From positions 2,597,699 to 2,661,698 of the forward strand of contig NW_008705566.1 in the NCBI RefSeq assembly GCF_000186865.1: 64,000 nucleotides of DNA, read 5' to 3'. This DNA comes from Aureococcus anophagefferens. Taxonomy: Eukaryota; Sar; Pelagophyceae; Pelagomonadales; Pelagomonadaceae. Both the position numbers and the translations under genes were made by a program. Below the pieces are notes generated by a model. That model was given only the letters and a program-made list of their open reading frames with translations. It had not been told where the DNA came from and searched no databases. This document shows, piece after piece, positions 1 to 64,000 of the stretch; positions within the stretch are counted from its first letter, which is position 1; each line of letters opens with the position of its first letter.

Positions 1-1
1 G

Positions 2-547
2 ACGCTGGAGCACGTGCTCTTCGACGCCGACGCGCCGGGCGCGCCCGAGCTCGTGCGCGCGGAGCGCGGCGGCGACGTCACGTACCACGGGCCGGGCCAG
101 CTCGTCGCGTACCCGATCCTCGACCTGAAGCGGCATCGGAAGGACTCGCACTGGTACCTCCGCGCGCTCGAGGAGACGGTCGTCCGCACCTGCGCGGCGC
201 TCGGGGCGACCGAGGCCGCGCGCTCCGCGGAGCACACGGGCGTCTGGCTCGCGGGCGCCAAGATCTCCGCCGTGGGCGTCGCGATGCGGAAGTGGGTCAC
301 GTACCACGGCATTTCGCTCAACCTCGCGCCGGACCTGTCGCACTACGACGCCATCGTCCCCTGCGGCCTCGACCCGCGGGTCGAGCCCGTCGGCGCCCTC
401 AACGCCCACCTCGGCCGGGACCTGACGCCCGCGGACGTCGCGCCCGTCTTCCTCGACGCGTTCATGGACGTCTTCGACGTCCAGCTCCAGGTCGACGCGG
501 ACACGCTCGCGAGCCTCTCGGCGCGGCGGCGGGGGGTGTTGGGGTAA
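2..547 (+). CDS. lipB: Octanoyl-[acyl carrier protein]:protein octanoyltransferase (LipB), 5' partial
   Basis: Moves the octanoyl group from acyl carrier protein to lipoyl-domain lysines, the first committed step of lipoate synthesis, in mitochondria or plastid. The frame is open from the window edge, so the N-terminus and any targeting peptide lie outside. Family signatures are clear: RGGDVTYHGPGQLVAYP at residues 22-38 of the fragment, the catalytic lysine in AGAKISAVGV (about residue 87) and the catalytic cysteine in IVPCGLDP (about residue 121). Both catalytic residues are present, so the enzyme should be active. It is convergent with the next gene, stops 29 bp apart. The family call is firm; the compartment is unknown. 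Confidence 0.96.
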   Translation, partial: TLEHVLFDADAPGAPELVRAERGGDVTYHGPGQLVAYPILDLKRHRKDSHWYLRALEETVVRTCAALGATEAARSAEHTGVWLAGAKISAVGVAMRKWVTYHGISLNLAPDLSHYDAIVPCGLDPRVEPVGALNAHLGRDLTPADVAPVFLDAFMDVFDVQLQVDADTLASLSARRRGVLG

Positions 548-576
548 GGTTTGAGGGCTACTGCACTGCTAGCCGA

Positions 577-2265
577 CTAAAAACACCACCAGTCTGGGCG
601 TTCGTTCCCGATCGGCCGGCGGTTGAGGATGAGCACCTCCGCGTCCGCGCCAGTTGGCCGGCTGGCAGCGTCCGGAAAGGCGAGGCAATTTGACGTCAAG
701 ATGTTGTCACGCAGCGTGACTTCGGCCTTGCCGGGCCAGAGAAATTCAGCCCTGCTTGCCTCTTTGCGGAGATCACCAGTCCAATGTTTGGTCATTCGCA
801 ATTTTGTGTAGTCCGTCCGGAAGGTCAGCGCGTGACCAAAATTGGAAGCGATGCTGGTGCGTCGCACTGTCAACTTGACGCTAGGCACATCGTTGACTTC
901 AGGCTTGTAGTGAGGGCGCGGCGGCTCGTCGTTCCGTTTGATTGGGAGGAATCTTTTGGCTGAGACTTCGATGGCCCCCGCGTCGCCCGGCACGTAAAAC
1001 GGGCACAGTTGCTCGCAATCATCGTAGAGGATGGAACCCGCGCTGCAGCCCGAGATGCAACAGTCCAAAACCACCACGCATTTCGCCTGCGGATCGACTT
1101 GGACGGCCGACGATTCGCAGCCGCGGAACGTGCAATTTGTCAGCACGGCCGTTGAGTCCTTGTGCACGCGGATCGCACTGCGCATCCGGAGCTCACACGC
1201 GTCGAGCCAGACGCCCGAGCCTTGCTCGGCGTCGATACTGGCGCCCTCATCGCCTCCCTCTCTAGCATCGATGGACAGATTCGCGAGCCGCACGTTCACG
1301 CGGCCTCGGAGTGCCAAAAAGATTAACGCTTCCTCACCCAGCACCGTCGCTGGACCGGCTCCGACGATCTGCACGCTTTTCTTGAAAATATATCCGTGGT
1401 CACCGTCCGCTGCATCGAACTCGTGCTGGCCGGGCGGCAGCGAGATGCAATCGCCGGACCGCGCCGCTACTATCGCATCGCCGAGCGTATCGTACCGAAG
1501 CGCGCCATCCGCGGCTTTCTGCTTCTTCCGCTGGGGCGAGGGCGCGACGACCAACGTGCGCCCCACGGCGTCCGGGTACGTTGGCGCGGCCTCCGCGCCG
1601 TCGTCCGCCGTCTCGCGGCTGGATGAAGCCCGCGCCTGCGACGCCTCCCTGAAGGCCTTCTCCGTTTCGAAGTCGATGCGTTCGCCGAGATCAGTCAATT
1701 GATGTTTCAACATGTACGTGTCTCGCTGAAATTCCTTCGTCCGTGCCAAGAGTTTGTCGCGCGTTTGCGTCAGCTCGCGCCGCTTCTTCACGAGCACGGC
1801 GATCGTCCGACCAAAGCCGCGGTCGTCGCGCACGTCCCGCGCCTCGTCGGCGAGGGCGACGCAGTTGCACTGCTCCGCGCATTCGAGGATCTCGCCGGCG
1901 TTGTCGCTCGTGAGCAGGGAGCAGAGCGTCTTCTCGCAGGCCGCGCGCAGTTCCTCGAAGTCGAGGCGGTTCGCGAGGTGCAGCAGCGCCATCGCGTTCT
2001 CGCCCGTGATTTGGTCCGCGTCCTTCGCGAAGGCGAACGCGATCGCGAACTCCACGTGCTCCGCGTCCGCCCAGCTAAGATCCAGCTCGCCGTCGGCGCC
2101 CTCTTTGAATCGATCCGGCCGCAGCGCCGCGAGTAAAACCGGCGACATGGCGCCGAGCGTCAGCGCGTGAGCGTGCACTTTTTTCCCACCGTTGCAGGTG
2201 ATCACGGTATCAGTGGGCAGCGCGCCGCTCGTCTGAAGTCGCCGCAGCGCGTCGAGGAACACCAT
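577..2265 (-). CDS. BTB/POZ domain protein with C-terminal right-handed beta-helix
   Basis: 562 aa. Residues about 15-115 read as a BTB/POZ fold (VITCNGGKKVHAHALTLGA, then FEELRAACEKTL), normally a dimerisation module and cullin-3 adaptor. Residues about 155-215 are charged and probably coiled coil. From about 250 to the end is a parallel beta-helix of the FBXO11/pectate-lyase type, opening with a typical strand (GDCISLPPGQHEF) and followed by degenerate repeats (LTNCTFRGCESSAVQVD). The role as a substrate receptor for ubiquitylation is inferred from architecture only. It is divergent from the WW gene across a 107-bp spacer that holds a large palindrome. GC is lower than in many neighbours. 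The ATG at 2265 is the first in frame. Confidence 0.75.
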   Translation of the reverse strand: MVFLDALRRLQTSGALPTDTVITCNGGKKVHAHALTLGAMSPVLLAALRPDRFKEGADGELDLSWADAEHVEFAIAFAFAKDADQITGENAMALLHLANRLDFEELRAACEKTLCSLLTSDNAGEILECAEQCNCVALADEARDVRDDRGFGRTIAVLVKKRRELTQTRDKLLARTKEFQRDTYMLKHQLTDLGERIDFETEKAFREASQARASSSRETADDGAEAAPTYPDAVGRTLVVAPSPQRKKQKAADGALRYDTLGDAIVAARSGDCISLPPGQHEFDAADGDHGYIFKKSVQIVGAGPATVLGEEALIFLALRGRVNVRLANLSIDAREGGDEGASIDAEQGSGVWLDACELRMRSAIRVHKDSTAVLTNCTFRGCESSAVQVDPQAKCVVVLDCCISGCSAGSILYDDCEQLCPFYVPGDAGAIEVSAKRFLPIKRNDEPPRPHYKPEVNDVPSVKLTVRRTSIASNFGHALTFRTDYTKLRMTKHWTGDLRKEASRAEFLWPGKAEVTLRDNILTSNCLAFPDAASRPTGADAEVLILNRRPIGNERPDWWCF

Positions 2266-2289
2266 TTTGTGTTCAAATTGGTCGGCTAT

Positions 2290-2355
2290 GGGCAGCCCAT
2301 GCTGTTCAATTGAGGCATCTTTGCCTTATTGAACATTGAGAGCATGGCGCTGCCC
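2290..2355. repeat. 66-bp interrupted palindrome in a shared divergent promoter
   Basis: Nested inverted repeats on one axis: GGGCAGC (2290-2296) with GCTGCCC (2349-2355), CATGCT (2298-2303) with AGCATG (2341-2346), GTTCAAT (2304-2310) with ATTGAAC (2328-2334), and AGGCA (2313-2317) with TGCCT (2322-2326). Together they can fold into one long imperfect hairpin. It fills most of the 107-bp spacer between two divergent start codons, so it may be a symmetric regulator-binding site or a small inverted-repeat element. Confidence 0.6.
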
Positions 2356-2372
2356 ATCCTGCGGACCCAGCC

Positions 2373-2843
2373 ATGACGATGTCGGCCGCAGCGAGGAAGC
2401 GACAGCAGGGCCGCATCGGCCGCGAGCCGGGCGCGTCGGTCATCGCCAAGGGCGGCTTCATCAGCGCGAGGTCGATCAAGGGCGAATACCGTTGCGACAA
2501 AGAGTCTTTGGTCCTCCTCGGCGGCAAGGACGGCAAGTACGAGCTTCGGTTGGGTGGGAAACTGTCGTCGTCGGGCACCTACTACTGCGAGCACAACGAG
2601 CACATCGACCTCGAGGTGTTGCTCGAGCCGGACGGCGGCGCGCGGCGGACCGCCGTCGTGAATCTCAGGCACAAGCAGTTCACGTGGGCCGAAAGAAGCG
2701 CGTCGGCCGCGACGCCAACCGCAGAGACCACACCAACAGCAACCGCCGAGGCGACGTGGACGCGGTACGTCGCGGAGAGCGGGCACGCGTACCTCTACTG
2801 CGCGGCGACGGGCGAGTCGCGCTGGGACGAGCCGCCCGCGTAG
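2373..2843 (+). CDS. Small WW-domain protein
   Basis: 156 aa. The last about 30 residues are a WW domain: WTRYVAESGHAYLYCAATGE followed by SRWDEPP, with both tryptophans and the terminal proline in place. Such domains bind proline-rich peptides. Residues about 25-105 form a beta-rich region (GKDGKYELRLGGKLSSSGTY) that I do not recognise, followed by a Thr/Ala-rich linker. No signal peptide is seen, so it is probably cytosolic or nuclear. There are two in-frame ATGs, at 2373 and 2379. It is divergent from the BTB gene and convergent (23 bp) with the lipid kinase. The WW call is good; the partner is unknown. Confidence 0.75.
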   Translation: MTMSAAARKRQQGRIGREPGASVIAKGGFISARSIKGEYRCDKESLVLLGGKDGKYELRLGGKLSSSGTYYCEHNEHIDLEVLLEPDGGARRTAVVNLRHKQFTWAERSASAATPTAETTPTATAEATWTRYVAESGHAYLYCAATGESRWDEPPA

Positions 2844-2866
2844 GATAGAGGTTTAGCCGCCTCTAC

Positions 2867-4231
2867 TCAGGCGGCGTCGGTCCCCGTGGGGCTCGCCTCC
2901 GCGGCGAAGACGGCAAGGCAGGCCTTGAAGGCCTCGGCCTGGACGGGCCCGTTCTGGACCTCCTCGCCGTCGATGCCCGCGCGGGACGTGTCGCCCGCGG
3001 CGGGCGTGAGGCGGAAGGCGGCGCACTTGACGACGTAGAAGGAGGGCTTGTGGACGTGGTCCGCGCTGTCGAGCTTGAGGAAGCCGTCGAGCAGGTCCAG
3101 CTTCGTGCCGCAGCCGCCCTTGCCCTTGGTGTAGACGAGCGAGATCGCGCCGTCGTCGAGCTGCGCGTCGGGCGCGATGGGCGTCGTCTCGTCGACGTGC
3201 GTCGTGTTGCAGGCCATGAGGAGGTGGAAGGTCTCGTCGTCGTCCTCCTTGGCCCAGCCCTCGGGCAGCGGCGCGTCGAGCGGCGGGAGCCGCGACGGCG
3301 CGAAGAGCGACGGCGCCTCGCGCGTCAGCTCCGGCGCCGCGGGCAGGTAGGCGAGCGTGCCCTTGTAGTCGCGCAGGCACGCGATGCGGTAGAGCGCCGC
3401 GAGCGTGAAGCGCAGGGGGCCGAGCCACCGCATGTTCTCGGAACCCAGATCGATGTCCGCGACGAGCCCCCACTCGAGCGCGAGGAAGCTGTAGAACGGC
3501 GGCTTGCCGCCGCCGAGGTCGTAGCGCGCGAGGTCCAGCGCCCGCGTGCTGCCGCGGCAGACGTTGAAGGCGACGTCGACGGCCGAGCCGATCGCGTCGC
3601 CGCCCGCGTGCGCGACGGACGCGTGGCACGCGTTGCCGCTGCCGCCCGGCGCGTGGGCGACGCGGATGGCCCGGAGCTTCGCCGCCGGGTCCTCCGTCGT
3701 CGCACAGCCGTCGACCAAACCCCGCACGACCTCGCTCATCGTGCCGTCGCCGCCGACGACGACGACGCCGGCGACGCCGGGCGCCGCCGCGGCGCCGAGC
3801 GCCTTGCACCGCTCGTAGCCCTCGCCCTGCGACTTTGTCACCAACACCTCGGCGGCCACGCCCGCCGCGGCGAGCACGGGCGCGACGTCGCGCTCGTAGA
3901 CCTTGGCGGCCGCGCCCGTGCCGCCGACGGGATTCACGATGACCAGGACCTTGTCCGGCCGCGCGGGGTAGCGCGCCGCGACGGCTTTGTTCACGCCCGC
4001 GGCGGCGGCCTCGCACTCGTCGCCGACCTTGACGCGCTTCGTCGCGAGGCGCCGCGCGCCGCCGCCGCGGGAGAAGAGGCCGGGCTTCGGGCGGCCGCAG
4101 CAGCGCACCTCGACGTACGGCGGCGCCGCCTTCGCGCCGAGGACGTCCGCGAGCTCGAAGGTCGTCGAGGCGAGCGAGAGCGAGACGCCGTCGCTCGCCA
4201 TGCAGCTCAGGAGCGGCGTGTCGTCGACCAT
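2867..4231 (-). CDS. Sphingosine / diacylglycerol kinase-like lipid kinase
   Basis: 454 aa. Expected to phosphorylate a sphingoid base or related lipid at a membrane surface. The kinase core starts at about residue 93 with VLVIVNPVGGTG (the glycine-rich NP-GG-G nucleotide loop) and has the signature VVVVGGDGTMSEVVRGL near 155. It continues with APGGSGNA and a C-terminal beta-sandwich ending in SRAGIDGEEV, the usual final strand of these kinases. The length and the roughly 90-residue N-terminal extension suit plant and stramenopile LCB kinases more than bacterial DagK. No transmembrane segment is seen. Substrate choice between sphingosine, ceramide and diacylglycerol cannot be read from the sequence. 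Confidence 0.88.
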   Translation of the reverse strand: MVDDTPLLSCMASDGVSLSLASTTFELADVLGAKAAPPYVEVRCCGRPKPGLFSRGGGARRLATKRVKVGDECEAAAAGVNKAVAARYPARPDKVLVIVNPVGGTGAAAKVYERDVAPVLAAAGVAAEVLVTKSQGEGYERCKALGAAAAPGVAGVVVVGGDGTMSEVVRGLVDGCATTEDPAAKLRAIRVAHAPGGSGNACHASVAHAGGDAIGSAVDVAFNVCRGSTRALDLARYDLGGGKPPFYSFLALEWGLVADIDLGSENMRWLGPLRFTLAALYRIACLRDYKGTLAYLPAAPELTREAPSLFAPSRLPPLDAPLPEGWAKEDDDETFHLLMACNTTHVDETTPIAPDAQLDDGAISLVYTKGKGGCGTKLDLLDGFLKLDSADHVHKPSFYVVKCAAFRLTPAAGDTSRAGIDGEEVQNGPVQAEAFKACLAVFAAEASPTGTDAA

Positions 4232-4293
4232 GAGCTAGCGGCAGCAGCTCGCGATCATAAGTAGCACGGAGAGCCCTGCAACAAAATCTTTTA

Positions 4294-4341
4294 ATGGTGC
4301 TTCCGTGTGGTTGCAGTTATCCGATTACGATGAGTCGATGA
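4294..4341 (+). promoter_or_regulatory. Upstream ORF overlapping the next start codon (ATGA)
   Basis: A 15-codon ORF starts at 4294 and stops at TGA 4339-4341, so its stop overlaps the ATG (4338) of the beta-helix gene in the arrangement ATGA. If the leader starts upstream of 4294, termination-reinitiation could tune translation of the large secreted protein. The transcript start is not visible. Confidence 0.3.
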
Positions 4342-6521
4342 GGCGCCTGGTCGCGCTGCCCCTGGCCCTGGCCGCGGGCCTCTTCGCCGCGCTGTCGCTC
4401 GTGAGAAGAACGCGACCACTCGCGCAAATCTCTCTAGCAACGACGAGCGCACACGTGCTCTACGTCTCGCCCGACGGCGCCGACGGCCCGTCGCGGGGCC
4501 AGAGCCGGGACGCGCCGCTCAAAAGCGTCACCTACGCGCGCGACCTGCTGCGGAGTCGCACGCCCGGCGCGAGCGCGACCGTCGTGCTCCTGCGGGGCAC
4601 GCACTACCTCGCGCCCGGGGAGCCCCTGTCGCTCGGGCCCGAGGACTCGAACACGCGCTTCGTCGGCGAAGGCGCGACGCTCAGCGCCGGGCGGTCCATC
4701 CCCGCGGCCTGCTTCGAGCGCGAGGGTACGAGCGACATCTGGGCCTGCAAGCTCGACGACGCGGGCGGCGGCGCGCCGCGCGTCGCGAGACTCGACGCGA
4801 GGACGTCGCTCCCCGCGCGCGCGCCGAACGAGGCCAAGGGCCGGCCCTACGAGTCCGGCTGGCTCTACGTGGACCAGGTCCTCGTCTCCGGCGGCGACTT
4901 CGCCGTCTTCACGGTGGACACGGCCGCGCCGGAGACGCCCGCCTTCTTGGAGGACGACGAGTGGGCGGGCGGCCGCGCGACGATGTTTCCGCGCGACTCC
5001 TGGCACAGCTACCAGGGCCTCATCCGCAACGCCGACGGCGCCTCCTACACGCAGAGCTCGAGGCAGCGCGTGCTCAACATGACCTGCCCCGTCGCGGGCG
5101 CGTGCGACGCCGACGACACGGAGGTCAAGGCGGGCTGCCGCTTCTACGTCTACGCGACGCCCGACGGCCTGAGCGAGGGCGAGTGGTACCTGGACGAGGC
5201 GCGGCGCACGCTGCGCGTCTGGCCGCCGCGCGCCTCCGCCACCTTCGACGTCGAGGTCGTGCTCCCGACGGCGGGCGCCGTCGTCGAGGTCTCGGGCGCG
5301 GACTTCGCCGAGGGCTCCCCCGCGACGCCCGCGACGTCCATCGTGTTGGAGTCGATAACCTTCGCCGACGCCTCCTACTGGCGCCACGGCTTCCAGAACG
5401 GCTTCTCCCAGCGGCCCGACGCGCTCGGCTTCCCGGACGACGCCGCGGTGCGCATCTCCGGCGGCCGGGACGTCGCGGTCAGGAACTGCACGTTCCGCGA
5501 GCTCGGCGGCGGCGGCGTCGCCGTGGGCAACGGCAGCGCGGGCGTGGCCATCGCCGGCAACGTCTTCGAGCGCCTGGGCCAGAGCGCGGTCATCTTCGTC
5601 GGCAACGCGACGTCGCAGGCGACGGACTCGGAGATTTTAGACAACCGGATGACGGACATCGGCACGATCCACGGCTCCGCCGGCGGCGTCGTGCTGAGCA
5701 GCGCGTCGCGCATCCGCGTCGCGCGCAACGACATCAGCAAGATCGCGCGCTGGGGCGTCCACGTGCGCCACTTCGCGCCGGAAACCGTCGGCGGGCCGTC
5801 GCTCGCGAACGTCGTCGAGCACAACCGCGTCGTCGAGACGGGCGAGACGACGGCGGCGCTCGGCGCCATCTCGACGACGGGCGTCTGGCACAACGCGGGG
5901 CTGACGAACTCCGTGATCCGCTACAACTGCGTCCGCGACACGATTGGCTTCGACAAGGGCAACGCGCGGCCAGACGAGACCTTCGGCATTTATTTGGACA
6001 ACGAGGCCTCGGGCTACGACGTCCACCACAACGTGATCCGCAACACGCAGGACGGCGGCTTCATGGTCCACTACGGCCACAACAACACGGTCTGGAACAA
6101 CGTCTTCGCGAACGCGTCGCTCTCGGGCTACGACACGACGGGCGGCGGCGTCTGGGCCGACGGCGACGCGGCCTACAACACGACGGGGAACACGTTCTGG
6201 CGCAACGTCCTCGTGGTCTACAACAACTCGGGCGAGATGCCGCCGCGGCTTCTGAAGGGCGAGATGTACGCGCCGTACTACTCGACCATCGACGACAACG
6301 TCTACTTCTCGCCGGACCTGGACCTCGCGGCCTGGAACTCGAGCGAGCTCACGCCCCTGGGCACCTGGGCCCAGTGGACGGCCGCGGGCTACGACGCGCG
6401 GTCCAAAGTCGCGGACCCCATGTTCCGCGACGTCGCGGAGGGCGACTTCTGCCTCCTGCCGGACTCGCCGGCCTTCGACCTCGGCTTCGACCCGATACCC
6501 TTCTCCGTCTGCCAGTGCTAA
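4338..6521 (+). CDS. Secreted or membrane-anchored right-handed beta-helix protein (A)
   Basis: 727 aa. An N-terminal hydrophobic stretch (LVALPLALAAGLFAALSLV) is a signal peptide or anchor. The chain then opens in the style of pectin-lyase-fold proteins (VLYVSPDGADGPSRGQSRDA, then PLKSVTYARDLL). The second half carries parallel beta-helix repeats rich in N ladders (VRNCTFRELGGGGVAVGNG; IAGNVFERLGQSAVIFVGN). Many NxT/S sequons fit secretion. A paralog lies at 36.8-39.1 kb with the same order and the same ending (DSPAFDLGFDPIP). Polysaccharide lyase or epimerase activity is possible, but no catalytic residues can be assigned. The ATG at 4338 was chosen because it places the hydrophobic segment at the N-terminus. 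Confidence 0.75.
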   Translation: MRRLVALPLALAAGLFAALSLVRRTRPLAQISLATTSAHVLYVSPDGADGPSRGQSRDAPLKSVTYARDLLRSRTPGASATVVLLRGTHYLAPGEPLSLGPEDSNTRFVGEGATLSAGRSIPAACFEREGTSDIWACKLDDAGGGAPRVARLDARTSLPARAPNEAKGRPYESGWLYVDQVLVSGGDFAVFTVDTAAPETPAFLEDDEWAGGRATMFPRDSWHSYQGLIRNADGASYTQSSRQRVLNMTCPVAGACDADDTEVKAGCRFYVYATPDGLSEGEWYLDEARRTLRVWPPRASATFDVEVVLPTAGAVVEVSGADFAEGSPATPATSIVLESITFADASYWRHGFQNGFSQRPDALGFPDDAAVRISGGRDVAVRNCTFRELGGGGVAVGNGSAGVAIAGNVFERLGQSAVIFVGNATSQATDSEILDNRMTDIGTIHGSAGGVVLSSASRIRVARNDISKIARWGVHVRHFAPETVGGPSLANVVEHNRVVETGETTAALGAISTTGVWHNAGLTNSVIRYNCVRDTIGFDKGNARPDETFGIYLDNEASGYDVHHNVIRNTQDGGFMVHYGHNNTVWNNVFANASLSGYDTTGGGVWADGDAAYNTTGNTFWRNVLVVYNNSGEMPPRLLKGEMYAPYYSTIDDNVYFSPDLDLAAWNSSELTPLGTWAQWTAAGYDARSKVADPMFRDVAEGDFCLLPDSPAFDLGFDPIPFSVCQC

Positions 6522-6547
6522 CACAGCTTTGGGGGGGTTTCGCCGCC

Positions 6548-7345
6548 TTACCCGTCGCCGTCCTCGCCGTCGGACGCGCAGTGGGGCCGCGCGGGCGTCC
6601 GCGAGCTGAGCGCGCGCAGCCCCCGGGACTCGCTCCCCGCGGACCGCGCGCGCGCGCGGGACGCCGTCGGCGACGAGTCCGTGTACCATTTCACACCAAA
6701 GTCCTGCGCCACGACGTTGAGCTTCTCCCAGGCGCATCGCCGCGCCCAGCGGAGCCACTCGCACGAGCAGTCGCGCGCGACGACGGCCGTGCGGCCGCAG
6801 GCGTGGCACTCGAGCACGAGCGCGGGCTCGTCGTCGGCCGTGGGCATGAGCGCGCCGCGGCGGCCGTAGCAGGCCCGGCACGTCTTGAGCCGCAGGAGCT
6901 CCGCGGCCGCCGCGGCCGCCGCGCGCCGCGCGGCCTCGAGGCGGTCGCGCGACAGCGGCCGCGCGCGCTCGTCGTGGACGTGCAGCCGGCCGTCGCCCTC
7001 GCCCCGGAGGACGCGCACGCCCAGCGACCGGAGCCGGCACTTGAGCAGCTTCCGCCAGGCCGTCGGCGTCGCGTGCGCCGCGCGGCAGACGTCGAGCGAC
7101 ACCGTCGCGGTGCCGCGGTCCGTCGCGCGGAACTTGATCGACACCTCGCGCGCGTTCGCGTCGCGGCAGCGCGCGCCGAGCGACGCGTAGGCGCGCGAGT
7201 CCGCGTCGACGCGCCAGAGCCGCCAGGCGGCGTGTTTGAGCAGAGCCGTTTCGTCGTCGAGCTTCGAGACGAGCGTGAGTCGTGCGAGCGCGCCCATGGG
7301 GAGGTAGGGTGCTATGACAGAGCAGAGCCAGGGCGAGAGGTCCAT
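6548..7345 (-). CDS. F-box-like protein with C-terminal cysteine pairs
   Basis: 265 aa from the ATG at 7345. It opens DLSPWLCSVIAPYLPMGALA, which resembles the first helices of an F-box, suggesting a link to SCF ubiquitin ligase. A middle part (residues about 55-150) is unrecognised. Near residue 165 there is CRACYGRRG and, about 20 residues on, ECHACGRTAV, then CSCEW: two CxxC pairs that could bind zinc. The tail is Arg/Ser-rich and low complexity. A longer reading from 7552 would add 69 residues made partly from a 48-bp tandem repeat and is less likely coding. It is convergent (26 bp) with the beta-helix gene. The function is unknown. Confidence 0.55.
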   Translation of the reverse strand: MDLSPWLCSVIAPYLPMGALARLTLVSKLDDETALLKHAAWRLWRVDADSRAYASLGARCRDANAREVSIKFRATDRGTATVSLDVCRAAHATPTAWRKLLKCRLRSLGVRVLRGEGDGRLHVHDERARPLSRDRLEAARRAAAAAAAELLRLKTCRACYGRRGALMPTADDEPALVLECHACGRTAVVARDCSCEWLRWARRCAWEKLNVVAQDFGVKWYTDSSPTASRARARSAGSESRGLRALSSRTPARPHCASDGEDGDG

Positions 7346-7472
7346 ATTTTCTAACTGGGAGCTGTCCAGACACGCGGACACGCTGGAACCTCCAACTGTG
7401 ACAATGGTGGCGCGGCTGTGGGCCACTGTGGCAAAGTTGAATTCAGCGAGCGCATCAGCGTCAGCTCGTCTT

Positions 7473-7568
7473 CCGCGCCGCTCGCGCTCTTCGGCGTCCA
7501 CCGCTGCTGCCTTCTCGTCGCCGCGCCGCTCGCGCTCTTCGTCGGCGTCCACCGCTGCCTTCTCGTCG
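7473..7568. repeat. 48-bp tandem repeat, two copies
   Basis: Copy 1 is 7473-7520 and copy 2 is 7521-7568, beginning CCGCGCCGCTCGCGCTCTTC in both. Internal 3-bp differences compensate so that both are 48 bp. The array ends 5 bp before the ATG of the FAD oxidoreductase at 7573 and lies in the shared divergent promoter region. Confidence 0.8.
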
Positions 7569-7572
7569 CGAC

Positions 7573-9093
7573 ATGGTGCTCAAAAACCTCCTCGTCCTCG
7601 TCGCGAGCGCCGCCGCGCTCGAGAAGCACCACCACCACCACCCCGTGACCTGCGACGTCGCCGTCGTCGGCGGCGGCCCCGGCGGCACCTACCTCAGCGC
7701 CCGCCTCGCGCTCGACAGCCCAACAACACCCAAGGTCTGCATGTTCGAGCGCGGGACGCGCGTCGGCGGGCGCATCCACAGCCTCCGCGGCCAGGGCCCC
7801 GCCAAGGACCTCGTCGTCGAGGCCGGCGCGTACCGCTTCGTGCTCAACCGGACGTGCGCGGACATCGAGGGCTGGTCCTGGTGCCTGTCGACGCCGCTGA
7901 CGCGCGGCATCGTCGAGGATTATTTGGAGTTAAACTGGACGCGCTACAACCCCGACGCGACGGCCTGGGACCACGAGCTCGCGAAGATCACGGACGCGGA
8001 CGGCGCCGACGCCGGTTTTTTAACGTTCGTCGAGGACCTGCTCGCGCGCGCAGAGAGCTCCGGCCGCTTCGAGGTCTACTTCGGCCACGAGGTGACGTCG
8101 CTGGCCAAGGTCGACGGCGGCTACGCTCTCAACTTCGCCGACGGGTCGACGGCGCTCGCGAAGCAGGTCGCTCTAAACCTGCCGCAGACGCCGCTCCTCC
8201 GGGTTTTGGCGAAGAGCGCCATCGCCGAGACCGCCGCGGACGTGCCCGACGTCGTCCACACCATGCTCGCCTTTCCCTTGCTGAAGCTCTACGTCCACTA
8301 CGACGACGCCTGGTGGCGCAACATCCTGGGCCTCACGAGCGGCCCGTTCAACAACTCGGACGCGTGGAGCTGGAAGGACGACCCGTCTCCCATGGCCCAG
8401 GACGACTGCCTCGCGGCGCGCCAGCTGCCCTTCGTGCTCCAGGGCTCCTACCACGACGGCGACGTGCGCTGCGACGCCGACGGCGCCCGCTGCCGCGGCT
8501 TCATCCAGGCCGCGTACATGGGCGACGTCCAGGCCGTGCGCCTCTACCAGCAGTTCCACTTCGCAGAGAACGGCGACTCCGTGGCCCACCTCGACGCCGC
8601 CAACCCGCACGACGACAAGCTCCTGCGCCAGGTCCACGAGGCGCTCGTGGCGTACCACGCGCCCATGATGGACGAGGCCGCGCTCGAAAAGGTCCGGGGC
8701 CTGTCGCCGAACATGGGCGTGCTCTCGATCTGGGACCAGACGGCCGCGGGATTTGGAGCGGCCTGCCACATGCCCAAGGCCCTCGCCAAGGACGGCGCGG
8801 GCGTCGCGCCGGAGAAGATCCCGTCCACGGCCATGCGCCCCTTCGGGCCGACCGAGGACATCTTCCTCGCGAACGAGGCCTACGGCACGGTGGAGTGCTT
8901 CGCCGAGGGGTCCCTCGTCATGGCGGAGAACGTCGCCGCGGCGCTCGGCGTGCCGCCGCCGACGTGGATCGACCCGGCCATCTACGACCATGACATCCGC
9001 TTCAACGCGTCCGTCGCGCACCCGTCCGGCCGCGCCAAGGGCGCGTCGCACCCGCGCGGCGACCTCGCCTTCATCGAGGCCCTCGCCAAGTAG
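7573..9093 (+). CDS. Secretory-pathway FAD-dependent oxidoreductase (amine oxidase-like)
   Basis: 506 aa. A signal peptide (VLKNLLVLVASAAAL) is followed by a run of five histidines and then a Rossmann FAD motif, CDVAVVGGGPGGTYLSA, at about residues 28-44. The second flavin motif VGGRIHS follows about 30 residues on, as in monoamine, polyamine and protoporphyrinogen oxidases. The C-terminal FAD contact region includes FLANEAYGTVECFAEGSLVM. The substrate is unknown; secreted L-amino-acid oxidase-like roles are possible. The five-His run after the signal is unusual and could bind metal. Its own start is well supported by the signal peptide. It is convergent (14 bp) with the frame-broken GPI candidate. 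Confidence 0.82.
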   Translation: MVLKNLLVLVASAAALEKHHHHHPVTCDVAVVGGGPGGTYLSARLALDSPTTPKVCMFERGTRVGGRIHSLRGQGPAKDLVVEAGAYRFVLNRTCADIEGWSWCLSTPLTRGIVEDYLELNWTRYNPDATAWDHELAKITDADGADAGFLTFVEDLLARAESSGRFEVYFGHEVTSLAKVDGGYALNFADGSTALAKQVALNLPQTPLLRVLAKSAIAETAADVPDVVHTMLAFPLLKLYVHYDDAWWRNILGLTSGPFNNSDAWSWKDDPSPMAQDDCLAARQLPFVLQGSYHDGDVRCDADGARCRGFIQAAYMGDVQAVRLYQQFHFAENGDSVAHLDAANPHDDKLLRQVHEALVAYHAPMMDEAALEKVRGLSPNMGVLSIWDQTAAGFGAACHMPKALAKDGAGVAPEKIPSTAMRPFGPTEDIFLANEAYGTVECFAEGSLVMAENVAAALGVPPPTWIDPAIYDHDIRFNASVAHPSGRAKGASHPRGDLAFIEALAK

Positions 9094-9107
9094 AAGGGCG
9101 CCTTCGT

Positions 9108-10149
9108 TTAACTGTATGCTAGAACCCATCCAAAGAGCAGGAGGGATGGCGCCGCGGACGCGGCGCCGGACGTGTCGTCGCCGCCGGACGTGTCGCCGGA
9201 TGTGTCGTAGCCGCCGGATGTGTCGTCGTCGCCGCCGCCGCCCTCGACGGACTGCGCCGGGCCGGACAACGACGCGCAGCTCAGCACCCAGTCGCCGTAC
9301 ACGGCACACGCGAGCACCGCGCCGTAGGCCGCCGTCGCCGCGACCGTCGCCCGGACGTCGCAGTCGTAGGCGTCGCACACGGGGTCGCAGACGGACGTAC
9401 ATTCCGCCGCCGCCTCGATCGTAAACTGCTCGCCGTCGGCCGCCGCGTACCCGGTCTCCGGCGTCGTTTCGACGGTGGCGTCGCCGACGGTGCCCGCGCC
9501 GATGCCGTGGAGGCCACCGACATCGAACTCTACGTACAACCAGTCGTCGTCGCCGAGGTCGAGCGCGTTGGCGACGGCGAGATCCATCTTGTCCGCGCGG
9601 ACGTCCCCGAAGGACTCGCCGGAGCACGAGGTCGCCGTCCGGCGCGCTCGCCACGAGGAAGACGAGCTCCGGGTGCCAGGCGTACGTCGTCGCGTTGCCT
9701 TCGCCGCGCGCGCAGTAGTAGTTCGTGTCGCCGTAGCGGTCGTCGGCGCGCCACGCGGCGCTGCGATTGAAAGACCACGACAACGGCGCAGCCCCGGCGA
9801 TAATTAAAGTCGTCGCCTCGTCGGTCAGATCGCACGACGCCTCGTACGACAAACCGACGGAAACGTCGACGGCGTAGGGCGCCGCGTTGAAGAAGCCGAC
9901 CGTGCCGTTCGCGTAGAGCGGCGGGAGCGCGTCGCACTTGGACGGACATCCGCCCAAAGCGTCGGCCGGCCAGGGCGCACCGTCGTAGCGGCAGCCGCCA
10001 CAGTGGCGGCAGAAGTTGGACGAGCTGTACTCGCGGCAGTAGCCATTGATGTCATTCAAGCCATCGCAGTCCGCGTGGGAGGTGCAGGAGTTCGATGGAC
10101 AGATGCGCGCTGCTGTTATGAGCGCTAGGAGCAAGAAATGCTTTGCCAT
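9108..10149 (-). CDS. Putative GPI-anchored secreted cysteine-rich protein, one frame break
   Basis: About 346 aa if read through a single-base shift near 9627. The first part, from ATG 10149, has a signal peptide (AKHFLLLALITAARI) and a cysteine-rich start (CTSHADCDGLNDINGYCREY). At 9627 the frame passes from ...APDGDL into CSGESFGDVRADKMDLAV, and the protein-like sequence continues with more cysteines. The C-terminus has a DTSGG-type low-complexity stalk (about 30 residues) and a hydrophobic tail (SLLLFGWVLAYS) with small residues before it, a GPI-attachment pattern. No intron fits the break, so it is a sequence error, pseudogene or frameshift. Function is not recognised. Divergent from the GT8 gene (89 bp). 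Confidence 0.6.
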
Positions 10150-10238
10150 CGAAGCTGCCCGCTTTTTCTTGCCGCTCAACTTCCCTGATCTTTCCTCTCG
10201 GAGGGGCTGCCGCTGATGGGCTAGCGCATCTCGCGACC

Positions 10239-13200
10239 ATGCGCAGCCCACACGCGTTGCTCGCTGCAGCGCTGTGGTTTGCAACCGCGTCCACTGAACC
10301 GCCGTCGTCGCACGCGGTGCTGCGCAGCCTGGCGCTGGCCGAGTTCCGGCGGACGCATCCCGGCGAGCGCCCGGCCAAGATCGAAGCGAAAGCGCACGCG
10401 CCGTCGGACGCGGCCACCGACGTCCTCGCCGACCTCGGCCGCGAGGCCGTCGCGTCGGCGCTCGTCGCCGCGCGCGGCGCCGTGCGGCGCGTCACGTGCG
10501 CCTGCCACGCGCGGGGACCCGACGGCCGGCCTCTCGACGTCTCCGGCGCGTTCGACGTCGACGAGGCCAACGCGACGACGCCCGTCGTCTTCTCCGCGTC
10601 CTACCTGCTCCCGACGCGCAGCGAGGTCGCCCTCTTCGCGAACGACGGCGGCGGCGTCCTCGCGCGGACGCGGCGCGACGGCGTCGCGGAGACGTTCGCC
10701 GTCGGCCCGGACGGCGCGGCGCCGCCGCCCGCGGACGCGGACGCCGCCGTCGCCGAGGGCGTCGTTGATGTGACCGTCGTCACACGCGTCCTCGACGCCT
10801 GCGCCGCGGCGATGGTCGAGGCGAGCGCGACGCTCGACGGCGACGCGGACGCGCTGGACTACGAAACCGACGGCGCCCAAATCTGGCGCGGCGCGCTCGA
10901 CGGCGACGCGCTGTCGGCCCTGCGCTTCGCCCGCGAGTCGACGTCGCGCGACGCCGTGGTCTGTTCGCTGTGGCCGAGCGTCTGGCCCGCGCCGCGGCCC
11001 TGCGCCTACGGCATGGGCGAGCTCGACGAGGCTCTCGCGGACGCGGGCCTGTCCGCGCTCGCGGCGACGCTGCTTCCGCACCGCGGCGCGGGCGACGCCG
11101 TGTCGCTCGTCGCCGTCTACGTCGACGCGCCCGGCAACGCGACGCAGCCCTGGGGCTACGACTTCGCGGCGGATCTGGCCGTCGAGTACGTCGTCGCGCC
11201 GCTCGCCGACGGCGCCGCGTGGGACCTCCGGCCCGGGTCCCACGCCCGAGCGCACGGCGCCGCGCCGCGCTTCCCACGGACCGACGCGTCGGCGACGGCG
11301 GGGGCGCCGCCGCCGGGCGCGACCGTCGCCGCGGACGCGCGCGTCGGCGACGTCCTCGCGCTCAAGCCGGCGCTCTGGCACCGGCGCCGCGGCAACGGCC
11401 GGTCCACGTCCCAGCCCGCCGTTGTCGCCGTCTTCGCGCCGAGCCACCACCTCCGGGACGGCGCCGACGGGCCGAAGCCCGCGACGGAGTCGCTCCACGA
11501 GGCCAAGTTGCGGGCGCTCCTCGCGGCGCCGTCCGACGACGCGTATTCGCGACGGCTCGCCCGCGAGGCGGCGCCCGTCGCCGTCTTCCGCGGCGTCGAC
11601 GAGTCGCCCTTCCGGCGCGTCGACGCCCAGTGCGACCTCGGCGCCGCGCTCGAGGGCGCGCTGCCCGCGGCCGCGGCCGCGGACGACTCCGCGATCGGCG
11701 GGCCCTTCGTCTGCCCGAACGCGACGACGACGGTGGACGCGCTGCTCGCGGCGACGCGCCTCGCGGCGTTTCGCGGCGCGTCCGCGGCCCTCGGCGCCGC
11801 CACGAGCGGCGAGCGCGTCGTCGAGCTCGGCGGCGGCAGCGGCCAGCTCGCGTTCTCGACCGCGCGCGAGACGCGCGACTACTTTTTCGTCGACGCGCCC
11901 GTGGCCGCGGCGCTCAAGTGCGCGGCGCTCGAGGCGGCCTGGCGCCGCGACGCCCCGGCGACGCGCGTGCCCTTTGAGTGCGCGAGCGTCGAGGCCTTTG
12001 CGCGGCGGCCGGACCCGTTCTGGGGCCACGACGCGCGCGAGCGGCGGCGCTTCGTCGCGACGGGCGGCGGCGGCGCGACGGCGGACCAGCGGCGCGCCGT
12101 CGCGGCGCGCGTCGCCCACTTCGACGCCTTCTGGCTCCTCGGCGACGGCTTCGGCGACGGTTTCCGGGCCGCCGCGGAGGCGCGCGACTGCGCCGCGCCG
12201 CCGCCGGCCGGCGCGCCGCCGGCCGACGTCGCCGCGGCCGTCGTCTGCCCGTCGGGCCGCTACGGCTCCACGGCCATGGCCTGGCAGGCCGGCCGCGTCG
12301 CCAACGCCTTCGGCGAGCGCTACGTCGTCGGCGAGCGGCGGCCGCATCGCGCCGTCGCCGCGGCGCTCGTGCCCTGCCTCGCGAACGCGCGCGGCGACGC
12401 CGTCGAGATCCTGGCCGACGACCCCCTCTGGCGCGACTTCACGGCCGAGGCCGCGCTCCAGCGCTTCGTCGCGTCGCCGCCCTTTCGAGCCGCGTCGTCG
12501 GGCGAGACCGCGGCGACCGTGGCGGCGCGCCACGTCGCCGCGTGCCAGCGCTGGGACGCGTTGTGCGTGTCGCAGAACGTGTCGACGCACGCGCCCTGCC
12601 GCGGCGTCCTCAGCGGCCTGGGCGCGCCGGGCGAGGTCGCCTGCGTCCTCCACGCGGTCGCGCGCGGCCGGAGCGGCGCGTTCTCGAGGAGTACGGCGCT
12701 CGCGTCCTGCGCGGGCGACCTCCTCGCCGCGCCCAAGCCCCACGCCCGCCCGCGGCCGCCGCAACCAAACGAGGCCCTCGTCAAGCGCCTCTACGAGCTC
12801 GACGCGGTCCTGGGCAACCCGCGGCGGCTCTGCCACCTCGGGGCGCGCGTCCTGTCGCCCGCGTCCTACTGGCTCGCGGCGACGCGGCCCCACCTGGAGA
12901 TCGTCATCCTCGCCGTGCCCGGCGAGTCGTCGACGCGCGAGGAGCTGCTCGTGCTCGAGCGCCTCGCGCACCTGCTCCCGCACCGCTTCCTCAAGGCGGT
13001 GACGCTCAACGCGGAGGCCGCGCTCGCGGCGCCGAGCCTCGACGCGCTCCGCGGCACCTGCGACGTCTTCTACGCCGACCTCTGGAAGCTGCGGTCGCTC
13101 AATGAAACGGACTACGCCGCCATGGCGACGTTCCTGCGGCACCGCCAGCGCTCGCGGCTCGTCGTGCCCGGCGTCTTCGACGGGCCGGTCCCCTGGCCGC

Positions 13201-14685
13201 ACCAGTCGCCGGGCGGCCGCTTCTACCTCTCCGACTCCCGGTCCAAGCCGCCCGAACAGCCGACGATCCGCCACTTCAAATGCGTCGACTTCGCCGCGAG
13301 CGACGCGGCCGGCGACCCCGTCATGGCGCTCGGCGCGTGCGAGCGATCCGTCGGCCCGAACTGGGTCGGCTTCGGCGGCTTTCGACGACTAGACGTGCCG
13401 GACGTCGCAGCGCCGCCGCGGCGCGACACGCGGCGGAACATCTCGACACCCCCCGCGGCGGACGCGGACGCGGTCTTCGCCGCCGCGGGCAACGACGCCG
13501 GCTACTGCGACTACGCGCTCGTCGCGTGCGCGGCGCCCGGCGACGGCCGCCGCGCGCGCGAGGCGCTCGCCGTCATCGCCTCCGCCGTGCTCGCGGCGCC
13601 GCCGGGGCCGCCCCAAATCTGCAAGCTCCGCTTCCACGTGCTCTGCAACCAGGCCGCCGCGGAGCACTTCGCCGCGGGCGTGCCGGCCGTCGTCGACCTC
13701 GCCCAAAAACGGTTCGGCAGCTACAACCATCTCGTCGTCACGCTCAGCGTCCTGTGGCCGTGACGATTTTCGAGAGATTTGGACCGGGAAAACGATGAAA
13801 AATCGTCACCGTCATGCTTGGTAGGTCACGCTCGACTTCTACGAGTGGACGCGCAAATTCCCCGCGCCCGAGAGGTTCGTCGCCCTCTTCAAGCCCTGCG
13901 CCGTCGTGAAGCTCTTTCTGCCGTCGCTCCTCGCGAAGAACGACACGGCCGGCTTGGGCGCCGCGGTCTACGTCGACACGGACGTGCTCTTCCTCGACGA
14001 CCCGCAGCGCGTCTGGGTCGACGCCGTCGGCGCGCTCGCCGCGTCCGGCGCCGTCGCGGCCGCCGCCGCGGAGCACGGCGACCTCGAGGCGGGCTGCTCG
14101 TCGACGGACCACTTCTACGACCACGAGGAACGCGAGACGCCGCGGGCCTTCGCCGACGACGGCGCGAACACGGGCGTCGTCGCGCTGAATTTCACGCGCG
14201 CGCGGGCCGTCGGCTACGAGGCGCGCCTCGTCGAGGCGCTCCTGGACCTCGACCGGTCGGGCGGCGAGCGCGCGCTCTCCCTCGGCGACCAGTCCGTCTT
14301 CAACGTCGCCGCGGGCAACGCGTCGCTGGACGTCGCGCGGCTGCCCTGCGAATTCAATTATCGCACGGACCACTGCGCCCACGACGCCTTCGACTGCGGC
14401 CGGTGCGGCTCCGTGCCGCGGCTCCTCCACGCGCCGCGGTCCGCGGCGCACGCGGACTCGGCGCACCACGTGCCCGCCTTCGGCGTGTTCTACGGCTTCC
14501 TCCAGGACGTCCTGCGGGGGGACGGCGCCGCCCACGCGACGGCCGCGCGCGGCCTCCGCGCGGTCCTCGCGGACGACGGCCGCGTCGCGCGCGCGCGGTG
14601 CCGCGGCGTCGCCCGGGCCGTCGCGGCCGCGCTCGCGGCCCACGCGCCGACGCCGGACGCCGCGGCGGCCCTCGCCGCGATCTAG
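10239..14685 (+). CDS. Large multidomain glycosyltransferase, C-terminal GT8 of GXYLT type, one intron
   Basis: 1452 aa after removing intron 13737-13824. A signal peptide (RSPHALLAAALWFATAS) starts it. Residues about 90-420 look oxygenase-like (LRPGSHARAHG, then VGDVLALKPALWHRR), but I cannot place the metal ligands. Residues about 510-640 carry a methyltransferase-like glycine motif (VVELGGGSGQLAFS). From about 1100 a GT8 domain runs as in glucoside xylosyltransferases: FHVLCNQ, then FYEWTRKFPAPERF, the DxD site YVDTDVLFLDDP, LGDQSVFN, and LPCEFNYRTDHC. It therefore probably glycosylates proteins or polysaccharide in the Golgi. The architecture is unusual and the N-terminal functions are uncertain. 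Its stop codon is one base from the convergent neighbour's. Confidence 0.75.
13737..13824 (+). mobile_element. Introner-like intron (88 bp, GT-AG) inside the GT8 gene
   Basis: The GT8 domain is interrupted by a stop and a frame change. Removing 13737-13824 joins ...SYNHL-V to VTLDFYEWTRK in phase 0. The insertion is flanked by a direct repeat GTCACGCTC (13737-13745 and 13825-13833), so an 8-9 bp target duplication is visible. Inside, an 11-bp perfect inverted repeat GTGACGATTTT / AAAATCGTCAC brackets the centre. The donor GT is the first two bases of the upstream duplication copy; the AG is the last two of the element. The outer ends are diverged. Confidence 0.88.
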
Positions 14686-14686
14686 G

Positions 14687-15112
14687 CTAGACGACTAGCA
14701 TCTCGTCGGTGCCGAAGAACTCGACCCAGATCGTCAGGCCCGACGACGGCATCTGCGCGACGACGACCTGCTCCTTGCCGTGGAGCACGGGTTTGACGTC
14801 GATGTCGAACTCCTCCGTGCCGTCGTTGTCGTTGCCCGCGCTCACGTGCAGCGGCGGCGCGTCGCCCTGCAGGACGTAGTTCTTCACCGCGACGAAACCC
14901 GTGGACCGCCCAAAGTCCTCGCGGAGGACCGTGCCCTCGACTTTTTTGTCGACGGTCAGCGTGAGCTCGATGCGCCAGTTGGGGAAGTCCTTGAGCACCT
15001 CCTCGTCGGCGCGCACGCGCAGGTGGCCGTGCAGCCCTCCGGGCCTCGACACGGACATGAGCGGGGGCTGCTGCGCAGCGGCGGACGCGTCGCGGATGCG
15101 CTGCGCCGCCAT
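14687..15112 (-). CDS. Conserved-looking small protein, unknown function
   Basis: 141 aa from ATG 15112. A low-complexity start (AAQRIRDASAAAQQPP) leads into a compact beta-rich domain: WRIELTLTVDKKVEGTVLRE, then FGRSTGFVAVKNYVLQGD, FDIDVKPVLHGKEQVVVAQM and LTIWVEFFGTDEM. I do not recognise it. No signal peptide or membrane segment is seen from this start. A longer frame begins at 15202, but the added residues are Arg-rich and look non-coding. The pattern of alternating hydrophobic residues and normal codon use argues for a real gene. It is convergent with GT8, one base between stops, so the transcripts must overlap. Confidence 0.6.
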   Translation of the reverse strand: MAAQRIRDASAAAQQPPLMSVSRPGGLHGHLRVRADEEVLKDFPNWRIELTLTVDKKVEGTVLREDFGRSTGFVAVKNYVLQGDAPPLHVSAGNDNDGTEEFDIDVKPVLHGKEQVVVAQMPSSGLTIWVEFFGTDEMLVV

Positions 15113-15348
15113 GGCCGGCGACGGCGCGCGGCGGACTCGTGGCAGCAATGAGTGCGGCGATGCGTGTCTTCCAGCACTTCCGCAACTGAACCAGGCGCGC
15201 ACTGCCGTCGACGACGGGCAGCTGCTGCGATCGCGTTTTTTTCAGTGCTGGAAATCCTTCAGCTTCAGCTCAGCGGTCACATCAGCACCGGCCTGATTAG
15301 AATGACGATGATGATGATGGGCTGCCCCGACGCGGCCTAGCCGTCGCG

Positions 15349-16674
15349 ATGGACGCCCTGCCGGAGATGGCGTCGCCGCTGGGCCAGATGATAGTCCTCG
15401 GCCTCGTCTTTTTCCTCATCTTCGCGTCCTACTACATGGAGCAGGGCTTCGCGTCGGACCTCTTCGGCGCGACGCTGGCCTCGGACACGCTCGTGGCGCT
15501 CTACGCGGCCTTCACCGTGGGCTGCTTCTTCGCGCCCTGCGTCGTCAACTTCTACGGCGCCAAGCCGTCGCTCGTCGCCGGCGCCGCGGGCTACGCGTCC
15601 CTGTCGGTCGCGGCGTTCGCGTACGCGGCGTCGGGCGACGCGGCCTGGGCGTCGGGCGTCGTCGTCGCCGCCGGCGCGCTCAACGGCGTCGCGGCGGCGC
15701 TCCTCTGGACGGCCCAGGGCCAGATCTACCTCGCCATCGCCGCCGCGGACGACCGCGCGGACGCCGGCCGCCTCTTCTCCGTCTTCTGGTGCCTCTTCAA
15801 CGCGTCCGCGGTCGCCGGCGGCCTCGTGACCTTCGCCTACTTCTCCACGAGCTCGAGCGGCGGCGACGCGCCGCTCTACGCGCTCTTCACGCTCTTCATC
15901 GTCCTCGGCGCGTCCGCGGCGACGCTCCTCGCGCCGCCGCCGAAGGGCGAGGAGCCGCTGCTGGGCGACAAGGACGACGCGGCGGCGGACCATGTCCCGA
16001 AGCCCGCCTTCTGCGCCGCGGCGCTCGTGGAGGCGCGGGCGACGCTCGCGCTCTTCACGACGCGCCGCGCGCTCACGCTCGCGCCGCTCTTCTGGTACAC
16101 GGGCTTCGCCGCGCCCTACCAATTGGACGGCTTCGTGGACCGCTTCTTCCGGGAGCGCGTCGCGGGCCTCGAGCTGGCTTGTTTCTATTCCATGGAGATG
16201 GTCGGCGCCGTGCTCGCGGGGCGGCTCCTCGACGACGTTTCGCGGTCGCCGCGCGCGAACGCGAAACGGGTGTTGGCGATCTTCGCCGCGGCCGCGGCCG
16301 GGGCCTACGGCGTCGCCGCCTGGCTCGAGGCCCTCGCGGCGGAGCGGGCCGACGACGACCCCGTCGCCGTGGGCTTCGACGCGTCCGCGGCGTGCTGGCT
16401 CGCGACGACGGCCGTCGCGGCGCTCTGGGGCTTCGCGGACGCGACGATCCAGACCTACTGCTACTGGGCGCTCGGCGCGCTCTACGGCGCCGAGGCGGAC
16501 CTCGCGCGGAGCGTCGCCTTCTACAAGTTCGTCCAGTCCGCGGGCTACTGCGGCGGCTTCGCGCTGTTGCCGTCGTCGCGCTGCGCCTACGAGGCCCAGC
16601 TCGGCCTCGGCGCCGGCGCGGGCGCCCTCGGCGTATGCCTCGCGCTCCTCGAGCTCCCCGGCGACGTGCGCTAA
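15349..16674 (+). CDS. UNC93-like MFS membrane protein
   Basis: 441 aa with about 11-12 hydrophobic segments. It starts with MIVLGLVFFLIFASYYMEQG and follows the UNC-93/DUF895 pattern: a small-residue second helix (LYAAFTVGCFFAPCVVNFYG), a third pair with GALNGVAAALLWTAQGQIYL (the conserved WTAQG after helix 4), and a cytosolic loop near residue 205 (PKGEEPLLGDKDD). Animal family members act in ion-channel regulation or TLR trafficking; in algae the substrate is unknown. It is divergent from the small unknown protein over 236 bp and convergent with the coiled-coil gene. Confidence 0.82.
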   Translation: MDALPEMASPLGQMIVLGLVFFLIFASYYMEQGFASDLFGATLASDTLVALYAAFTVGCFFAPCVVNFYGAKPSLVAGAAGYASLSVAAFAYAASGDAAWASGVVVAAGALNGVAAALLWTAQGQIYLAIAAADDRADAGRLFSVFWCLFNASAVAGGLVTFAYFSTSSSGGDAPLYALFTLFIVLGASAATLLAPPPKGEEPLLGDKDDAAADHVPKPAFCAAALVEARATLALFTTRRALTLAPLFWYTGFAAPYQLDGFVDRFFRERVAGLELACFYSMEMVGAVLAGRLLDDVSRSPRANAKRVLAIFAAAAAGAYGVAAWLEALAAERADDDPVAVGFDASAACWLATTAVAALWGFADATIQTYCYWALGALYGAEADLARSVAFYKFVQSAGYCGGFALLPSSRCAYEAQLGLGAGAGALGVCLALLELPGDVR

Positions 16675-16716
16675 GACGTGCGCGGCTAGTCGGTTCTTTC
16701 CAGGGGCGAGCGGTTA

Positions 16717-17568
16717 CTACACGGCGAGGATGGGGTTCGCGGAGTAGGACCGCCGCCGCTTCCGGCCGAAGCGGACCCAGGCGAAGAGGCCGACGGCGGA
16801 AGCGGACCCAGGCGAAGCCCATCGGCGGGGCTTCGGCAGGCTGATCTTCCGCCGCCGCGGCGTCGCCGTGACGGCGAAGGACGGCCGCGACGCGCCCGCG
16901 CCCAGGCCCGGCGGCGGCGGCGACGACGGCGGCGGCGGCGGCGGCGGCCGGTCGTCGCCGTCGGACGCGTCGTCGAGGTCGCCGGGCACGACGCCGCCCG
17001 CGCGCCGCACCTCCTCGCGGAGCGCCGCGTTCGCCCGCTGGAGCCGCGTGCGGTCGGCCTGGACGGACGTCACGAGCGCGCGCCAGTCGTCGCGCTCCTC
17101 GACGTGCCACTTCGTCGAGTTCTCCAGCTTCAGCTGGTCCACGTGCGCCCAGCAGAGCTGGAGCTCGTCGGCCGCCGCCTCGAGCTCGCCGCGGAGCGAC
17201 GCGCTCTCGGCCTCGGCCTTGCGCAGGCGGAGCACGAGCGCGGCCTCTTTCTCCGCGTGCTCCAATTTGACCTTCGTGAGGTGCGTCTGGAGCATGGCGA
17301 CGGCGGACATGACTTCTGCGTGCGTTTGCGGCGCGGCGCGCGACGGTCCCGACGGCGATGCGTTCGCGGCGCGGCGCGATGCGACGCTGGCGTCGACGGC
17401 GCGACGCGTCGACGAGGCGGCCGCGTCGACCCCCGCGAATCTGCGCGCTGCAGGCGCGCGAGGGCGGTGCGGCGTCGTCGACGTTTGGAGGACCCAGGGC
17501 CAACGTTCAGGAAAGTACGACTTCAGCAGCGCAGCTTCGGCTGGGCTCTTGAAAGGCTGCCCACTCAT
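16717..17568 (-). CDS. Coiled-coil protein with proline-rich C-terminus
   Basis: 283 aa from ATG 17568. Residues about 85-200 form an amphipathic, leucine-zipper-like coiled coil (VAMLQTHLTKVKLEHAEKEA through LRLRKAEAESASLRGELEAA). A poly-proline stretch follows (about residue 220), then a basic tail. The start SGQPFKSPAEAALLKSYFPE is natural in composition. Upstream in-frame sequence to 18063 is antisense to the GTPase-like gene and was not included. A short duplicated segment (CGGACCCAGGCGAAG at two places near 16776 and 16803) sits in the last codons. The role is probably structural; nothing more can be said. Confidence 0.6.
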   Translation of the reverse strand: MSGQPFKSPAEAALLKSYFPERWPWVLQTSTTPHRPRAPAARRFAGVDAAASSTRRAVDASVASRRAANASPSGPSRAAPQTHAEVMSAVAMLQTHLTKVKLEHAEKEAALVLRLRKAEAESASLRGELEAAADELQLCWAHVDQLKLENSTKWHVEERDDWRALVTSVQADRTRLQRANAALREEVRRAGGVVPGDLDDASDGDDRPPPPPPPSSPPPPGLGAGASRPSFAVTATPRRRKISLPKPRRWASPGSASAVGLFAWVRFGRKRRRSYSANPILAV

Positions 17569-17632
17569 CTTGCCCACTCGAACTGCCGGCCCCCACCCGA
17601 GCGGGCCCGCCGCACCCCACTCGAACTGCCAA

Positions 17633-18547
17633 ATGGCCGCCCACCTCGCCCGACCCCACGCGGACTCGCACGAGGGGTCGCTGTCGAGCTTCGGCGAGGA
17701 CGACCAGGACGACGACGAGGCGCAGAACGCCTGCTTCTGCTTCGGGGGCCCCATCCTCAATTCGAGCTGGTGCACGGCGTCGCCCCTCGTGGCCGTGGAC
17801 TCGCCGCCGCCGTCGCCGGCGAAGGCGGCGCCGCCGGGCCGGTCCCGGGGCGCCCTGCGCATCCTCGTCGTCGGCTCGTCGTCCGAGAAGCAGCGCGTCA
17901 TCGACGCGCTCCGCGCGGGCGGGTCGCACGCGTCGCGCGCGAGTCGCGCGACGTCCGTCGGGAGCCGCTTCGCGCCCGTGAAGCGCGCGTCCCTCGGCGG
18001 CAACAAGTCCATGCTCATCTTCAACGACGTGCCGTCGCGGGACCTCGACCGGCCCCGCTGCAACTCGGACTTCGAGGCCTACCTGCAGCGCGCGAGCTGC
18101 GCGCTCATCGTCGTCGACGCGGGCGACGAGCGGTGGCCCCGGGACGCGAAGCGCTGGGTCGAGCGGCTCGCGGACAGCGCGCGCGTGCCCGTGGCCCTGC
18201 TCGTGGACCTCGTCAACTTCCCGCCCGCCGCCGGCGCGACGAGCGTGCCGGACGCGCGGCGGACCGTCGAGGCGCAGGCCGCGGCCCTCGGCGCCGCGAG
18301 CGAGCTGCCCTTCGTCGGGTGGTACGTGGCCTCCGACGACATCACCGTCGACGAGACGGCGGACTGCGTCACGGCCGTCGTGGACCACCTCGACGGGCCC
18401 GCGGACAACCTCGGGCGGGGCTCGCCGGCCAAGGTCGCGGGCGACTTCCTCTCGCCCGCGCGCCTGAGCCAGAAGGGCCCGCGGCCCTCGCCGGGCACCT
18501 TCGCCGAGTCCGTCCGCGCGTCCATCTCGCCGAGCTCGCCCTTCTAA
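17633..18547 (+). CDS. Degenerate small-GTPase-like protein A
   Basis: 304 aa from ATG 17633. After an acidic, Cys-containing leader comes a Ras/Rab-like core: ILVVGSSSEKQRVIDALRAG occupies the P-loop position but lacks the second glycine and the GK(S/T). Then come IFNDVPSRDLD (switch II place), FEAYLQRASCALIVVDAGDE and RVPVALLVDLVNFPP in place of NKxD. So nucleotide binding is doubtful. A clear paralog lies at 19.8-20.7 kb in the opposite orientation. The C-terminus is Ser/Pro-rich with no lipidation cysteine. Family membership is inferred from the order of motifs, not from intact ones. Confidence 0.6.
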   Translation: MAAHLARPHADSHEGSLSSFGEDDQDDDEAQNACFCFGGPILNSSWCTASPLVAVDSPPPSPAKAAPPGRSRGALRILVVGSSSEKQRVIDALRAGGSHASRASRATSVGSRFAPVKRASLGGNKSMLIFNDVPSRDLDRPRCNSDFEAYLQRASCALIVVDAGDERWPRDAKRWVERLADSARVPVALLVDLVNFPPAAGATSVPDARRTVEAQAAALGAASELPFVGWYVASDDITVDETADCVTAVVDHLDGPADNLGRGSPAKVAGDFLSPARLSQKGPRPSPGTFAESVRASISPSSPF

Positions 18548-18549
18548 AT

Positions 18550-18960
18550 TTACGCCGCGGGCTCGCACGCGTAGCGGCCGGGGTTGTCCTCGCGGTACGC
18601 GTCGAGCCGCTCCCGGGTGCTCACGGCGCGGCAGACGCAGTAGCGCCCGAGGCACGTGCCGCCGTGCCACCAGATGTCGACGAGGAGGGGCGTCGCGTTC
18701 AGCCGGTTGTTCTTCTTCGCCACGTACGACGCGAGCGCGGCGCGGTGCACGACGGGCCGCTGCTCCAGGGGCAGGAACCGGACGAGCAGCGCGAAGAGCT
18801 CGGGCGGGAAGTTCGGCCGCCGCCGCCGGGAGCGCGCCGGCGCGCCGCGCCGCCGCGGGAAGAAGAAGGCCTTTTTCGCCGTCGAGGCCGGGCTGCGCGA
18901 CTCCCAGGACCGCACGAGGGCAGCGACGCGGCCCGTCTCGACGGGGGCGGCGTCGGGCAT
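18550..18960 (-). CDS. Small F-box-like protein, unknown function
   Basis: 136 aa. The region PNFPPELFALLVRFLPLEQR resembles the first part of an F-box helix bundle. The C-terminal third contains LVDIWWHGGTCLGRYCVCRA with three cysteines. The N-terminal 45 residues are basic and low complexity. The stop lies 2 bp from the stop of the GTPase-like gene. A larger in-frame extension to 19308 would translate the 59-bp tandem repeat and is unlikely to be coding. Moderate confidence that it is expressed; the function is not recognised. Confidence 0.5.
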   Translation of the reverse strand: MPDAAPVETGRVAALVRSWESRSPASTAKKAFFFPRRRGAPARSRRRRPNFPPELFALLVRFLPLEQRPVVHRAALASYVAKKNNRLNATPLLVDIWWHGGTCLGRYCVCRAVSTRERLDAYREDNPGRYACEPAA

Positions 18961-19130
18961 TGCTGCGTGTTTTTTTTTGGCGCTCTTGTCTTGACGCAAA
19001 ATAAATGTCCCCCTCCCGAAGAATGCGTCTGAAGGACACGGCTCTCCGATGCTTGCGAGAGCTCGAGCTCGCGGGGCAGCTTTGAGCGCACTGATGCAAC
19101 ATTGAGGGCAACAAACTCCTCGAGGATTCA

Positions 19131-19300
19131 CAGCCTCGTGCAGCTCGCGCTCTCGCAGAGCGTCGCCTCCACATCCGCGCCGCGATCCCCAGCCTCGTGC
19201 AGCTCGCGCTCTCGCAGAGCGTCGCCTCCACTTCCGCGCCGCGATCCCCAGCCTCGTGCAGCTCGCGCTCTCGCAGAGCGTCGCCTCCACATCCGCGCCG
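19131..19300. repeat. 59-bp tandem repeat, three copies
   Basis: Copies begin at 19131, 19190 and 19249 with CAGCCTCGTGCAGCTCGCGC and run to about 19300. They differ by single substitutions (ACATCC versus ACTTCC). The period 59 is not a multiple of three, so it is not coding. It occupies the 414-bp spacer between two divergent genes, 75 bp before the start of the plastid protein. Within each copy, CTCGCGCTCTCGCAGAGCG contains a short inverted repeat (CGCTCT / AGAGCG). Confidence 0.92.
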
Positions 19301-19374
19301 CTAGCCACAACCGATCGCGCTCCCGTAGCAGCACCGCCGCCTCTCAGCCGCGCCGCCCACAGCTTGCAAAGACG

Positions 19375-19761
19375 ATGCGTTTTTTGCTGCTTTTCGTAGC
19401 CAGCGCCGCGGCCTTCGCGCCCGCTCGCCGACCGAGGCCTCCGTCGCCGCTGAGCGCGCAGAAGCTCGAGAAGCTCGAGGGCGAGGCGAAGCAGGCCATG
19501 AGCGAGGTGCGCGCGGCCATGGGCTCGACCTACGACTTCGGCGACTGGGCCCGGGTCCGCGCGGACTTTCCCGCGCTCGCGCCGCTCTCGGACGAGGACC
19601 TGCGCGCGGCGGTCGTCGCGCCGGGCGACCCGCTCGACATCCTCGTCGGCACGCCGCTCCTGCCCATCCTCGTCGCCAACCTCGCGATCCTCGCCGCGCG
19701 GAGCCAGGGCGTCCTGCTCTGCGGCACGTTCCTCGCGGACCGGTCCTGCCCGGTGGCCTAA
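19375..19761 (+). CDS. Small plastid-targeted protein, unknown function
   Basis: 128 aa. The N-terminus MRFLLLFVASAAAFAPARRP is a signal peptide ending in an AAAFAP motif followed by a basic Pro-rich transit region, the bipartite plastid-import signal of stramenopile algae. The mature part has a charged helix (LEKLEGEAKQAMSEVRAAMG), a segment DFGDWARVRADFPALAPLSD and one hydrophobic stretch (PLLPILVANLAILAA) that could be a single membrane span. I do not recognise the family. The start is fixed by the signal peptide. It is convergent with pseudo-GTPase B (7 bp). Confidence 0.72.
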   Translation: MRFLLLFVASAAAFAPARRPRPPSPLSAQKLEKLEGEAKQAMSEVRAAMGSTYDFGDWARVRADFPALAPLSDEDLRAAVVAPGDPLDILVGTPLLPILVANLAILAARSQGVLLCGTFLADRSCPVA

Positions 19762-19768
19762 CGGACGC

Positions 19769-20659
19769 TTAGAGCCAGCTCTCGCCGGCGCACAGCGCCG
19801 GGCCCGTCGCCGCCGCCGCGGTCGTCCGGACCCGGTCGCCGTCGGCGCGGCCGAGGACCGCGGCCATGCACGCGCGCGTCTCGTCGCGCTCCGGGTCCGA
19901 CGGGTGGTGGCGGTACCAGCCGACGACCTCCGCGCGCGCGCAGAACGCGTCGGCGTCCTCGGCGACGTAGGCCTCGTCGACGCGCTGCTCGACGCGCGGG
20001 TCCTCGTCGTCGACGTGGTCGTCCGTCGAGACCAGCAGCGCGACCGGGATGTCGCGCGCGTCCTTGACGAGCGCGACCCACTCCGCGGCGTCGTCGGACC
20101 AGCGCGGGTTCAGGTCGTAGTCGACGGCGACGATGGCGCAGGACGCGCGCTCGAGGTACGCGTGGAACTCGGACGTCGCGCGCGGCGAGTCGAGGTCGCG
20201 CGCGGGCACGGAGTTGACGATGACCACCGGCGCGGCCGCACCGCTCCGCGTCCGCGCCGACGTCGTCGTGATGTCCGTCTTCACCGACGTCGCCCGCGAG
20301 ATCGACCGCGCGCCCCGCGCGGCCGACGCCGCGCCGAGGCGCAGCGCGGCGACGACGGCGGACTTCCGCGTGCTGCTCCCCACGACGAGCGCGCGCGCGA
20401 CCCGCCCCCGCGACCGCGAGAGCGTCGTCGACCCCCGGCGCGCCACCGGCAGATCCACGGGCGCGTTGGCCGATTGCTGCTCCGCGAGGTCCTCGGGCAT
20501 GCAGCCGCCGCACATGGACGCCGGGAGCAGCCCGCAGGTCATCGTGAAGAGCGGCGACGCCGGCGGGTCCTCGTAGTCCTCCTCGTCGAGGTCGTCGACG
20601 ATGCGCGACGGCGGCGCCTCGTCGTCGTCGTCGATCTTCGGCAGGACGTGCTGGTCCAT
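19769..20659 (-). CDS. Degenerate small-GTPase-like protein B
   Basis: 296 aa from ATG 20659; paralog of the gene at 17.6-18.5 kb. An acidic leader (DQHVLPKIDDDDEAPPSRIV) and a CGGC segment precede the core: RALVVGSSTRKSAVVAALRL at the P-loop position (a KS pair survives but the loop is shortened), VVIVNSVPARDLDSPRATSE, FHAYLERASCAIVAVDYDLN and IPVALLVSTDDH where NKxD is expected. The end VVGWYRHHPSDPERDETRA matches FVGWYVASDD of paralog A. Both copies are therefore probably pseudo-GTPases that diverged from one ancestor. The genes between the two copies are unrelated. Confidence 0.6.
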   Translation of the reverse strand: MDQHVLPKIDDDDEAPPSRIVDDLDEEDYEDPPASPLFTMTCGLLPASMCGGCMPEDLAEQQSANAPVDLPVARRGSTTLSRSRGRVARALVVGSSTRKSAVVAALRLGAASAARGARSISRATSVKTDITTTSARTRSGAAAPVVIVNSVPARDLDSPRATSEFHAYLERASCAIVAVDYDLNPRWSDDAAEWVALVKDARDIPVALLVSTDDHVDDEDPRVEQRVDEAYVAEDADAFCARAEVVGWYRHHPSDPERDETRACMAAVLGRADGDRVRTTAAAATGPALCAGESWL

Positions 20660-20903
20660 CTCTTCTGGCGCCGAAAGCTTAGTCCATCGATTGGGTAAAT
20701 AATAATTTAATTGGGGGGGCAGCCGGAGCCAATGTTGGCGCCCGGCGCCGACCCCCGGCGTGGCCTCGATCGTGTGTGCTGGCACCGATCGAGAGCTCCA
20801 CGGACGCCGTCATCAACAACTTTGCCGCGCCCGACACGCCAACACCGACGCCCAGCGACGCCACACCGTCGCCGCACCGTTAGTCCCGTCACCACTCATT
20901 AAA

Positions 20904-21386
20904 ATGATGCGCGCCGCCCTCGCGCTCTGCGCCGTCGCCGCCGTCCAGGCCTTCGCCCCGCCCACGACGCGCACGGCCTTCAGAACGGCGCGAACGTGGA
21001 AGGAGGCGCGGCGCGAGGCCATGGGCACGGAGCGCGGCGTGCTCGTGCGCCGCCAGGCCTTTGGCCGGCAGAAGGAGGCGCCCGTCGCGCAGAAGAAGCT
21101 GTCGGCGGCGGAGAAGGCGGAGCTGTACTGGGCCGGCGACTGGGTCTGCGCGGACTGCGGCTACGTCTACGACAAGAAGCTCTTCGGCGGCCGCTACTTC
21201 GAGGAGCAGACCTTCGGCTTCAAATGCCCGCAGTGCTCGGGCCCGCGGCGGCGCTACGCGAAGATGATCGGCGACACCGTCGGCGTCACGCTCGACGGCG
21301 GCGACGGCCCGATCCTCTTCTGGTCCGGCGTCGGCTTCCTCTTCACCATCGCGCTCGGCGTTTGGATCTCGAGCTCCGACTTCTGA
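20904..21386 (+). CDS. Plastid rubredoxin-domain membrane protein
   Basis: 160 aa. N-terminus MMRAALALCAVAAVQAFAPP: a signal peptide plus QAFAP plastid motif. The rubredoxin iron site is complete: VCADCGYVYD (about residue 88) and KCPQCSGPRR (about 115), four cysteines in two CxxC pairs. A C-terminal transmembrane helix (ILFWSGVGFLFTIALGVWIS) anchors it. This matches thylakoid rubredoxins such as RBD1, needed for photosystem II assembly; that role is family knowledge. Two adjacent ATGs (20904, 20907) are possible starts. Divergent from pseudo-GTPase B over 244 bp. Confidence 0.9.
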   Translation: MMRAALALCAVAAVQAFAPPTTRTAFRTARTWKEARREAMGTERGVLVRRQAFGRQKEAPVAQKKLSAAEKAELYWAGDWVCADCGYVYDKKLFGGRYFEEQTFGFKCPQCSGPRRRYAKMIGDTVGVTLDGGDGPILFWSGVGFLFTIALGVWISSSDF

Positions 21387-21554
21387 GCACGAAAAAAACG
21401 GCGCGCCCGGGGGCGGTTCGCTCGAGGCTCCCGGGCACCACCCTGTTATAAAAAACGTCCTTCCGACTCGTCTTCGTCGGGAGCTGCGCTTCGGTGTTGT
21501 TGTTCACGACGCGCTTTCTAGGATCCCGAACCGAGGCACTCGTGAAAGAAAACC

Positions 21555-22940
21555 TTACGCCGGCTCGTCCTCCTCCACGTCCTCCCCCTCGGCGTGCGTC
21601 GCGTCGTCGGCGCGGACGCGCGCGTCGGGGTACTCCAGGCACCCGACGAGGCCGTAGCAGACGCCGCCCGCGAACTGCGCCGAGCACGCGACGAAGAGCA
21701 CCTGGTACATGTTCAGGCCGAGGCACGTGTTGACGATCTCCGCGAGCGACGCGGCGCCGACCCAGTAGAGGAACAGGTAGAGCCCGACGACCGTCGGCCG
21801 GTGGCGCTTCGGCGACGCGAGCTGCAGCGCGACGTAGAGCGGCGCCTCGTTGAACGCGTCGAAGGCCTTGCCCAGCGCCTCCCCGACGAACGCGAGCGGG
21901 AAGTCGTCGTTGACGATCACGGCGACGAGCTTGCAGGGCGCGCCGAGGCAGAGCGCGATGGCGGGGACGACGAGCAGCGTCGGCTCGCCGAAGGGCGCCG
22001 CGACGACGACGCGGTCGACGACGTAGCCGGCGACGAGCAAGAACCCGACGCCGATGCCGATGGTGATCACGAAGGCCGTCAGGTACGAGTACAAGTCCGA
22101 GTAGTAGGGGTAATTGTCCAGAAAGTAGGTCGCGATCCACGTGCCCTCCAGCGTGCCCGCGACGCCGCAGGCCATCGACGCGGCGAGCGCGCCGCCGAAG
22201 AAGCGGCGCCCCTCGACGATCCAGCCGAAGGCGCTCCGGAGCTCGCCGAAGACGGCGGACACGGGCTTCGCCTGCGTCGGCGGCGGCCGCGGCCCGCCGT
22301 CCGGCGCCGCGACCATGAGCAGCGCCGACGCGGCGAGCCCCGCCGCGATGACGAAGTACGTCCCCCGCCAGCCGACGAAGGACTCCGCGAGGACGATGCT
22401 CAGCGACGCCGCGGCGGCGCCGAGGTTGCCCGCGGCCTGCACCGTCGTCGTCGCGAGCACGCGCCGCGTGCCGGACCGCTCGATGCCGAAGACCAACGAG
22501 TACGCGGGCGTGAGGAAGACGCCGAAGCCGCCCGAGAGCACGAGCGTGCCCGCCGCGAGCTGCACGACGCCGTAGCTCAGCCCGCAGGTCACGCAGCCGG
22601 CGACCTGGAGGCCCAGGCCCGCGACGGCCGTGCGCCGCGCGCCGAAGAGCGTCGTGCACGCGCCCGACGCGCCCATGGCCGTCACGGCGACGATCGTGTA
22701 CGCGTAGACGATCCCGGCGTACTCGTCGCTGCTCAGGGACGTCGCCCCGCGCACGGACGTCTTGTCGTCGTAGTCCGACGGGCTCAGCGCGTAGAGGGAG
22801 GCCAACACGCTGTAGGCCCACTGGCGGAAGACGGACGCCACGAGGAGGGCGAGCCAGAGCCAGACCGAGCCGGGCTGCACGTCGACGGGCTTCTCGCGGC
22901 CGAGGAGCGACTTCGTCTGCTCGGCCGGCGTGGCGCCCAT
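21555..22940 (-). CDS. MFS transporter
   Basis: 461 aa, 12 predicted membrane helices. It starts with an acidic/Gln leader, then SVWLWLALLVASVFRQWAYS. The second and third helices carry the MFS loop (ASGACTTLFGARRTAVAGLG), and the fifth helix segment is GGFGVFLTPAYSLVFGIERS. A large central loop (about residues 215-235, Pro-rich) separates the halves. The C-terminal tail is acidic and cytosolic. The substrate is not evident; the sequence is closest in feel to broad OFA or nucleoside-like MFS groups, without certainty. It is convergent with the rubredoxin gene over 168 bp and divergent from the J-domain gene. Confidence 0.8.
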   Translation of the reverse strand: MGATPAEQTKSLLGREKPVDVQPGSVWLWLALLVASVFRQWAYSVLASLYALSPSDYDDKTSVRGATSLSSDEYAGIVYAYTIVAVTAMGASGACTTLFGARRTAVAGLGLQVAGCVTCGLSYGVVQLAAGTLVLSGGFGVFLTPAYSLVFGIERSGTRRVLATTTVQAAGNLGAAAASLSIVLAESFVGWRGTYFVIAAGLAASALLMVAAPDGGPRPPPTQAKPVSAVFGELRSAFGWIVEGRRFFGGALAASMACGVAGTLEGTWIATYFLDNYPYYSDLYSYLTAFVITIGIGVGFLLVAGYVVDRVVVAAPFGEPTLLVVPAIALCLGAPCKLVAVIVNDDFPLAFVGEALGKAFDAFNEAPLYVALQLASPKRHRPTVVGLYLFLYWVGAASLAEIVNTCLGLNMYQVLFVACSAQFAGGVCYGLVGCLEYPDARVRADDATHAEGEDVEEDEPA

Positions 22941-23299
22941 GGTTTTTGCCCTTGGTCGAGCGGAGGATGTGTCCTACTGAGGCCTCTGCGCTTGTTCGAC
23001 TGTCTCTGCCTACTGAGGCCGCATAAGGCCGGGCAGCCTCGGCAAATGCCCCGTCATCGGATGCCAGGGCGATGTTGCCGGGCAACAGCAGACAATCGCC
23101 GAGGCGCAGAGACGACTCGGCTCGGCCAAGTCCAAAAACCCAGGGGCCTGACCGCGCGCGCCGCCAGCTACCCTCGCGCCGTCCGACGCCGCGCGCCGCC
23201 CCGGCACCGCAGCGCCACCCGGAAGGACCGCGGCGCGGGACCGCGTCGAACGCGCCGCCGCGAACGCCTCCGGGAGGCTTCGCAGAGGCTAGATACGCC
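22941..23299. promoter_or_regulatory. 359-bp divergent promoter region
   Basis: No gene is seen here. It contains a 12-bp direct repeat CCTACTGAGGCC (22973-22984 and 23009-23020) and an 8-bp inverted pair CTCTGCGC (22984-22991) / GCGCAGAG (23104-23111). The right half stays open in the frame of the J-domain gene from 23072 but reads as Arg/Pro-rich low complexity and is more likely 5' UTR. Confidence 0.4.
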
Positions 23300-24943
23300 A
23301 TGCCCGAGAAGATGAGCGCCGAGGAGGCCTGCGAGGTGCTCGGCGTCGAGGCCGACTGCGTCGACGAGGCGGCCCTGCGCAAGGCCTTCAAGCGCCAGTC
23401 GCTGATCCACCATCCCGACAAGAACCCCGGGGACCCGGACGCGACGGCGCGCTTCCAGCGCGTCGGCGAGGCGCTCGAGACGCTCCTGCGGCGCGCGCGC
23501 GGCGAGGACGACGAGGAGGACCTCTTCGGCGACGACTTCTTCCGCGGCGCGACGCAGGACTTCGACGACAGCGACGACTTCTTCGTCTTCGTGAACATGA
23601 TGCGCGAGATGATGGGCGCGCGGTTCCGCGGCCGCGGCGGCGGCGGCCGCGGCGCGCCCGCGGGCTTCTCCTTCGGCGGCGGCGGCCCCGGCGGCGGGCC
23701 GGGCATCTTCTTCTCCTTCGGCGGCGGCGGGCCCGGCCGCGGCGGCGGCTTCGACGACGACTCGGACGAGTTCTACACCGACGACGACGACGACGGCTTC
23801 GACGCCGGCGGCCGCGCGTCGCCGCGCGGCGGCTTCGGCGGCGGCGGCTTCGGCGGCGGCGCCGGCGGCATCTTCGGCGGCATGTTCGCCAAGGCCGACA
23901 AGGAGGCCGACGCGCGCGCGTCCAAGGCCGCCGCCGAGGAGATGTGGAAGCGCCGCGCGGAGTTCAAGGACGACGTCGAGGCGAAGAAGCGGCAAAAGGC
24001 CGACGCGCGCGCGGCGCGCGACAAGGAGAACAAGCAGAAGAAGGCCCAGCGCGCCAAGGCCAAGGCCCAGAGCCGCGCGAAGTTCGCCCAGCGCCTCGGC
24101 GTCTCCGCCGAGGGCACCGTCAAGTACCTCGACTGGTCGTGCTCGAAGCTCCGCGCCGAGGTCGACCGCCGCGGCCTCAAGCGGCCCAAGCAGGTCGACG
24201 CGTCGACGCTCGCGCACCTCCTGCTCAAGGACGACGAGCGCAACCCGCCGCCGACGCCGGCGGCGCCGCCGGCGACGGACGACGGCGCGCCCGCCGCGGA
24301 CTTTGGCGACGGCTCGGGCGACGACGACTCGGGCGACGACGACGACGACGCGCTCGCGTCCGCCTTCGGCGCGACGGCCGCCTCGGCGCGCGCGCGGCCC
24401 GCGCTCCGGCCCAAGGCCCCCGAGAAGCCGCCGCCGAAGAACCCCTACCCGACGGAGCGCGCGGACGACGCCGCGCGCGCCGCGCCGCCGCCTCCGCGGT
24501 CCGCCGTGAGCGCGACCGCGACGTCGACGCTGCCGTCGAAGAACCGGAAGAAGACCAAGAAGAAGGCCGCCGCCGCGCCGCCGCCGCCGCCGCCGGAGAA
24601 GGACGGCTTCGTCCCGGTGACGAACGCGCGCGCCGCCGCGCCGCCGCCGCCGCGACCGGCGGGGCCCGTCGTCGAGCGCGCGCGCGCGCGCGAGGCCGCG
24701 CGCGCCGCCCCGCCGCCGCCGCCGCCGCCGCCGCGACCGCCGTCGCCGCCGCACCCCGGGCTCCAGCAGCTCGCGACGTTCCTCGAGGCCTACGGCCTCG
24801 AGCGGTACGCGCGCCGCTTCGCGGAGGAGGAGATCCTGAGCCTCCGGGACCTGACCTACCTCGACGCCGGAGACCTCACCGACATCGGCCTCTCCGTCGC
24901 GGAGGCGGACATGCTCGCGGCCGCGGCGCGAGAGATCTGCTAG
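23300..24943 (+). CDS. DnaJ (J-domain) protein with C-terminal SAM domain
   Basis: 547 aa. Residues about 6-70 are a J-domain with intact HPD (SLIHHPDKNPGDPDATARFQ), so it should stimulate an Hsp70. Gly/Phe-rich and acidic segments (about 110-200) follow, as in type II J-proteins. A long basic helix comes next (about 205-275, KEADARASKAAAEEMWKRRA onward), then a SAP-like stretch (LDWSCSKLRAEVDRRGLKRP) and a proline-rich linker. The C-terminal 60 residues form a SAM domain (LATFLEAYGLERYARRFAEE, then LDAGDLTDIGLSVAEADML). The combination suggests an Hsp70 co-chaperone recruited through SAM polymerisation. The stop region is tandemly duplicated. Confidence 0.85.
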   Translation: MPEKMSAEEACEVLGVEADCVDEAALRKAFKRQSLIHHPDKNPGDPDATARFQRVGEALETLLRRARGEDDEEDLFGDDFFRGATQDFDDSDDFFVFVNMMREMMGARFRGRGGGGRGAPAGFSFGGGGPGGGPGIFFSFGGGGPGRGGGFDDDSDEFYTDDDDDGFDAGGRASPRGGFGGGGFGGGAGGIFGGMFAKADKEADARASKAAAEEMWKRRAEFKDDVEAKKRQKADARAARDKENKQKKAQRAKAKAQSRAKFAQRLGVSAEGTVKYLDWSCSKLRAEVDRRGLKRPKQVDASTLAHLLLKDDERNPPPTPAAPPATDDGAPAADFGDGSGDDDSGDDDDDALASAFGATAASARARPALRPKAPEKPPPKNPYPTERADDAARAAPPPPRSAVSATATSTLPSKNRKKTKKKAAAAPPPPPPEKDGFVPVTNARAAAPPPPRPAGPVVERARAREAARAAPPPPPPPPRPPSPPHPGLQQLATFLEAYGLERYARRFAEEEILSLRDLTYLDAGDLTDIGLSVAEADMLAAAAREIC

Positions 24944-24966
24944 CCGCGGCGCGGGAGATCTGCTAG
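24921..24966. repeat. 23-bp tandem duplication spanning a stop codon
   Basis: Copy 1 at 24921-24943 and copy 2 at 24944-24966 differ at one base. Both end in GAGATCTGCTAG, so the stop codon is duplicated. The first copy encodes the end of the SAM domain (AAREIC-stop); the second is 3' UTR. Confidence 0.9.
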
Positions 24967-24973
24967 GCTTGTG

Positions 24974-26392
24974 TTATTGTGTCCCGGGCGGCGCGGAGTC
25001 CCCCCGCTTCTTGACGGCGAACGCGTCCGCGTCCCTCGCGGCCGCTTTCCGCTCCGCGCGGAGGAGGAGGAAGGGCAGCGGCGCCGCGAGCAAAGCGCAG
25101 CCCGCGTTGCAGAGGAAGGGCAGCGACCCGGGGCATGTCGCGAAGCCGCAGGACGCCGCGAAGAGGCTCCCGGAAACCAGGGGCGTGAAGATGCGCGCCG
25201 CCGCGCGCGTCGACTGGATGAGGCCCAGGTTCCTCGCGCGGTCGTCCTTGTCCTTCGACGACCGCGCGACGAGCGTCGCCGTCGACGTGTCCGCGACGCC
25301 CGAGCCCGCGCGGTTCAAAAGATAGAGCGCCGAGTGGAACGGCTGGTTCCGCGCGACGGTCTGGCCCGCCATGCCCGCCGCGAGGCACAGCAAACCCAGG
25401 CACGACGTCGCGTGCGCGCCCACCCGCCGTACGATCCTCGGGAAGAGGAGCTGCGCGCCGATGGTCGTCAGCGCGCCGGCGCTGAACGTCGCCGAGAGCC
25501 GGGACTGGTCGTAGCCGAGGAACTTGGGCGCGAAGAGGCCGTAGCCGAAGACGCTGAGCGTGAGCGACCAGCCGACGACCAGAGCGACGGCCCGCAGCAG
25601 CGGCTGCGCGGGGAAGTCGCCCGCGCCGGCGAACTCCCCGACGGTCTTCGTCTTGCCCGCCGCGCGGTCCCGCGCCGTCGCCGCGGCGAGGGCGGCGCCG
25701 TCGTCGAAGGTCGCGAGCAGCCCCAGGACGCCGCACGCGAAGACGGCCGTCGCCGCAAAGACCGCGCGCAGTTGCAATTCCCCCGGCACGCCGAGGCGCC
25801 CGAAGCCCTCCATGAGCACGGCGCTGCACATGGGGCCGACGACGATGGCCATCTGGCTCGCCGCCGCGACGCGGCTGAGCGCCGCCGGCGTCTGCCGCGG
25901 CGAAACGATGTCGGCGGCCGCGGCCTGCGCGACGGGCGCGGACGCCGCGAACGCGCCGCCCATCCCGCGAAAGAGGACGATGGCGCTGACCGACGGCGAG
26001 CAGGCGATGCCCACGTTCGAGAGCGTCGCGCCCGCGAGGCACCAGCGCAGCACGCGGCCCCGGCCGACGCGGCCGCTCGAACGCACGAGGATCGGGCAGC
26101 AGACCATCTGCGCGAGCGAAAACGCCGACGTCGCCAGGCCCACCTCGACGGGTTTCGCGCCGAGCTTCGTGAGATGGAGCGGCAGCGACGCGATCGCGAT
26201 GCCCTCGCCGATCATCTGCGCGAACACGCTCAAAGTCACGGGCAGCAGCTCCGCCGGCAGCTTGTCCTCCGGCTGCACGGCGACGGCGCGCAGCGGCGCG
26301 ATGCATCGGCTTTTTAGTGTTGCATGGTTGCGCACCACCGGCGTCCGGAAGGCGCTGCAGCTGGCCAGCAGCAGCAGCAATGACGCTCTCAT
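24974..26392 (-). CDS. MFS transporter, probably plastid envelope
   Basis: 472 aa from ATG 26392. The N-terminus RASLLLLLASCSAFRTPVVR is a signal peptide ending in SAFRTP, a variant of the AFAP plastid motif, followed by a basic transit region. The body has about 12 helices with MFS features: FAQMIGEGIAIASLPLHLTK, the loop LVRSSGRVGRGRVLRWCLAG after helix 2, FRGMGGAFAASAPVAQAAAA, and a second half with FGYGLFAPKFLGYDQSRLSA. It resembles drug:H+ or tetracycline-type antiporters. Plastid localisation is inferred from the leader alone. Convergent with the J-domain gene (30 bp) and divergent from the next gene (103 bp). Confidence 0.78.
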   Translation of the reverse strand: MRASLLLLLASCSAFRTPVVRNHATLKSRCIAPLRAVAVQPEDKLPAELLPVTLSVFAQMIGEGIAIASLPLHLTKLGAKPVEVGLATSAFSLAQMVCCPILVRSSGRVGRGRVLRWCLAGATLSNVGIACSPSVSAIVLFRGMGGAFAASAPVAQAAAADIVSPRQTPAALSRVAAASQMAIVVGPMCSAVLMEGFGRLGVPGELQLRAVFAATAVFACGVLGLLATFDDGAALAAATARDRAAGKTKTVGEFAGAGDFPAQPLLRAVALVVGWSLTLSVFGYGLFAPKFLGYDQSRLSATFSAGALTTIGAQLLFPRIVRRVGAHATSCLGLLCLAAGMAGQTVARNQPFHSALYLLNRAGSGVADTSTATLVARSSKDKDDRARNLGLIQSTRAAARIFTPLVSGSLFAASCGFATCPGSLPFLCNAGCALLAAPLPFLLLRAERKAAARDADAFAVKKRGDSAPPGTQ

Positions 26393-26495
26393 GCTTGCTG
26401 CCACTGCAATGTCCTGCAATGAGTGGTAAACATTGGCGCACGTGCAGCTGGCTTCCTCTAGCAAAGTGGCTGACAACAATGGTGCGTTGTTAATC

Positions 26496-27065
26496 ATGTC
26501 GAGGGTCGCCGCCGAAGATTGCGTGCAGCCCTACGACGGCGCGGCGGTCGCGACTCCGGCGGGACCAGACGAGCCGCCGGCGGCGGCGCAGGCGGAGGCG
26601 CCCGTTGAGGCTCGGCAGGCGGCGGCGCAGGCGGAGGCGCTCAACTGGCGCGAGAAGTATGGGCTCCAGCAACCCGAGGCGCGCGACTCCTTCGACGACG
26701 ATGAGTTCTTCGACCCCGACGCGCCGGCGTACCACGAGGCGCCCGGCATCTGCGGCTGCGACGTCTGCATGTGCATCGTGGCGTGCAACTACGACAAGTC
26801 GGACCCGCGCTCGTGTCACCACGGCGTGCTCTTCGAAAGCGGCGAAGGCTTCGTCAACGCGAGCATCTGCAAGGCGTTGAACCTCGCGCGGCTGGGCTGC
26901 TGCGGCGCGGCGCCGGCGAACGCCGTCATGATCCGCGCGCCGCCGAGCGTCGCCAAGGCCATCCGCGTCTTCGACAAGACGGGCGTCGCGAGCATCAAGA
27001 ACCTGAGCGACGTCCACGCGCTCTACGGGGACATGCCCCGGGCCGCAACCGCCCGCGCAACTTAA
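26496..27065 (+). CDS. Small acidic protein with a cysteine cluster, unknown
   Basis: 189 aa. The Ala/Pro/Glu-rich N-terminal 50 residues contain a short internal duplication (AAAQAEAPVEARQ / AAAQAEALNWREK). An acidic patch (DSFDDDEFFDPDAP) leads to a cysteine-rich block GICGCDVCMCIVACNYDKSD, with SCHHGVLF and LGCCGAAPAN following: eight or nine cysteines that could bind metal. The C-terminus VAKAIRVFDKTGVASIKNLS looks helical. I do not recognise it. It overlaps the next gene by 4 bp at the stop codons (27062-27065). Confidence 0.55.
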   Translation: MSRVAAEDCVQPYDGAAVATPAGPDEPPAAAQAEAPVEARQAAAQAEALNWREKYGLQQPEARDSFDDDEFFDPDAPAYHEAPGICGCDVCMCIVACNYDKSDPRSCHHGVLFESGEGFVNASICKALNLARLGCCGAAPANAVMIRAPPSVAKAIRVFDKTGVASIKNLSDVHALYGDMPRAATARAT

Positions 27066-29174
27066 ATCGTCGGCGCGAACGCGGCGGCGGCCTCGGGCGC
27101 CGGCTGGGCCGTCTTGACGGCGCCGATGCCCGGGGGCTTGTCGTCGAGGCGCTCCGCGCGCTGGGCCTCCTCCCAGCCCGGCTCGTCGACCTTGCAGGTG
27201 CCGCCGCAGCGCGAGAAGATGAGGACGACGAAGGCCGGCAGCAGGATGCCCCACATGAAGACCGTCTCGCCCGTCGACGACCACGTGAGGAGGTCGAAGG
27301 AGTACCAGTAGGTGTAGCAGAAGCCGACGGCCCACCACAGCAGCATGAGCGTCGACGCCGAGTGGTAGTCGCGCTTCTTGAGCCAGTCGGGCCAGTACTT
27401 GTCCGTGAAGTGGACCCACGTGTAGACCTCGCCCCGGCGGCACCGCTCGGGGAACGCCTGGAGCTCCTTGCGCGTGCGCGGGATGAGGGGGCTCATGACG
27501 ATGGGCAGCAGCAGGAACGGCAGGCAGATCAACTGGAGCTTGGCGTACACGCTATAGTCGCCCGCCTCGAACTCCGCGTCCGTCGCCGTGTACTTGTCCT
27601 CGAGCCACGTCGTGACGCCGGACGTGTACTTGTCGACGATGTCGCAGATCGTGTTCGCGAGCACGTAGAGCAGGCCGCCGCGGTTGCTGTGGCACGTCGC
27701 GAGGAAGATGAGGCCGATGACGTTGCCGCCGAACGTCGACGCGATCTCCGAGACGACGTCGTACGCCGTCATGTACGTCGAGCAGGCCGTCGACTGCTGG
27801 CCGACCCAGGTGTAGAGCGGCACGAGGGCCGCGACGCCCAGCAGGAAGTTGGCGCACATGGTGTAGTACCACAGGGTCCGGAGCCGCATCTTCAGGCAGT
27901 ACTTCCGGTAGTACCAGTGCGAGGCGATCTGGACGACGTTGACGACGATCTTGTTCAGCGTGTAGGTGCTCGTCGACATGCCGCAGCCGTCGAGCTTCAC
28001 CATGTCCGAGTCCGTGCAGGAGATGTCCATGAGCTTGTACAAGGAGTAGAGGCCGATGACGTGCGCGACGTCCAGGTCCCGGAGCTGCCGCCTGTGTGGA
28101 AATCAAATCTTCAACCCGACTTCAATGTGAGCTTATTCGAATGTTTCGACGCAAGGCTTTCAGCTGGGCTTCGAGAACTCGACGAGAGCGATCGATCCGT
28201 CCAAAAATTAGCCGAATCGACTTCGATTTGACCGAGCTAGAGAATTCTCAAGTTTGGTCAGGACCACCCAAACCAGTGGTTGATTTCCACACAGGCTGCC
28301 GCTCCATCTTCGCGGTCTCGTTGCACGGCCTCCGCAGGGGCGGCTTCACCCGGGGCTCGAAGATGACGAGGTAGAGGGGCACGAGCGGCAGGGGGTAGAG
28401 CGCGTAGATGAAGCAGGAGCGGTTGATGTTGAACCAGTCCGCGGCCGCGGCCATGCCGCCGAACGTGTTGTCGACGACGACGTCCGTGAACAAGAGGCCC
28501 ACGAGAGATCCCGCCGACGTCACCAAACTCCAGGTCACGGCCAGGTAGCCCTGGCGCTCCAGCGGCTCGCGCATGGACCGCTGGACGTACAGGTAGTCCG
28601 TCACCGCGCCGCTCAGGCCGGAGCCCCACGACGCGACGAACCCGTAGAACATGAGCCGGTAGTAGGACATGGACGTGAAGCTCAGGAGGACGTAGACGAC
28701 GATGTGGATCAGCTTCGCCAGGATGTAGTAGTACTTGGCGCGCGTGCCGAAGACGGGCACGCAGACGACGAAGACGAGGATGACGATCTCGAACATGCCC
28801 GGCAGGTCGTCGATGTAGGCCATGACGGCCGTCTGGTAGTTGTTGAGCCCCAGCGAGTCGTAGGTGTAGAAGGACGAGACGATGCTGTAGACGGAGCTCG
28901 CGACCTCGTCGAAGAACTTCGTCAGCGTCAGGCCGAGCGTGCCGTACCAGAACGGGTCGATCATGTTCCTTCGCGTCTCCTCGTCGACGTCCTCCTCGTA
29001 GGGATCCGCGCGGATCGTCGCGTCGTCCTCGAGCACGGGGATCGCCCGCTGCGGCCGCACGCCCGTGGCGACGTCCGTCGCCCGCTCCATGGTCCGCAGC
29101 AGGCCGCGCTCCTCCTCGGGCACGCCGCCGTCGAGGTCGTCGTCGCGCGCCTCGGCGGACGGTTGGCTGCCCAT
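27062..29174 (-). CDS. Polytopic membrane carrier, possibly BT1/folate-biopterin type, one intron
   Basis: 633 aa after removing intron 28092-28302. About 75 acidic, soluble N-terminal residues precede some 12 membrane segments. Features: DPFWYGTLGLTLTKFFDEVA, YIDDLPGMFEIVILVFVVCV, GFVASWGSGLSGAVTDYLYV, and in exon 2 IFLATCHSNRGGLLYVLANT and LLWWAVGFCYTYWYSFDLLT. The order of helices and polar loops recalls BT1/FBT carriers of folate and biopterin, but no diagnostic motif is decisive. The splice joins codon GA|G to give ...KMERQLRDLDVAH. Divergent from the ABCB gene; the stop overlaps the neighbour by 4 bp. Confidence 0.68.
28084..28302 (-). mobile_element. Introner: 203-bp TIR element with 8-bp TSD forming a GC-AG intron
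   Basis: Element 28092-28294 has perfect 15-bp terminal inverted repeats, CTGTGTGGAAATCAA (28092-28106) and TTGATTTCCACACAG (28280-28294). It is flanked by the exact 8-bp duplication GCTGCCGC (28084-28091 and 28295-28302). On the gene strand the intron is 28302 down to 28092 (211 bp): the donor GC is the start of one TSD copy, the acceptor AG the end of the element. Excision restores the reading frame and one target copy. The interior shares blocks with the element at 34.3 kb. Confidence 0.96.
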
Positions 29175-29420
29175 GGCAAATGGCGGCGGGTGGGTTGGTG
29201 GTCGTGCGGGTTGTGGGCGCGGAGGCTGCTAGGGCAGCCGGTCTTGCAGGCTGCGGGCGCGGAGGCTGCCGATCCTAGCACATCACGCAGCCATCACTCG
29301 AATGGGTGACGAGCAGAAATGCAACACTGGCTCCGAAAATCAATCGCCGACGGTGCCTCGAAGTTGCCACTCCGTAGCCGCGGCCGCGACCGCGTCCTCG
29401 TCCGCGTCTGCCTCGCGGCC

Positions 29421-32213
29421 ATGGGCAAGGGCGGGAACCTGCGCGGCGGCATGATGGGCCGCGGCGTCGCCGCGAGCCGCACGTCGGTCTTCGAGCTCTG
29501 CACGGGCACGCGCGGCAACAGCTCCGAGTCGTCGGCGGCGCCGACGCGGCGCGTGCTGCGCTGGGTCCTGTTCGTGCTCCTCGTCGACGTGGGCCTGAGC
29601 GTCGCCGCCCAGTGGCTCGTGCGCGGGCGCCTCGTCTGGGCCTACAGCCTCAAGGGCGACTGCAGCGACCTCGTCGCCGCGGCCGCGGGCCGAGCGGCGG
29701 TCCTGCCGCTCGCGGCGGTCGCGGCGTACCGGTCCTGGCGCGCGGCGGCCGCGGACCCCGGCGCGGCCGCGCGCGACGGCGGCTACGAGCTCCTGGACGG
29801 CGGCGACGCCGAGGGCGCGGCGCTCGCGGCGCGGAAGCGGTCCGCGGACTTTCGCCGCGACGCGTGGCTCGCGCTCCTCTTCGTCCTCGCGTCCGTCTGC
29901 CAGGGCTACGTGGGCGTCAAGCTCTGCGTCTTCGATTTGAGCGCCCACCCGAGGAACGCGACGCCCATCGCCATCGCCGTCGGCCTCACGACGATCTGCG
30001 TCAACGTCGAGGCGTGGCTCCTCGCGAACGTCGTGCAGCTGCGGACGCGGCTCCTCGCGTCCGTCGCGCCGGGCCTCCACAAGCACGCGCTCGAGTACTC
30101 CATGGCGACGAACAACTGGTGCGACCTCTGCGACCGGCGCATCACGGCGCCGTCCATGTGGCGCTGCAACCAGTGCAACTTCGACGTCTGCCCGACGTGC
30201 TGGGCGCGGACGCGGCGCGGCGCGGGCGCGGCGACGACGTCGCCGTTGAGGTGCGAAGTCGTGCCCGCCGGCCGCGGCGGCCGCGGCGGCCGGGGCCGGG
30301 GCCGGCGCGCGCCGGAGCCGTCGCAGGCGTCGCAGGCGGAGGCGCAGATCGGCTCGTGGGAGATCCTGCGCCACGTCGGCGCGCTCATGGCGCCGGACTG
30401 GTGGCTCGTGCTCACGGCCCTGGTGTGCGTCGTCGGCTCCGGCGGCGCGGCGCTGGCGCTGCCGAGCTACCAGGGCGAGATCATCGACGCCGTCTACGCG
30501 CGGCAGCGCGCCAAGTTCCAGAACCGGCTCCTGCTCTACCTCGTCTTCTCCGTGGGCACGGCCGTGAGCCAGGCGCTGCGGGCGCTCTGCTTCCAGGTCA
30601 CGGGGCGGCGCCTCGCCTGCGCCCTGCGGAACCGGCTCTACCGGGCGATCCTGTCGCAGGACGTGGCCTTTTTCGATGCCACGGCGAGCGGCACGCTCAC
30701 GTCGCGGCTCACGCAGGACGTGAACCAGATGACGCAGCCGCTGACGACCTTGGTCGGCACGCTCACGTCGGCGATGATCTCCCTGGTCGGCGGCGTCGCC
30801 ATGGCCTTCTACACGTCCTGGCGCCTGTCCATGCTCGCGTTCACGACCGTCGGGCCCATCATGCACGTCACGCAGGCGTACGCGCAGTGGAGCCGCGAGC
30901 AGAACCGGAAGATCTTGGCGCATCTGGGCGAGGCCAACGCGGCAGCTACCGAGGCGCTGGCGAACGTGCGCACGGTCAAGGCCATGGCCACGGACGAGTT
31001 GGAGCAGCGGCGCTACGAGGGCCACACGTGCGCCGCGCGCGATAGAGGGGTCGTCGACGCGTCGCTGTCCGCGACGACGCAGCTCGTGAACAACGTCTTG
31101 GATTACGGCGCCGGCTGGCTGATTCTGTTTTATGGGGGCGCCCAGGCCATGAAGCGCGGCGGCGACATGTCCGCGGGGAAATTGGTCACGTACCAGCTCT
31201 ACTTCAACAAGATCCAGAGCTCCTACAACCAGCTGATCTCCTTATTATCATCCTTCACGCGCGCGAGCGGCGCGGCGCAGCGCGTGCTGGGTTTGTTGCA
31301 GTCCATGCCGGAGAAGGGCCGCGGGGGCGACGACTCCGGGGAGGTCGCGGGACGCGTGCGGTACGCGGGCGTCTTCTTCGCGTACGACGCGCGGCCAAAC
31401 CGGAACGTGCTGGGGGGCTTCGACCTCGACGTGGCGGCGGGGTCGACGCTGGCGTTGGTGGGCAAGTCGGGCTCGGGCAAGACGACGGCGCTCCACTTGT
31501 TGCTGCGGTTCTACGACCCGGCGCGCGGCGACGTGCTCCTCGACGGCCGGCCGCTCCGGTCGCTGGACGTCGCGTTCCTCCGGCGCCACTTCGCCATCGT
31601 GGCCCAGGAGACGCAGCTCTTCAACACGACGATCTACGGCAACATCGCCTACGGCGTCGACGGCGCGGACCCGGCGGCCGTCGCCGCGGCCGCGGAGGCG
31701 GCGCTCGCGGACGAGTTCATCCGCGACTTCCCCGCGGGCTACGACACGCACGTCGGCGAGCGCGGCGTGCGCATCTCCGGCGGCCAGAAGCAGCGCATCT
31801 CCATCGCGCGCGCTTTTCTTAGGAACCCGAAGCTCCTGCTCTTGGACGAGGCGACGTCCGCGCTCGACGCGGAGTCCGAGGCCAAGGTCCAGCGGTCCTT
31901 GGACACGCTCATCGCGGGGAAATCGGCGACGGTCATCCTCGTCGCCCACCGCCTCTCGACGGTGCGCAACGCCGACGCCATCGCCGTCGTCGGCGACGGC
32001 CGCGTCCTCGAGCTCGGCGACCACGACGCGCTCGTCGCGCGGAAGGGCATCTACGCGACGCTCGTGAGCCGCCAGCTCCAGGTCAGCGCGAACACCATCG
32101 ACGAGACCAAGGTCGACGCCGCCGCCGCGGCCCACGCCCTCGACATCGACGAGCTCATCCGCCAGGCCCAGGAGGCCCAGGACGCGCTCGTCGCCGCGCC
32201 CGGGCGTTCGTAA
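29421..32213 (+). CDS. ABCB-type half transporter with an inserted zinc finger
   Basis: 930 aa from ATG 29421 (good context GCCATGG; 34 more residues are open upstream). Four or five hydrophobic segments (residues about 40-220) precede a zinc-finger block NWCDLCDRRITAPSMWRCNQ then CNFDVCPTCW (about 235-265), a ZZ/C1-like pattern of CxxC pairs. Then come an Arg/Gly linker, an exporter TMD (starting WLVLTALVCVVGSGGAALAL) and a complete NBD: Walker A GKSGSGKTT, signature ISGGQKQR, Walker B LLLLDEATSALD, H-loop VAHRLST. It resembles TAP/TAPL-like peptide exporters of vacuole or ER. The zinc finger is unusual. Convergent with ABCC (12 bp). Confidence 0.88.
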   Translation: MGKGGNLRGGMMGRGVAASRTSVFELCTGTRGNSSESSAAPTRRVLRWVLFVLLVDVGLSVAAQWLVRGRLVWAYSLKGDCSDLVAAAAGRAAVLPLAAVAAYRSWRAAAADPGAAARDGGYELLDGGDAEGAALAARKRSADFRRDAWLALLFVLASVCQGYVGVKLCVFDLSAHPRNATPIAIAVGLTTICVNVEAWLLANVVQLRTRLLASVAPGLHKHALEYSMATNNWCDLCDRRITAPSMWRCNQCNFDVCPTCWARTRRGAGAATTSPLRCEVVPAGRGGRGGRGRGRRAPEPSQASQAEAQIGSWEILRHVGALMAPDWWLVLTALVCVVGSGGAALALPSYQGEIIDAVYARQRAKFQNRLLLYLVFSVGTAVSQALRALCFQVTGRRLACALRNRLYRAILSQDVAFFDATASGTLTSRLTQDVNQMTQPLTTLVGTLTSAMISLVGGVAMAFYTSWRLSMLAFTTVGPIMHVTQAYAQWSREQNRKILAHLGEANAAATEALANVRTVKAMATDELEQRRYEGHTCAARDRGVVDASLSATTQLVNNVLDYGAGWLILFYGGAQAMKRGGDMSAGKLVTYQLYFNKIQSSYNQLISLLSSFTRASGAAQRVLGLLQSMPEKGRGGDDSGEVAGRVRYAGVFFAYDARPNRNVLGGFDLDVAAGSTLALVGKSGSGKTTALHLLLRFYDPARGDVLLDGRPLRSLDVAFLRRHFAIVAQETQLFNTTIYGNIAYGVDGADPAAVAAAAEAALADEFIRDFPAGYDTHVGERGVRISGGQKQRISIARAFLRNPKLLLLDEATSALDAESEAKVQRSLDTLIAGKSATVILVAHRLSTVRNADAIAVVGDGRVLELGDHDALVARKGIYATLVSRQLQVSANTIDETKVDAAAAAHALDIDELIRQAQEAQDALVAAPGRS

Positions 32214-32225
32214 CGTTTTTTTAAT

Positions 32226-35200
32226 TCACCGGACCGCCGCCCCCCGCGCGCGCGCGACGAGCCCCGCGAGGTCGCCCGTCGCTGCGCAGAGGTCGTAGAA
32301 GGCCGAGCCCGGGTCGCCGAGGAGCGCGCCGGGCGCGTCGCACTCGACGAGCGCGCCGCGCGCGAGGACGGCGACCTTGTCGAAGTCCGCGATGGTCGCG
32401 AGGCGGTGCGCGATGACGAGGAGCGTCGTCGCCGCGAGGTCGTCGCCGCGGAGCGCGGCCTGGATGCGCGCGTCCGCGCCCTCGTCGACGGACGCGGTCG
32501 CCTCGTCGAGGACGAGGATCCTCGACCGCCGGAGGAGCGCCCGCGCGAGGCAGAGGAGCTGCTGCTCGCCGGCCGAGAAGTTGGCGCCGCGGTCGTCGAC
32601 GGCCGCGTCGAGGTCGCTCCGCCGGAACGCGACGCGCGCGAGCGCGGCGGCGATCTCCGCGTCGCTCCGCGCGCCGAAGGGGTCGAGGTTCGCGCGGACG
32701 CTGCCCCGGAAGAGCGTCGGCTCCTGCGGGATCAGGCTCAGGCTCCCGCGGAGGTCCGCGAGCCTCAGCGCCGCGACGTCGACGCCGTCGACGAGCACGC
32801 GGCCGCCGGCGGGCTCGACGAGGCGGAAGAGCGCCGCCACCAAGCTCGACTTGCCCGCGCCCGTGCGCCCGCAGACGCCGAGGCGCTCGCCGCCGTCGAC
32901 GGCGAAGGACACGCCCCGGAGCGCCGGCGCGTCCGGCGCGGACGCGTAGGCGAGCGACACGGCCTCGAAGGCCACGCGCCCCTTCGCGGGCCAGCCCGGC
33001 GGCCGCGCGCGGCCGTCCGCCCGCTCGCGGGGCAGGCGCGCGTACTCGTCCGCGCGCTCGAGCGCGTTCGCCGCCATCTCGACCGTCGCGTGCTGCTTGA
33101 TCGTGAAGGTGACGGCCTGGGTCACGCCGAGGCTGTAGCTCAGCGCGAGGCCGACGGTGGCGCCGTCGAGGTCCGCCGCGCGCGCGAGCGCGTAGGCGAC
33201 GACGCAGCCGTTGACGAGCGCGCCGAGGCAGCGCAGGCGCACGACGAGCCAGGAGTTGACGGCGAAGAGCTGGTAGAGCGCGCTCGAGTTGACGTCGACG
33301 CGCCGGAGGCAGTCCTCCCGGAGGCGGCCCGTCGCCCCGAACGCGCGCGCGGTGACGAGGCCTGAAGACGCGCGGGTCGTTCGCGCGGCGGACGAGGCCT
33401 CGGACGCGGGCGCGCGCCGCTCGCGAGCTCCGCGACGGCGCCGAAGACCGGCGATCGCGTCGACGCCTCGAGCCGCTTGAGCTCGCGGTTGCCTGCGGGG
33501 ACAACGCTCCCGGAACGAAAGAGCGGGGGGAAAACGCCGGCGCTCGCAGGCGTAGTAGCGGCCGGCGAAGACGTAGGAGAAGCCCACCATGGGCGCGACG
33601 GACGCCGCCGCGACGGGGATCTCGTAGAGGATGACCGCGACGATGCCCGCGAGGCTCAACACGTACTGGGCGAGCATGGCGAGCTCGTTCATCAGGTCCT
33701 TGTCGATGGTCTGCACGTCGGACGCGCAGCGGTTGAGCACGCGGCCCGCGGGCGTGGCCTCGAACCACGCGAGCGGCGCGGCGAGCACCGCGGCGACGAC
33801 GCGGTCGTGGACCTTTCGCGACCCGCGCAGCGAGCCTTTGGCGATGGCGAGGCGCGTCAGGCAGAGCGTCCCGAAGGTCGCGGACGCGAAGAAGACGTAC
33901 TTGGACCGCTGCGCGGCGCCGGAGTTCTCGAGCTCGAGCGCGGCGACCCAGGCCTTGAGCGCCAACGCCTGCCCGTTGAGGAGCACCTGGTAGCCGACGA
34001 GGAGCGCGGCCATGGGGACGAGGAACGACGCGCCGCCGCAGTCGACGAAATAGCGGCCGTAGACGGCTAGCTTCGTCGCGCCGACCTGCTGGGCCTCCGC
34101 GCGGACGAGGCGGCCGTCGGCCGCGGCGGTTTTCGCGGCCGCGGCGCCGGGTGCGACGTCGTCGGCGTCGCGACCGCGCCGCGCCTCGGCGGCTCTGAGG
34201 TCCGGGGGGCGCGCGGCGGCGCGGCCGGCGCCGTCGAGCCAGACCGCCGCGTCCGCCTGGGCAGGACAAGAGAGATTCAACGTCGCTTCAACGTGAGTGT
34301 TCCGCGCGCGCGCGTTCCGGAAAAAGCATCCACGCTTCGAGGCCGTTCCGAGAGATGATCGCTCGTCCAAAAATCAGCCGAAACGAGCGGAAAACGGCCG
34401 AGATAGGAGCCTTTGAAGTTGGGAATTTCGCTCTCTTGTCCTGCCCTGGCGTCCGCGTCCGCCTCCGTCAGCGCCACCTGGTGCGTCGCGAGCACGACCG
34501 TCTTCCCCCTGAGCAGGTCGCGCACGACGCGCCGGAAGACGTGGGCGCCGACGTGGGCGTCCAGGGCGCTCAGGACGTCGTCGAAGACGTAGAGGTCCGC
34601 GTCCGCGTAGGCCGCGCGCGCGAGAGCGAGCCGCTGGCGCTGGCCGCCGGAGAGCGTCGCGCCCCGTTCCCCGATCTCCGTCAGATCCCCGGCGGCGAGC
34701 CGGGCGAAGTCGTCGTCGAGGGCGCAGGCGCGCACGACGGCGGCGTACCGCGCCGCGTCGTAGGCGGTCCCGAAGAGCACGTTGTCGCGCGCCGTCGCCC
34801 GCAAAATCCAGGGCGCCTGCGCGACGTAGGCCGCCCGCCGCCGGGCGCCGGGCCCGTCGAGCTCGCCGAGGAGCGCGAGGAGCAGCGACGACTTGCCGCT
34901 CGCCGTCGGGCCGTAGACGCACGTGAGCCGGCCCCGGCGGACGACCACGTCGAGCTCTTGGAGCGCGGGGGAATCCGCGCCGGGCCAGGAGAAGGTCCCG
35001 GCGAGCGCGATGTCGCCGGCGTCGCGCGCCGCCGCGCCGGCCTCGGCCGGCGGCGCGGCGCGAATGAAAGCCTCGAAGCGCGCAAAGGCGACCTTGGCCT
35101 GGATCCAGTGGTTGAGCGCGTCCGGCAGCGCGTTCAGAGGCCACCGCAATAGATTGAAGAGCGTCAGCGCCGTGAAGGCCTGGGCCGCCGTGAGGTCGCG

Positions 35201-36757
35201 ATGGAGGAGCTGCGTGTGGACGAGGAAGGTGACGATGCCGATCCAGGACGGCGCGCCGAGGACGACGCCGAGCATCGCGGCCGTCGTGTAGAGGTACGCG
35301 GCCAGCGCGCGGACCTCCGCCGCGCGCGCGGCCGCGACGCGCGCGGCGAACTCGGGCTCCCAGCCAAAGGCCTTGACGACGCGGATGCCCGCGATGACCT
35401 CGTGGATCACGCGCATGCGGCCGTCGCGCTTCGCCATGAGCTGGGTCTGCAAGCGCGCGAGGCGCCGCTTCATCGCGCGCGACGCCGGCATGAGCGCGAC
35501 GAGCACGCCGACGCCGAACAAACCCGCGGCGCCGAGCACGTCCAGCAGCAGCAGGATGTTCAGCGTGAGCTGGAGCGCCGCGGCCCAGAGCAGCTGGCCC
35601 TGGACCATGTAGTTGACGACGTTCGCGGCGTCCACGGACACGAGGTTCGTCACGACGCCCGGCTCCGCGGCGCCGCAGGGGGAGCGCGCCAGGGCGTCGA
35701 GGACGCAGCCCGTGAGGTAGGCCCGGGCCCGCACGCCGAGCCGCCGCCCGATCTTGACGTTGTGCGTGTCGCCGAAGATCGCGACGACGGGCAGGAACGC
35801 GACGCCGGCCGCGGCCGCGAGCACGAGCGGCGGCACGGGCCCCGGCGCCGGCCGCGACTGGACGAAGGTGATGACGACGTTCAGGGCGAAGGGCGACGCG
35901 AAGCCGTTGACGAGCGTCGGGACGAGGCGGTAGAAGGTCTGGAGCCCGTAGCGCCAGCCGCACCGCCGGAGCGTGAATAACCACAGGCTCCCCGTCGCCG
36001 GCGGCGGCCCCCAGGCTTCCAACACGCGCGCGGCGCGATCCCCGTCCGCCGGCGGCGGCAGGTCCGCCGCCGCGAGGGGCCGCTTCGATCCGACGGCGAT
36101 GAGGTCCTCGAGCCACGCGAAGGAGAAATACGACGCGAGCGAGCAGCGCCACTCCGGCGGGAGCGCGCTCGAGGCCTCGCGCCGCACGGGCCGCCGGTCG
36201 CAGGCGACGAGAAAGACGACGCACTCCAGCGCGGCGGCCCAGACCCGGCAGTCCGCGGCCGCGAACGCCGCGGCGGTCTCGCGCGCGTCGACGGCGGCCG
36301 CGGCCGCGTAGAACACAAAACAGAAGGTCCGGCTTCGCACGCGCGCGCAGCGGAGCGCGACGCCCTCGGCGTAGACGGCGCAGCACCAGGCGAGGCAGCG
36401 CAGCGCGTGGCGCAGCACGCGCGCGGCCTTTGCGGGCTCGTCGAGCGCGCCGCCGTCCTGCGCGAAGAAGACGGCCGCGAAGAGGAAGTAGACGGCGAGC
36501 GCGCAGCCGAGCGTTTGCGTCGTGAAGCCGAACCCGACGTCCTTGGACCACGTCTTTTTGACCGCGTGCTCGTCGTCGACGACGACGGCGTAGGCGTCGT
36601 CCCGCGTGGACAGCAGCGGCGCCGCGAGCTCGCTCACCGGTCGCGCTGTTCGCCGTCTCGCGGCGGCGACGACGAGGTGCAGGAGCGCGACGGCAAATAA
36701 TGCGACTTCGACGAGGACCGGGGTGCTGACCCAGACGCGGGCATCCAGCATCATCAT
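32226..36757 (-). CDS. ABCC (MRP-type) full ABC transporter, three introns
   Basis: 1406 aa after removing introns 34257-34456, 33493-33547 and 33362-33417. A hydrophobic N-terminus from ATG 36757 (VWVSTPVLVEVALFAVALLH) is followed by TMD1 and NBD1 (Walker A GPTASGKSS, signature LSGGQRQR, Walker B DLYVFDDVLSALD). TMD2 and NBD2 come next (GRTGAGKSS, FSAGEQQL, ILVLDEATASVDEG). Intron removal recreates the MRP hallmark between NBD1 and TMD2 (ATHQVALTEADAD then AAVWLDG) and YYACNRELKRLEASTRSPVF. Likely exports glutathione or glucuronide conjugates across plasma or vacuolar membrane. It follows the beta-helix gene head-to-tail, 43 bp from its stop, an exception to strand alternation. Confidence 0.9.
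33362..33417 (-). other. 56-bp GC-AG intron in the ABCC gene
   Basis: Removing 33362-33417 on the minus strand joins VAELAS-G to LVTARAFGATGRL, the expected ABCC continuation. The donor is G|GCGCGCGC and the acceptor CTTCAG|GCCTCGTC. Together with the 55-bp intron the loss is 111 bp, a multiple of three, which is why the frame looks open across both. Confidence 0.82.
33493..33547 (-). other. 55-bp GC-AG intron in the ABCC gene
   Basis: Removing 33493-33547 on the minus strand turns YYACERRRFPPAL into YYAC-NRELKRLEASTRSP, the conserved ABCC sequence. The donor is T|GCGAGCGC and the acceptor CCCCGCAG|GCAACCGC. The eight bases after each junction agree at six positions, perhaps a decayed target duplication. 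Confidence 0.82.
34249..34456 (-). mobile_element. Introner: 192-bp TIR element with 8-bp TSD forming a GC-AG intron
   Basis: Element 34257-34448 has inverted ends CTGGGCAGGACAAGAGAG and CTCTCTTGTCCTGCCCTG (one mismatch at the second base) and an exact 8-bp duplication GCGTCCGC (34249-34256 and 34449-34456). On the gene strand the intron 34456-34257 is 200 bp, GC donor from the TSD and AG from the element end. A second GC six bases upstream (34462) would also splice in frame. Shares interior blocks (CGTCCAAAAATCAGCCGAA; CTTCAACGTGAG) with the element at 28.1 kb, in the same orientation relative to the host gene. Confidence 0.94.
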
Positions 36758-36800
36758 CGTGATGACGGCGTGCAATAACGCACCGTTGACAAACTCAATG

Positions 36801-39077
36801 TTACGACACGGCGGCGCAGATGTGGGCCGGGATCGCCTCGAAGCCGAGTTTGAACGCCGGCGAGTCGTCCTCGAGGCACAGGTCCAGCGCCGCCGCGTCG
36901 CGGAACTTGGGCGCCGCGTCGATGGTCGAGCGCCGGTCCTTGCCCGCCGCGAGCCACTCCGTCCAGTTGCCCGCGGGCGTGAGGTCGCTGTTGTTGAAGA
37001 AGAGCTGGAACCTCTCCTCGTCCGTGCCATAGGCGTAGTAGACGTTGAAGTCGACGTAGCCCAGGGCGTCGTCGTCGCCGTACCAGAGCGTCCGCGTCGG
37101 CAGCGACGACGAAAACGCGACGACGTTGCGCGCGAAGCTGTTGTTTTTCCCGCGCGCGTAGTAGGCCGCGTCGCCGCCGGAGACGGCCTTGTTCACGCCG
37201 CCGCTCTTGCGCGCGTTGGAGACGTTGTAGGCGACGTTGTCGAAGAAGTGGTTCGCCCGGCCCTCGTGCACGAAGTAGGCCGCCGTCGCGACGTCCGCGA
37301 CGACGTTGCCCCGCACCGTGACGCCGCTCGCGGAGTTGTCGAGGTAGACGCCGTAGGACGACGCCGGCGTCTCCAGGATGCCGCCGCCCCCGGACCACTC
37401 GGACTTGACGCCCATGACGTTGACCATACGGTTCCATCTGATCGTCGAGTTGAAGCGCGTGTCGCCGTCGTCCGCGACGAGGTACACGGCCCCGGTGTCC
37501 GCCGTCGCCGTGCCGATGTCGCGGAACACGTTCTCCGCGATCGTGTTGTTCTCGCTGTGGGCCGCCTGGACGTCGGACGTCTTGAAGTTGACGCCCCAGC
37601 GGCCGCTCCGCTCGACGGCGTTCCGCTCGAACCGCGCGTGCGAGCACGTCGCGCAGACCAGGCCGCCCGCGGCGGCGAGGACCTCGCCGACGCCGCTCAT
37701 GGCGTTGTCGACGATGGTGGCGAAGCGCGGCTGCGTCGTGCCGTTGCCGCTGAGGAACACGGCCGACTGGCCCAGATTGCGGAACTCGGAGTCGCGGACG
37801 ACGGCGCGCGCGCTCGCCTCGGCGATCAAGACGCCGCCGCCGCCGAGATTCGAGAAGACGCAGTCGCGCACGACGACGTCGTGGGCGCCGTGGACCCGCA
37901 GCGCGGCGTCGTGGGGGATGCCCGGCTCCCAGCGGCCGCCGCTCGCGTCGGGCGACAGCTGGAACCCGTAGCTGTCGTAGTCGCAGTCGGCGAAGGTCAC
38001 GCCCGCGACCTCGACGCCGTCGGCGCCCACACCGATCTCCAGCAGCGTCGAGAGCGTCGGCACGACGACGGTGTCCGGCCGCGAGGACGAAACGATGGAA
38101 ACGACGTCCGACGCCTCGTCCCACGACCACTCGCCGACCTCGTCGAGGGCGTCGGCGGCGCCGTAGACGTACAGCCGCGACCCCTGGTCCAGGTTGCCGT
38201 CCCAGTCGTCGCAGGCGCTCCCCGCGGGCAGCGCGCAGTCCACGAGGAACCACGGGTCGTCGAAGCTCGCGCCGCGATCCGACAGCGCGTCCAGCGCGCC
38301 CTCGTCCGCGCGGCGCAGGGCGCCCTCGAAGTTGTTCCAGCTGTAGATGGGCCAGGCCCGGGCGCGGGCGCCGCGCCAGTGGGGGGACAGGAGCCAGTCC
38401 GGGAGCGCGGCGCCCGACGACGCGGCGGGCGCCAGCGTGATCGCCCAGGTCCGGTTGTCGAGGAGCACGGTCTGGTTGCAGTAGAGGAAGGACGCCGCGG
38501 CGCCGCGGTCCCGCTCGTTCGGGTAGCGCGCCGGCGTCGCCCGCGCGTCGCCGATGCGCAGCGACCGGAACCGTTTTCGCGATCGCGCCGCGAGCGCGGC
38601 GTCGCTGCCGAGGTCGCAGGTCCAGACGTCGCCGCCGGCGCTCGTCCAGCAGGTATCGGGCACGGCGAGGCCGCCGCTGAGCCGCGCGCCGGCGTCGCCG
38701 ACGAGCCGGAGGTTCGCGTCGCCCGCGCCGAGCACCGCGGTCTCCGCGAGGCGGTGGTCGCCCGGCCCGAGCTCGATCGCGCGCGCGTTCGTGGACCGCG
38801 CGAGCGCCAGCGCGGCGCCCACGGTGCGCAGCGACGCGCAGGCGGACACGTCCGCGGCGTCGTCGCCGTCGACGTCGACGCGCAGCCGCGACGCGCAGGC
38901 CGTCCCGGGGCTGCCGGACCGGGCTGCCAGCATGGCGAGGCCGCCCGACCGGACGCCGCCGGCGACCGCCGCGGCGACGGACATGACGCCGAGCGGGACG
39001 AGGCGGCGCGTTCGGTGCGGCACGTCTTTGGTTGCGAGGAACGGGCGCGCCGGCGGCGTGCCGCCAGGCGAGACCAT
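36801..39077 (-). CDS. Secreted or membrane-anchored right-handed beta-helix protein (B)
   Basis: 758 aa. A basic leader then a small-residue hydrophobic segment (VPLGVMSVAAAVAGGVRSG) act as signal or anchor. Pectin-lyase-type repeats follow: VVVRDCVFSNLGGGGVLIAE, VVRDSEFRNLGQSAVFLSGN, NTIAENVFRDIGTATADTGA, YGVYLDNSASGVTVRGNVVA. Paralog of the gene at 4.3-6.5 kb, with the same repeat order (RELGGGGVAV / SNLGGGGVLI; LGQSAVIF / LGQSAVFL) and ending (DSPAFKLGFEAIPAHIC). Several N-glycosylation sequons are present. It may modify or bind cell-surface polysaccharide; no catalytic residue is evident. Only 49 bp separate its ATG from that of the divergent GH20 gene. Confidence 0.76.
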   Translation of the reverse strand: MVSPGGTPPARPFLATKDVPHRTRRLVPLGVMSVAAAVAGGVRSGGLAMLAARSGSPGTACASRLRVDVDGDDAADVSACASLRTVGAALALARSTNARAIELGPGDHRLAETAVLGAGDANLRLVGDAGARLSGGLAVPDTCWTSAGGDVWTCDLGSDAALAARSRKRFRSLRIGDARATPARYPNERDRGAAASFLYCNQTVLLDNRTWAITLAPAASSGAALPDWLLSPHWRGARARAWPIYSWNNFEGALRRADEGALDALSDRGASFDDPWFLVDCALPAGSACDDWDGNLDQGSRLYVYGAADALDEVGEWSWDEASDVVSIVSSSRPDTVVVPTLSTLLEIGVGADGVEVAGVTFADCDYDSYGFQLSPDASGGRWEPGIPHDAALRVHGAHDVVVRDCVFSNLGGGGVLIAEASARAVVRDSEFRNLGQSAVFLSGNGTTQPRFATIVDNAMSGVGEVLAAAGGLVCATCSHARFERNAVERSGRWGVNFKTSDVQAAHSENNTIAENVFRDIGTATADTGAVYLVADDGDTRFNSTIRWNRMVNVMGVKSEWSGGGGILETPASSYGVYLDNSASGVTVRGNVVADVATAAYFVHEGRANHFFDNVAYNVSNARKSGGVNKAVSGGDAAYYARGKNNSFARNVVAFSSSLPTRTLWYGDDDALGYVDFNVYYAYGTDEERFQLFFNNSDLTPAGNWTEWLAAGKDRRSTIDAAPKFRDAAALDLCLEDDSPAFKLGFEAIPAHICAAVS

Positions 39078-39126
39078 AGCTCACCGAACCACGGCACCGT
39101 CGGCCCGAATCCATCAGCCAAAATCG

Positions 39127-41022
39127 ATGATGGAGGGGCCATCGGGGCAGCCCTCGCGGGCTACCGGGCAACGCGCCCTCGACTTCCTGGTAGGAAGCGC
39201 CGTCTGCGTGGCCCTCTTCTCCGCGGCGTCGACGCGGCCGTTCCTGCGCGGCGAGGCGTCGACCGCGCGGCGCCTAGCGGCGACGCGGACCGACGACGCG
39301 CGCTGCCTCGTCGTGACGCCCGACGGCGTCGAAGCCGACGAGAGCGCGTGCGCGTTTGCGACGGCCGCGGCCGCGGCGTCGACGCTGACGGACTGCTCGA
39401 ACTTCACGGGCGCCGGCGGCGGCGACTGCGGGAGCCTGCTGTGGCCGCTGCCCGCGTCGTACGCCGCGGGCTCGACGGACCTCTGCGTGCCGACGTCGCT
39501 CGCCTTCGAGCTCGACGGCGAGGCGCGGACGTCGGCCGTCGTCCGCGGCGCCGTCGAGCGCTACGCGGCCTACATCTTCGCCCACGGCGACCTGGACGCG
39601 ACGTGCGAAGGCGCGACGCTCCGCGGCGTGCGCGTCGTCGTGAGCGACGGCGCGGACGGCTACCCGGCCCTCGACGACGACGTGAGCTACGCGCTCGACG
39701 TCGACGTGGCCGGCGGCGCCACCTTGACGGCCGCGACGGTCTGGGGCGCCTTGCACGGCCTCGAGACGTTCTCGCAGCTCGTCTCGTTCCGGCGGAGCGA
39801 CAGGAGCTACGTGCTCGAGAACGCGCCCGTGCGCATCGAGGACGCGCCGCGCTTCGCGTACCGCGGCGTCATGGTCGACTGCGCGCGCCACTTCATCCCG
39901 CTGACGTACCTCGAGGCCGTCGTCGACGGCATGGCGTTCTCGAAGCTCAACGTGCTGCACCTGCACCTGAGCGACCAGGAGTCGTTCCCCGTCGAGTCGC
40001 GCCGCTTTCCCGAGCTGTGGGCGTCGGCCTTCAGCGACTACGAGGTCTACACGGTGCGCGAGCTGCGGCGCTTCGTCGAGTACGCGCGCGTCCGCGGCGT
40101 CGCGGTCCTGCCGGAGTTCGACTCCATCGGCCACTCGAGGAGCATGTGCCGGGGCGCGCCCGAGGGCGTCTGCATGGCGTCCTGCGACATGAGCGACGAC
40201 GACACGGTGGACAACGTGCCCCTGCGGCCCGGGTCGAAGACGCTGGCCTTCCTCGACGGCCTCTACGGCGAGTTCCTCGACGGCGGCGACGGCGGCGCGG
40301 GCCCCGTCTTCCCCTTCGCGTTCGCCCACGTCGGCGGCGACGAGGTCAAGGACGAGTGCTGGAACGTCGACGACGTGTCCCGGGACTGGATGCGCGCCCG
40401 GGGGCTCAACAGCACGTCGACGTACCGCCTCATGCTCGACCACGTGCGGGCGACGGTCGCGAGCCGCGGCAAGCGCGCGATCGCCTGGAACGACGCCTAC
40501 GAGTACTTCGGCAACGGGCTCGACGAGTCCTGGGTCTTCATGTTCTGGACGGAGATCGACGAGATGGTCGGCGCGGCCCAGGCGGGGCACCACGTCATCT
40601 CCGCGTGGGACATGGAGCTCTACCTGGACTACGGCTCGAACCAGGTCGAGGGCATCTACAACTTCGACCCCTGCGCCTACGACTACGGCCTCAACGAGAC
40701 GACGCTCTGCGACATGGTTCTGGGCGAGTCCGTCAACTTCTGGTCGTCGGACTACGACGCCGCGAACCTCGCGGGCACGCTCTTCCCCCGCGCGGCGGCG
40801 CTCGCGGAGCGCGCGTGGAGCCCGCGGGACCTCATCACCTACACGAACTTCACGCTCGACGCGACGCAGCCCACGGGCAACGTCACGACGAATTTGCGGC
40901 TGGGCCACTTCCGCTGCGAGCTCCTCGCGCGCGGCGTCCGCGCGGGGCCCGTCAACGTGCCCTGGGACAAGGCCTACGGCTCCGCGGCGCCGCCGGAGAC
41001 GGGCTCCTGCATGTTCCAATAA
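39127..41022 (+). CDS. GH20 beta-N-acetylhexosaminidase, copy A (altered pocket)
   Basis: 631 aa. An N-terminal hydrophobic segment (ALDFLVGSAVCVALFSAAST) targets it to the secretory route. The GH20b domain (about 100-220) precedes a TIM barrel with VMVDCARHFIPLTYLEAVVD, LNVLHLHLSDQESF and the catalytic Asp-Glu in AFAHVGGDEVKDECWN. The C-terminal AERAWSPRDL and LGHFRCELLARGV match lysosomal-type hexosaminidases. The usual W-G-E pocket motif is replaced by FWSSDYDAAN, so the Glu that contacts the sugar hydroxyls is missing; specificity may differ. Copy B is 0.6 kb downstream. The stop TAA overlaps an AATAAA hexamer. Confidence 0.93.
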   Translation: MMEGPSGQPSRATGQRALDFLVGSAVCVALFSAASTRPFLRGEASTARRLAATRTDDARCLVVTPDGVEADESACAFATAAAAASTLTDCSNFTGAGGGDCGSLLWPLPASYAAGSTDLCVPTSLAFELDGEARTSAVVRGAVERYAAYIFAHGDLDATCEGATLRGVRVVVSDGADGYPALDDDVSYALDVDVAGGATLTAATVWGALHGLETFSQLVSFRRSDRSYVLENAPVRIEDAPRFAYRGVMVDCARHFIPLTYLEAVVDGMAFSKLNVLHLHLSDQESFPVESRRFPELWASAFSDYEVYTVRELRRFVEYARVRGVAVLPEFDSIGHSRSMCRGAPEGVCMASCDMSDDDTVDNVPLRPGSKTLAFLDGLYGEFLDGGDGGAGPVFPFAFAHVGGDEVKDECWNVDDVSRDWMRARGLNSTSTYRLMLDHVRATVASRGKRAIAWNDAYEYFGNGLDESWVFMFWTEIDEMVGAAQAGHHVISAWDMELYLDYGSNQVEGIYNFDPCAYDYGLNETTLCDMVLGESVNFWSSDYDAANLAGTLFPRAAALAERAWSPRDLITYTNFTLDATQPTGNVTTNLRLGHFRCELLARGVRAGPVNVPWDKAYGSAAPPETGSCMFQ

Positions 41023-41034
41023 AGCACGGGGGGC

Positions 41035-41576
41035 CTAGTGCCCGAGGAACGCGCGCGCGCGGGCCGCGAAGCGCGCGAGGGCGGTCGGCGGCGCGGCCGC
41101 GCGGCCCGTCGAGAACTTCTGGTAGAGGTCCGGCGTGTCGCACCAGGTGACGCCCTCGACCTCCGCGTCCTTTTCGGGGAGCGTCCAGACCCAGCAGTTC
41201 TGGCCCCAGCCCTCGTTCTCGCAGAGCTCGCAGTACGTGAACGCGTTCGCGGCGGCGGTCTCGGACGCGCGGGCCCCGCAGGCGGCCATGGACTCGACGA
41301 CGGCCTCGTCGAGCAGCCCCGGCTCGTCCGGCAGCCCGCCGTAGCAGCGCTCGCCTTCCGTGACGGTCCAGCCCGTCAATTGGGCCGCGGGGGCTGCCTC
41401 CCCCGTCTCCGTGACGCCCAGGCGCGCCTGCTGCTCCTCCGTGTACACCGCACTCGTCCAGGTGCCCATGGACTTCTCGCCCGCGGGCGCCTCCTGGTCG
41501 CTCCAGGTCCAGGCGGGGCCCACCATGCCATGCCCCAGGCGGGGGCGAGCAAGAGAGCGGCAAGGGCGGCGCGCAT
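41035..41576 (-). CDS. Small secreted cysteine-containing protein with one frame break
   Basis: About 180 aa if two frames are joined. From ATG 41576 there is a textbook signal peptide (RAALAALLLAPAWGMAW) in one frame. The rest is in another frame (163-aa open from 41526): GPAWTWSDQEAPAGEKSMGT, with a cysteine set in CGARASETAAANAFTYCELC, then GWGQNCWVWTLPEKDAEVEG and VTWCDTPDLYQKF. The change occurs near 41525-41530 around CATGGCATGGTGGG; no good intron fits. A one-base sequencing error or disabled gene is likely. Unknown family. It sits between the two GH20 copies, convergent with A (12 bp) and divergent from B (53 bp). Confidence 0.5.
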
Positions 41577-41629
41577 CGTGCTAGCGGGCTCTGCAGCGTC
41601 GACCTCGTGCCGTGGATACGAGTGCGACG

Positions 41630-43411
41630 ATGGCGCCCCATCGGGGCAGCTATGTCGCCCTCGGCGGCTCGCGACGACGCATCTGGGGGCGCCTCGCGGA
41701 CGCGGCCGCCGGCGCCGCGTTCACGGCGCTCGTGCTCTGGCTCTCCGGCAATCGCAGGAGCAGCGCCGCCCTCCTCGAGGCGACGAGCGCGGCATCGTCG
41801 AGCCTCGTCGACTGCAGCAGCGCGGCGGCGGCGTGCGGGAGCCTGCTGTGGCCGCTGCCCGCGTCGTACGCCGCGGGCTCGACGGACCTCTGCGTGCCGA
41901 CGTCGCTCGCCTTCGAGCTCGACGGCGAGGCGCGGACGTCCGCCGTCGTCCGCGGCGCCGTCGAGCGCTACGCGGCCTACATCTTCGCCCACGGCGACCT
42001 GGACGCGACGTGCGACGGCGCGACGCTCCGCGGCGTGCGCGTCGTCGTGAGCATCGGCGCGGACGGCTACCCGGCCCTCGACGACGACGTGAGCTACGCG
42101 CTGACCGTCGACGTGGCCGGCGGCGCGACGCTGACGGCCGCGACGGTCTGGGGCGTTTTGCACGGCCTCGAGACGTTCTCGCAGCTGATCTCGTTCCGGC
42201 GGAGCGACAAGAGCTACGTGCTCGAGAACGCGCCCGTGCAGATCGAGGACGCGCCGCGCTTCGCGTACCGGGGCGTCATGGTCGACTGCGCGCGCCACTT
42301 CATCCCGCTGACGTACCTCGAGGCCGTCGTCGACGGCATGGCGTTCTCGAAGCTCAACGTGCTGCACCTCCACCTGAGCGACCAGGAGTCGTTCCCGATG
42401 GAGTCGCGCCGGTTCCCGGAGCTCTGGGCGTCGGCGTTCAGCGACTACGAGGTCTACACGGTGCGCGAGCTGCGGCGCTTCGTCGAGTACGCGCGCGTCC
42501 GCGGCGTGGCGGTGCTGCCGGAGTTCGACACGCCGGGCCACTCGAAGAGCATGTGCCGGGGCGCGCCGGACGACGTCTGCATGGAGACGTGCTCGACGGA
42601 CAACTGGCCGCTGCGGCCGCTGAACCGGACGCTCGAGTACCTCGGTGACCTCTACGAGGAGCTCTACGGCGGCGACGACGCGCTCTTCCCGTTCGCGCTG
42701 GCGCACACGGGCGGCGACGAGGTCAAGTACGACTGCTGGGACGAGGACAACGCGTCGTCGACGTTCCTGGCGGACCGCAACCTCACGTCGAAGCAGGCCT
42801 ACCTCCTGATGCTCAACACGAACGCGCGCATCATGCGCGAGCGCGGCGGGCGGCGGCCCGTGGCCTGGGACGACGCCTACTACTACTACCGCGACGACGT
42901 CGACGCGTCGATCACGCTCATGTTCTGGTCCAACGTCGCGGACCTCATGCAGGAGGCCGCGGACGCCGGCCACGAGCTCGTCGCCGCGCCGTCGACGCCG
43001 CTCTACCTGAGCGCGGACGACGACTGGGGCTGCGGCGACGTCTACAACTACGACCCGTGCGACCCGTCGAACCCCGTCGACAGCGACAACACGGTGAACA
43101 CGACCGCGTCCTGCGCGCGCGTGCTGGGCATCGAGGCCGCGGCGTGGGGCGAGGTCATGGACGCGTCGACGCTCCTCGCGACGCTCTTCCCCCGGGCCGC
43201 GGCCGCGGCGGAGCGCGCCTGGAGCAGCCGGGACCTCATTTCGTACACGAACTTCTCCCACGGCGCCAACGTGTCCACGGCCGCGCGCCTCGGCCACTTC
43301 CGCTGCCGCCTCCTCGCGCGCGGCGTGCCGTCGGGGCCCGTGAACACGGGCTGGAAGTACGCCTACGGCGGCACCGCGCCGGGCGCCGCGGGGAGCTGCA
43401 TGTACCAATAA
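41630..43411 (+). CDS. GH20 beta-N-acetylhexosaminidase, copy B
   Basis: 593 aa from ATG 41630. A membrane or signal segment (AAGAAFTALVLWLSG) is followed by the same GH20b plus TIM-barrel layout as copy A. Catalytic Asp-Glu in ALAHTGGDEVKYDCWD; the W-G-E motif is intact (IEAAAWGEVMDASTL), but the Trp of the usual APWYL pocket loop is missing (AAPSTPLYLS). The N-terminal half is nearly identical in DNA to copy A; the C-terminal third is diverged. It should release terminal GlcNAc or GalNAc from glycans or chitin fragments. Glycosylation sequons are frequent. Convergent with the 2OG oxygenase (12 bp). Confidence 0.94.
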   Translation: MAPHRGSYVALGGSRRRIWGRLADAAAGAAFTALVLWLSGNRRSSAALLEATSAASSSLVDCSSAAAACGSLLWPLPASYAAGSTDLCVPTSLAFELDGEARTSAVVRGAVERYAAYIFAHGDLDATCDGATLRGVRVVVSIGADGYPALDDDVSYALTVDVAGGATLTAATVWGVLHGLETFSQLISFRRSDKSYVLENAPVQIEDAPRFAYRGVMVDCARHFIPLTYLEAVVDGMAFSKLNVLHLHLSDQESFPMESRRFPELWASAFSDYEVYTVRELRRFVEYARVRGVAVLPEFDTPGHSKSMCRGAPDDVCMETCSTDNWPLRPLNRTLEYLGDLYEELYGGDDALFPFALAHTGGDEVKYDCWDEDNASSTFLADRNLTSKQAYLLMLNTNARIMRERGGRRPVAWDDAYYYYRDDVDASITLMFWSNVADLMQEAADAGHELVAAPSTPLYLSADDDWGCGDVYNYDPCDPSNPVDSDNTVNTTASCARVLGIEAAAWGEVMDASTLLATLFPRAAAAAERAWSSRDLISYTNFSHGANVSTAARLGHFRCRLLARGVPSGPVNTGWKYAYGGTAPGAAGSCMYQ

Positions 43412-43423
43412 CAGAAAAATAAG

Positions 43424-44131
43424 TTAGCCATCATCTTCCTCGAGCCACAGCGTCAGGGCGAGGCGCGTCCCGTCGCCGACGACGGGGTCGACGCTGTGGA
43501 AGAATGACGTCGCCTCGAACGCGACGAGCCGGTCCCCGACGGGCTCGACCTTCCGCCGCTCGAAGTCCCAGCCGGCGCCCACGGCGAAGAACTCGCCGCC
43601 CTCGTCCGGCGTCCAGGACTCCTGCAGGTAGTAGATGCAGGTCAGCCGCCGCCGGTCGCGCGCGTCGCCGCCGTCGTTGTCGAGGTGCAAAGGATAGCCG
43701 CCGCCGGCCGTCGTCGCCGCGAGCTTGTTGTTCCGCGCGTGCGCCGCGAGCCCCGCGCGCGCGCCGAAGACCTCGCCGAGCGCCGCCAGGTAGGCGCTCA
43801 ACAGCGGCGGCGCCGCGGGCCGCGCCGCCGACGCCGCGTCGCCGTCGCCGACCGCGAGCCCCGTCGCGACGACGCCCTTCTTCTCGAAGGCGACGTCGAA
43901 GGACTTGGACGTCGACGCCGCGAGCGCGCCGCCGTCGTAGAGCGCCAGCGCCTCGGCGCGCATGGCCGCGCAGGTCTCGGCGCCGAGCAGGCCGTCGACG
44001 ACGCAGAGGCCGGAGGCTTCGACCTCCGCGACGACCGCGTCGGCTCGTTTCTCGAGCACGCGGGCGATCTGCTGCGGCGCGAAGGCGTTTGCTGCGGCGA
44101 AGAGGAGGCAGGCGGCCTTGGCGCGCTTCAT
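43424..44131 (-). CDS. 2-oxoglutarate/Fe(II) oxygenase, prolyl-4-hydroxylase-like, plastid leader
   Basis: 235 aa. The leader MKRAKAACLLFAAANAFAPQ is a signal peptide with the ANAFAP plastid motif. The double-stranded beta-helix has the iron ligands H-x-D (GYPLHLDNDG, about residue 145) and the distal His (ATSFFHSVDPV, about 215), with the 2OG-binding Arg in GTRLALTLWL. A LTCIYYLQESWTPDEGGEFF strand lies between, as in P4H-type enzymes. Substrate unknown; protein prolyl or a small molecule in plastid or secretory pathway. The start region is duplicated upstream (29-bp repeat) and creates a short uORF. Confidence 0.86.
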   Translation of the reverse strand: MKRAKAACLLFAAANAFAPQQIARVLEKRADAVVAEVEASGLCVVDGLLGAETCAAMRAEALALYDGGALAASTSKSFDVAFEKKGVVATGLAVGDGDAASAARPAAPPLLSAYLAALGEVFGARAGLAAHARNNKLAATTAGGGYPLHLDNDGGDARDRRRLTCIYYLQESWTPDEGGEFFAVGAGWDFERRKVEPVGDRLVAFEATSFFHSVDPVVGDGTRLALTLWLEEDDG

Positions 44132-44181
44132 ATTCAGTGTGTCTCCAGAGCTCGCTTCATATTCAGTGTGTCTCCAGAGCT
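44124..44181. repeat. 29-bp perfect tandem duplication covering a start codon
   Basis: Copy 1 (44124-44152) and copy 2 (44153-44181) are identical, CGCTTCATATTCAGTGTGTC plus nine bases. On the minus strand the main ATG (44131) lies in copy 1. Copy 2 supplies an upstream ATG (44160) that opens a uORF of eight codons ending at 44134. As 29 is not divisible by three, the upstream start is out of frame. Confidence 0.95.
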
Positions 44182-44324
44182 TTTGCGAGGACCATCGGGC
44201 GCAGCGCTGCATGCAGCGGCAGTTCTTCAGCGACGCAATTGCAGCGACGGCTTTTTGAGGCAATTGCCTCAAGATGGGCCGCGAGATTTGCACATTATGA
44301 GCGCTGAACAAGCGTGCTAGCACG

Positions 44325-45836
44325 ATGCAGCACCGCTGCCTCGCGGCAGCGCTCGTCGCTGCGTGCGCGCTCTGCGACGAAAGCCACCTGCGGCAATATG
44401 TCGAAGCGACCATGCGCGAGGACCACAGCACCTGGTACGACGCGTCCACCGAGTCGTTCCCGTCGCGAGCGGTCGTGGGCGCGCGCCTGCGCGCCGCCAT
44501 CGCGCGGCGGAGGCTCGTCTACGGCGTCATCGGCTACAGCATCACCGTGGGCCGCGGCAACTACTTCAACCAGAGCTGGCCGGCCGCGCTCGAGCGCCGG
44601 CTCGCGCGCGCGCTGCCCGGCGTCGCCGTCGAGGTGCGCAACATGGCCGTCGGCGCGAGCCCGCCCTACCCGACCTGCGCCTGCCTCGCGGAGACCGTGG
44701 GGTCTGACGTCGACGTCTTCGCCTGGGAGTTCGGGATGACGGGCGGCAACGACGGCGAGGAGAATCTGTTCCGGTCGTGCCTCCGCAAGGCGCTGGAGCT
44801 GCCGTCGCGGCCGGCCTTCGTGCTCATCGACTCGCAGACGCGGCGCACGGACGTGCTGCGGCGGCTGGGCGCGCTGTCGACGGTCGTCAATCTGCGGCGG
44901 GCGTTCCTCGCGTCGCACGAGGACGGCGACGGCGACCGCTGGGCGAAGCAGGGCATGCCCGAGGGCTGCAAGGCCGCCAAGTGGCACCCGGGCGTCGGCT
45001 GGCACGATCTGACGGCCGCCGCCCTGGCCTGGCACCACGCGACGGCCGTGCTCGCGGCCGACGACGGCGCGGCCGCGGCGCCGCGCGAGATCCGCAAGGC
45101 CGGCATGGGCAACGTGCTCCACGACGCCTGGACCTGCCGGACGTCCATGCTCCCGCGCCACGACGCCGGCGCGGATCTCGGAAGTATCGTCGCCTCGCGC
45201 CTCAACGCCGCGTCGCTCGACGGCGGCTGGGCGGTCGCCATGGCGCCGTCGGACCTCCTCGCGGCGCACCACATGAACGAGGTCTGCGGCGCGGGCTACC
45301 CGGACCGCAAGCTCGTCCTCCTCGGCGCCGCGGCCTCGGGCCCTCTCGCGCTCGCGCTGCCGGCGGCGGCGACGCGCGCGCTCTTCTGCTCGCCGCCGTC
45401 GTCCGCGGAGTACAAGCGCCTCGCGCGCGTCGAGCAGCGCGACAAGCGCTTCGCGGCCCGCGCCGAGAACCCGGGCGAGCTGCGGCGCTACGGCTGGCAG
45501 GAGGACCTGCCGCTCAAATACGCGTCGCTCCCGAGCCTCGCCTTCGAGGGCGACCTCGCCGTCGCCGCGGACGGCGAAGCACTCGCGCCCGCGGTCTCCT
45601 GCGCGTCCGCGTACCTGAGCGACGCGCTCTGCGTCGCCGTCGAGCTCCCCGAAGCGCCGGGCCCGCGCAACGTCACCCTGGCCGTCGCGGGCGGCTTCAC
45701 GGAGATCTCCCACGTCATGTGGTCCGCGGACCGGGACGCACTGCCCCAGGACGCGCTCTGCAAGGCCGCGAACCGCTACGCGACCGGCGAGCAGCTCCCG
45801 CGGAAGAAGAAGCCCAAGAAGGGCGGGAAGGGGTAA
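44325..45836 (+). CDS. Secreted SGNH/GDSL hydrolase-like protein
   Basis: 503 aa. The signal peptide QHRCLAAALVAACALCDES is clear. Block I reads VYGVIGYSITVGRGNYF, with the Ser nucleophile of SGNH enzymes in a G-Y-S-x-T setting; block II RNMAVGASPP gives the oxyanion Gly. A candidate Asp/His pair sits in KWHPGVGWHDLTAAALAW near residue 225. SGNH proteins in this style deacetylate or esterify carbohydrates. The C-terminal about 150 residues form a beta-rich region (FEGDLAVAADGEALAPAVSC) and end in a very basic tail (RKKKPKKGGKG). Catalysis is probable but not certain because block III is unclear. Divergent from the oxygenase gene. Confidence 0.72.
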   Translation: MQHRCLAAALVAACALCDESHLRQYVEATMREDHSTWYDASTESFPSRAVVGARLRAAIARRRLVYGVIGYSITVGRGNYFNQSWPAALERRLARALPGVAVEVRNMAVGASPPYPTCACLAETVGSDVDVFAWEFGMTGGNDGEENLFRSCLRKALELPSRPAFVLIDSQTRRTDVLRRLGALSTVVNLRRAFLASHEDGDGDRWAKQGMPEGCKAAKWHPGVGWHDLTAAALAWHHATAVLAADDGAAAAPREIRKAGMGNVLHDAWTCRTSMLPRHDAGADLGSIVASRLNAASLDGGWAVAMAPSDLLAAHHMNEVCGAGYPDRKLVLLGAAASGPLALALPAAATRALFCSPPSSAEYKRLARVEQRDKRFAARAENPGELRRYGWQEDLPLKYASLPSLAFEGDLAVAADGEALAPAVSCASAYLSDALCVAVELPEAPGPRNVTLAVAGGFTEISHVMWSADRDALPQDALCKAANRYATGEQLPRKKKPKKGGKG

Positions 45837-45992
45837 CGTTTGGAGTTGGGCTTCTGCTCGGGGTCGCTGCTCTCCCTGGGCTAGGAAGCTACTGCTGATG
45901 TCATCAGACGTCGGCGCGTCGTCTAGCGGCGTTTAATCGCGGTGGTCCTTGAACGGCAATTGAAACATTTGAACCGGCCCGGGGCAGCTGGC

Positions 45993-46896
45993 ATGAGCAC
46001 CACGAGGCCGCGTCTGGGACAAATGGACAAGCACCTGCGCGAGACGATGTGTCTTCAGTCACTCTGGCGCACGCAGGACGCCGCGGTCGGCGTCGTCAAA
46101 TTCTTGGATCTGCGCCACATCGCCAAGGTCGAGGTGCTCTCGCGGTCCTTCGCTGCGAATCACATGCGGCTTCTTAGTGGTCTAGCGCCTACGAGCGTGA
46201 TCAAAAAATTGATCATGTGCGGCCTTCGCCAGAGGGGCCGAGATCTCTCGCTCTTCCGCGAGCGATGGGACGACGGTCTCGCGGGCTGGACCACCTACGC
46301 TCGACCCGGTCCGCTCGTGGAATTCAAAGTGACGGTGGAACGCGAACCGGAGAACCACCTGCTCATGGCGTCGAACTCTTACAACGCGTCCGGATGTGGA
46401 TTGATTAAAAGTGTATGGGGCGAGCGTAATCACGTGAGCCTTTTGACGTTCCGCTGCCGCTACGAAGCTGGCCACCCGTACGGCGGCGGCGATTTCGAGT
46501 TGCTCTCGAAGAACGGCAATCAGATATGCAAAACCTACTTCAGACCGGTTGGTAACAGCACAACCCAAAAGGAATTGGTCTGGGAGCCCGGAATAATAGG
46601 TGGTGCCGAGGTGATCTGTGAAGATGCCCAGCCTGGTCGATGGTACCACATCGAAGCCGATTTTATCTTCAATCCCGGAGCGAGGGAGGCAACAAACGCC
46701 ATGATCAGGGTCGACGGCGACAAAGCTACACTTGCTGAATATCGCCCGTACCCATTCAAGTCCGTCGTCATCTCCAACTATAGCGCGTTCACGCCGGAGC
46801 CGCTTCGCCGGCATCGGTGTCAGGTATGATCGAGAGCCGATCAGCCCCAACTTTCTTCCCGACGTTCCCCCCGACAGCGATAGCGACGAGGACTAA
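45993..46896 (+). CDS. F-box-like protein with LamG-type C-terminus, one frame break
   Basis: Starts at ATG 45993. An F-box-like segment (VKFLDLRHIAKVEVLSRSFA) lies at about residues 35-55 and the remainder is a beta-sandwich typical of LamG/concanavalin folds (CGLIKSVWGERNHVSLLTFR; GRWYHIEADFIFNPGAREAT). Frame 1 ends at 46829 with a basic nonsense-like tail. Near 46800 another frame continues naturally as FAGIGVRYDREPISPNFLPD and an acidic end before TAA 46894. A one-base indel, or a 25-bp GC-AG intron (46799-46823), could explain it. GC is clearly lower than in neighbours, hinting at different origin or relaxed selection. It is co-directional with the SGNH gene. Confidence 0.55.
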
Positions 46897-46908
46897 AAAA
46901 AACCTAAT

Positions 46909-48864
46909 TTACGGGAGCCGCGGGCTCGTCTGGCTCTGCTGGAACCGGGGCTCGCGCGCGGACGGCCGCCGCCGGTCGGCGGTGCGCGCGCGGTGGAAGT
47001 CGCGCACGGACGCCGCGCCCCGCTCGAGCTCGGCGATGGCCTTGGCGTCCTCGGCCGCGCGCTGCCGCGCCTTGCGCTCGTCGGCGGCGGCGTCGCGCGG
47101 CGGCTCGGCGTCGTCGAGGGCCTCCTTGAGGAAGGACGCGAGGCGCTCGACCTCGCGCGACGGCGGCGGCTTCGGCGCCGCGGGCGCGGGCGCCGGGCGC
47201 GGCGCGGGCGGCTTCGGCTTGCTCGACGACGCGCGGCGCTTGAGCTGGCGCTGGCGCCACGCGGCCTGGAGCGACGCGGCCTCGGCGTCGTCGCCGAGGT
47301 CCTCGACGACGACGACGCCGCGCGGCGGCGCCGCCGCCTTGGCCTCGACGGCGGCGACGGTCTCGTCCGGCGGCGCGGGCGCGACGCGCGCGGAGCCCGA
47401 CTTGCCCAGCGGCGGCGTTTCGTCGTCGTCGAAGGCCGCGAGGACGTCGGAAGACGACGGCCGGTCGTCGGGGTCGCGGCGCAGGATGCGCTCGAAGACG
47501 CGCGGGAACAGGCCCGGGAGCCCGCGCGCCGCCGCGGCCTCGCGGAACTGGGCGACGATCGTGTCGTCGTCGTGGGCCATGGCGTTCAGGGGGCGGCCCG
47601 CGACGGTCTCGAAGAAGACGCAGCCGAGGCTCCAGACGTCGGCCTTGAGCGTGTAGGGCTGGTTCGACAGGATCTCCGGCGCGAGGAAGGCCGGCGTGCC
47701 GCACTGCGTGAGCATGAGGCTCGACGTGGAATTGAGCTCCTTGGAGATGCCCAGGTCGCCGACGACGGCCGCCGCGGCGCCGTCGTCGACGCTCGTGAGG
47801 AAGATGTTCTCCGTCTTGACGTCGCGGTGCGCGACCCGCAATTTGTGGATCGCCGCGAGGCCCGCCGTCGCGTCGCGCCACCAGCGCTCGAGGCGCGCGG
47901 CGGCCGGCGGCGGCCGCCGCTTCAGGCGCTCGGACAGCGCGCCGCCCTCGCACAGGTCCGTCAGCGCCCAGAGGATCAGGGGCTCGGCGACCGTCGCGTA
48001 CTGGCGCAGCCGCACGCAGTGCGGGCTCGACACCTGCGTGAGGCGCACCATCTCCTGCTGGGCTTCCGAGACGTCCGTGCACGCGCGCACGCCGAGCATG
48101 CGCCGCGCGTCGTCGTCGCAGCCCAGGAGCTTGCAGGCGACCGTGCTGTCGTTGTGGAGCGACCGCACGGCGCAGACGTTGCCGTAGGTGCCCGCGCCGA
48201 CGTGGCGCACCCAGGCCCAGTCCTGGAGCGGGCTCACGACGGACGCCGTCAGGTCGCGGTAGAGCACGCGGTAAAAGTCGAAGCCGCCGTGGCGGATGAG
48301 CTTGGCCACGGCCATGCGGTAGACGCCCAGGGGCGCGCCCACGCGCCTCTGGAAGACGGACAGGGGCACGGCGAGCGCCTCGACGGCGCCGCGGGGCCGG
48401 TCGAGCGCCGCGGCGACGCGCGCGTCGACGCCGCGCGATTCGCACCACGCGGCGATCTCCTCGGAGCCCTTCAGCGCCCAGAGCGACCCGGCGACGGCCG
48501 CGGAGCCCAGGAAGCGCGCCACGGCCTCCTCGTTGACGGCGTCGTCGCGCGCGTCGCTCGACGGGCCCTCGCGCGGCGCCGACGCCTTGCCCGGCCCGTC
48601 GGCGGTGACCTCCGCGGGCGCGAGCAGCTTCCGGAAGTCCGCCGCGAGCCGCGTCGCGTGCAGCTTGCTCACGCCGATCTCGACGAACATGCCGTCGAGG
48701 TCCAGGCCCGGCGACACGAGCAGGTCCCCGTTGATGCCGTTCTCGACGATGGCCGGGCCGTAGCCCTCGTACTTGCCGCCGCAGCTCGCGACGGCCGACG
48801 CGACCTGCTCCGCCGTCCAGCGCTCCAGCGGCAGCGACGACGCCGTCGACGCAGCGGCGCCCAT
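46909..48864 (-). CDS. N-myristoylated SAM-domain protein kinase
   Basis: 651 aa. MGAAAST at the N-terminus is a myristoylation signal. Residues about 13-85 are a SAM domain (PLERWTAEQVASAVASCGGK; VEIGVSKLHATRLAADFRKL). A helical region follows, then a kinase domain at about 220-490: glycine loop VGAGTYGNV, catalytic Lys in STVACKLL, HRDVKTENIFL with catalytic Asp and Asn, DLG in place of DFG (VVGDLGISKELNS), GTPAFLAPEIL and DVWSLGCVFFETVAG. Closest to NEK-like Ser/Thr kinases. The C-terminal about 150 residues are Pro/Ala-rich and then helical. Probably a membrane-associated signalling kinase; substrates unknown. Convergent with the F-box/LamG gene (12 bp). Confidence 0.88.
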   Translation of the reverse strand: MGAAASTASSLPLERWTAEQVASAVASCGGKYEGYGPAIVENGINGDLLVSPGLDLDGMFVEIGVSKLHATRLAADFRKLLAPAEVTADGPGKASAPREGPSSDARDDAVNEEAVARFLGSAAVAGSLWALKGSEEIAAWCESRGVDARVAAALDRPRGAVEALAVPLSVFQRRVGAPLGVYRMAVAKLIRHGGFDFYRVLYRDLTASVVSPLQDWAWVRHVGAGTYGNVCAVRSLHNDSTVACKLLGCDDDARRMLGVRACTDVSEAQQEMVRLTQVSSPHCVRLRQYATVAEPLILWALTDLCEGGALSERLKRRPPPAAARLERWWRDATAGLAAIHKLRVAHRDVKTENIFLTSVDDGAAAAVVGDLGISKELNSTSSLMLTQCGTPAFLAPEILSNQPYTLKADVWSLGCVFFETVAGRPLNAMAHDDDTIVAQFREAAAARGLPGLFPRVFERILRRDPDDRPSSSDVLAAFDDDETPPLGKSGSARVAPAPPDETVAAVEAKAAAPPRGVVVVEDLGDDAEAASLQAAWRQRQLKRRASSSKPKPPAPRPAPAPAAPKPPPSREVERLASFLKEALDDAEPPRDAAADERKARQRAAEDAKAIAELERGAASVRDFHRARTADRRRPSAREPRFQQSQTSPRLP

Positions 48865-48981
48865 CTTCGTCGATGACTAGCACCTGCGCCGCGCGCGGCT
48901 GCCCATCATGTCGGCGCCCATCATGTCGGGCGCGACCCGCCGGCGCCGGACTGGCTCGAAGGGCAGCTTCGACGTCCACGG

Positions 48982-49116
48982 ATGCACCGTGACTGCACGT
49001 GCACCAGTCCGACATCGACCGTGACATCGACGAAGCTCTACCTGCCCCTCGCGCACACCGACCTCGCCTTCTTCCGCGAGACCCTCGACGCGACCGTCCT
49101 GGAGGTGCCGCTCTAA
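48982..49116 (+). CDS. Possible short ORF or terminal exon (44 codons)
   Basis: A short frame from ATG 48982 to TAA 49114-49116 ends with a natural-looking peptide TKLYLPLAHTDLAFFRETLD and VLEVPL. The first about 18 codons are Thr/Ser/Cys-rich. It lies between two minus-strand genes in the position where the alternating pattern would place a plus-strand gene, and its stop overlaps the next gene's stop (49113-49115). It could be a tiny gene or the last exon of a gene whose earlier exon starts near 48908. No family recognised. Confidence 0.3.
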   Translation: MHRDCTCTSPTSTVTSTKLYLPLAHTDLAFFRETLDATVLEVPL

Positions 49117-50138
49117 AATGCATACGTATCGTCGATCCATCGGACGATCCGGTCGCTGAGGCCGCCGTCGCGGTCCCAGCTCTCGTGGGCCATGATGACG
49201 TCGTCGCCCGCGGCGTCGCACGCGCACCAGCCGCTGCAGGCGTCCAGCGCCTCCTCGTCGTCGTCCGAGACGTCGAGGCCGTACCAGTCGGCGACGGACT
49301 CGAGGTCCTCGTCCGCGTCGCCGGGCGCGACGACGAGGACCTCGTAGGAGTCGTCGAAGTCGTACTCGAGGGCGCAGGACCCGCTCGCGAGGTCCTCGAG
49401 GAGGCGCGCCGCGTCGAGGCTGTCGTCGTCCGCCGTCGCTTCCGAAAGCAGCCGCGCCGCGTAGGCCTCCGGCGCCGGAGGGCAGGGCTCGACGAGGACG
49501 AGGCCGGAGACCCGATTCGTCTCGGCGAAGCGCTGCGCGACGAAGGCGCCGAGGCCGTGGGCCACGACGAGGGGCGGCACGTGCCACGGCCCGGCGTCCT
49601 CCGTGTCGTCGCGCTCGCCGTCCGCGCTCAGCTGCTCGACGGCCCGGAGCTCCTCGTCGAGCGCTCCGAACGACGACGCGCGCGACGTCACCGCCGCGCG
49701 CGAGGCGAAGCCGAGCTTTGCGAGCCGCGCCTGCGTGCTCGCCCACAGCCCGTCGCGGTGGCCGCCGTGGAGGAAGAGCACGGGCACCGTCCGCCGGTAC
49801 TCGCTCGTCCGCCCGAACGCGTCGACCTCGCCCGACGTCGTCGCCGCCGCCTCCACCGCGTCGATCCAGCCGCCGGCCTCCCGCGCGAGCGGCCTCAGGA
49901 CCTCGAACGCGTCGCGCGACGCCGCGAACGCCGCCGCGTCGCCGCCCTCCCTGTCCGGGTGCTGCGCCAAGGCGACGCCCTCGAAGGTCCGCCGCAGGTC
50001 GCCCGACGACGTCCCGCGGTCCACGCCCAGCAATCGTCGCGCCGCTTCCACGCGTTCACCGGGCGCCAGAGCGCCGGTCGACGAGAATCGTGCCATCAGA
50101 GCGGCGAACCGCCGGCGTGAGTAGCCCGCAGCCAGCAT
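49113..50138 (-). CDS. J-domain / alpha-beta hydrolase-like fusion, nucleophile missing
   Basis: 341 aa from ATG 50138. A basic leader AAGYSRRRFAALMARFSSTG looks like a mitochondrial presequence. Residues about 28-85 are a J-domain: ERVEAARRLLGVDRGTSSGD, with the HPD tripeptide in ALAQHPDREGGDAAAF. From about 115 an alpha/beta hydrolase fold begins (TVPVLFLHGGHRDGLWASTQ). Its nucleophile elbow reads VVAHGLGAFVAQ, with Gly where GxSxG needs Ser, so it is probably non-catalytic. The strand after (VSGLVLVEPCPPAPEAY) is normal. The end is acidic. It may bind Hsp70 and a client or lipid. I know of no standard family with this layout. Confidence 0.7.
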   Translation of the reverse strand: MLAAGYSRRRFAALMARFSSTGALAPGERVEAARRLLGVDRGTSSGDLRRTFEGVALAQHPDREGGDAAAFAASRDAFEVLRPLAREAGGWIDAVEAAATTSGEVDAFGRTSEYRRTVPVLFLHGGHRDGLWASTQARLAKLGFASRAAVTSRASSFGALDEELRAVEQLSADGERDDTEDAGPWHVPPLVVAHGLGAFVAQRFAETNRVSGLVLVEPCPPAPEAYAARLLSEATADDDSLDAARLLEDLASGSCALEYDFDDSYEVLVVAPGDADEDLESVADWYGLDVSDDDEEALDACSGWCACDAAGDDVIMAHESWDRDGGLSDRIVRWIDDTYAF

Positions 50139-50297
50139 CGTCACCGATGCGCTCGACGGTGAGATGAAGTGTGAGATGGTAGTCACTCAAGTTGAGGTCC
50201 TGGAACCAAACTGAAGGGCAACGTTTGAGAACCGAGTTAAGCGCCGGTTTACCATATCCCGCCGGCGGGGTAAGCTAGCCCGTCGACGCACGAAACT

Positions 50298-52301
50298 TTA
50301 CGACGGCGCTGCCTTCTTCTTCGCGGCCCCGCGCGCGCGGAGGCGCGCCTTGGCCCGCTCGACGGCGTCGGGCGCGAGGTCCGCGGTGAGGACCTTCTCG
50401 TAGGCCGGGAAGTGGACGCTGCCCCAGCCCGTCGTCGCGTCCCAGCCGCCGCGCGCGGCGAAGCCCTCGTCGCAGCAGAACTCGTTTTCGGCGACGCACT
50501 TGTTGTTGCCCGACGTGACGTCGTTGGCGAAGGCGCCCGCGGACGCGTAGAGCGTCGGGTTGATGAAGCCCACGGGCGAAGCGCCCGCCTCCGACCGGAT
50601 CGCGTTGACGAGCGTCGTCATGCCCGCGACGGTCGGCGCGGAGCAGGACGTGCCCGAGACCGTGTAGAGCTCGCCGCCGATGACGACCTCGTAGCCGTAG
50701 CCCGCGAGCGCCAAATCCGGGTAGCCGCGGCCCGCCGCCGCGTAGCCCGGGTCCGGGTCCGTCGCGTTGAGGTAGGCCGCGTAGGTCGTCCCCGCGTAGG
50801 CCGGCGCCGCGTTGAACTCGCTGAAGCCGCCGCCGGACGTGATGACCGCGTCGTCGACGTCGCTCTCGCAGACGACCTCGCCGGCGTCGTCGTCGGCCCA
50901 GCTCGCCTTGTACGTCGCGCCGACGGCGACGACGTAGGGCGACGTCGCGGGGTAGCTCGGGTTGTAGGCGCACTCGCTCGCGTCGTCGATGCCGTTAGGC
51001 GCGCCGTCGTCGCCGCTGGACACGAAGACCGTCGCGCCGGCCAGGCCGAGCTTCATCACCGCGCGGTTGAACGCCTCCATGGCGTCGGGCGCGTTCTCGC
51101 GCTCGAAGGACCCGTAGCTGATCGAGTTGACGAGCGGCGTGTCCTCGGCGGCGTCGAGGTCGACGGCGTACTGCACGAAGACGTCGAGGACGGTCTCGTC
51201 GAGGTACCAGTAGACCGTCTCCGCGCCCGGCGCGAGCGCCGTGATGTACTGGACGTCCAGGTTCGCCTCCGAGCACGCGTCCGCGTCCGCCGCGCAGGCC
51301 TCGTCGCTCACGTGGGCGCCGACGTCCGACACGGCGCTCCTCCGCAGGTCGAACTCGGCCTCGAAGGCTTCGAGGTCGCCGGGCGAGTAGGTCTCGAGGT
51401 CCGTCTCGAAGACGGACTGGGTCGCGCCGGCGCCGTCGAGCGCCGTGTCGACGTCATAGTAATTTGCGAGGGTTTTGGGGGTGACGTCGTCGGCCTCGTC
51501 GAGCCGCCGCCGGGCGCCGACGCGCCGCGGCTTCGACCGGAGCACCGGCGGCAGCTCCGCGAGCCCGTGGACCGCGCGGACCTCGTCGAAGATGTCGTCG
51601 TGCACGGCGTAGCCGCCGTCGCAGCGGTCCACGGAGCGGTGGGGCGCGTCGAAGCGGTAGAGCTCGCAGCCGAAGGCCGCCTCGAAGACGAAGGCCGGCC
51701 CCGTCGCTCGGACGAACGCGTCGGACGCGCGCGCCGTCTCCGCCCCGAAGGAGCGCAGCCAGGCCTCCACCCTGTCGCCGTCGCCGACGACGAAGGCCGA
51801 TTTGCTCTCCTCCGGCGTCCAGAACTTGCGGAAGTCGGGCGACGTCGGCGACGAGACGGCTTCGAGCGCGGCCCGGAGGCCCGCGTCGTCGCTCTGGAGC
51901 TCGACGTAGATCGTGTGCGTGTCGCAGGCCTCCTTGCGCGCGCCCTTCTCGTAGTAGGCCAGCTTGACGGCGGCGCCGTCCTTGAAGGTCATCGCGCCGG
52001 CGCTGCCGGCCGTGAACCGCGCGGCGACGTCGAAGCGCGCGGCGCCGCCGCAGCCCTCGGGCGCGACGACGTCCATCTCCCTGGTCCGCAGGCCGTCGCG
52101 CGACCGCGCCGCCGACGACGCGACGGCCAGGAGCAACACGCAGGCGACGCCGGCGCCGATCCGGCGTGTCGCCCGGCCGCGGCGCGACGACCGCCGCAGC
52201 GCGGCCTCCAGGGCCGCGTCCTCGGGCGCGACACAGGCGTCGTAGCCGCTGCGCCGCGGCGCCTCCCAGGGCATCATGACCATGAGCGTCGCCGCGATCA
52301 T
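50298..52301 (-). CDS. Sedolisin-family (S53) serine carboxyl protease, TPP1-like
   Basis: 667 aa. A transmembrane or signal segment (IGAGVACVLLLAVASSAA) lies at about residues 48-65. The prodomain includes AALEAVSSPTSPDFRKFWTP, the usual pro-kumamolisin motif. The catalytic domain has the Glu-Asp pair in SEANLDVQYITALAPG, the oxyanion Asp in FVSSGDDGAPNG and the Ser in YTVSGTSCSAPTVAGM. The C-terminal calcium site has NDVTSGNNKC and GWDATTGWGS. All catalytic residues are present. Expected to be an acid-active tripeptidyl or endopeptidase in a vacuole or outside the cell, activated by removing the prodomain. Same strand as both flanking minus genes. Confidence 0.95.
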   Translation of the reverse strand: MIAATLMVMMPWEAPRRSGYDACVAPEDAALEAALRRSSRRGRATRRIGAGVACVLLLAVASSAARSRDGLRTREMDVVAPEGCGGAARFDVAARFTAGSAGAMTFKDGAAVKLAYYEKGARKEACDTHTIYVELQSDDAGLRAALEAVSSPTSPDFRKFWTPEESKSAFVVGDGDRVEAWLRSFGAETARASDAFVRATGPAFVFEAAFGCELYRFDAPHRSVDRCDGGYAVHDDIFDEVRAVHGLAELPPVLRSKPRRVGARRRLDEADDVTPKTLANYYDVDTALDGAGATQSVFETDLETYSPGDLEAFEAEFDLRRSAVSDVGAHVSDEACAADADACSEANLDVQYITALAPGAETVYWYLDETVLDVFVQYAVDLDAAEDTPLVNSISYGSFERENAPDAMEAFNRAVMKLGLAGATVFVSSGDDGAPNGIDDASECAYNPSYPATSPYVVAVGATYKASWADDDAGEVVCESDVDDAVITSGGGFSEFNAAPAYAGTTYAAYLNATDPDPGYAAAGRGYPDLALAGYGYEVVIGGELYTVSGTSCSAPTVAGMTTLVNAIRSEAGASPVGFINPTLYASAGAFANDVTSGNNKCVAENEFCCDEGFAARGGWDATTGWGSVHFPAYEKVLTADLAPDAVERAKARLRARGAAKKKAAPS

Positions 52302-52384
52302 GCAACTATGGCGCGCGGCATGCTCCGAAACTAAACTCTGGCAGCCCCTGACATGATTTTCTATTCTTCAACGACAGCACTTAC

Positions 52385-54034
52385 CTACTCAAGATCGACC
52401 CACAGCGGCACGACGGTGTCGGAGCGGTTGCGCACGACGCCGTCGACGTAGACCGCGAAGCCGGCAGCCTCGTCCCAGGTCGCGCTCAAGGTTCGGTTGT
52501 CGAGGAGGACGACGCCGTCGACGGCGAAGGGCCCGCGGGCCGGGTCGAGGAGCGGCCGGACCTCCGCGCGGCCGACGGCGCGCGGGTCGAGGCGGATGCC
52601 GAGGAGCCCCGCGAGCACATTGTCGTTGAACGTCGAGTGGAAGTAGTGTGGACGCCCATGTCCTTCTCCGTGTTGTTCGTCCAGTACATGCGCTCGCGGT
52701 TGTTCCAGTAGCCGAGGAACGGGTGGACGTTCTCGTAGACGTGGGGCACGCCCGTGTCGTTGACGGCCGTCGTGTTCACGTGCTGCTCCGCGTAGGCCGT
52801 CAACAGCGCCGCGTAGGACGCGGCCGTGAGCGACGCGGTGCCGCGGCCCGCGTGGAGCCGGTCCGCGAGGCCCTTGAGGAGCCGCGACGTCTCGTACGGC
52901 CACGACTCCTGGTTCCACGTGTCGCCGTGGGCCCAGGAGTAGTTGAAGCAGGGGTGGCGCCGCTCCGCCGTCGTGAGCCCGAAGGGCGCCGCGAAGCCCG
53001 CCTCGTCGAAGAGCTGCGCGAACATGGGCTCGTAGTCGCGGGTCTCGTCGACGAGGCCCTCGAAGGCGAAGGGCGCGTAGGCGAGCAGCTCGCGGACGTC
53101 CACGGGCTCGCCGGGGACGCGCACGGCCTCGAGGTCGCAGGGGTCCGCGGCGACGATCGGCGCGGCGTTCCGGAGCTCGAGGCGCGTCGGCGTCGGCTCG
53201 CGGGATCGGCGCGGCGGCGCGTCGCAGGGCAGCACGGCGAAGGACGCGATGTTCTCGTTCCAGAGCCGCTCGAGGGACGCGCGCGAAAAGTTTACGTAGG
53301 CCGCGAACTCGTCGACGAGCGCGTCGTTCCTCGGGTCGAGCGCGGCCATCGCGGCGACGGCGGCGGCGTCGCCGTAGAGCGCCGCGGCGATCGTCGGCCG
53401 GCAGCCCGCGCCGGAGATGGACACCTCCATGGCGTCGCGGTCGTCGTTCTGCCACCAGCAGCTGTAGTTGGCCTGGCGGTACCTGTCCGAGCGCGGTCGC
53501 GGACGCGGGGGAGGACGCGCGGGCGACGCGCTTTCCGACGTAGGTCTCGCGGTAGACGCGCGCGAGGTCGTCGCGGAGCGCGACGAGGACCGTCGCGTCG
53601 CCGTGGTGCGCGAGCGCGCGCCAGGTCGCGTAGCCGATCCAGTTCGTGTAGGACGCCGGGTTGCCCCCCGCGAACCACCAGCGGCTGTAGTTCGTCGCCA
53701 CGGTGGCGTCCGCGAGCCACGCGGTCTCCGCGATGTGGTGGCCCGCCGCCGCGGGGATCGTGTTGTGCGCGCCGGCCCAGGGCACCCGCGGCAGGAACTC
53801 GGTGATGACGCTCCCGCCGTCGATGGGCACGATGTGCTTTTTCACGACGCGCCATCTATAGTAGAACACGCGCTCGATGGCCGGGTGGCCCGGCAGGCGC
53901 ACGAAGGGCGCGTTCGCCGTCGCCCAGTCCAAATCCTCGCCGAGGTCCGCGGCCCAGTCCGTCGGGTCGAGGACGTAGAGAGCCGCCTCGGCGCGAAGCG
54001 CCATGGCCAGGCACAGCATTCTTCGGGCTGCCAT
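52385..54034 (-). CDS. Six-hairpin glycosidase (MGH1/GH63-like), one intron, one frame break
   Basis: Starts at ATG 54034 with a short signal peptide (AARRMLCLAMALRAEAAL). N-terminal features: YYRWRVVKKHIVPIDGGSVI and WAGAHNTIPAAAGHHI. The 49-bp GC-AG intron 53483-53531 joins VGK to YRQANYSCWWQNDDRDAMEV, followed by SISGAGCRPTIAAALYGDAA, typical of trehalase-like six-hairpin glycosidases such as mannosylglycerate hydrolase. Near 52646-52650 the frame breaks: ...EKDMGVH in one frame continues as YFHSTFNDNVLAGLLGIRLD in another. No intron fits, so a one-base error or a pseudogene. If intact, it hydrolyses a glycoside in the secretory route. Confidence 0.75.
   Translation of the reverse strand: MAARRMLCLAMALRAEAALYVLDPTDWAADLGEDLDWATANAPFVRLPGHPAIERVFYYRWRVVKKHIVPIDGGSVITEFLPRVPWAGAHNTIPAAAGHHIAETAWLADATVATNYSRWWFAGGNPASYTNWIGYATWRALAHHGDATVLVALRDDLARVYRETYVGKRVARASSPASATALGQVPPGQLQLLVAERRPRRHGGVHLRRGLPADDRRGALRRRRRRRRDGRARPEERRARRRVRGLRKLFARVPRAALEREHRVLRRAALRRAAAPIPRADADAPRAPERRADRRRGPLRPRGRARPRRARGRPRAARLRALRLRGPRRRDPRLRAHVRAALRRGGLRGALRAHDGGAAPPLLQLLLGPRRHVEPGVVAVRDVAAPQGPRGPAPRGPRHRVAHGRVLRGAVDGLRGAAREHDGRQRHGRAPRLRERPPVPRLLEQPRAHVLDEQHGEGHGRPHYFHSTFNDNVLAGLLGIRLDPRAVGRAEVRPLLDPARGPFAVDGVVLLDNRTLSATWDEAAGFAVYVDGVVRNRSDTVVPLWVDLE
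53483..53531 (-). other. 49-bp GC-AG intron in the six-hairpin glycosidase gene
   Basis: Donor AA|GCGCGTCGCC and acceptor CGGACAG|GTACCG on the minus strand. Removal restores the continuous family sequence VGK-YRQANYSCWW; without it the frame enters an Arg/Ser-rich nonsense stretch. Length 49 explains the frame change. Confidence 0.78.
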
Positions 54035-54100
54035 CGAGAAATCTCGGGTAAATATGGGTGAATCAGCCGACTTTGAAGTAAAGTTTACCTGTGGCAATCG

Positions 54101-55096
54101 ATGCGCTTGGCTTTTGGCAGGCTCGTAGCATTGCTCGCGACGCAGGCGTTCTTGACGCATTTGTTGGCGCCGCGCTCGCAGCAGCGCTCAGCTTCGCGTC
54201 CGCAGCAGCGCTCAGCTTCGCGCTCGCAGCAGCGCTCAGCTTCGCGCCAGCAGCAGCAGCGCTCAGCTTCGCGCCTTCGCATGAGCGGCAGGGTCGCCGT
54301 CGCTGGCCTCGGCGCCGTGGGCCTGCCCGTCGCGCGGGCGCTCGCGTCCGGGTCGATCCCGGGCCTGCGGCTGGCGGCGGTGTCGGCGTCCACGGAGGAG
54401 AGCGGCCGGAGCAAGCTGCGGTCGCTGGGCGCCGAGGACGTGCCCGTGCTGGGCGTCGAACGATTGGCCGCGGAGGCGGACGTCGTCGTCGAGGGCCTGC
54501 CGCCGTCCGAGTTCCTGGCGGTCGCGGAGCCGACGCTGCGCGCGGGCAGGACGCTCGTCGCGCTCTCCGTGACGCAGATCTTGCGGCACCCGGAGCTCGA
54601 GGCGCTCGCCGCGGCGCACGGCGGGCGCATCGTCGTGCCGACGGGCGCGCTCATCGGCCTCGACGCGGTCCGCGCCGCCGCCGAGGGCGGCCACATCCGC
54701 TCCGTCGTCATGCGGACGAAGAAGCCGCCGAAGAGCCTGCAGAACGCGCCGTTCGTGAAGGAGCAGAACCTGGACCTGTCGTCGCTCGAGGAGCCGCTGC
54801 GCCTCTACGAGGGGTCCGTGCGCGCGGCGTCGAAGCTCTTCCCCGCGAACGTGAACGTGGCCTGCGCCCTGGCGCTCGCCGGCGTCGGCCCCGACGAGAC
54901 GCAGTACGAGATCTGGGCGGACCCGGGCGTCGAGCGCAACACGCACACGTACGCCGTCGTCTCCGACGAGAGCAACTTCGAGATCTCCATCGCGGGCGTG
55001 CCCTCGGCCGAGAACCCGGCGACGGGCGCGCTCACGCCCCTGTCGGCCATCGCGACGCTGCGGGGGCTCGTCGCCACGTTGAAGGTCGGCACGTGA
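54101..55096 (+). CDS. L-aspartate dehydrogenase-like protein with repeat-rich leader
   Basis: 331 aa. The core from about residue 61 begins SGRVAVAGLGAVGLPVARAL, a GxGxxG NAD(P)-binding fold, and continues with LEALAAAHGGRIVVPTGALI and VMRTKKPPKSLQNAPF, then FPANVNVACALALAGVGPDE and the C-terminal AENPATGALTPLSAIATLRG, all of the aspartate dehydrogenase (DUF108/NadX) family, which feeds NAD synthesis. The leader (residues 1-60) has a hydrophobic start (LAFGRLVALLATQAFLTHLL) and four repeats of QQRSASR; it may be a targeting sequence. An alternative start at 54281 would drop the leader. Divergent from the glycosidase gene (66 bp). Confidence 0.88.
   Translation: MRLAFGRLVALLATQAFLTHLLAPRSQQRSASRPQQRSASRSQQRSASRQQQQRSASRLRMSGRVAVAGLGAVGLPVARALASGSIPGLRLAAVSASTEESGRSKLRSLGAEDVPVLGVERLAAEADVVVEGLPPSEFLAVAEPTLRAGRTLVALSVTQILRHPELEALAAAHGGRIVVPTGALIGLDAVRAAAEGGHIRSVVMRTKKPPKSLQNAPFVKEQNLDLSSLEEPLRLYEGSVRAASKLFPANVNVACALALAGVGPDETQYEIWADPGVERNTHTYAVVSDESNFEISIAGVPSAENPATGALTPLSAIATLRGLVATLKVGT
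54173..54275. repeat. 24-bp coding tandem repeat in the aspartate dehydrogenase leader
   Basis: About four units built on CAGCAGCGCTCAGCTTCGCG with short variable spacers encode QQRSASR repeats. The unit length is a multiple of three, so copy number could vary without breaking the gene. Confidence 0.85.
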
Positions 55097-55140
55097 GCTT
55101 ACGCACGGTTGCGGGGAAAACATACAGTTAGTAGATGTGG

Positions 55141-55144
<4 letters not shown>

Positions 55145-55173
<29 letters not shown>
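55145..55173. repeat. (GA)n microsatellite
   Basis: About 14 uninterrupted GA units between the convergent stops of the dehydrogenase and nitrate transporter genes, in the shared 3' region. Confidence 0.97.
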
Positions 55174-55176
<3 letters not shown>

Positions 55177-55241
55177 TTGCCGCGCTCCTTCGCCGCCGGT
55201 AGACGCGCGTCCGCACCGGAATGTTCCTCGATGGGACGGGC

Positions 55242-56696
55242 CTAGGCCTCGGCGTCGCGGCCGGGCGCCGGGTCCGGGGCCTTTTTGTCGTCGTTGGAGA
55301 AGAGCGAGCCTTCGCCGTCGATGCGGATGAAGACGGAGAGGAAGGACGACGCGATGATGATGGCGCCGAGCGCGCGGTAGCCCGCGGCGCCGTCGGAGCC
55401 GAACATGAAGAGGAGCCCCCAGGCGACGGCGCCGACGTTGCCGCCCGCGCCGACGACGCCGGCGACGGCGCCGAGCGATTTCGGCGCGACGTAGGGCACG
55501 ATGGCGAAGGTCGTGCCCTCGGCGGCCTGGACGCAGATCGAGAAGCAGACGAGGGCCGCGACGGCCGGCGCGAGCGCGTCGACGTAGGAGAACGCGACGA
55601 GGATTGCGCCCTCGGCGAAGAGGTAGGCCGTGTGCACGAGGAGCCGGCCCCGCATGCCGAGCCGCCGGTTCGCGGCGTCGGACGCGAGGCCCCCGAGGCC
55701 TCTGGCGAAGAGGTTCATCCAGCCGAAGAGCGACGCGAGCGTGCCCGCCGTGCCGACGCTCAACCCGTAGCGGTCGTAGAAGTACATGGCCATGGCGTTG
55801 TTCACGTGGAGCTCGACGCCGAAGCAGGCCGCGTACTGGACGCCGAGGATCCACGAGTTGGCGTTGGCGAAGCCGCCGCGCGTCGAGGCGGCGACGGTGA
55901 CCTTGGCGCGCGCGCCCGCCGCCGCCGCGTCGTCGAGCGTGCCCCGGGGGCACTCGTCGGCGGAGACGCGCATGGCCGCGGCCACCGCGAGGACCGCGGC
56001 GCCGGGCGCGAAGAACGCGCGGCGCCAGGCCTGCTCGTCCGAGAGGCCGCCGTCCCGCAGCGCCTCGTAGAGCAGGCCCATGACGAGGATCGTGAAGCCG
56101 CCGCCGCAGTTGCCCCAGCCGCCCGTCACGGCGTTCGCCGTGCCGACGACGCCCGTCGCGAACATCTCGCTCGACCAGAGCTGCGTGATGACGAACGTCG
56201 CGCCGCCGACGCCGATGAAGAACCGGAGCGCGCAGAGCTGGACGAGGGTCTGGACCGTCCCGGCCAGGAGCGTGCACGCGCCCGCGAAGACGAGCAGGCC
56301 CGTCTGGACTTTGACGGCGCCGTACGTGTCGCCGAGGGGCCCGACGACGAAGCGCGCGACGACGCACGCGGCGACGTTGCAGATGTTGCTGAGCCAGATG
56401 CCCCGCTTGGCGATGCGCAGGTCCTCGCGGATGACGACGAGGAGCGGCGCGTAGGCGAACCAGACCACGAACGCGACGAAGAAGCTCAGCCACTGGAAGT
56501 GGAACGCGCGCATGTGGGGGCGCTTCAGCGTGCAGAGCTGGAGCTCCGTGGCCTTGAAGCCCTGGGCCGGGTCCACGGCGACGCCGCTGATGCGCGGCAC
56601 GCCGTCGGCGCCCGTGACGCAGGGATACTTCTGCTCGTCCGTCGTCGGAAGCGCGGGCGCGCGCTCCGGCGCCGCCAGTTCCGTGGTCGGAGGCAT
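55242..56696 (-). CDS. NRT2: High-affinity nitrate/nitrite transporter (NRT2/NNP family)
   Basis: 484 aa from ATG 56696. The soluble N-terminus is about 75 residues, then FQWLSFFVAFVVWFAYAPLL. Signatures of the NNP family: RFFIGVGGATFVITQLWSSE in helix 5 and NAVTGGWGNCGGGFTILVMG (nitrate signature) in the following helix, with GYRALGAIIIASSFLSVF near the end. About 12 helices in total; the cytosolic loop in the middle is about 45 residues. Imports nitrate with protons (or sodium in marine algae) across the plasma membrane; usually induced by nitrogen limitation, but no cis element is readable. The longer frame to 56900 adds unlikely residues. Confidence 0.95.
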   Translation of the reverse strand: MPPTTELAAPERAPALPTTDEQKYPCVTGADGVPRISGVAVDPAQGFKATELQLCTLKRPHMRAFHFQWLSFFVAFVVWFAYAPLLVVIREDLRIAKRGIWLSNICNVAACVVARFVVGPLGDTYGAVKVQTGLLVFAGACTLLAGTVQTLVQLCALRFFIGVGGATFVITQLWSSEMFATGVVGTANAVTGGWGNCGGGFTILVMGLLYEALRDGGLSDEQAWRRAFFAPGAAVLAVAAAMRVSADECPRGTLDDAAAAGARAKVTVAASTRGGFANANSWILGVQYAACFGVELHVNNAMAMYFYDRYGLSVGTAGTLASLFGWMNLFARGLGGLASDAANRRLGMRGRLLVHTAYLFAEGAILVAFSYVDALAPAVAALVCFSICVQAAEGTTFAIVPYVAPKSLGAVAGVVGAGGNVGAVAWGLLFMFGSDGAAGYRALGAIIIASSFLSVFIRIDGEGSLFSNDDKKAPDPAPGRDAEA

Positions 56697-57100
56697 GGTT
56701 CTCTCCTTTGGTGTGCCGCACGTTGGCCTGCCACCGTATTGCAATTCGCAACCTTCGTTGTGCCCTATCGGCCGTTCGTGCTCATAAGTTTGCACATCGA
56801 TATGAAAAAGAGCGGGCAGCCGAGGGGGAAACAAGGCGATGTTGCTGTGATGCATCCACCTTGACGACGTCCGTGCTCCGATCAATCTCGACTGGTGCAA
56901 CGCTGTCGCCCGCCAGTCCTTCTGTGCTCCGCGCCGGGTTGTTCCGACCCCCGCGCCCCGCGCCCCGCGCGCCGCTCCGCCTCCCTCGTACGCGGGTTCG
57001 ACCCCGCCCGCCTCCGCCGACGATCACCGGTCGCTGAGGTTGTCTCGATTCTGTGAACTCGTTTTCGCGAACCGGTGACAGCCTCGCGCGGCTTAGGGAG
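56697..57100. promoter_or_regulatory. 404-bp intergenic region upstream of NRT2
   Basis: The divergent spacer between NRT2 and a small basic protein is the likely site of nitrate-transporter regulation. The first 150 bp beside NRT2 are relatively AT-rich; the rest contains CGCGCCCCGCG-type repeats (56955-56980). No recognisable operator, RNA gene or long repeat is seen. Confidence 0.35.
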
Positions 57101-57412
57101 ATGACTACGACTCGGTCCGCCAAGGGCCCCAGAAGAAAGTCGAAGGCGTCGTCCAAGAAGGCGAAGACGGCGGCGCCGGCCAAACAGGCGCGCGCGACGG
57201 CGAAGCCGCCCGCGCCCAAGGCCTCGAAGGCTCCGAAGGGGGACGAGAGCCGGCGCCAGTTCGCCCGGCGGCGGCGGGCCATGCGGCTGCGGTCCGAGTC
57301 ATCGCGTCGCGATGAGTCCTCGGAGATCGCGGGGAAGTTCGGCTTTCGCGTCCACCTCTTTCGCTCGTTGATCCCGAGAAAAGAGAGCGGCGACGGCTTC
57401 GAGTCCGATTGA
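57101..57412 (+). CDS. Small Lys/Ala/Pro-rich basic protein
   Basis: 103 aa. Residues 1-50 are histone H1-like in composition (GPRRKSKASSKKAKTAAPAK, then KPPAPKASKAPKG), and the rest is Arg/Ser-rich (RRQFARRRRAMRLRSESSRR) with a short hydrophobic segment GKFGFRVHLFRSLIP. Such chains bind nucleic acid or act as nuclear or nucleolar signals. No defined domain. It fits the alternating gene layout. GC-rich basic ORFs arise easily by chance, so confidence is limited. Confidence 0.45.
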   Translation: MTTTRSAKGPRRKSKASSKKAKTAAPAKQARATAKPPAPKASKAPKGDESRRQFARRRRAMRLRSESSRRDESSEIAGKFGFRVHLFRSLIPRKESGDGFESD

Positions 57413-57623
57413 AACCTGTCGCCGTCGTAGGAGCTGCGCGTGCGTCGGACGACCCGCCGCTCGCGCTGCCCGCTCCGCTTGTGCCCCGCCTCCCTCGCGC
57501 GCGCTCGCGCTCGAAGCGCCGCGCGTCGCGCGCGACCCCTCCCTCCCCTTCCCCCCTGACTAAGCCCCTTGCAAAAACACACACTCCCGGGAGTGCCTCA
57601 ACTAGAGCTAGAAACTAGAGCAG

Positions 57624-58928
57624 TTACCCGTCTTCGAGCCCGAGCCAGTCGTCCCAGCCGCGGAACGCGTCGCCGTAGGCGAGCGACGGCCGCGCGGGGA
57701 GGCGGAGGTCCGCGAGGACGGGCGCGAAGCTGACGGCGTAGGCCGACCAGGCGAGCTCGCTGCGGACACCGAGCGTGCGCGCGAGCTTGCGCGCGTCTTC
57801 GTAGGGCCGGCGCACGCCGAGGAAGTCGTCCCAGCCGAGCCACTCGTCGGGGAACATGTCGTCCGGGCGGCTCGGCGAGTACTTGGGCACGCCGACCTCG
57901 CGCCAATCCGCTTCGCAGCGGTGGCCCATGAGGCGAGCCTTCTTCCGGCACTCGTCGAAGGTCAGCTGCTTCCGATAGTTCGCCGACCAGACGCCGCGTC
58001 CGTTGTACGCCTCCGGCGCGTCGCCCGAGTCGAGGCGCCGCTTCGCGAGGTCGCGGCGGAGGACGTCCGCGGCGGCGCGCGGCGGCTCGCCCAGGGCGCG
58101 CTCGGCGTCGGGCGTCACGGCCGCCGCGGCCTCGGACGCGAGCGCGGCGAAGATGGAACGCATGCTCTCCGCGACGGGCGGCGGCAGGCCTTCCAGGTGC
58201 GCGTTGACGCGCTGGGGGTCGACGGATACGTCGCAGGAAGCCGCGACGGCCGCCAGCGTCGTCGCCGCGGGGCCCGAGAGGTGGAGCGTCGCGTTCGCCG
58301 GCGGCGCCGCGGCGACGAGCCGCCGCGCGGCGACGGCCGCGACGTCGCGCGTCGAGATCATGGCGATGTTCGCGTCGGCGAGCGCGTGCGCCGCGGCGCC
58401 ACTCTCCAAACCCGGTAGGCCCAGGAGCGGCGACGGCGCCGTGAGCGACTCCACGAAGACGCTGGGCCGGAGGATCGTCCACGACGCGCACGAGTCTCGG
58501 AGCGCGGCCTCGGCTTCCACGTGCGCCGCCGCGGGCCCGGCGTCGGCCTCGAAGAACGCGGCGCAGGTCGAGACCTTGACGACGTGCTCGCAGCGGCCCG
58601 TGCGCGCCGCCGCGGCGTAGAGCCGCGCCTCCTGTGCGGCCTGGTTCGGCCCGTTCGCGCAGGCCGCGTAGAGCCGGAAGGGGCCCTCGCCGTCGAGCGC
58701 GGCGTCGACCCGCGCCTCGTCGTCGAGGTCCACCTCGACGCATTTCGTCGCGACGCCGAGCAGGCGCTTCGCCGCGAGGACGTCCCGCGTCAGCGCCGCG
58801 TGCTCCACGCCCTGGCGCTTCAGCACGCGCACGAGCTCGCGCCCGACCTTGCCCGTCGCGCCGGCGACGACGACTCGGAGCGCTCGTGTTGTTGCTGCGA
58901 GCGCCAGGAGCAGCGCGAGACGCAGCAT
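57624..58928 (-). CDS. NmrA-like NAD(P)-binding protein with tryptophan-motif tail
   Basis: 434 aa. A signal peptide (LRLALLLALAATTRALR) is followed by a short-chain/NmrA Rossmann domain: VVVAGATGKVGRELVRVLKR (GxxGxxG), VEVDLDDEARVDAALDGEGP, HVVKVSTCAAFFEADAG and SWTILRPSVFVESL. From about 320 come two W-D-W-L-G blocks, DEWLGWDDFLGVRRPYEDAR and FRGWDDWLGLEDG, separated by RKLARTLGVRSELAWSAY. Such motifs recur in algal proteins (integrase-like repeat units, as I recall), but fusion to NmrA is unusual. Activity unknown: a redox-sensor or isomerase-like role. Divergent from the SAM gene over 197 bp. Confidence 0.78.
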   Translation of the reverse strand: MLRLALLLALAATTRALRVVVAGATGKVGRELVRVLKRQGVEHAALTRDVLAAKRLLGVATKCVEVDLDDEARVDAALDGEGPFRLYAACANGPNQAAQEARLYAAAARTGRCEHVVKVSTCAAFFEADAGPAAAHVEAEAALRDSCASWTILRPSVFVESLTAPSPLLGLPGLESGAAAHALADANIAMISTRDVAAVAARRLVAAAPPANATLHLSGPAATTLAAVAASCDVSVDPQRVNAHLEGLPPPVAESMRSIFAALASEAAAAVTPDAERALGEPPRAAADVLRRDLAKRRLDSGDAPEAYNGRGVWSANYRKQLTFDECRKKARLMGHRCEADWREVGVPKYSPSRPDDMFPDEWLGWDDFLGVRRPYEDARKLARTLGVRSELAWSAYAVSFAPVLADLRLPARPSLAYGDAFRGWDDWLGLEDG

Positions 58929-59125
58929 TTGATATTCAGCTGCGGTCGGCAGCAGATGTGTGATTCAGCAAGCCATAATGCGCTGCTGCAACGCGACATC
59001 AACCGAGATTCAACGAGAGCGCGCTTCGCACGATCGTTCGCGCCGTGTTCGGGAGTGCGGCAGCCCCAGGCGTCGGCAGCAACGCACAAGCACCGCAACC
59101 CAAAAAACAAGAGCAGCCAGCAACC

Positions 59126-59671
59126 ATGCGAAGCTGTGCGCTCGTGCTGCTCGTCGTCGCCGCGGGGGCTGCCCCGACGAACGAAGACGACCTCGCAGCA
59201 ACGCTGCAGGCCTACGGCCTCGACGACCTGCGGAGCAAGCTCGAGCGCCGCGGCGTGGGCAGCGAGCGCGACCTCGGCTTCCTGACGGACGCCGACATCG
59301 ACGCGCTCTGGTGGGAGAGCGTGCCGCCCGTCCAGCGGCAGGCGCTCCGCGTCGCGCGGAACGACCAGGTCGCCGCGCGGCATCGCGCCAAGCACGCGCG
59401 GACCGCGAAGGAGCGCGTCGCCGCGTGGCTGCTCGCCACCGCCGAGACGGCGATCCGCGGCGCGTGCCTCGGCTCCGGCGCGTCGTTCCTCTGGGAGACC
59501 GCATCGTCCGCCGGCTTCTTCCGCCTCGAGCGCGCGGACCTGGAGGCGGCCATCAAGGCCGCGTCGCTCCGCGCGTCCGCCGTGGGCTGCGCCACCGCGC
59601 TCACGTGCCTCGGCGCGTCCATGCTCGTGCCCCACGCGCTCCGCGCGAACTGGCTCGGCCCGCTCTATTAG
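59126..59671 (+). CDS. Small SAM-domain protein with signal peptide
   Basis: 181 aa from ATG 59126. Signal peptide RSCALVLLVVAAGAAPT. Residues about 22-70 form a SAM-like five-helix domain (LAATLQAYGLDDLRSKLERR, LGFLTDADIDAL). A basic stretch (ARHRAKHARTAKERVAAWLL) follows, then two hydrophobic helices (GACLGSGASFLWETASSAGF; ALTCLGASMLVPHALRANWL), likely membrane-embedded. SAM domains in secreted or plastid proteins are unusual; the leader may lead to an organelle or the ER. Function unknown. The stop is 3 bp from that of the MYND/ankyrin gene. Confidence 0.62.
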   Translation: MRSCALVLLVVAAGAAPTNEDDLAATLQAYGLDDLRSKLERRGVGSERDLGFLTDADIDALWWESVPPVQRQALRVARNDQVAARHRAKHARTAKERVAAWLLATAETAIRGACLGSGASFLWETASSAGFFRLERADLEAAIKAASLRASAVGCATALTCLGASMLVPHALRANWLGPLY

Positions 59672-59674
59672 GGA

Positions 59675-62600
59675 CTAGTCCGCCTCCTCGGCGTCCTCGC
59701 ACGCGCTCTTGAGCCGGCGGAAGATTTCGCCCTTCTCGAGGCAGTCGTGGATGGGGACGCCGCGCGCCTTCGCCGCCGCGCGCAGCTCCTTGATGGACAT
59801 GTTGACGGACAGGTCCGCGGCGTCCGGCGGCGGCGGCGGCGCGGCGGCGCGGCACACGGCCTTGTGGACCTTCCAGTGCGCGCGCTGGCAGGCGGGGCCG
59901 CAGTAGGCGACCTTGGTGCAGCGCGCGCACTTCTGGAGCGACTTCTTCTTGTCCCAGCGCGACGTCTTGCCGCAGTTCGCGCAGGCCTCGCCCGCGTCGC
60001 GGCGCGGCGCGTAGCGGTCGACGTCGAGGACGTCGTCGTCGGCGAGCGACGCGGTCGCGGCGACGAGCGCGCGGAGCCGGGCGCGGCACGCGAGGTCGTC
60101 GTTGGCGATGCGGCAGCCGAAGGCGCCGGCGCGGAAGTCGGCCTCGAAGCCCTCGGCCTGCGCGACGATCTCGCGGAACTGGCGCATCTTGAGGACCGTC
60201 CGCGTCTTCGCGTCGATGGCGAACCACCACGACACGGGCCGCCGCACGTCGTCCGGCGGGAACATGAACGCGGCCTCGAGGAAGAACTTGGCCGCGTCGG
60301 CGGGCGCGCCGTCGCGCCGCGCGCGGAAGCCGAGCGTGAAGGACGCGACCGCGAAGGGCACGAGGTAGTAGGTCGTCGCGTAGCCGGCCGTGTTCTGGGA
60401 CGGGTCCGCCGCCACGATGGTGGCGCCGTCGTCGAGGACCGCGGACGTCGCCACGAAGCCCAGGGCGTCGCGCTCGAGCGTCGAGACGCAATCCGCGCGG
60501 ATGATCTCGGCGTGGCGCGCCGCGCGGTCGAGGATGAACGTCTCCGGCATGCGCTTCATCTCCGCGCGCATCTCCGCGTCCTGGCGCCGGAGGTGCGCGT
60601 CCGTCGGCGACGGCGAGGCCACGCGGTCGAACCTCATGCCCGCGGTGTCGCCGCATACTCGCGCGTAGGCCTCGATGCAGCGCGCGCGGAGCGTGCGCAT
60701 GAACGAGTCCTTGACGATGCTCGTCTTGAAGCCGTCGTCGACGCTGAAGGCGCGCGACGCGCGGGCCTTCTCGCAGATCTCGAGCGCGAGGTCCAGGGCC
60801 CGAGCGGCGTCGAAGAGCTGCGCGTTCTCAAACGCCGCCAAAAGAGCGAGGCTTCGCACGGCGAGGACGACCCAGTGGCGCGCGAGGTGCGCGTGGCCCT
60901 CGCGCATCTGCGCCTCGGCGACGCGCAGGAGCTCGGTCGCGCCGACGCCGGCCCAGCGATGGTAGACGCTCTTCGTCGGCACGTAGAACGTCTCCCGCGC
61001 GTAGGGCATCTTCGACAGTTTCGTCGCCCGCGCGAGCTCCGGCTGCTCCTCCCAGCCGATGAGGAAGGTCATCGCGTTGCCCACGACCTGCTGGAGGAGC
61101 ACGACGTTGCTCTGAAACGCGGTATTGGCGCACTCGCCGCCGACGTCGACGATGGCGGCGTAGAGCGCGCGCGGCTCATCGATGGCCGCGTTCGACAGGT
61201 ACTCGAGGACGTTGGCCTTCTCGTACCCCTCGACGAACGCCATGGGCACGCGGCCCTCGAAGCCGGCGCAGTAGGGCGCCGCCGCCGACGCCGGGTCCCG
61301 GAGGCGGCGCTGGAGGTGGAACGCGCAGCGGACGAGGTACGCGTTCGCCCACAGCGTCCGCGCGCTACTCCCGACGGGCGGCTCGGCCTCGATGGCGGGC
61401 ACGCAGGCCGTCAGGATGCGCTCGATGCGCCCGGGCAGGTGGGACTTTTGAACGAAGTCCCGCGCGGCCGCGAGCTGTTCGGGCGCGCTCGTCGCCATCT
61501 GCCAGTAGAGGCGCCGCACCGCGCGCGTGCCCTCGTCGCCGAGCTGGCTCAAAAGCCGGTCCGCGGCGTCGCACGCGGCGTCGACGGCCGCCGGCGCGGG
61601 CGGCGGCGCGGCCACGAGGCGGTCGACCAAGTCGGACTTCTCGACGCAGCCGGCCCGGCTGATGCCGCGCGCGTCCAGCTCCTTCTTGAGCGCGGAGACG
61701 CCCAGGGCCGCGACGGCCGCGCGGTCGCGGCTCGCGGGCGCCCCCGCGGCGGCGCGGAGCAGGGCCGTCACGTCCGACGACGGCCGGTGCATCTCCGCGA
61801 AGGCGAGCGTCGACGTCGACTTGATGGCCCGCGGGTCGCGCTTCATGGCGAGGCTCGGGTCGCGGGCGGCGTCCGGCACGAAGAATACGAAGCGGTCGTA
61901 CTTGAAGTAGGCGAGGTCGTGGCGGCACTGCGGGTCGGCGCCGGCGCCGAGGATCGCCGAAGCGACCGCCGCGTCGTCCCGGACCACGGCGCCCATCAGT
62001 GCGGTGAATTTCGCGGCGCCGATCCCGCGGTCGGGATCCGCGCCGGCCTCGAGCAGCGCCGCGTAGTGGTCGAGGCGCGGGGCCTCGTCCCGGCGGCGCG
62101 CGACGCAGAGCGCGAGGAGCGGCGTGAGCGTCGGGGCCATGTCGTCGCTCCGGCCCCGCCGCTCGACGTCGCGCGGCGCGAGGAATCCCCCGTACTTGCT
62201 CTGGAGCAGGGCCCGCGCGTGCGCCGCGCCGGGACCGCCGTAGTGCGCGTGGTTCGGATCCGCGCGCTTCGTGCGCCGCGCGGCGTTCGGATCCGCGCCC
62301 GCGGCGAGGAGCACGCGCGTGCACTCGAGGCACGGCGCCGCGATGGCGGCGCACAGGGCCGCGGCGGTCGCGAGGTCCACGAGGGGCGCGAAGTCGCCCG
62401 TGCCGTCGACGTCGCGCAGGCCCGGCGCGGCGACGAGCAGCTTCAGGATCTCGACCTGCTTGGCGACGTAGTCCTCGAGCGCCATGTCGATCTTGAAGAA
62501 CACCTTGTTGTCCCCGCCCATGCCGAGGACGCGCACGCGCGGGCCCGGCGGCGCCGCGGGCAGCGAGTCGACGCCGAGCTCCGCGGCCTGGAACGTGGGC

Positions 62601-63604
62601 ACGTTCGGAACGGAGCGGCCGACGCCCTTCGTCGCCTCGAGCGCGTAGTGAAACACATAGTTCGCCGAGAGCGCGATCGGCGGGCACTGGTTCGGCCCCG
62701 AGCCGCGGTCCGGGTCCGCGCCGGCCTTGAGCAGCGCCTCGACGACGGGCGGGTTGGCGAACTCGATGGCGGAGCCCAGGGGCGTGACGCCCGACGCGTC
62801 GCAGCTATCGCAGTCGGCGCCGAACTCGCCGAGGACGGCGACGACGTCCGCGTGGCCGTTCTGCGCGGCGCCGAGGGCCGCGGTGCAGCCGAGGTGGCTC
62901 GCGGCCGACGGGTCCGCGCCGGCCGCGAGGAGGCGCCGGGCCGCGGCCGCGTGGCCCTCGAGCGCCGCGCAGACGAGCGGCGGCAGCGGCGACGCGTCGG
63001 ACGTCGCGTCGAGGGCCTCGCCGGCGGCGATGGCCGCGTCGACGGCGCGGTCGTCGCCCATCGACGCCGCCGTCACGAGAAACGGGCTGGGACCCGGGTC
63101 GACCGCCGCGGGCCGCACGCCGTCGACGAGGAGGCCCATGGCGCCGCTCTCCTCGACGACGGGCACCGCGCGCAGGTTGCCGCGCGTGACGCGGCCGCGG
63201 ACGAGCTTCACCTTGTGGCAGCCGGCCGCGTGGGCGCCTTCGCAGCGCGCGCGGCAGATGGCGCCGCACCACCAGCGCACGCCGCAGCCGGCGCAGACGA
63301 TGCCGTCGTCCGGGCCTTTCTGGATCGCGCCGCAGCCCGGGCAGGGAGGCACCATGCGGTCAGCGCCGGCGAAGTTCCTCGCGCCGGCCGGGAGTGGCAG
63401 GTAGTCCTCCCGCGCGAGGAAGGCCTCGAGCGCCCGCGGCGGGCCCTGCATCGCCGCCGTCAGATCCCGGACGAGCGCGTCCGAACCCGCGGCCGCGAGC
63501 GCCCGCGCGCCCTGCGTCTGCCGCTGGCTGCGCAGGCGCTCGGCGTGGTCCTTGTCCGCCTGCTCGACGCCGCCCTTGCGCGCCCGCGTCTTCTTCTTGC
63601 CCAT
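59675..63604 (-). CDS. Large zinc finger / ankyrin / MYND protein
   Basis: 1309 aa from ATG 63604. A basic start (GKKKTRARKGGVEQADKDHA) precedes a cysteine cluster at about 88-135 (PCPGCGAIQKGPDDG; CAGCGVRWWCGAICRARC), a MYND-like finger. Ankyrin repeats follow at about 175-600 (LEGHAAAARRLLAAGADPSA; PPVVEALLKAGADPDRGSGP). Two SAP-like helical hairpins are seen (VSALKKELDARGISRAGCVE and NMSIKELRAAAKARGVPIHD). The helical middle domain is not recognised. A classical MYND finger lies at about 1208-1251 (CANCGKTSRWDKKKSLQKCA; CGPACQRAHWKVHKAVC). Probably a protein-protein scaffold; no enzyme site seen. An antisense ORF of similar length is a codon-bias artefact. Confidence 0.88.
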   Translation of the reverse strand: MGKKKTRARKGGVEQADKDHAERLRSQRQTQGARALAAAGSDALVRDLTAAMQGPPRALEAFLAREDYLPLPAGARNFAGADRMVPPCPGCGAIQKGPDDGIVCAGCGVRWWCGAICRARCEGAHAAGCHKVKLVRGRVTRGNLRAVPVVEESGAMGLLVDGVRPAAVDPGPSPFLVTAASMGDDRAVDAAIAAGEALDATSDASPLPPLVCAALEGHAAAARRLLAAGADPSAASHLGCTAALGAAQNGHADVVAVLGEFGADCDSCDASGVTPLGSAIEFANPPVVEALLKAGADPDRGSGPNQCPPIALSANYVFHYALEATKGVGRSVPNVPTFQAAELGVDSLPAAPPGPRVRVLGMGGDNKVFFKIDMALEDYVAKQVEILKLLVAAPGLRDVDGTGDFAPLVDLATAAALCAAIAAPCLECTRVLLAAGADPNAARRTKRADPNHAHYGGPGAAHARALLQSKYGGFLAPRDVERRGRSDDMAPTLTPLLALCVARRRDEAPRLDHYAALLEAGADPDRGIGAAKFTALMGAVVRDDAAVASAILGAGADPQCRHDLAYFKYDRFVFFVPDAARDPSLAMKRDPRAIKSTSTLAFAEMHRPSSDVTALLRAAAGAPASRDRAAVAALGVSALKKELDARGISRAGCVEKSDLVDRLVAAPPPAPAAVDAACDAADRLLSQLGDEGTRAVRRLYWQMATSAPEQLAAARDFVQKSHLPGRIERILTACVPAIEAEPPVGSSARTLWANAYLVRCAFHLQRRLRDPASAAAPYCAGFEGRVPMAFVEGYEKANVLEYLSNAAIDEPRALYAAIVDVGGECANTAFQSNVVLLQQVVGNAMTFLIGWEEQPELARATKLSKMPYARETFYVPTKSVYHRWAGVGATELLRVAEAQMREGHAHLARHWVVLAVRSLALLAAFENAQLFDAARALDLALEICEKARASRAFSVDDGFKTSIVKDSFMRTLRARCIEAYARVCGDTAGMRFDRVASPSPTDAHLRRQDAEMRAEMKRMPETFILDRAARHAEIIRADCVSTLERDALGFVATSAVLDDGATIVAADPSQNTAGYATTYYLVPFAVASFTLGFRARRDGAPADAAKFFLEAAFMFPPDDVRRPVSWWFAIDAKTRTVLKMRQFREIVAQAEGFEADFRAGAFGCRIANDDLACRARLRALVAATASLADDDVLDVDRYAPRRDAGEACANCGKTSRWDKKKSLQKCARCTKVAYCGPACQRAHWKVHKAVCRAAAPPPPPDAADLSVNMSIKELRAAAKARGVPIHDCLEKGEIFRRLKSACEDAEEAD

Positions 63605-63908
63605 GGTGCCGCGCGGTGTCACAGGGCCTGCCGGGCTCGCGGAGCCCCTAGGGGTCGTAGCGCGCTTCCGGGTCGCGCGGGTCGGGCTGCGCGACGAAGG
63701 CGCACGTACGCAGCGCCGCGGAGCGCGTCGGGGTCGCGCGGGTCGGGCGCCCTGAGCGTGCGCAAGCAAGGGTCGGTCTCTTGCGCTTGCGCAGGAGAGC
63801 CAGATCTGGACCTCGAGCACGCTCTGCGAAGCGATCCAGGGGCGCCTCGATCGAGCCGCCGCTCGACGGCCGGTCACCGCTCGCCTCGCACCCGCTTAGC
63901 CGCGGCCC
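63605..63908. other. 304-bp intergenic region with a short repeated motif
   Basis: It lies between two minus-strand genes, upstream of the MYND/ankyrin start. It contains two copies of GGTCGCGCGGGTCGGGC (about 63671-63687 and 63733-63749), 62 bp apart. No gene or RNA is seen. Confidence 0.5.
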
Positions 63909-64000
63909 CTACTCGAGCTCGGACTCCTCGGCGACCTTCGCCTCGGCGTCCGGCGGCGCGGGCCCGCAGAGCTTGAGGGAGATCCAGCCCTTGAGGGGCT
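63909..64000 (-). CDS. 3' end of an unidentified gene, partial
   Basis: About 30 codons enter the window from the right and stop at TAG (63909-63911). The peptide reads PLKGWISLKLCGPAPPDAEA and ends in an acidic tail (KVAEESELE). Natural composition supports a real C-terminus. Too short to assign a family. Confidence 0.55.
   Translation of the reverse strand, partial: PLKGWISLKLCGPAPPDAEAKVAEESELE

Follow-up and report, generated by a model that had tools for sequence, protein, structure and literature searches.

A short inverted-repeat DNA transposon that very probably serves as a GC-AG intron in a transporter gene of Aureococcus anophagefferens, with its 5' splice site taken from the target duplication

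How can a gene be split by a transposable element and still encode a protein of its original length? The question is raised by a 64,000-nucleotide stretch of the Aureococcus anophagefferens genome (contig NW_008705566.1; hereafter "the window"), in which a BT1-family transporter gene on the minus strand contains an insertion. A sequence-only reading of this DNA had described the insertion as a 203-bp element that ends in perfect terminal inverted repeats (TIRs) of 15 bp and is flanked by an exact target-site duplication of 8 bp, and whose removal together with one duplication copy restores the frame at phase 2, with the donor GC coming from the duplicated host DNA and the AG from the end of the element. 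All these points were borne out. The element is confirmed to the base at 28092-28294, its TIR CTGTGTGGAAATCAA matches the opposite end in inverted orientation at 15 of 15 positions and then ends, and the duplication GCTGCCGC is identical at 28084-28091 and 28295-28302. The features of the locus are as follows.

28303-29174, minus strand: first exon of the transporter gene (BT1 family, PF03092), with the ATG at 29174
28295-28302, minus strand: upstream (gene-sense) copy of the 8-bp duplication, which reads GCGGCAGC in the coding direction, with the predicted 5' splice site GC at 28302-28301
28280-28294, minus strand: TIR of 15 bp, CTGTGTGGAAATCAA, at the 5' end of the element in gene sense
28092-28294, no strand assigned: non-autonomous TIR element of family T, 203 bp
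28092-28106, plus strand: TIR of 15 bp at the opposite end, 3' in gene sense, whose final bases CAG (28094-28092 in gene sense) form the predicted 3' splice site
28092-28302, minus strand: predicted GC-AG intron of 211 nt, phase 2, comprising one duplication copy and the element
28084-28091, minus strand: downstream copy of the 8-bp duplication, the start of exon 2
27062-28091, minus strand: exon 2 of the same BT1-family gene, through the stop

We consider it very probable that this element is an introner, i.e. a non-autonomous DNA transposon of the MITE type that borrows its 5' splice site and supplies its own 3' splice site. According to this scenario, a non-autonomous element would have inserted into the coding sequence of the BT1-family gene and duplicated 8 bp of the target; the first two bases (GC) of the upstream duplication copy would then act as the 5' splice site, the end of the inverted repeat (CAG) would act as the 3' splice site, and the excision of one duplication together with the element (211 nt) would leave the original message unchanged. 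The segment 28302-28092 would accordingly be spliced from the RNA, the mobility of the element would presumably be of the cut-and-paste type and depend on a transposase supplied from elsewhere, and unspliceable insertions would presumably be purged. The element shares with MITEs the short length, the TIRs, the high copy number and the lack of capacity to encode a transposase, for which 203 bp is too short.

Within the window the TIR, allowing up to 3 mismatches, occurs solely at the two ends of the element, and two matches were obtained in 0 of 100 shuffles. We scanned the window for inverted ends of at least 8 bp (one mismatch, spacing 40-600) that are bordered by exact 8-bp repeats. Of the 33 candidates, only two, 28092-28294 and 34257-34448, reach 15 or more in the length of their inverted ends. 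The G+C content of the element is 0.47, against 0.72 for the window.

The gene reads from the ATG at 29174 to a stop that ends at 27062. Its frame is broken when nothing or the element alone is excised, while excision of the element with one duplication (28302-28092) yields an open frame of 633 aa, with an inferred intron of phase 2 bounded by GC at 28302-28301 and AG at 28093-28092. We scanned all pairs of GT, GC or AT donors at 28330-28231 with AG or AC acceptors at 28150-28051; 26 of them preserve a reading frame that is open over some 600 aa or more, and among these 26 only 28302/28092 gives both 633 aa and the junction sequence of the relatives. The restored protein matches the Pfam BT1 family at 26 bits (cut-off 22). 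A search of 5.8 billion protein sequences, in which the best 8,000 candidates by shared words were scored, found two relatives, P0001 (99% identity, 633 aa) and P0002 (81%, 623 aa), both of which read MERQ-L/V-RDLDVAH across the junction with zero extra residues. The source of P0001 consists of two contigs, the longer one of 5,472 bases; the continuity of its frame would be due either to an empty site or to a spliced source (cDNA or gene model), and the original length is kept either way. The comparison with an empty orthologous site, suggested by the sequence-only reading, agrees at the level of protein length in the two relatives, and no empty site was seen at the level of DNA. A paralogous empty site was also considered and rejected: positions 27700-28091 have a single match in the host genome.

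The TIR proved to be highly repeated in the host genome, for which a search had likewise been proposed. With up to 2 mismatches it has 1089 forward and 1082 reverse matches, 2,171 altogether, in 49.05 Mb (86 contigs), and the reversed TIR used as a control at the same mismatch limit has 5 and 4, so that family T numbers about a thousand members. Forty scored T copies are 93-100% identical to the copy in the window, and 37 were aligned. An exact 8-bp duplication was found in 30 of 42 end pairings at the first loci, some of these pairings being false or double, and in 80 of 104 pairings (53 of 67 for T, 27 of 37 for the second family described below) in the larger sample. That the window copy retains all its marks, as stated earlier, does not make it special. 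One of the sampled loci (L052, 2045-2247) represents a sub-family in which each end carries the TIR CTGTGCCGAATTCAA; its 8-bp duplication is exact.

A second family, U, is also present in the window.

34257-34448, in a minus-strand gene: member of family U, 192 bp, with the duplication GCGTCCGC on either side (34249-34456 with the duplications)

The TIR of this family, CTGGGCAGGACAAGAGAG, has 1252 and 1316 matches with up to 3 mismatches in the host genome, compared with 4 and 6 for the control. The host gene of the window copy, in our own reading, is probably ABC-transporter-like, and its joined frame continues through THQVALTEAD|ADAAVWLDG.

The insertion step should be blind to the coding strand, because the TIRs are symmetric; a GC or GT dinucleotide (GY) found at the beginning of the duplication mainly on the coding strand would therefore be the signal expected from selection for splicing. 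For the assignment of strand and frame we used a codon model trained on the window (24 open frames, third-position G+C 0.91 to 0.99), which calls both from the flanks of a copy, one flank including a copy of the duplication. The loci comprised the first 8 TIR places, the 30 best scored copies, 13 ends with atypical interiors and nine regions, to which we added one locus from a genome search with exon 2, 20 U places (out of at least 100) and 20 T places picked from the matches on one contig (C2), where at least three further matches were skipped. The set of TIR places that served for these choices lacks at least one exact end, which lies on C1.

The first sample was restricted to copies with duplications differing at no more than 2 positions; L001, L008 and L024 were left out, and one of 67 was dropped for its short flank. 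In all 66 remaining copies positions 1-2 of the coding-strand duplication are GC (45) or GT (21), and all of them (66/66) have CAG at the sense 3' end. On the opposite strand GY occurs in 20 of 66, against a background of 21% (p = 0.10). The frame is kept in 65 of 66 copies, and in 48 of 48 with a strong coding signal on both sides.

A larger and looser sample, in which copies with the same first 60 interior bases were merged (L095, which fits the rule by eye, was probably lost in this way, and perhaps others), contains 104 T and U pairings. Two of these are false (L018 at 700, and L077) and one is doubtful (L071), i.e. two or three false pairings are included in the counts. The duplication begins with GC or GT on the coding strand in 100 of the 104 and on the opposite strand in 36. 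For T the values are 65/67 and 20/67, with CAG at the sense 3' end in 67/67; for U they are 35/37 and 16/37, the latter exceeding the background of 21%, with CAG in 36/37. The sole exception to CAG is L071, which was unpaired in a separate pairing of the U places. The four exceptions to GY are the spurious L018 at 700, the wrongly paired L077, and the copies L001 and L092, whose duplication is shifted or longer but by eye still starts with GC or GT. The frame is kept in a fixed register in 62/67 T and 34/37 U pairings, and in the strongly coding subset in 46/49 T (L001, L090 and L092 fail) and 26/27 U (L077 fails). In the three failing T copies the boundary at the sense 5' end is altered, and a register shift of 1, 2 and 1 bases, respectively, to a duplication that starts with GC or GT makes their frames agree, as judged by eye. 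In L090 and L092 (301-503 in both) at least 12 bases instead of 8 are common to both sides, and the TIR at the gene-sense 5' end has its initial bases replaced by host sequence.

The two added sets were also scored separately. Among the 20 T places on C2, 18 were scored, with GY in 17 and the frame kept in 15 (not in L089, L090 and L092); the second end of L086 was not found. Among the 20 U places 19 were paired, with GY and CAG in all 19 and the frame kept in 18 (not in L065). A genome-wide search for exact TIR ends, of which the genome has at least 100, whose neighbouring 8 bp lack both an initial G and a final C returned 6 sites (1 for the reversed control); this pattern is found in 39% of flank 8-mers and in 2 of 134 sampled ends.

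RPC1 is essential in other eukaryotes, and one of the copies is located within the gene for this protein. From the ten longest joined frames we chose two for alignment, that of RPC1 and that of an ASCC3-like helicase. The former aligns without gaps to 5fj8_A through the conserved ...FRFN|ECVCAPYNADFDGDEMN, and the latter aligns without gaps to the second helicase cassette of 8alz_B through ...ARHA|ALLVIDEIHLLGE.

These data allow the alternatives to be weighed. One could envisage that the splice sites of the window element are an internal GT (CT|GTGTGG) and the AG within the downstream duplication (GGCAG|C), so that 208 nt would be removed and one proline added to the protein; the frame would be kept, GT is the commoner donor, and a published Aureococcus family that carries both of its splice sites does lengthen the message, by 12 bp, according to PMC9860276. 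We regard this arrangement as very improbable, in view of the lack of an added residue in P0001 and P0002, the GY at duplication positions 1-2 in 100/104 pairings, and the RPC1 and helicase frames, which align without an extra residue at the junction under the exact 8-bp rule. Slightly less probable still is the possibility that the MITE in the window arrived recently, stays in the message and merely disrupts the gene. The perfect TIRs and the exact duplication do suggest youth, but a GY/CAG rule on the sense strand is not expected from gene-breaking insertions, the frame is kept in all 48 strongly coding copies of the first sample, and one copy resides in RPC1. Finally, the copies might have spread in the form of RNA, through reverse splicing of excised introns, a route put forward for fungal introners, and the inverted repeats might be incidental. 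This view agrees with the intron-like behavior of the sampled copies with strong coding flanks within coding sequences, but it is the least probable of all, as the 8-bp duplications specific to each copy, the TIRs and the occurrence of both orientations (38:29) point to insertion of double-stranded DNA, and a reverse-spliced intron would be expected to stay in the sense orientation without an 8-bp duplication.

We return to the introner with a borrowed donor and to its two ends. The sampled copies sit in differing coding frames. In the 67 T pairings of the larger sample the interior faces both ways relative to the gene (38:29), therefore either end of T could act as the acceptor. CTG is missing from the sense 5' end in 11/67 T pairings and CAG from the sense 3' end in 0/67 (Fisher p = 6e-4); after insertion, the end that serves as the acceptor is constrained and the opposite end drifts. 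Base pairing between the two TIRs in RNA was considered as well. The two ends belonging to a T copy match each other in 712 of 765 pairs, compared with 690 +/- 3 for shuffled partners (0 of 2000 shuffles), and those belonging to a U copy in 214 of 255, compared with 204 +/- 4 (4 of 2000 shuffles). We do not take this as evidence of RNA structure, because ends inherited within sub-families could explain the match.

Family U (TIR CTGGGCAGG...) behaves differently, with a polarity that follows the strand of the host gene: its sense 5' end in 37 pairings reads CAG in 29, CGG in 5, CCG in 1 and CTG in 1, the remaining one being misplaced. The interior has the same orientation in 28 copies and the opposite one in 9, and the sense-5' CAG occurs in 21/28 of one orientation and in 8/9 of the other. 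In a tree of 34 U interiors the 8 "opposite" copies require 4 changes and form one group in 0% of 200 bootstraps; the tree is poorly resolved, with 3 of 31 inner branches well supported, and is compatible with one origin, while the orientation label is clustered. The polarity of U could result from asymmetric source elements combined with selection on orientation.

The source of the transposase was sought in several ways. Two patterns describing TIR ends with unfamiliar interiors matched 4 and 9 sites (0 and 2 for the reversed controls). Seven of these 13 ends belong to paired short copies with a duplication and one (L053) to a degenerate short copy; for the remaining five no partner with an exact duplication was found next to a matching end within about 10 kb each, including 1,820 masked bases at L055, where a longer TIR element is possible. 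The regions of L054-L057 (contigs C22, C38, C41 and C69) have a G+C content of 0.42 to 0.54, compared with 0.68 to 0.74 in the other five of the nine regions. Pfam models of the MULE and IS1595 transposases have no match in the host genome, while their controls were positive in 3 and 1 of 14 genomes, respectively; searches of the host genome with KDZ and hAT transposases gave no match either, with controls that were likewise silent, hence these two are uninformative. A viral vector was tested as a candidate and rejected, as the exact 22-base end of T (one side) and an 18-base end of U have no match in the viral contigs.

The borrowed donor may bear on an unusual feature of this genome. According to PMC3033335, 39.6% of the introns of A. 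anophagefferens are of the GC-AG type, the origin of which is termed an enigma there, and the 5' end of U1 is identical to the consensus. Among the 100 GY donors of our larger sample 65 are GC, against 79% expected from the dinucleotides of the flanks (binomial p = 0.001), therefore GT is mildly favoured and GC well tolerated. Introners that passively sample their donors from G+C-rich exons would explain the excess of GC-AG introns. This explanation was not found in the portions of the literature searched; the article by Huff et al. (2016), which lay outside that search, may give it. It is tempting to combine these observations into one reading, in which the T repeat is a two-way acceptor, the target contributes only the GC or GT, and the sense-5' end of U either has been freed of the match to the acceptor or has been chosen by splicing. 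We offer this combination tentatively, as a possibility somewhat short of an even chance. If it is true, a T element is an intron whichever way it is inserted, and the passive sampling of donors explains the GC-AG excess. The locus provides a clear example of an intron that was very probably born by DNA transposition, with a rule that is legible over about 100 sampled copies with few exceptions: little is asked of the target, which need carry only G and then C or T to serve as a 5' splice site. This bears on the spread of introns in bulk and on the abundance of GC-AG introns in some G+C-rich algae.

Introners of A. anophagefferens were reportedly described by Huff, Zilberman and Roy in Nature in 2016, as elements that are bounded by TIRs, duplicate their target and give rise to introns. 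Family T is likely to be the family of that study, by description rather than by sequence. The intron in the window, with its 211 nt, resembles the introners of this species, for which an article on Pelagomonas (PMC9481584) gives a characteristic length of about 210 bp. According to PMC7789003, direct repeats and TIRs of a fixed length are present in every one of these introners; that article words their splice motifs as canonical, whereas 65 of the 100 donors analyzed here are GC. Families that possess their own 3' splice site and take the 5' site from the duplication are described by Gozashti et al. 2022 (PMC9860276), an article that also supports the claim of the sequence-only reading that 8-bp duplications are known for Aureococcus introners. 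In the same article, the introner of Symbiodinium microadriaticum likewise obtains its 5' site from the duplication, which is 4 bp long there and 8 bp here. Family 4 of Aureococcus sp. (from a TARA MAG) shares with our element the 8-bp duplication and the Aureococcus host, but brings both of its splice sites and lengthens the message by 12 bp, whereas our element borrows one site and leaves the length as it was. The element in the window therefore fits an established kind of introner, for which the mechanism has already been proposed and among which this copy is in itself unsurprising.
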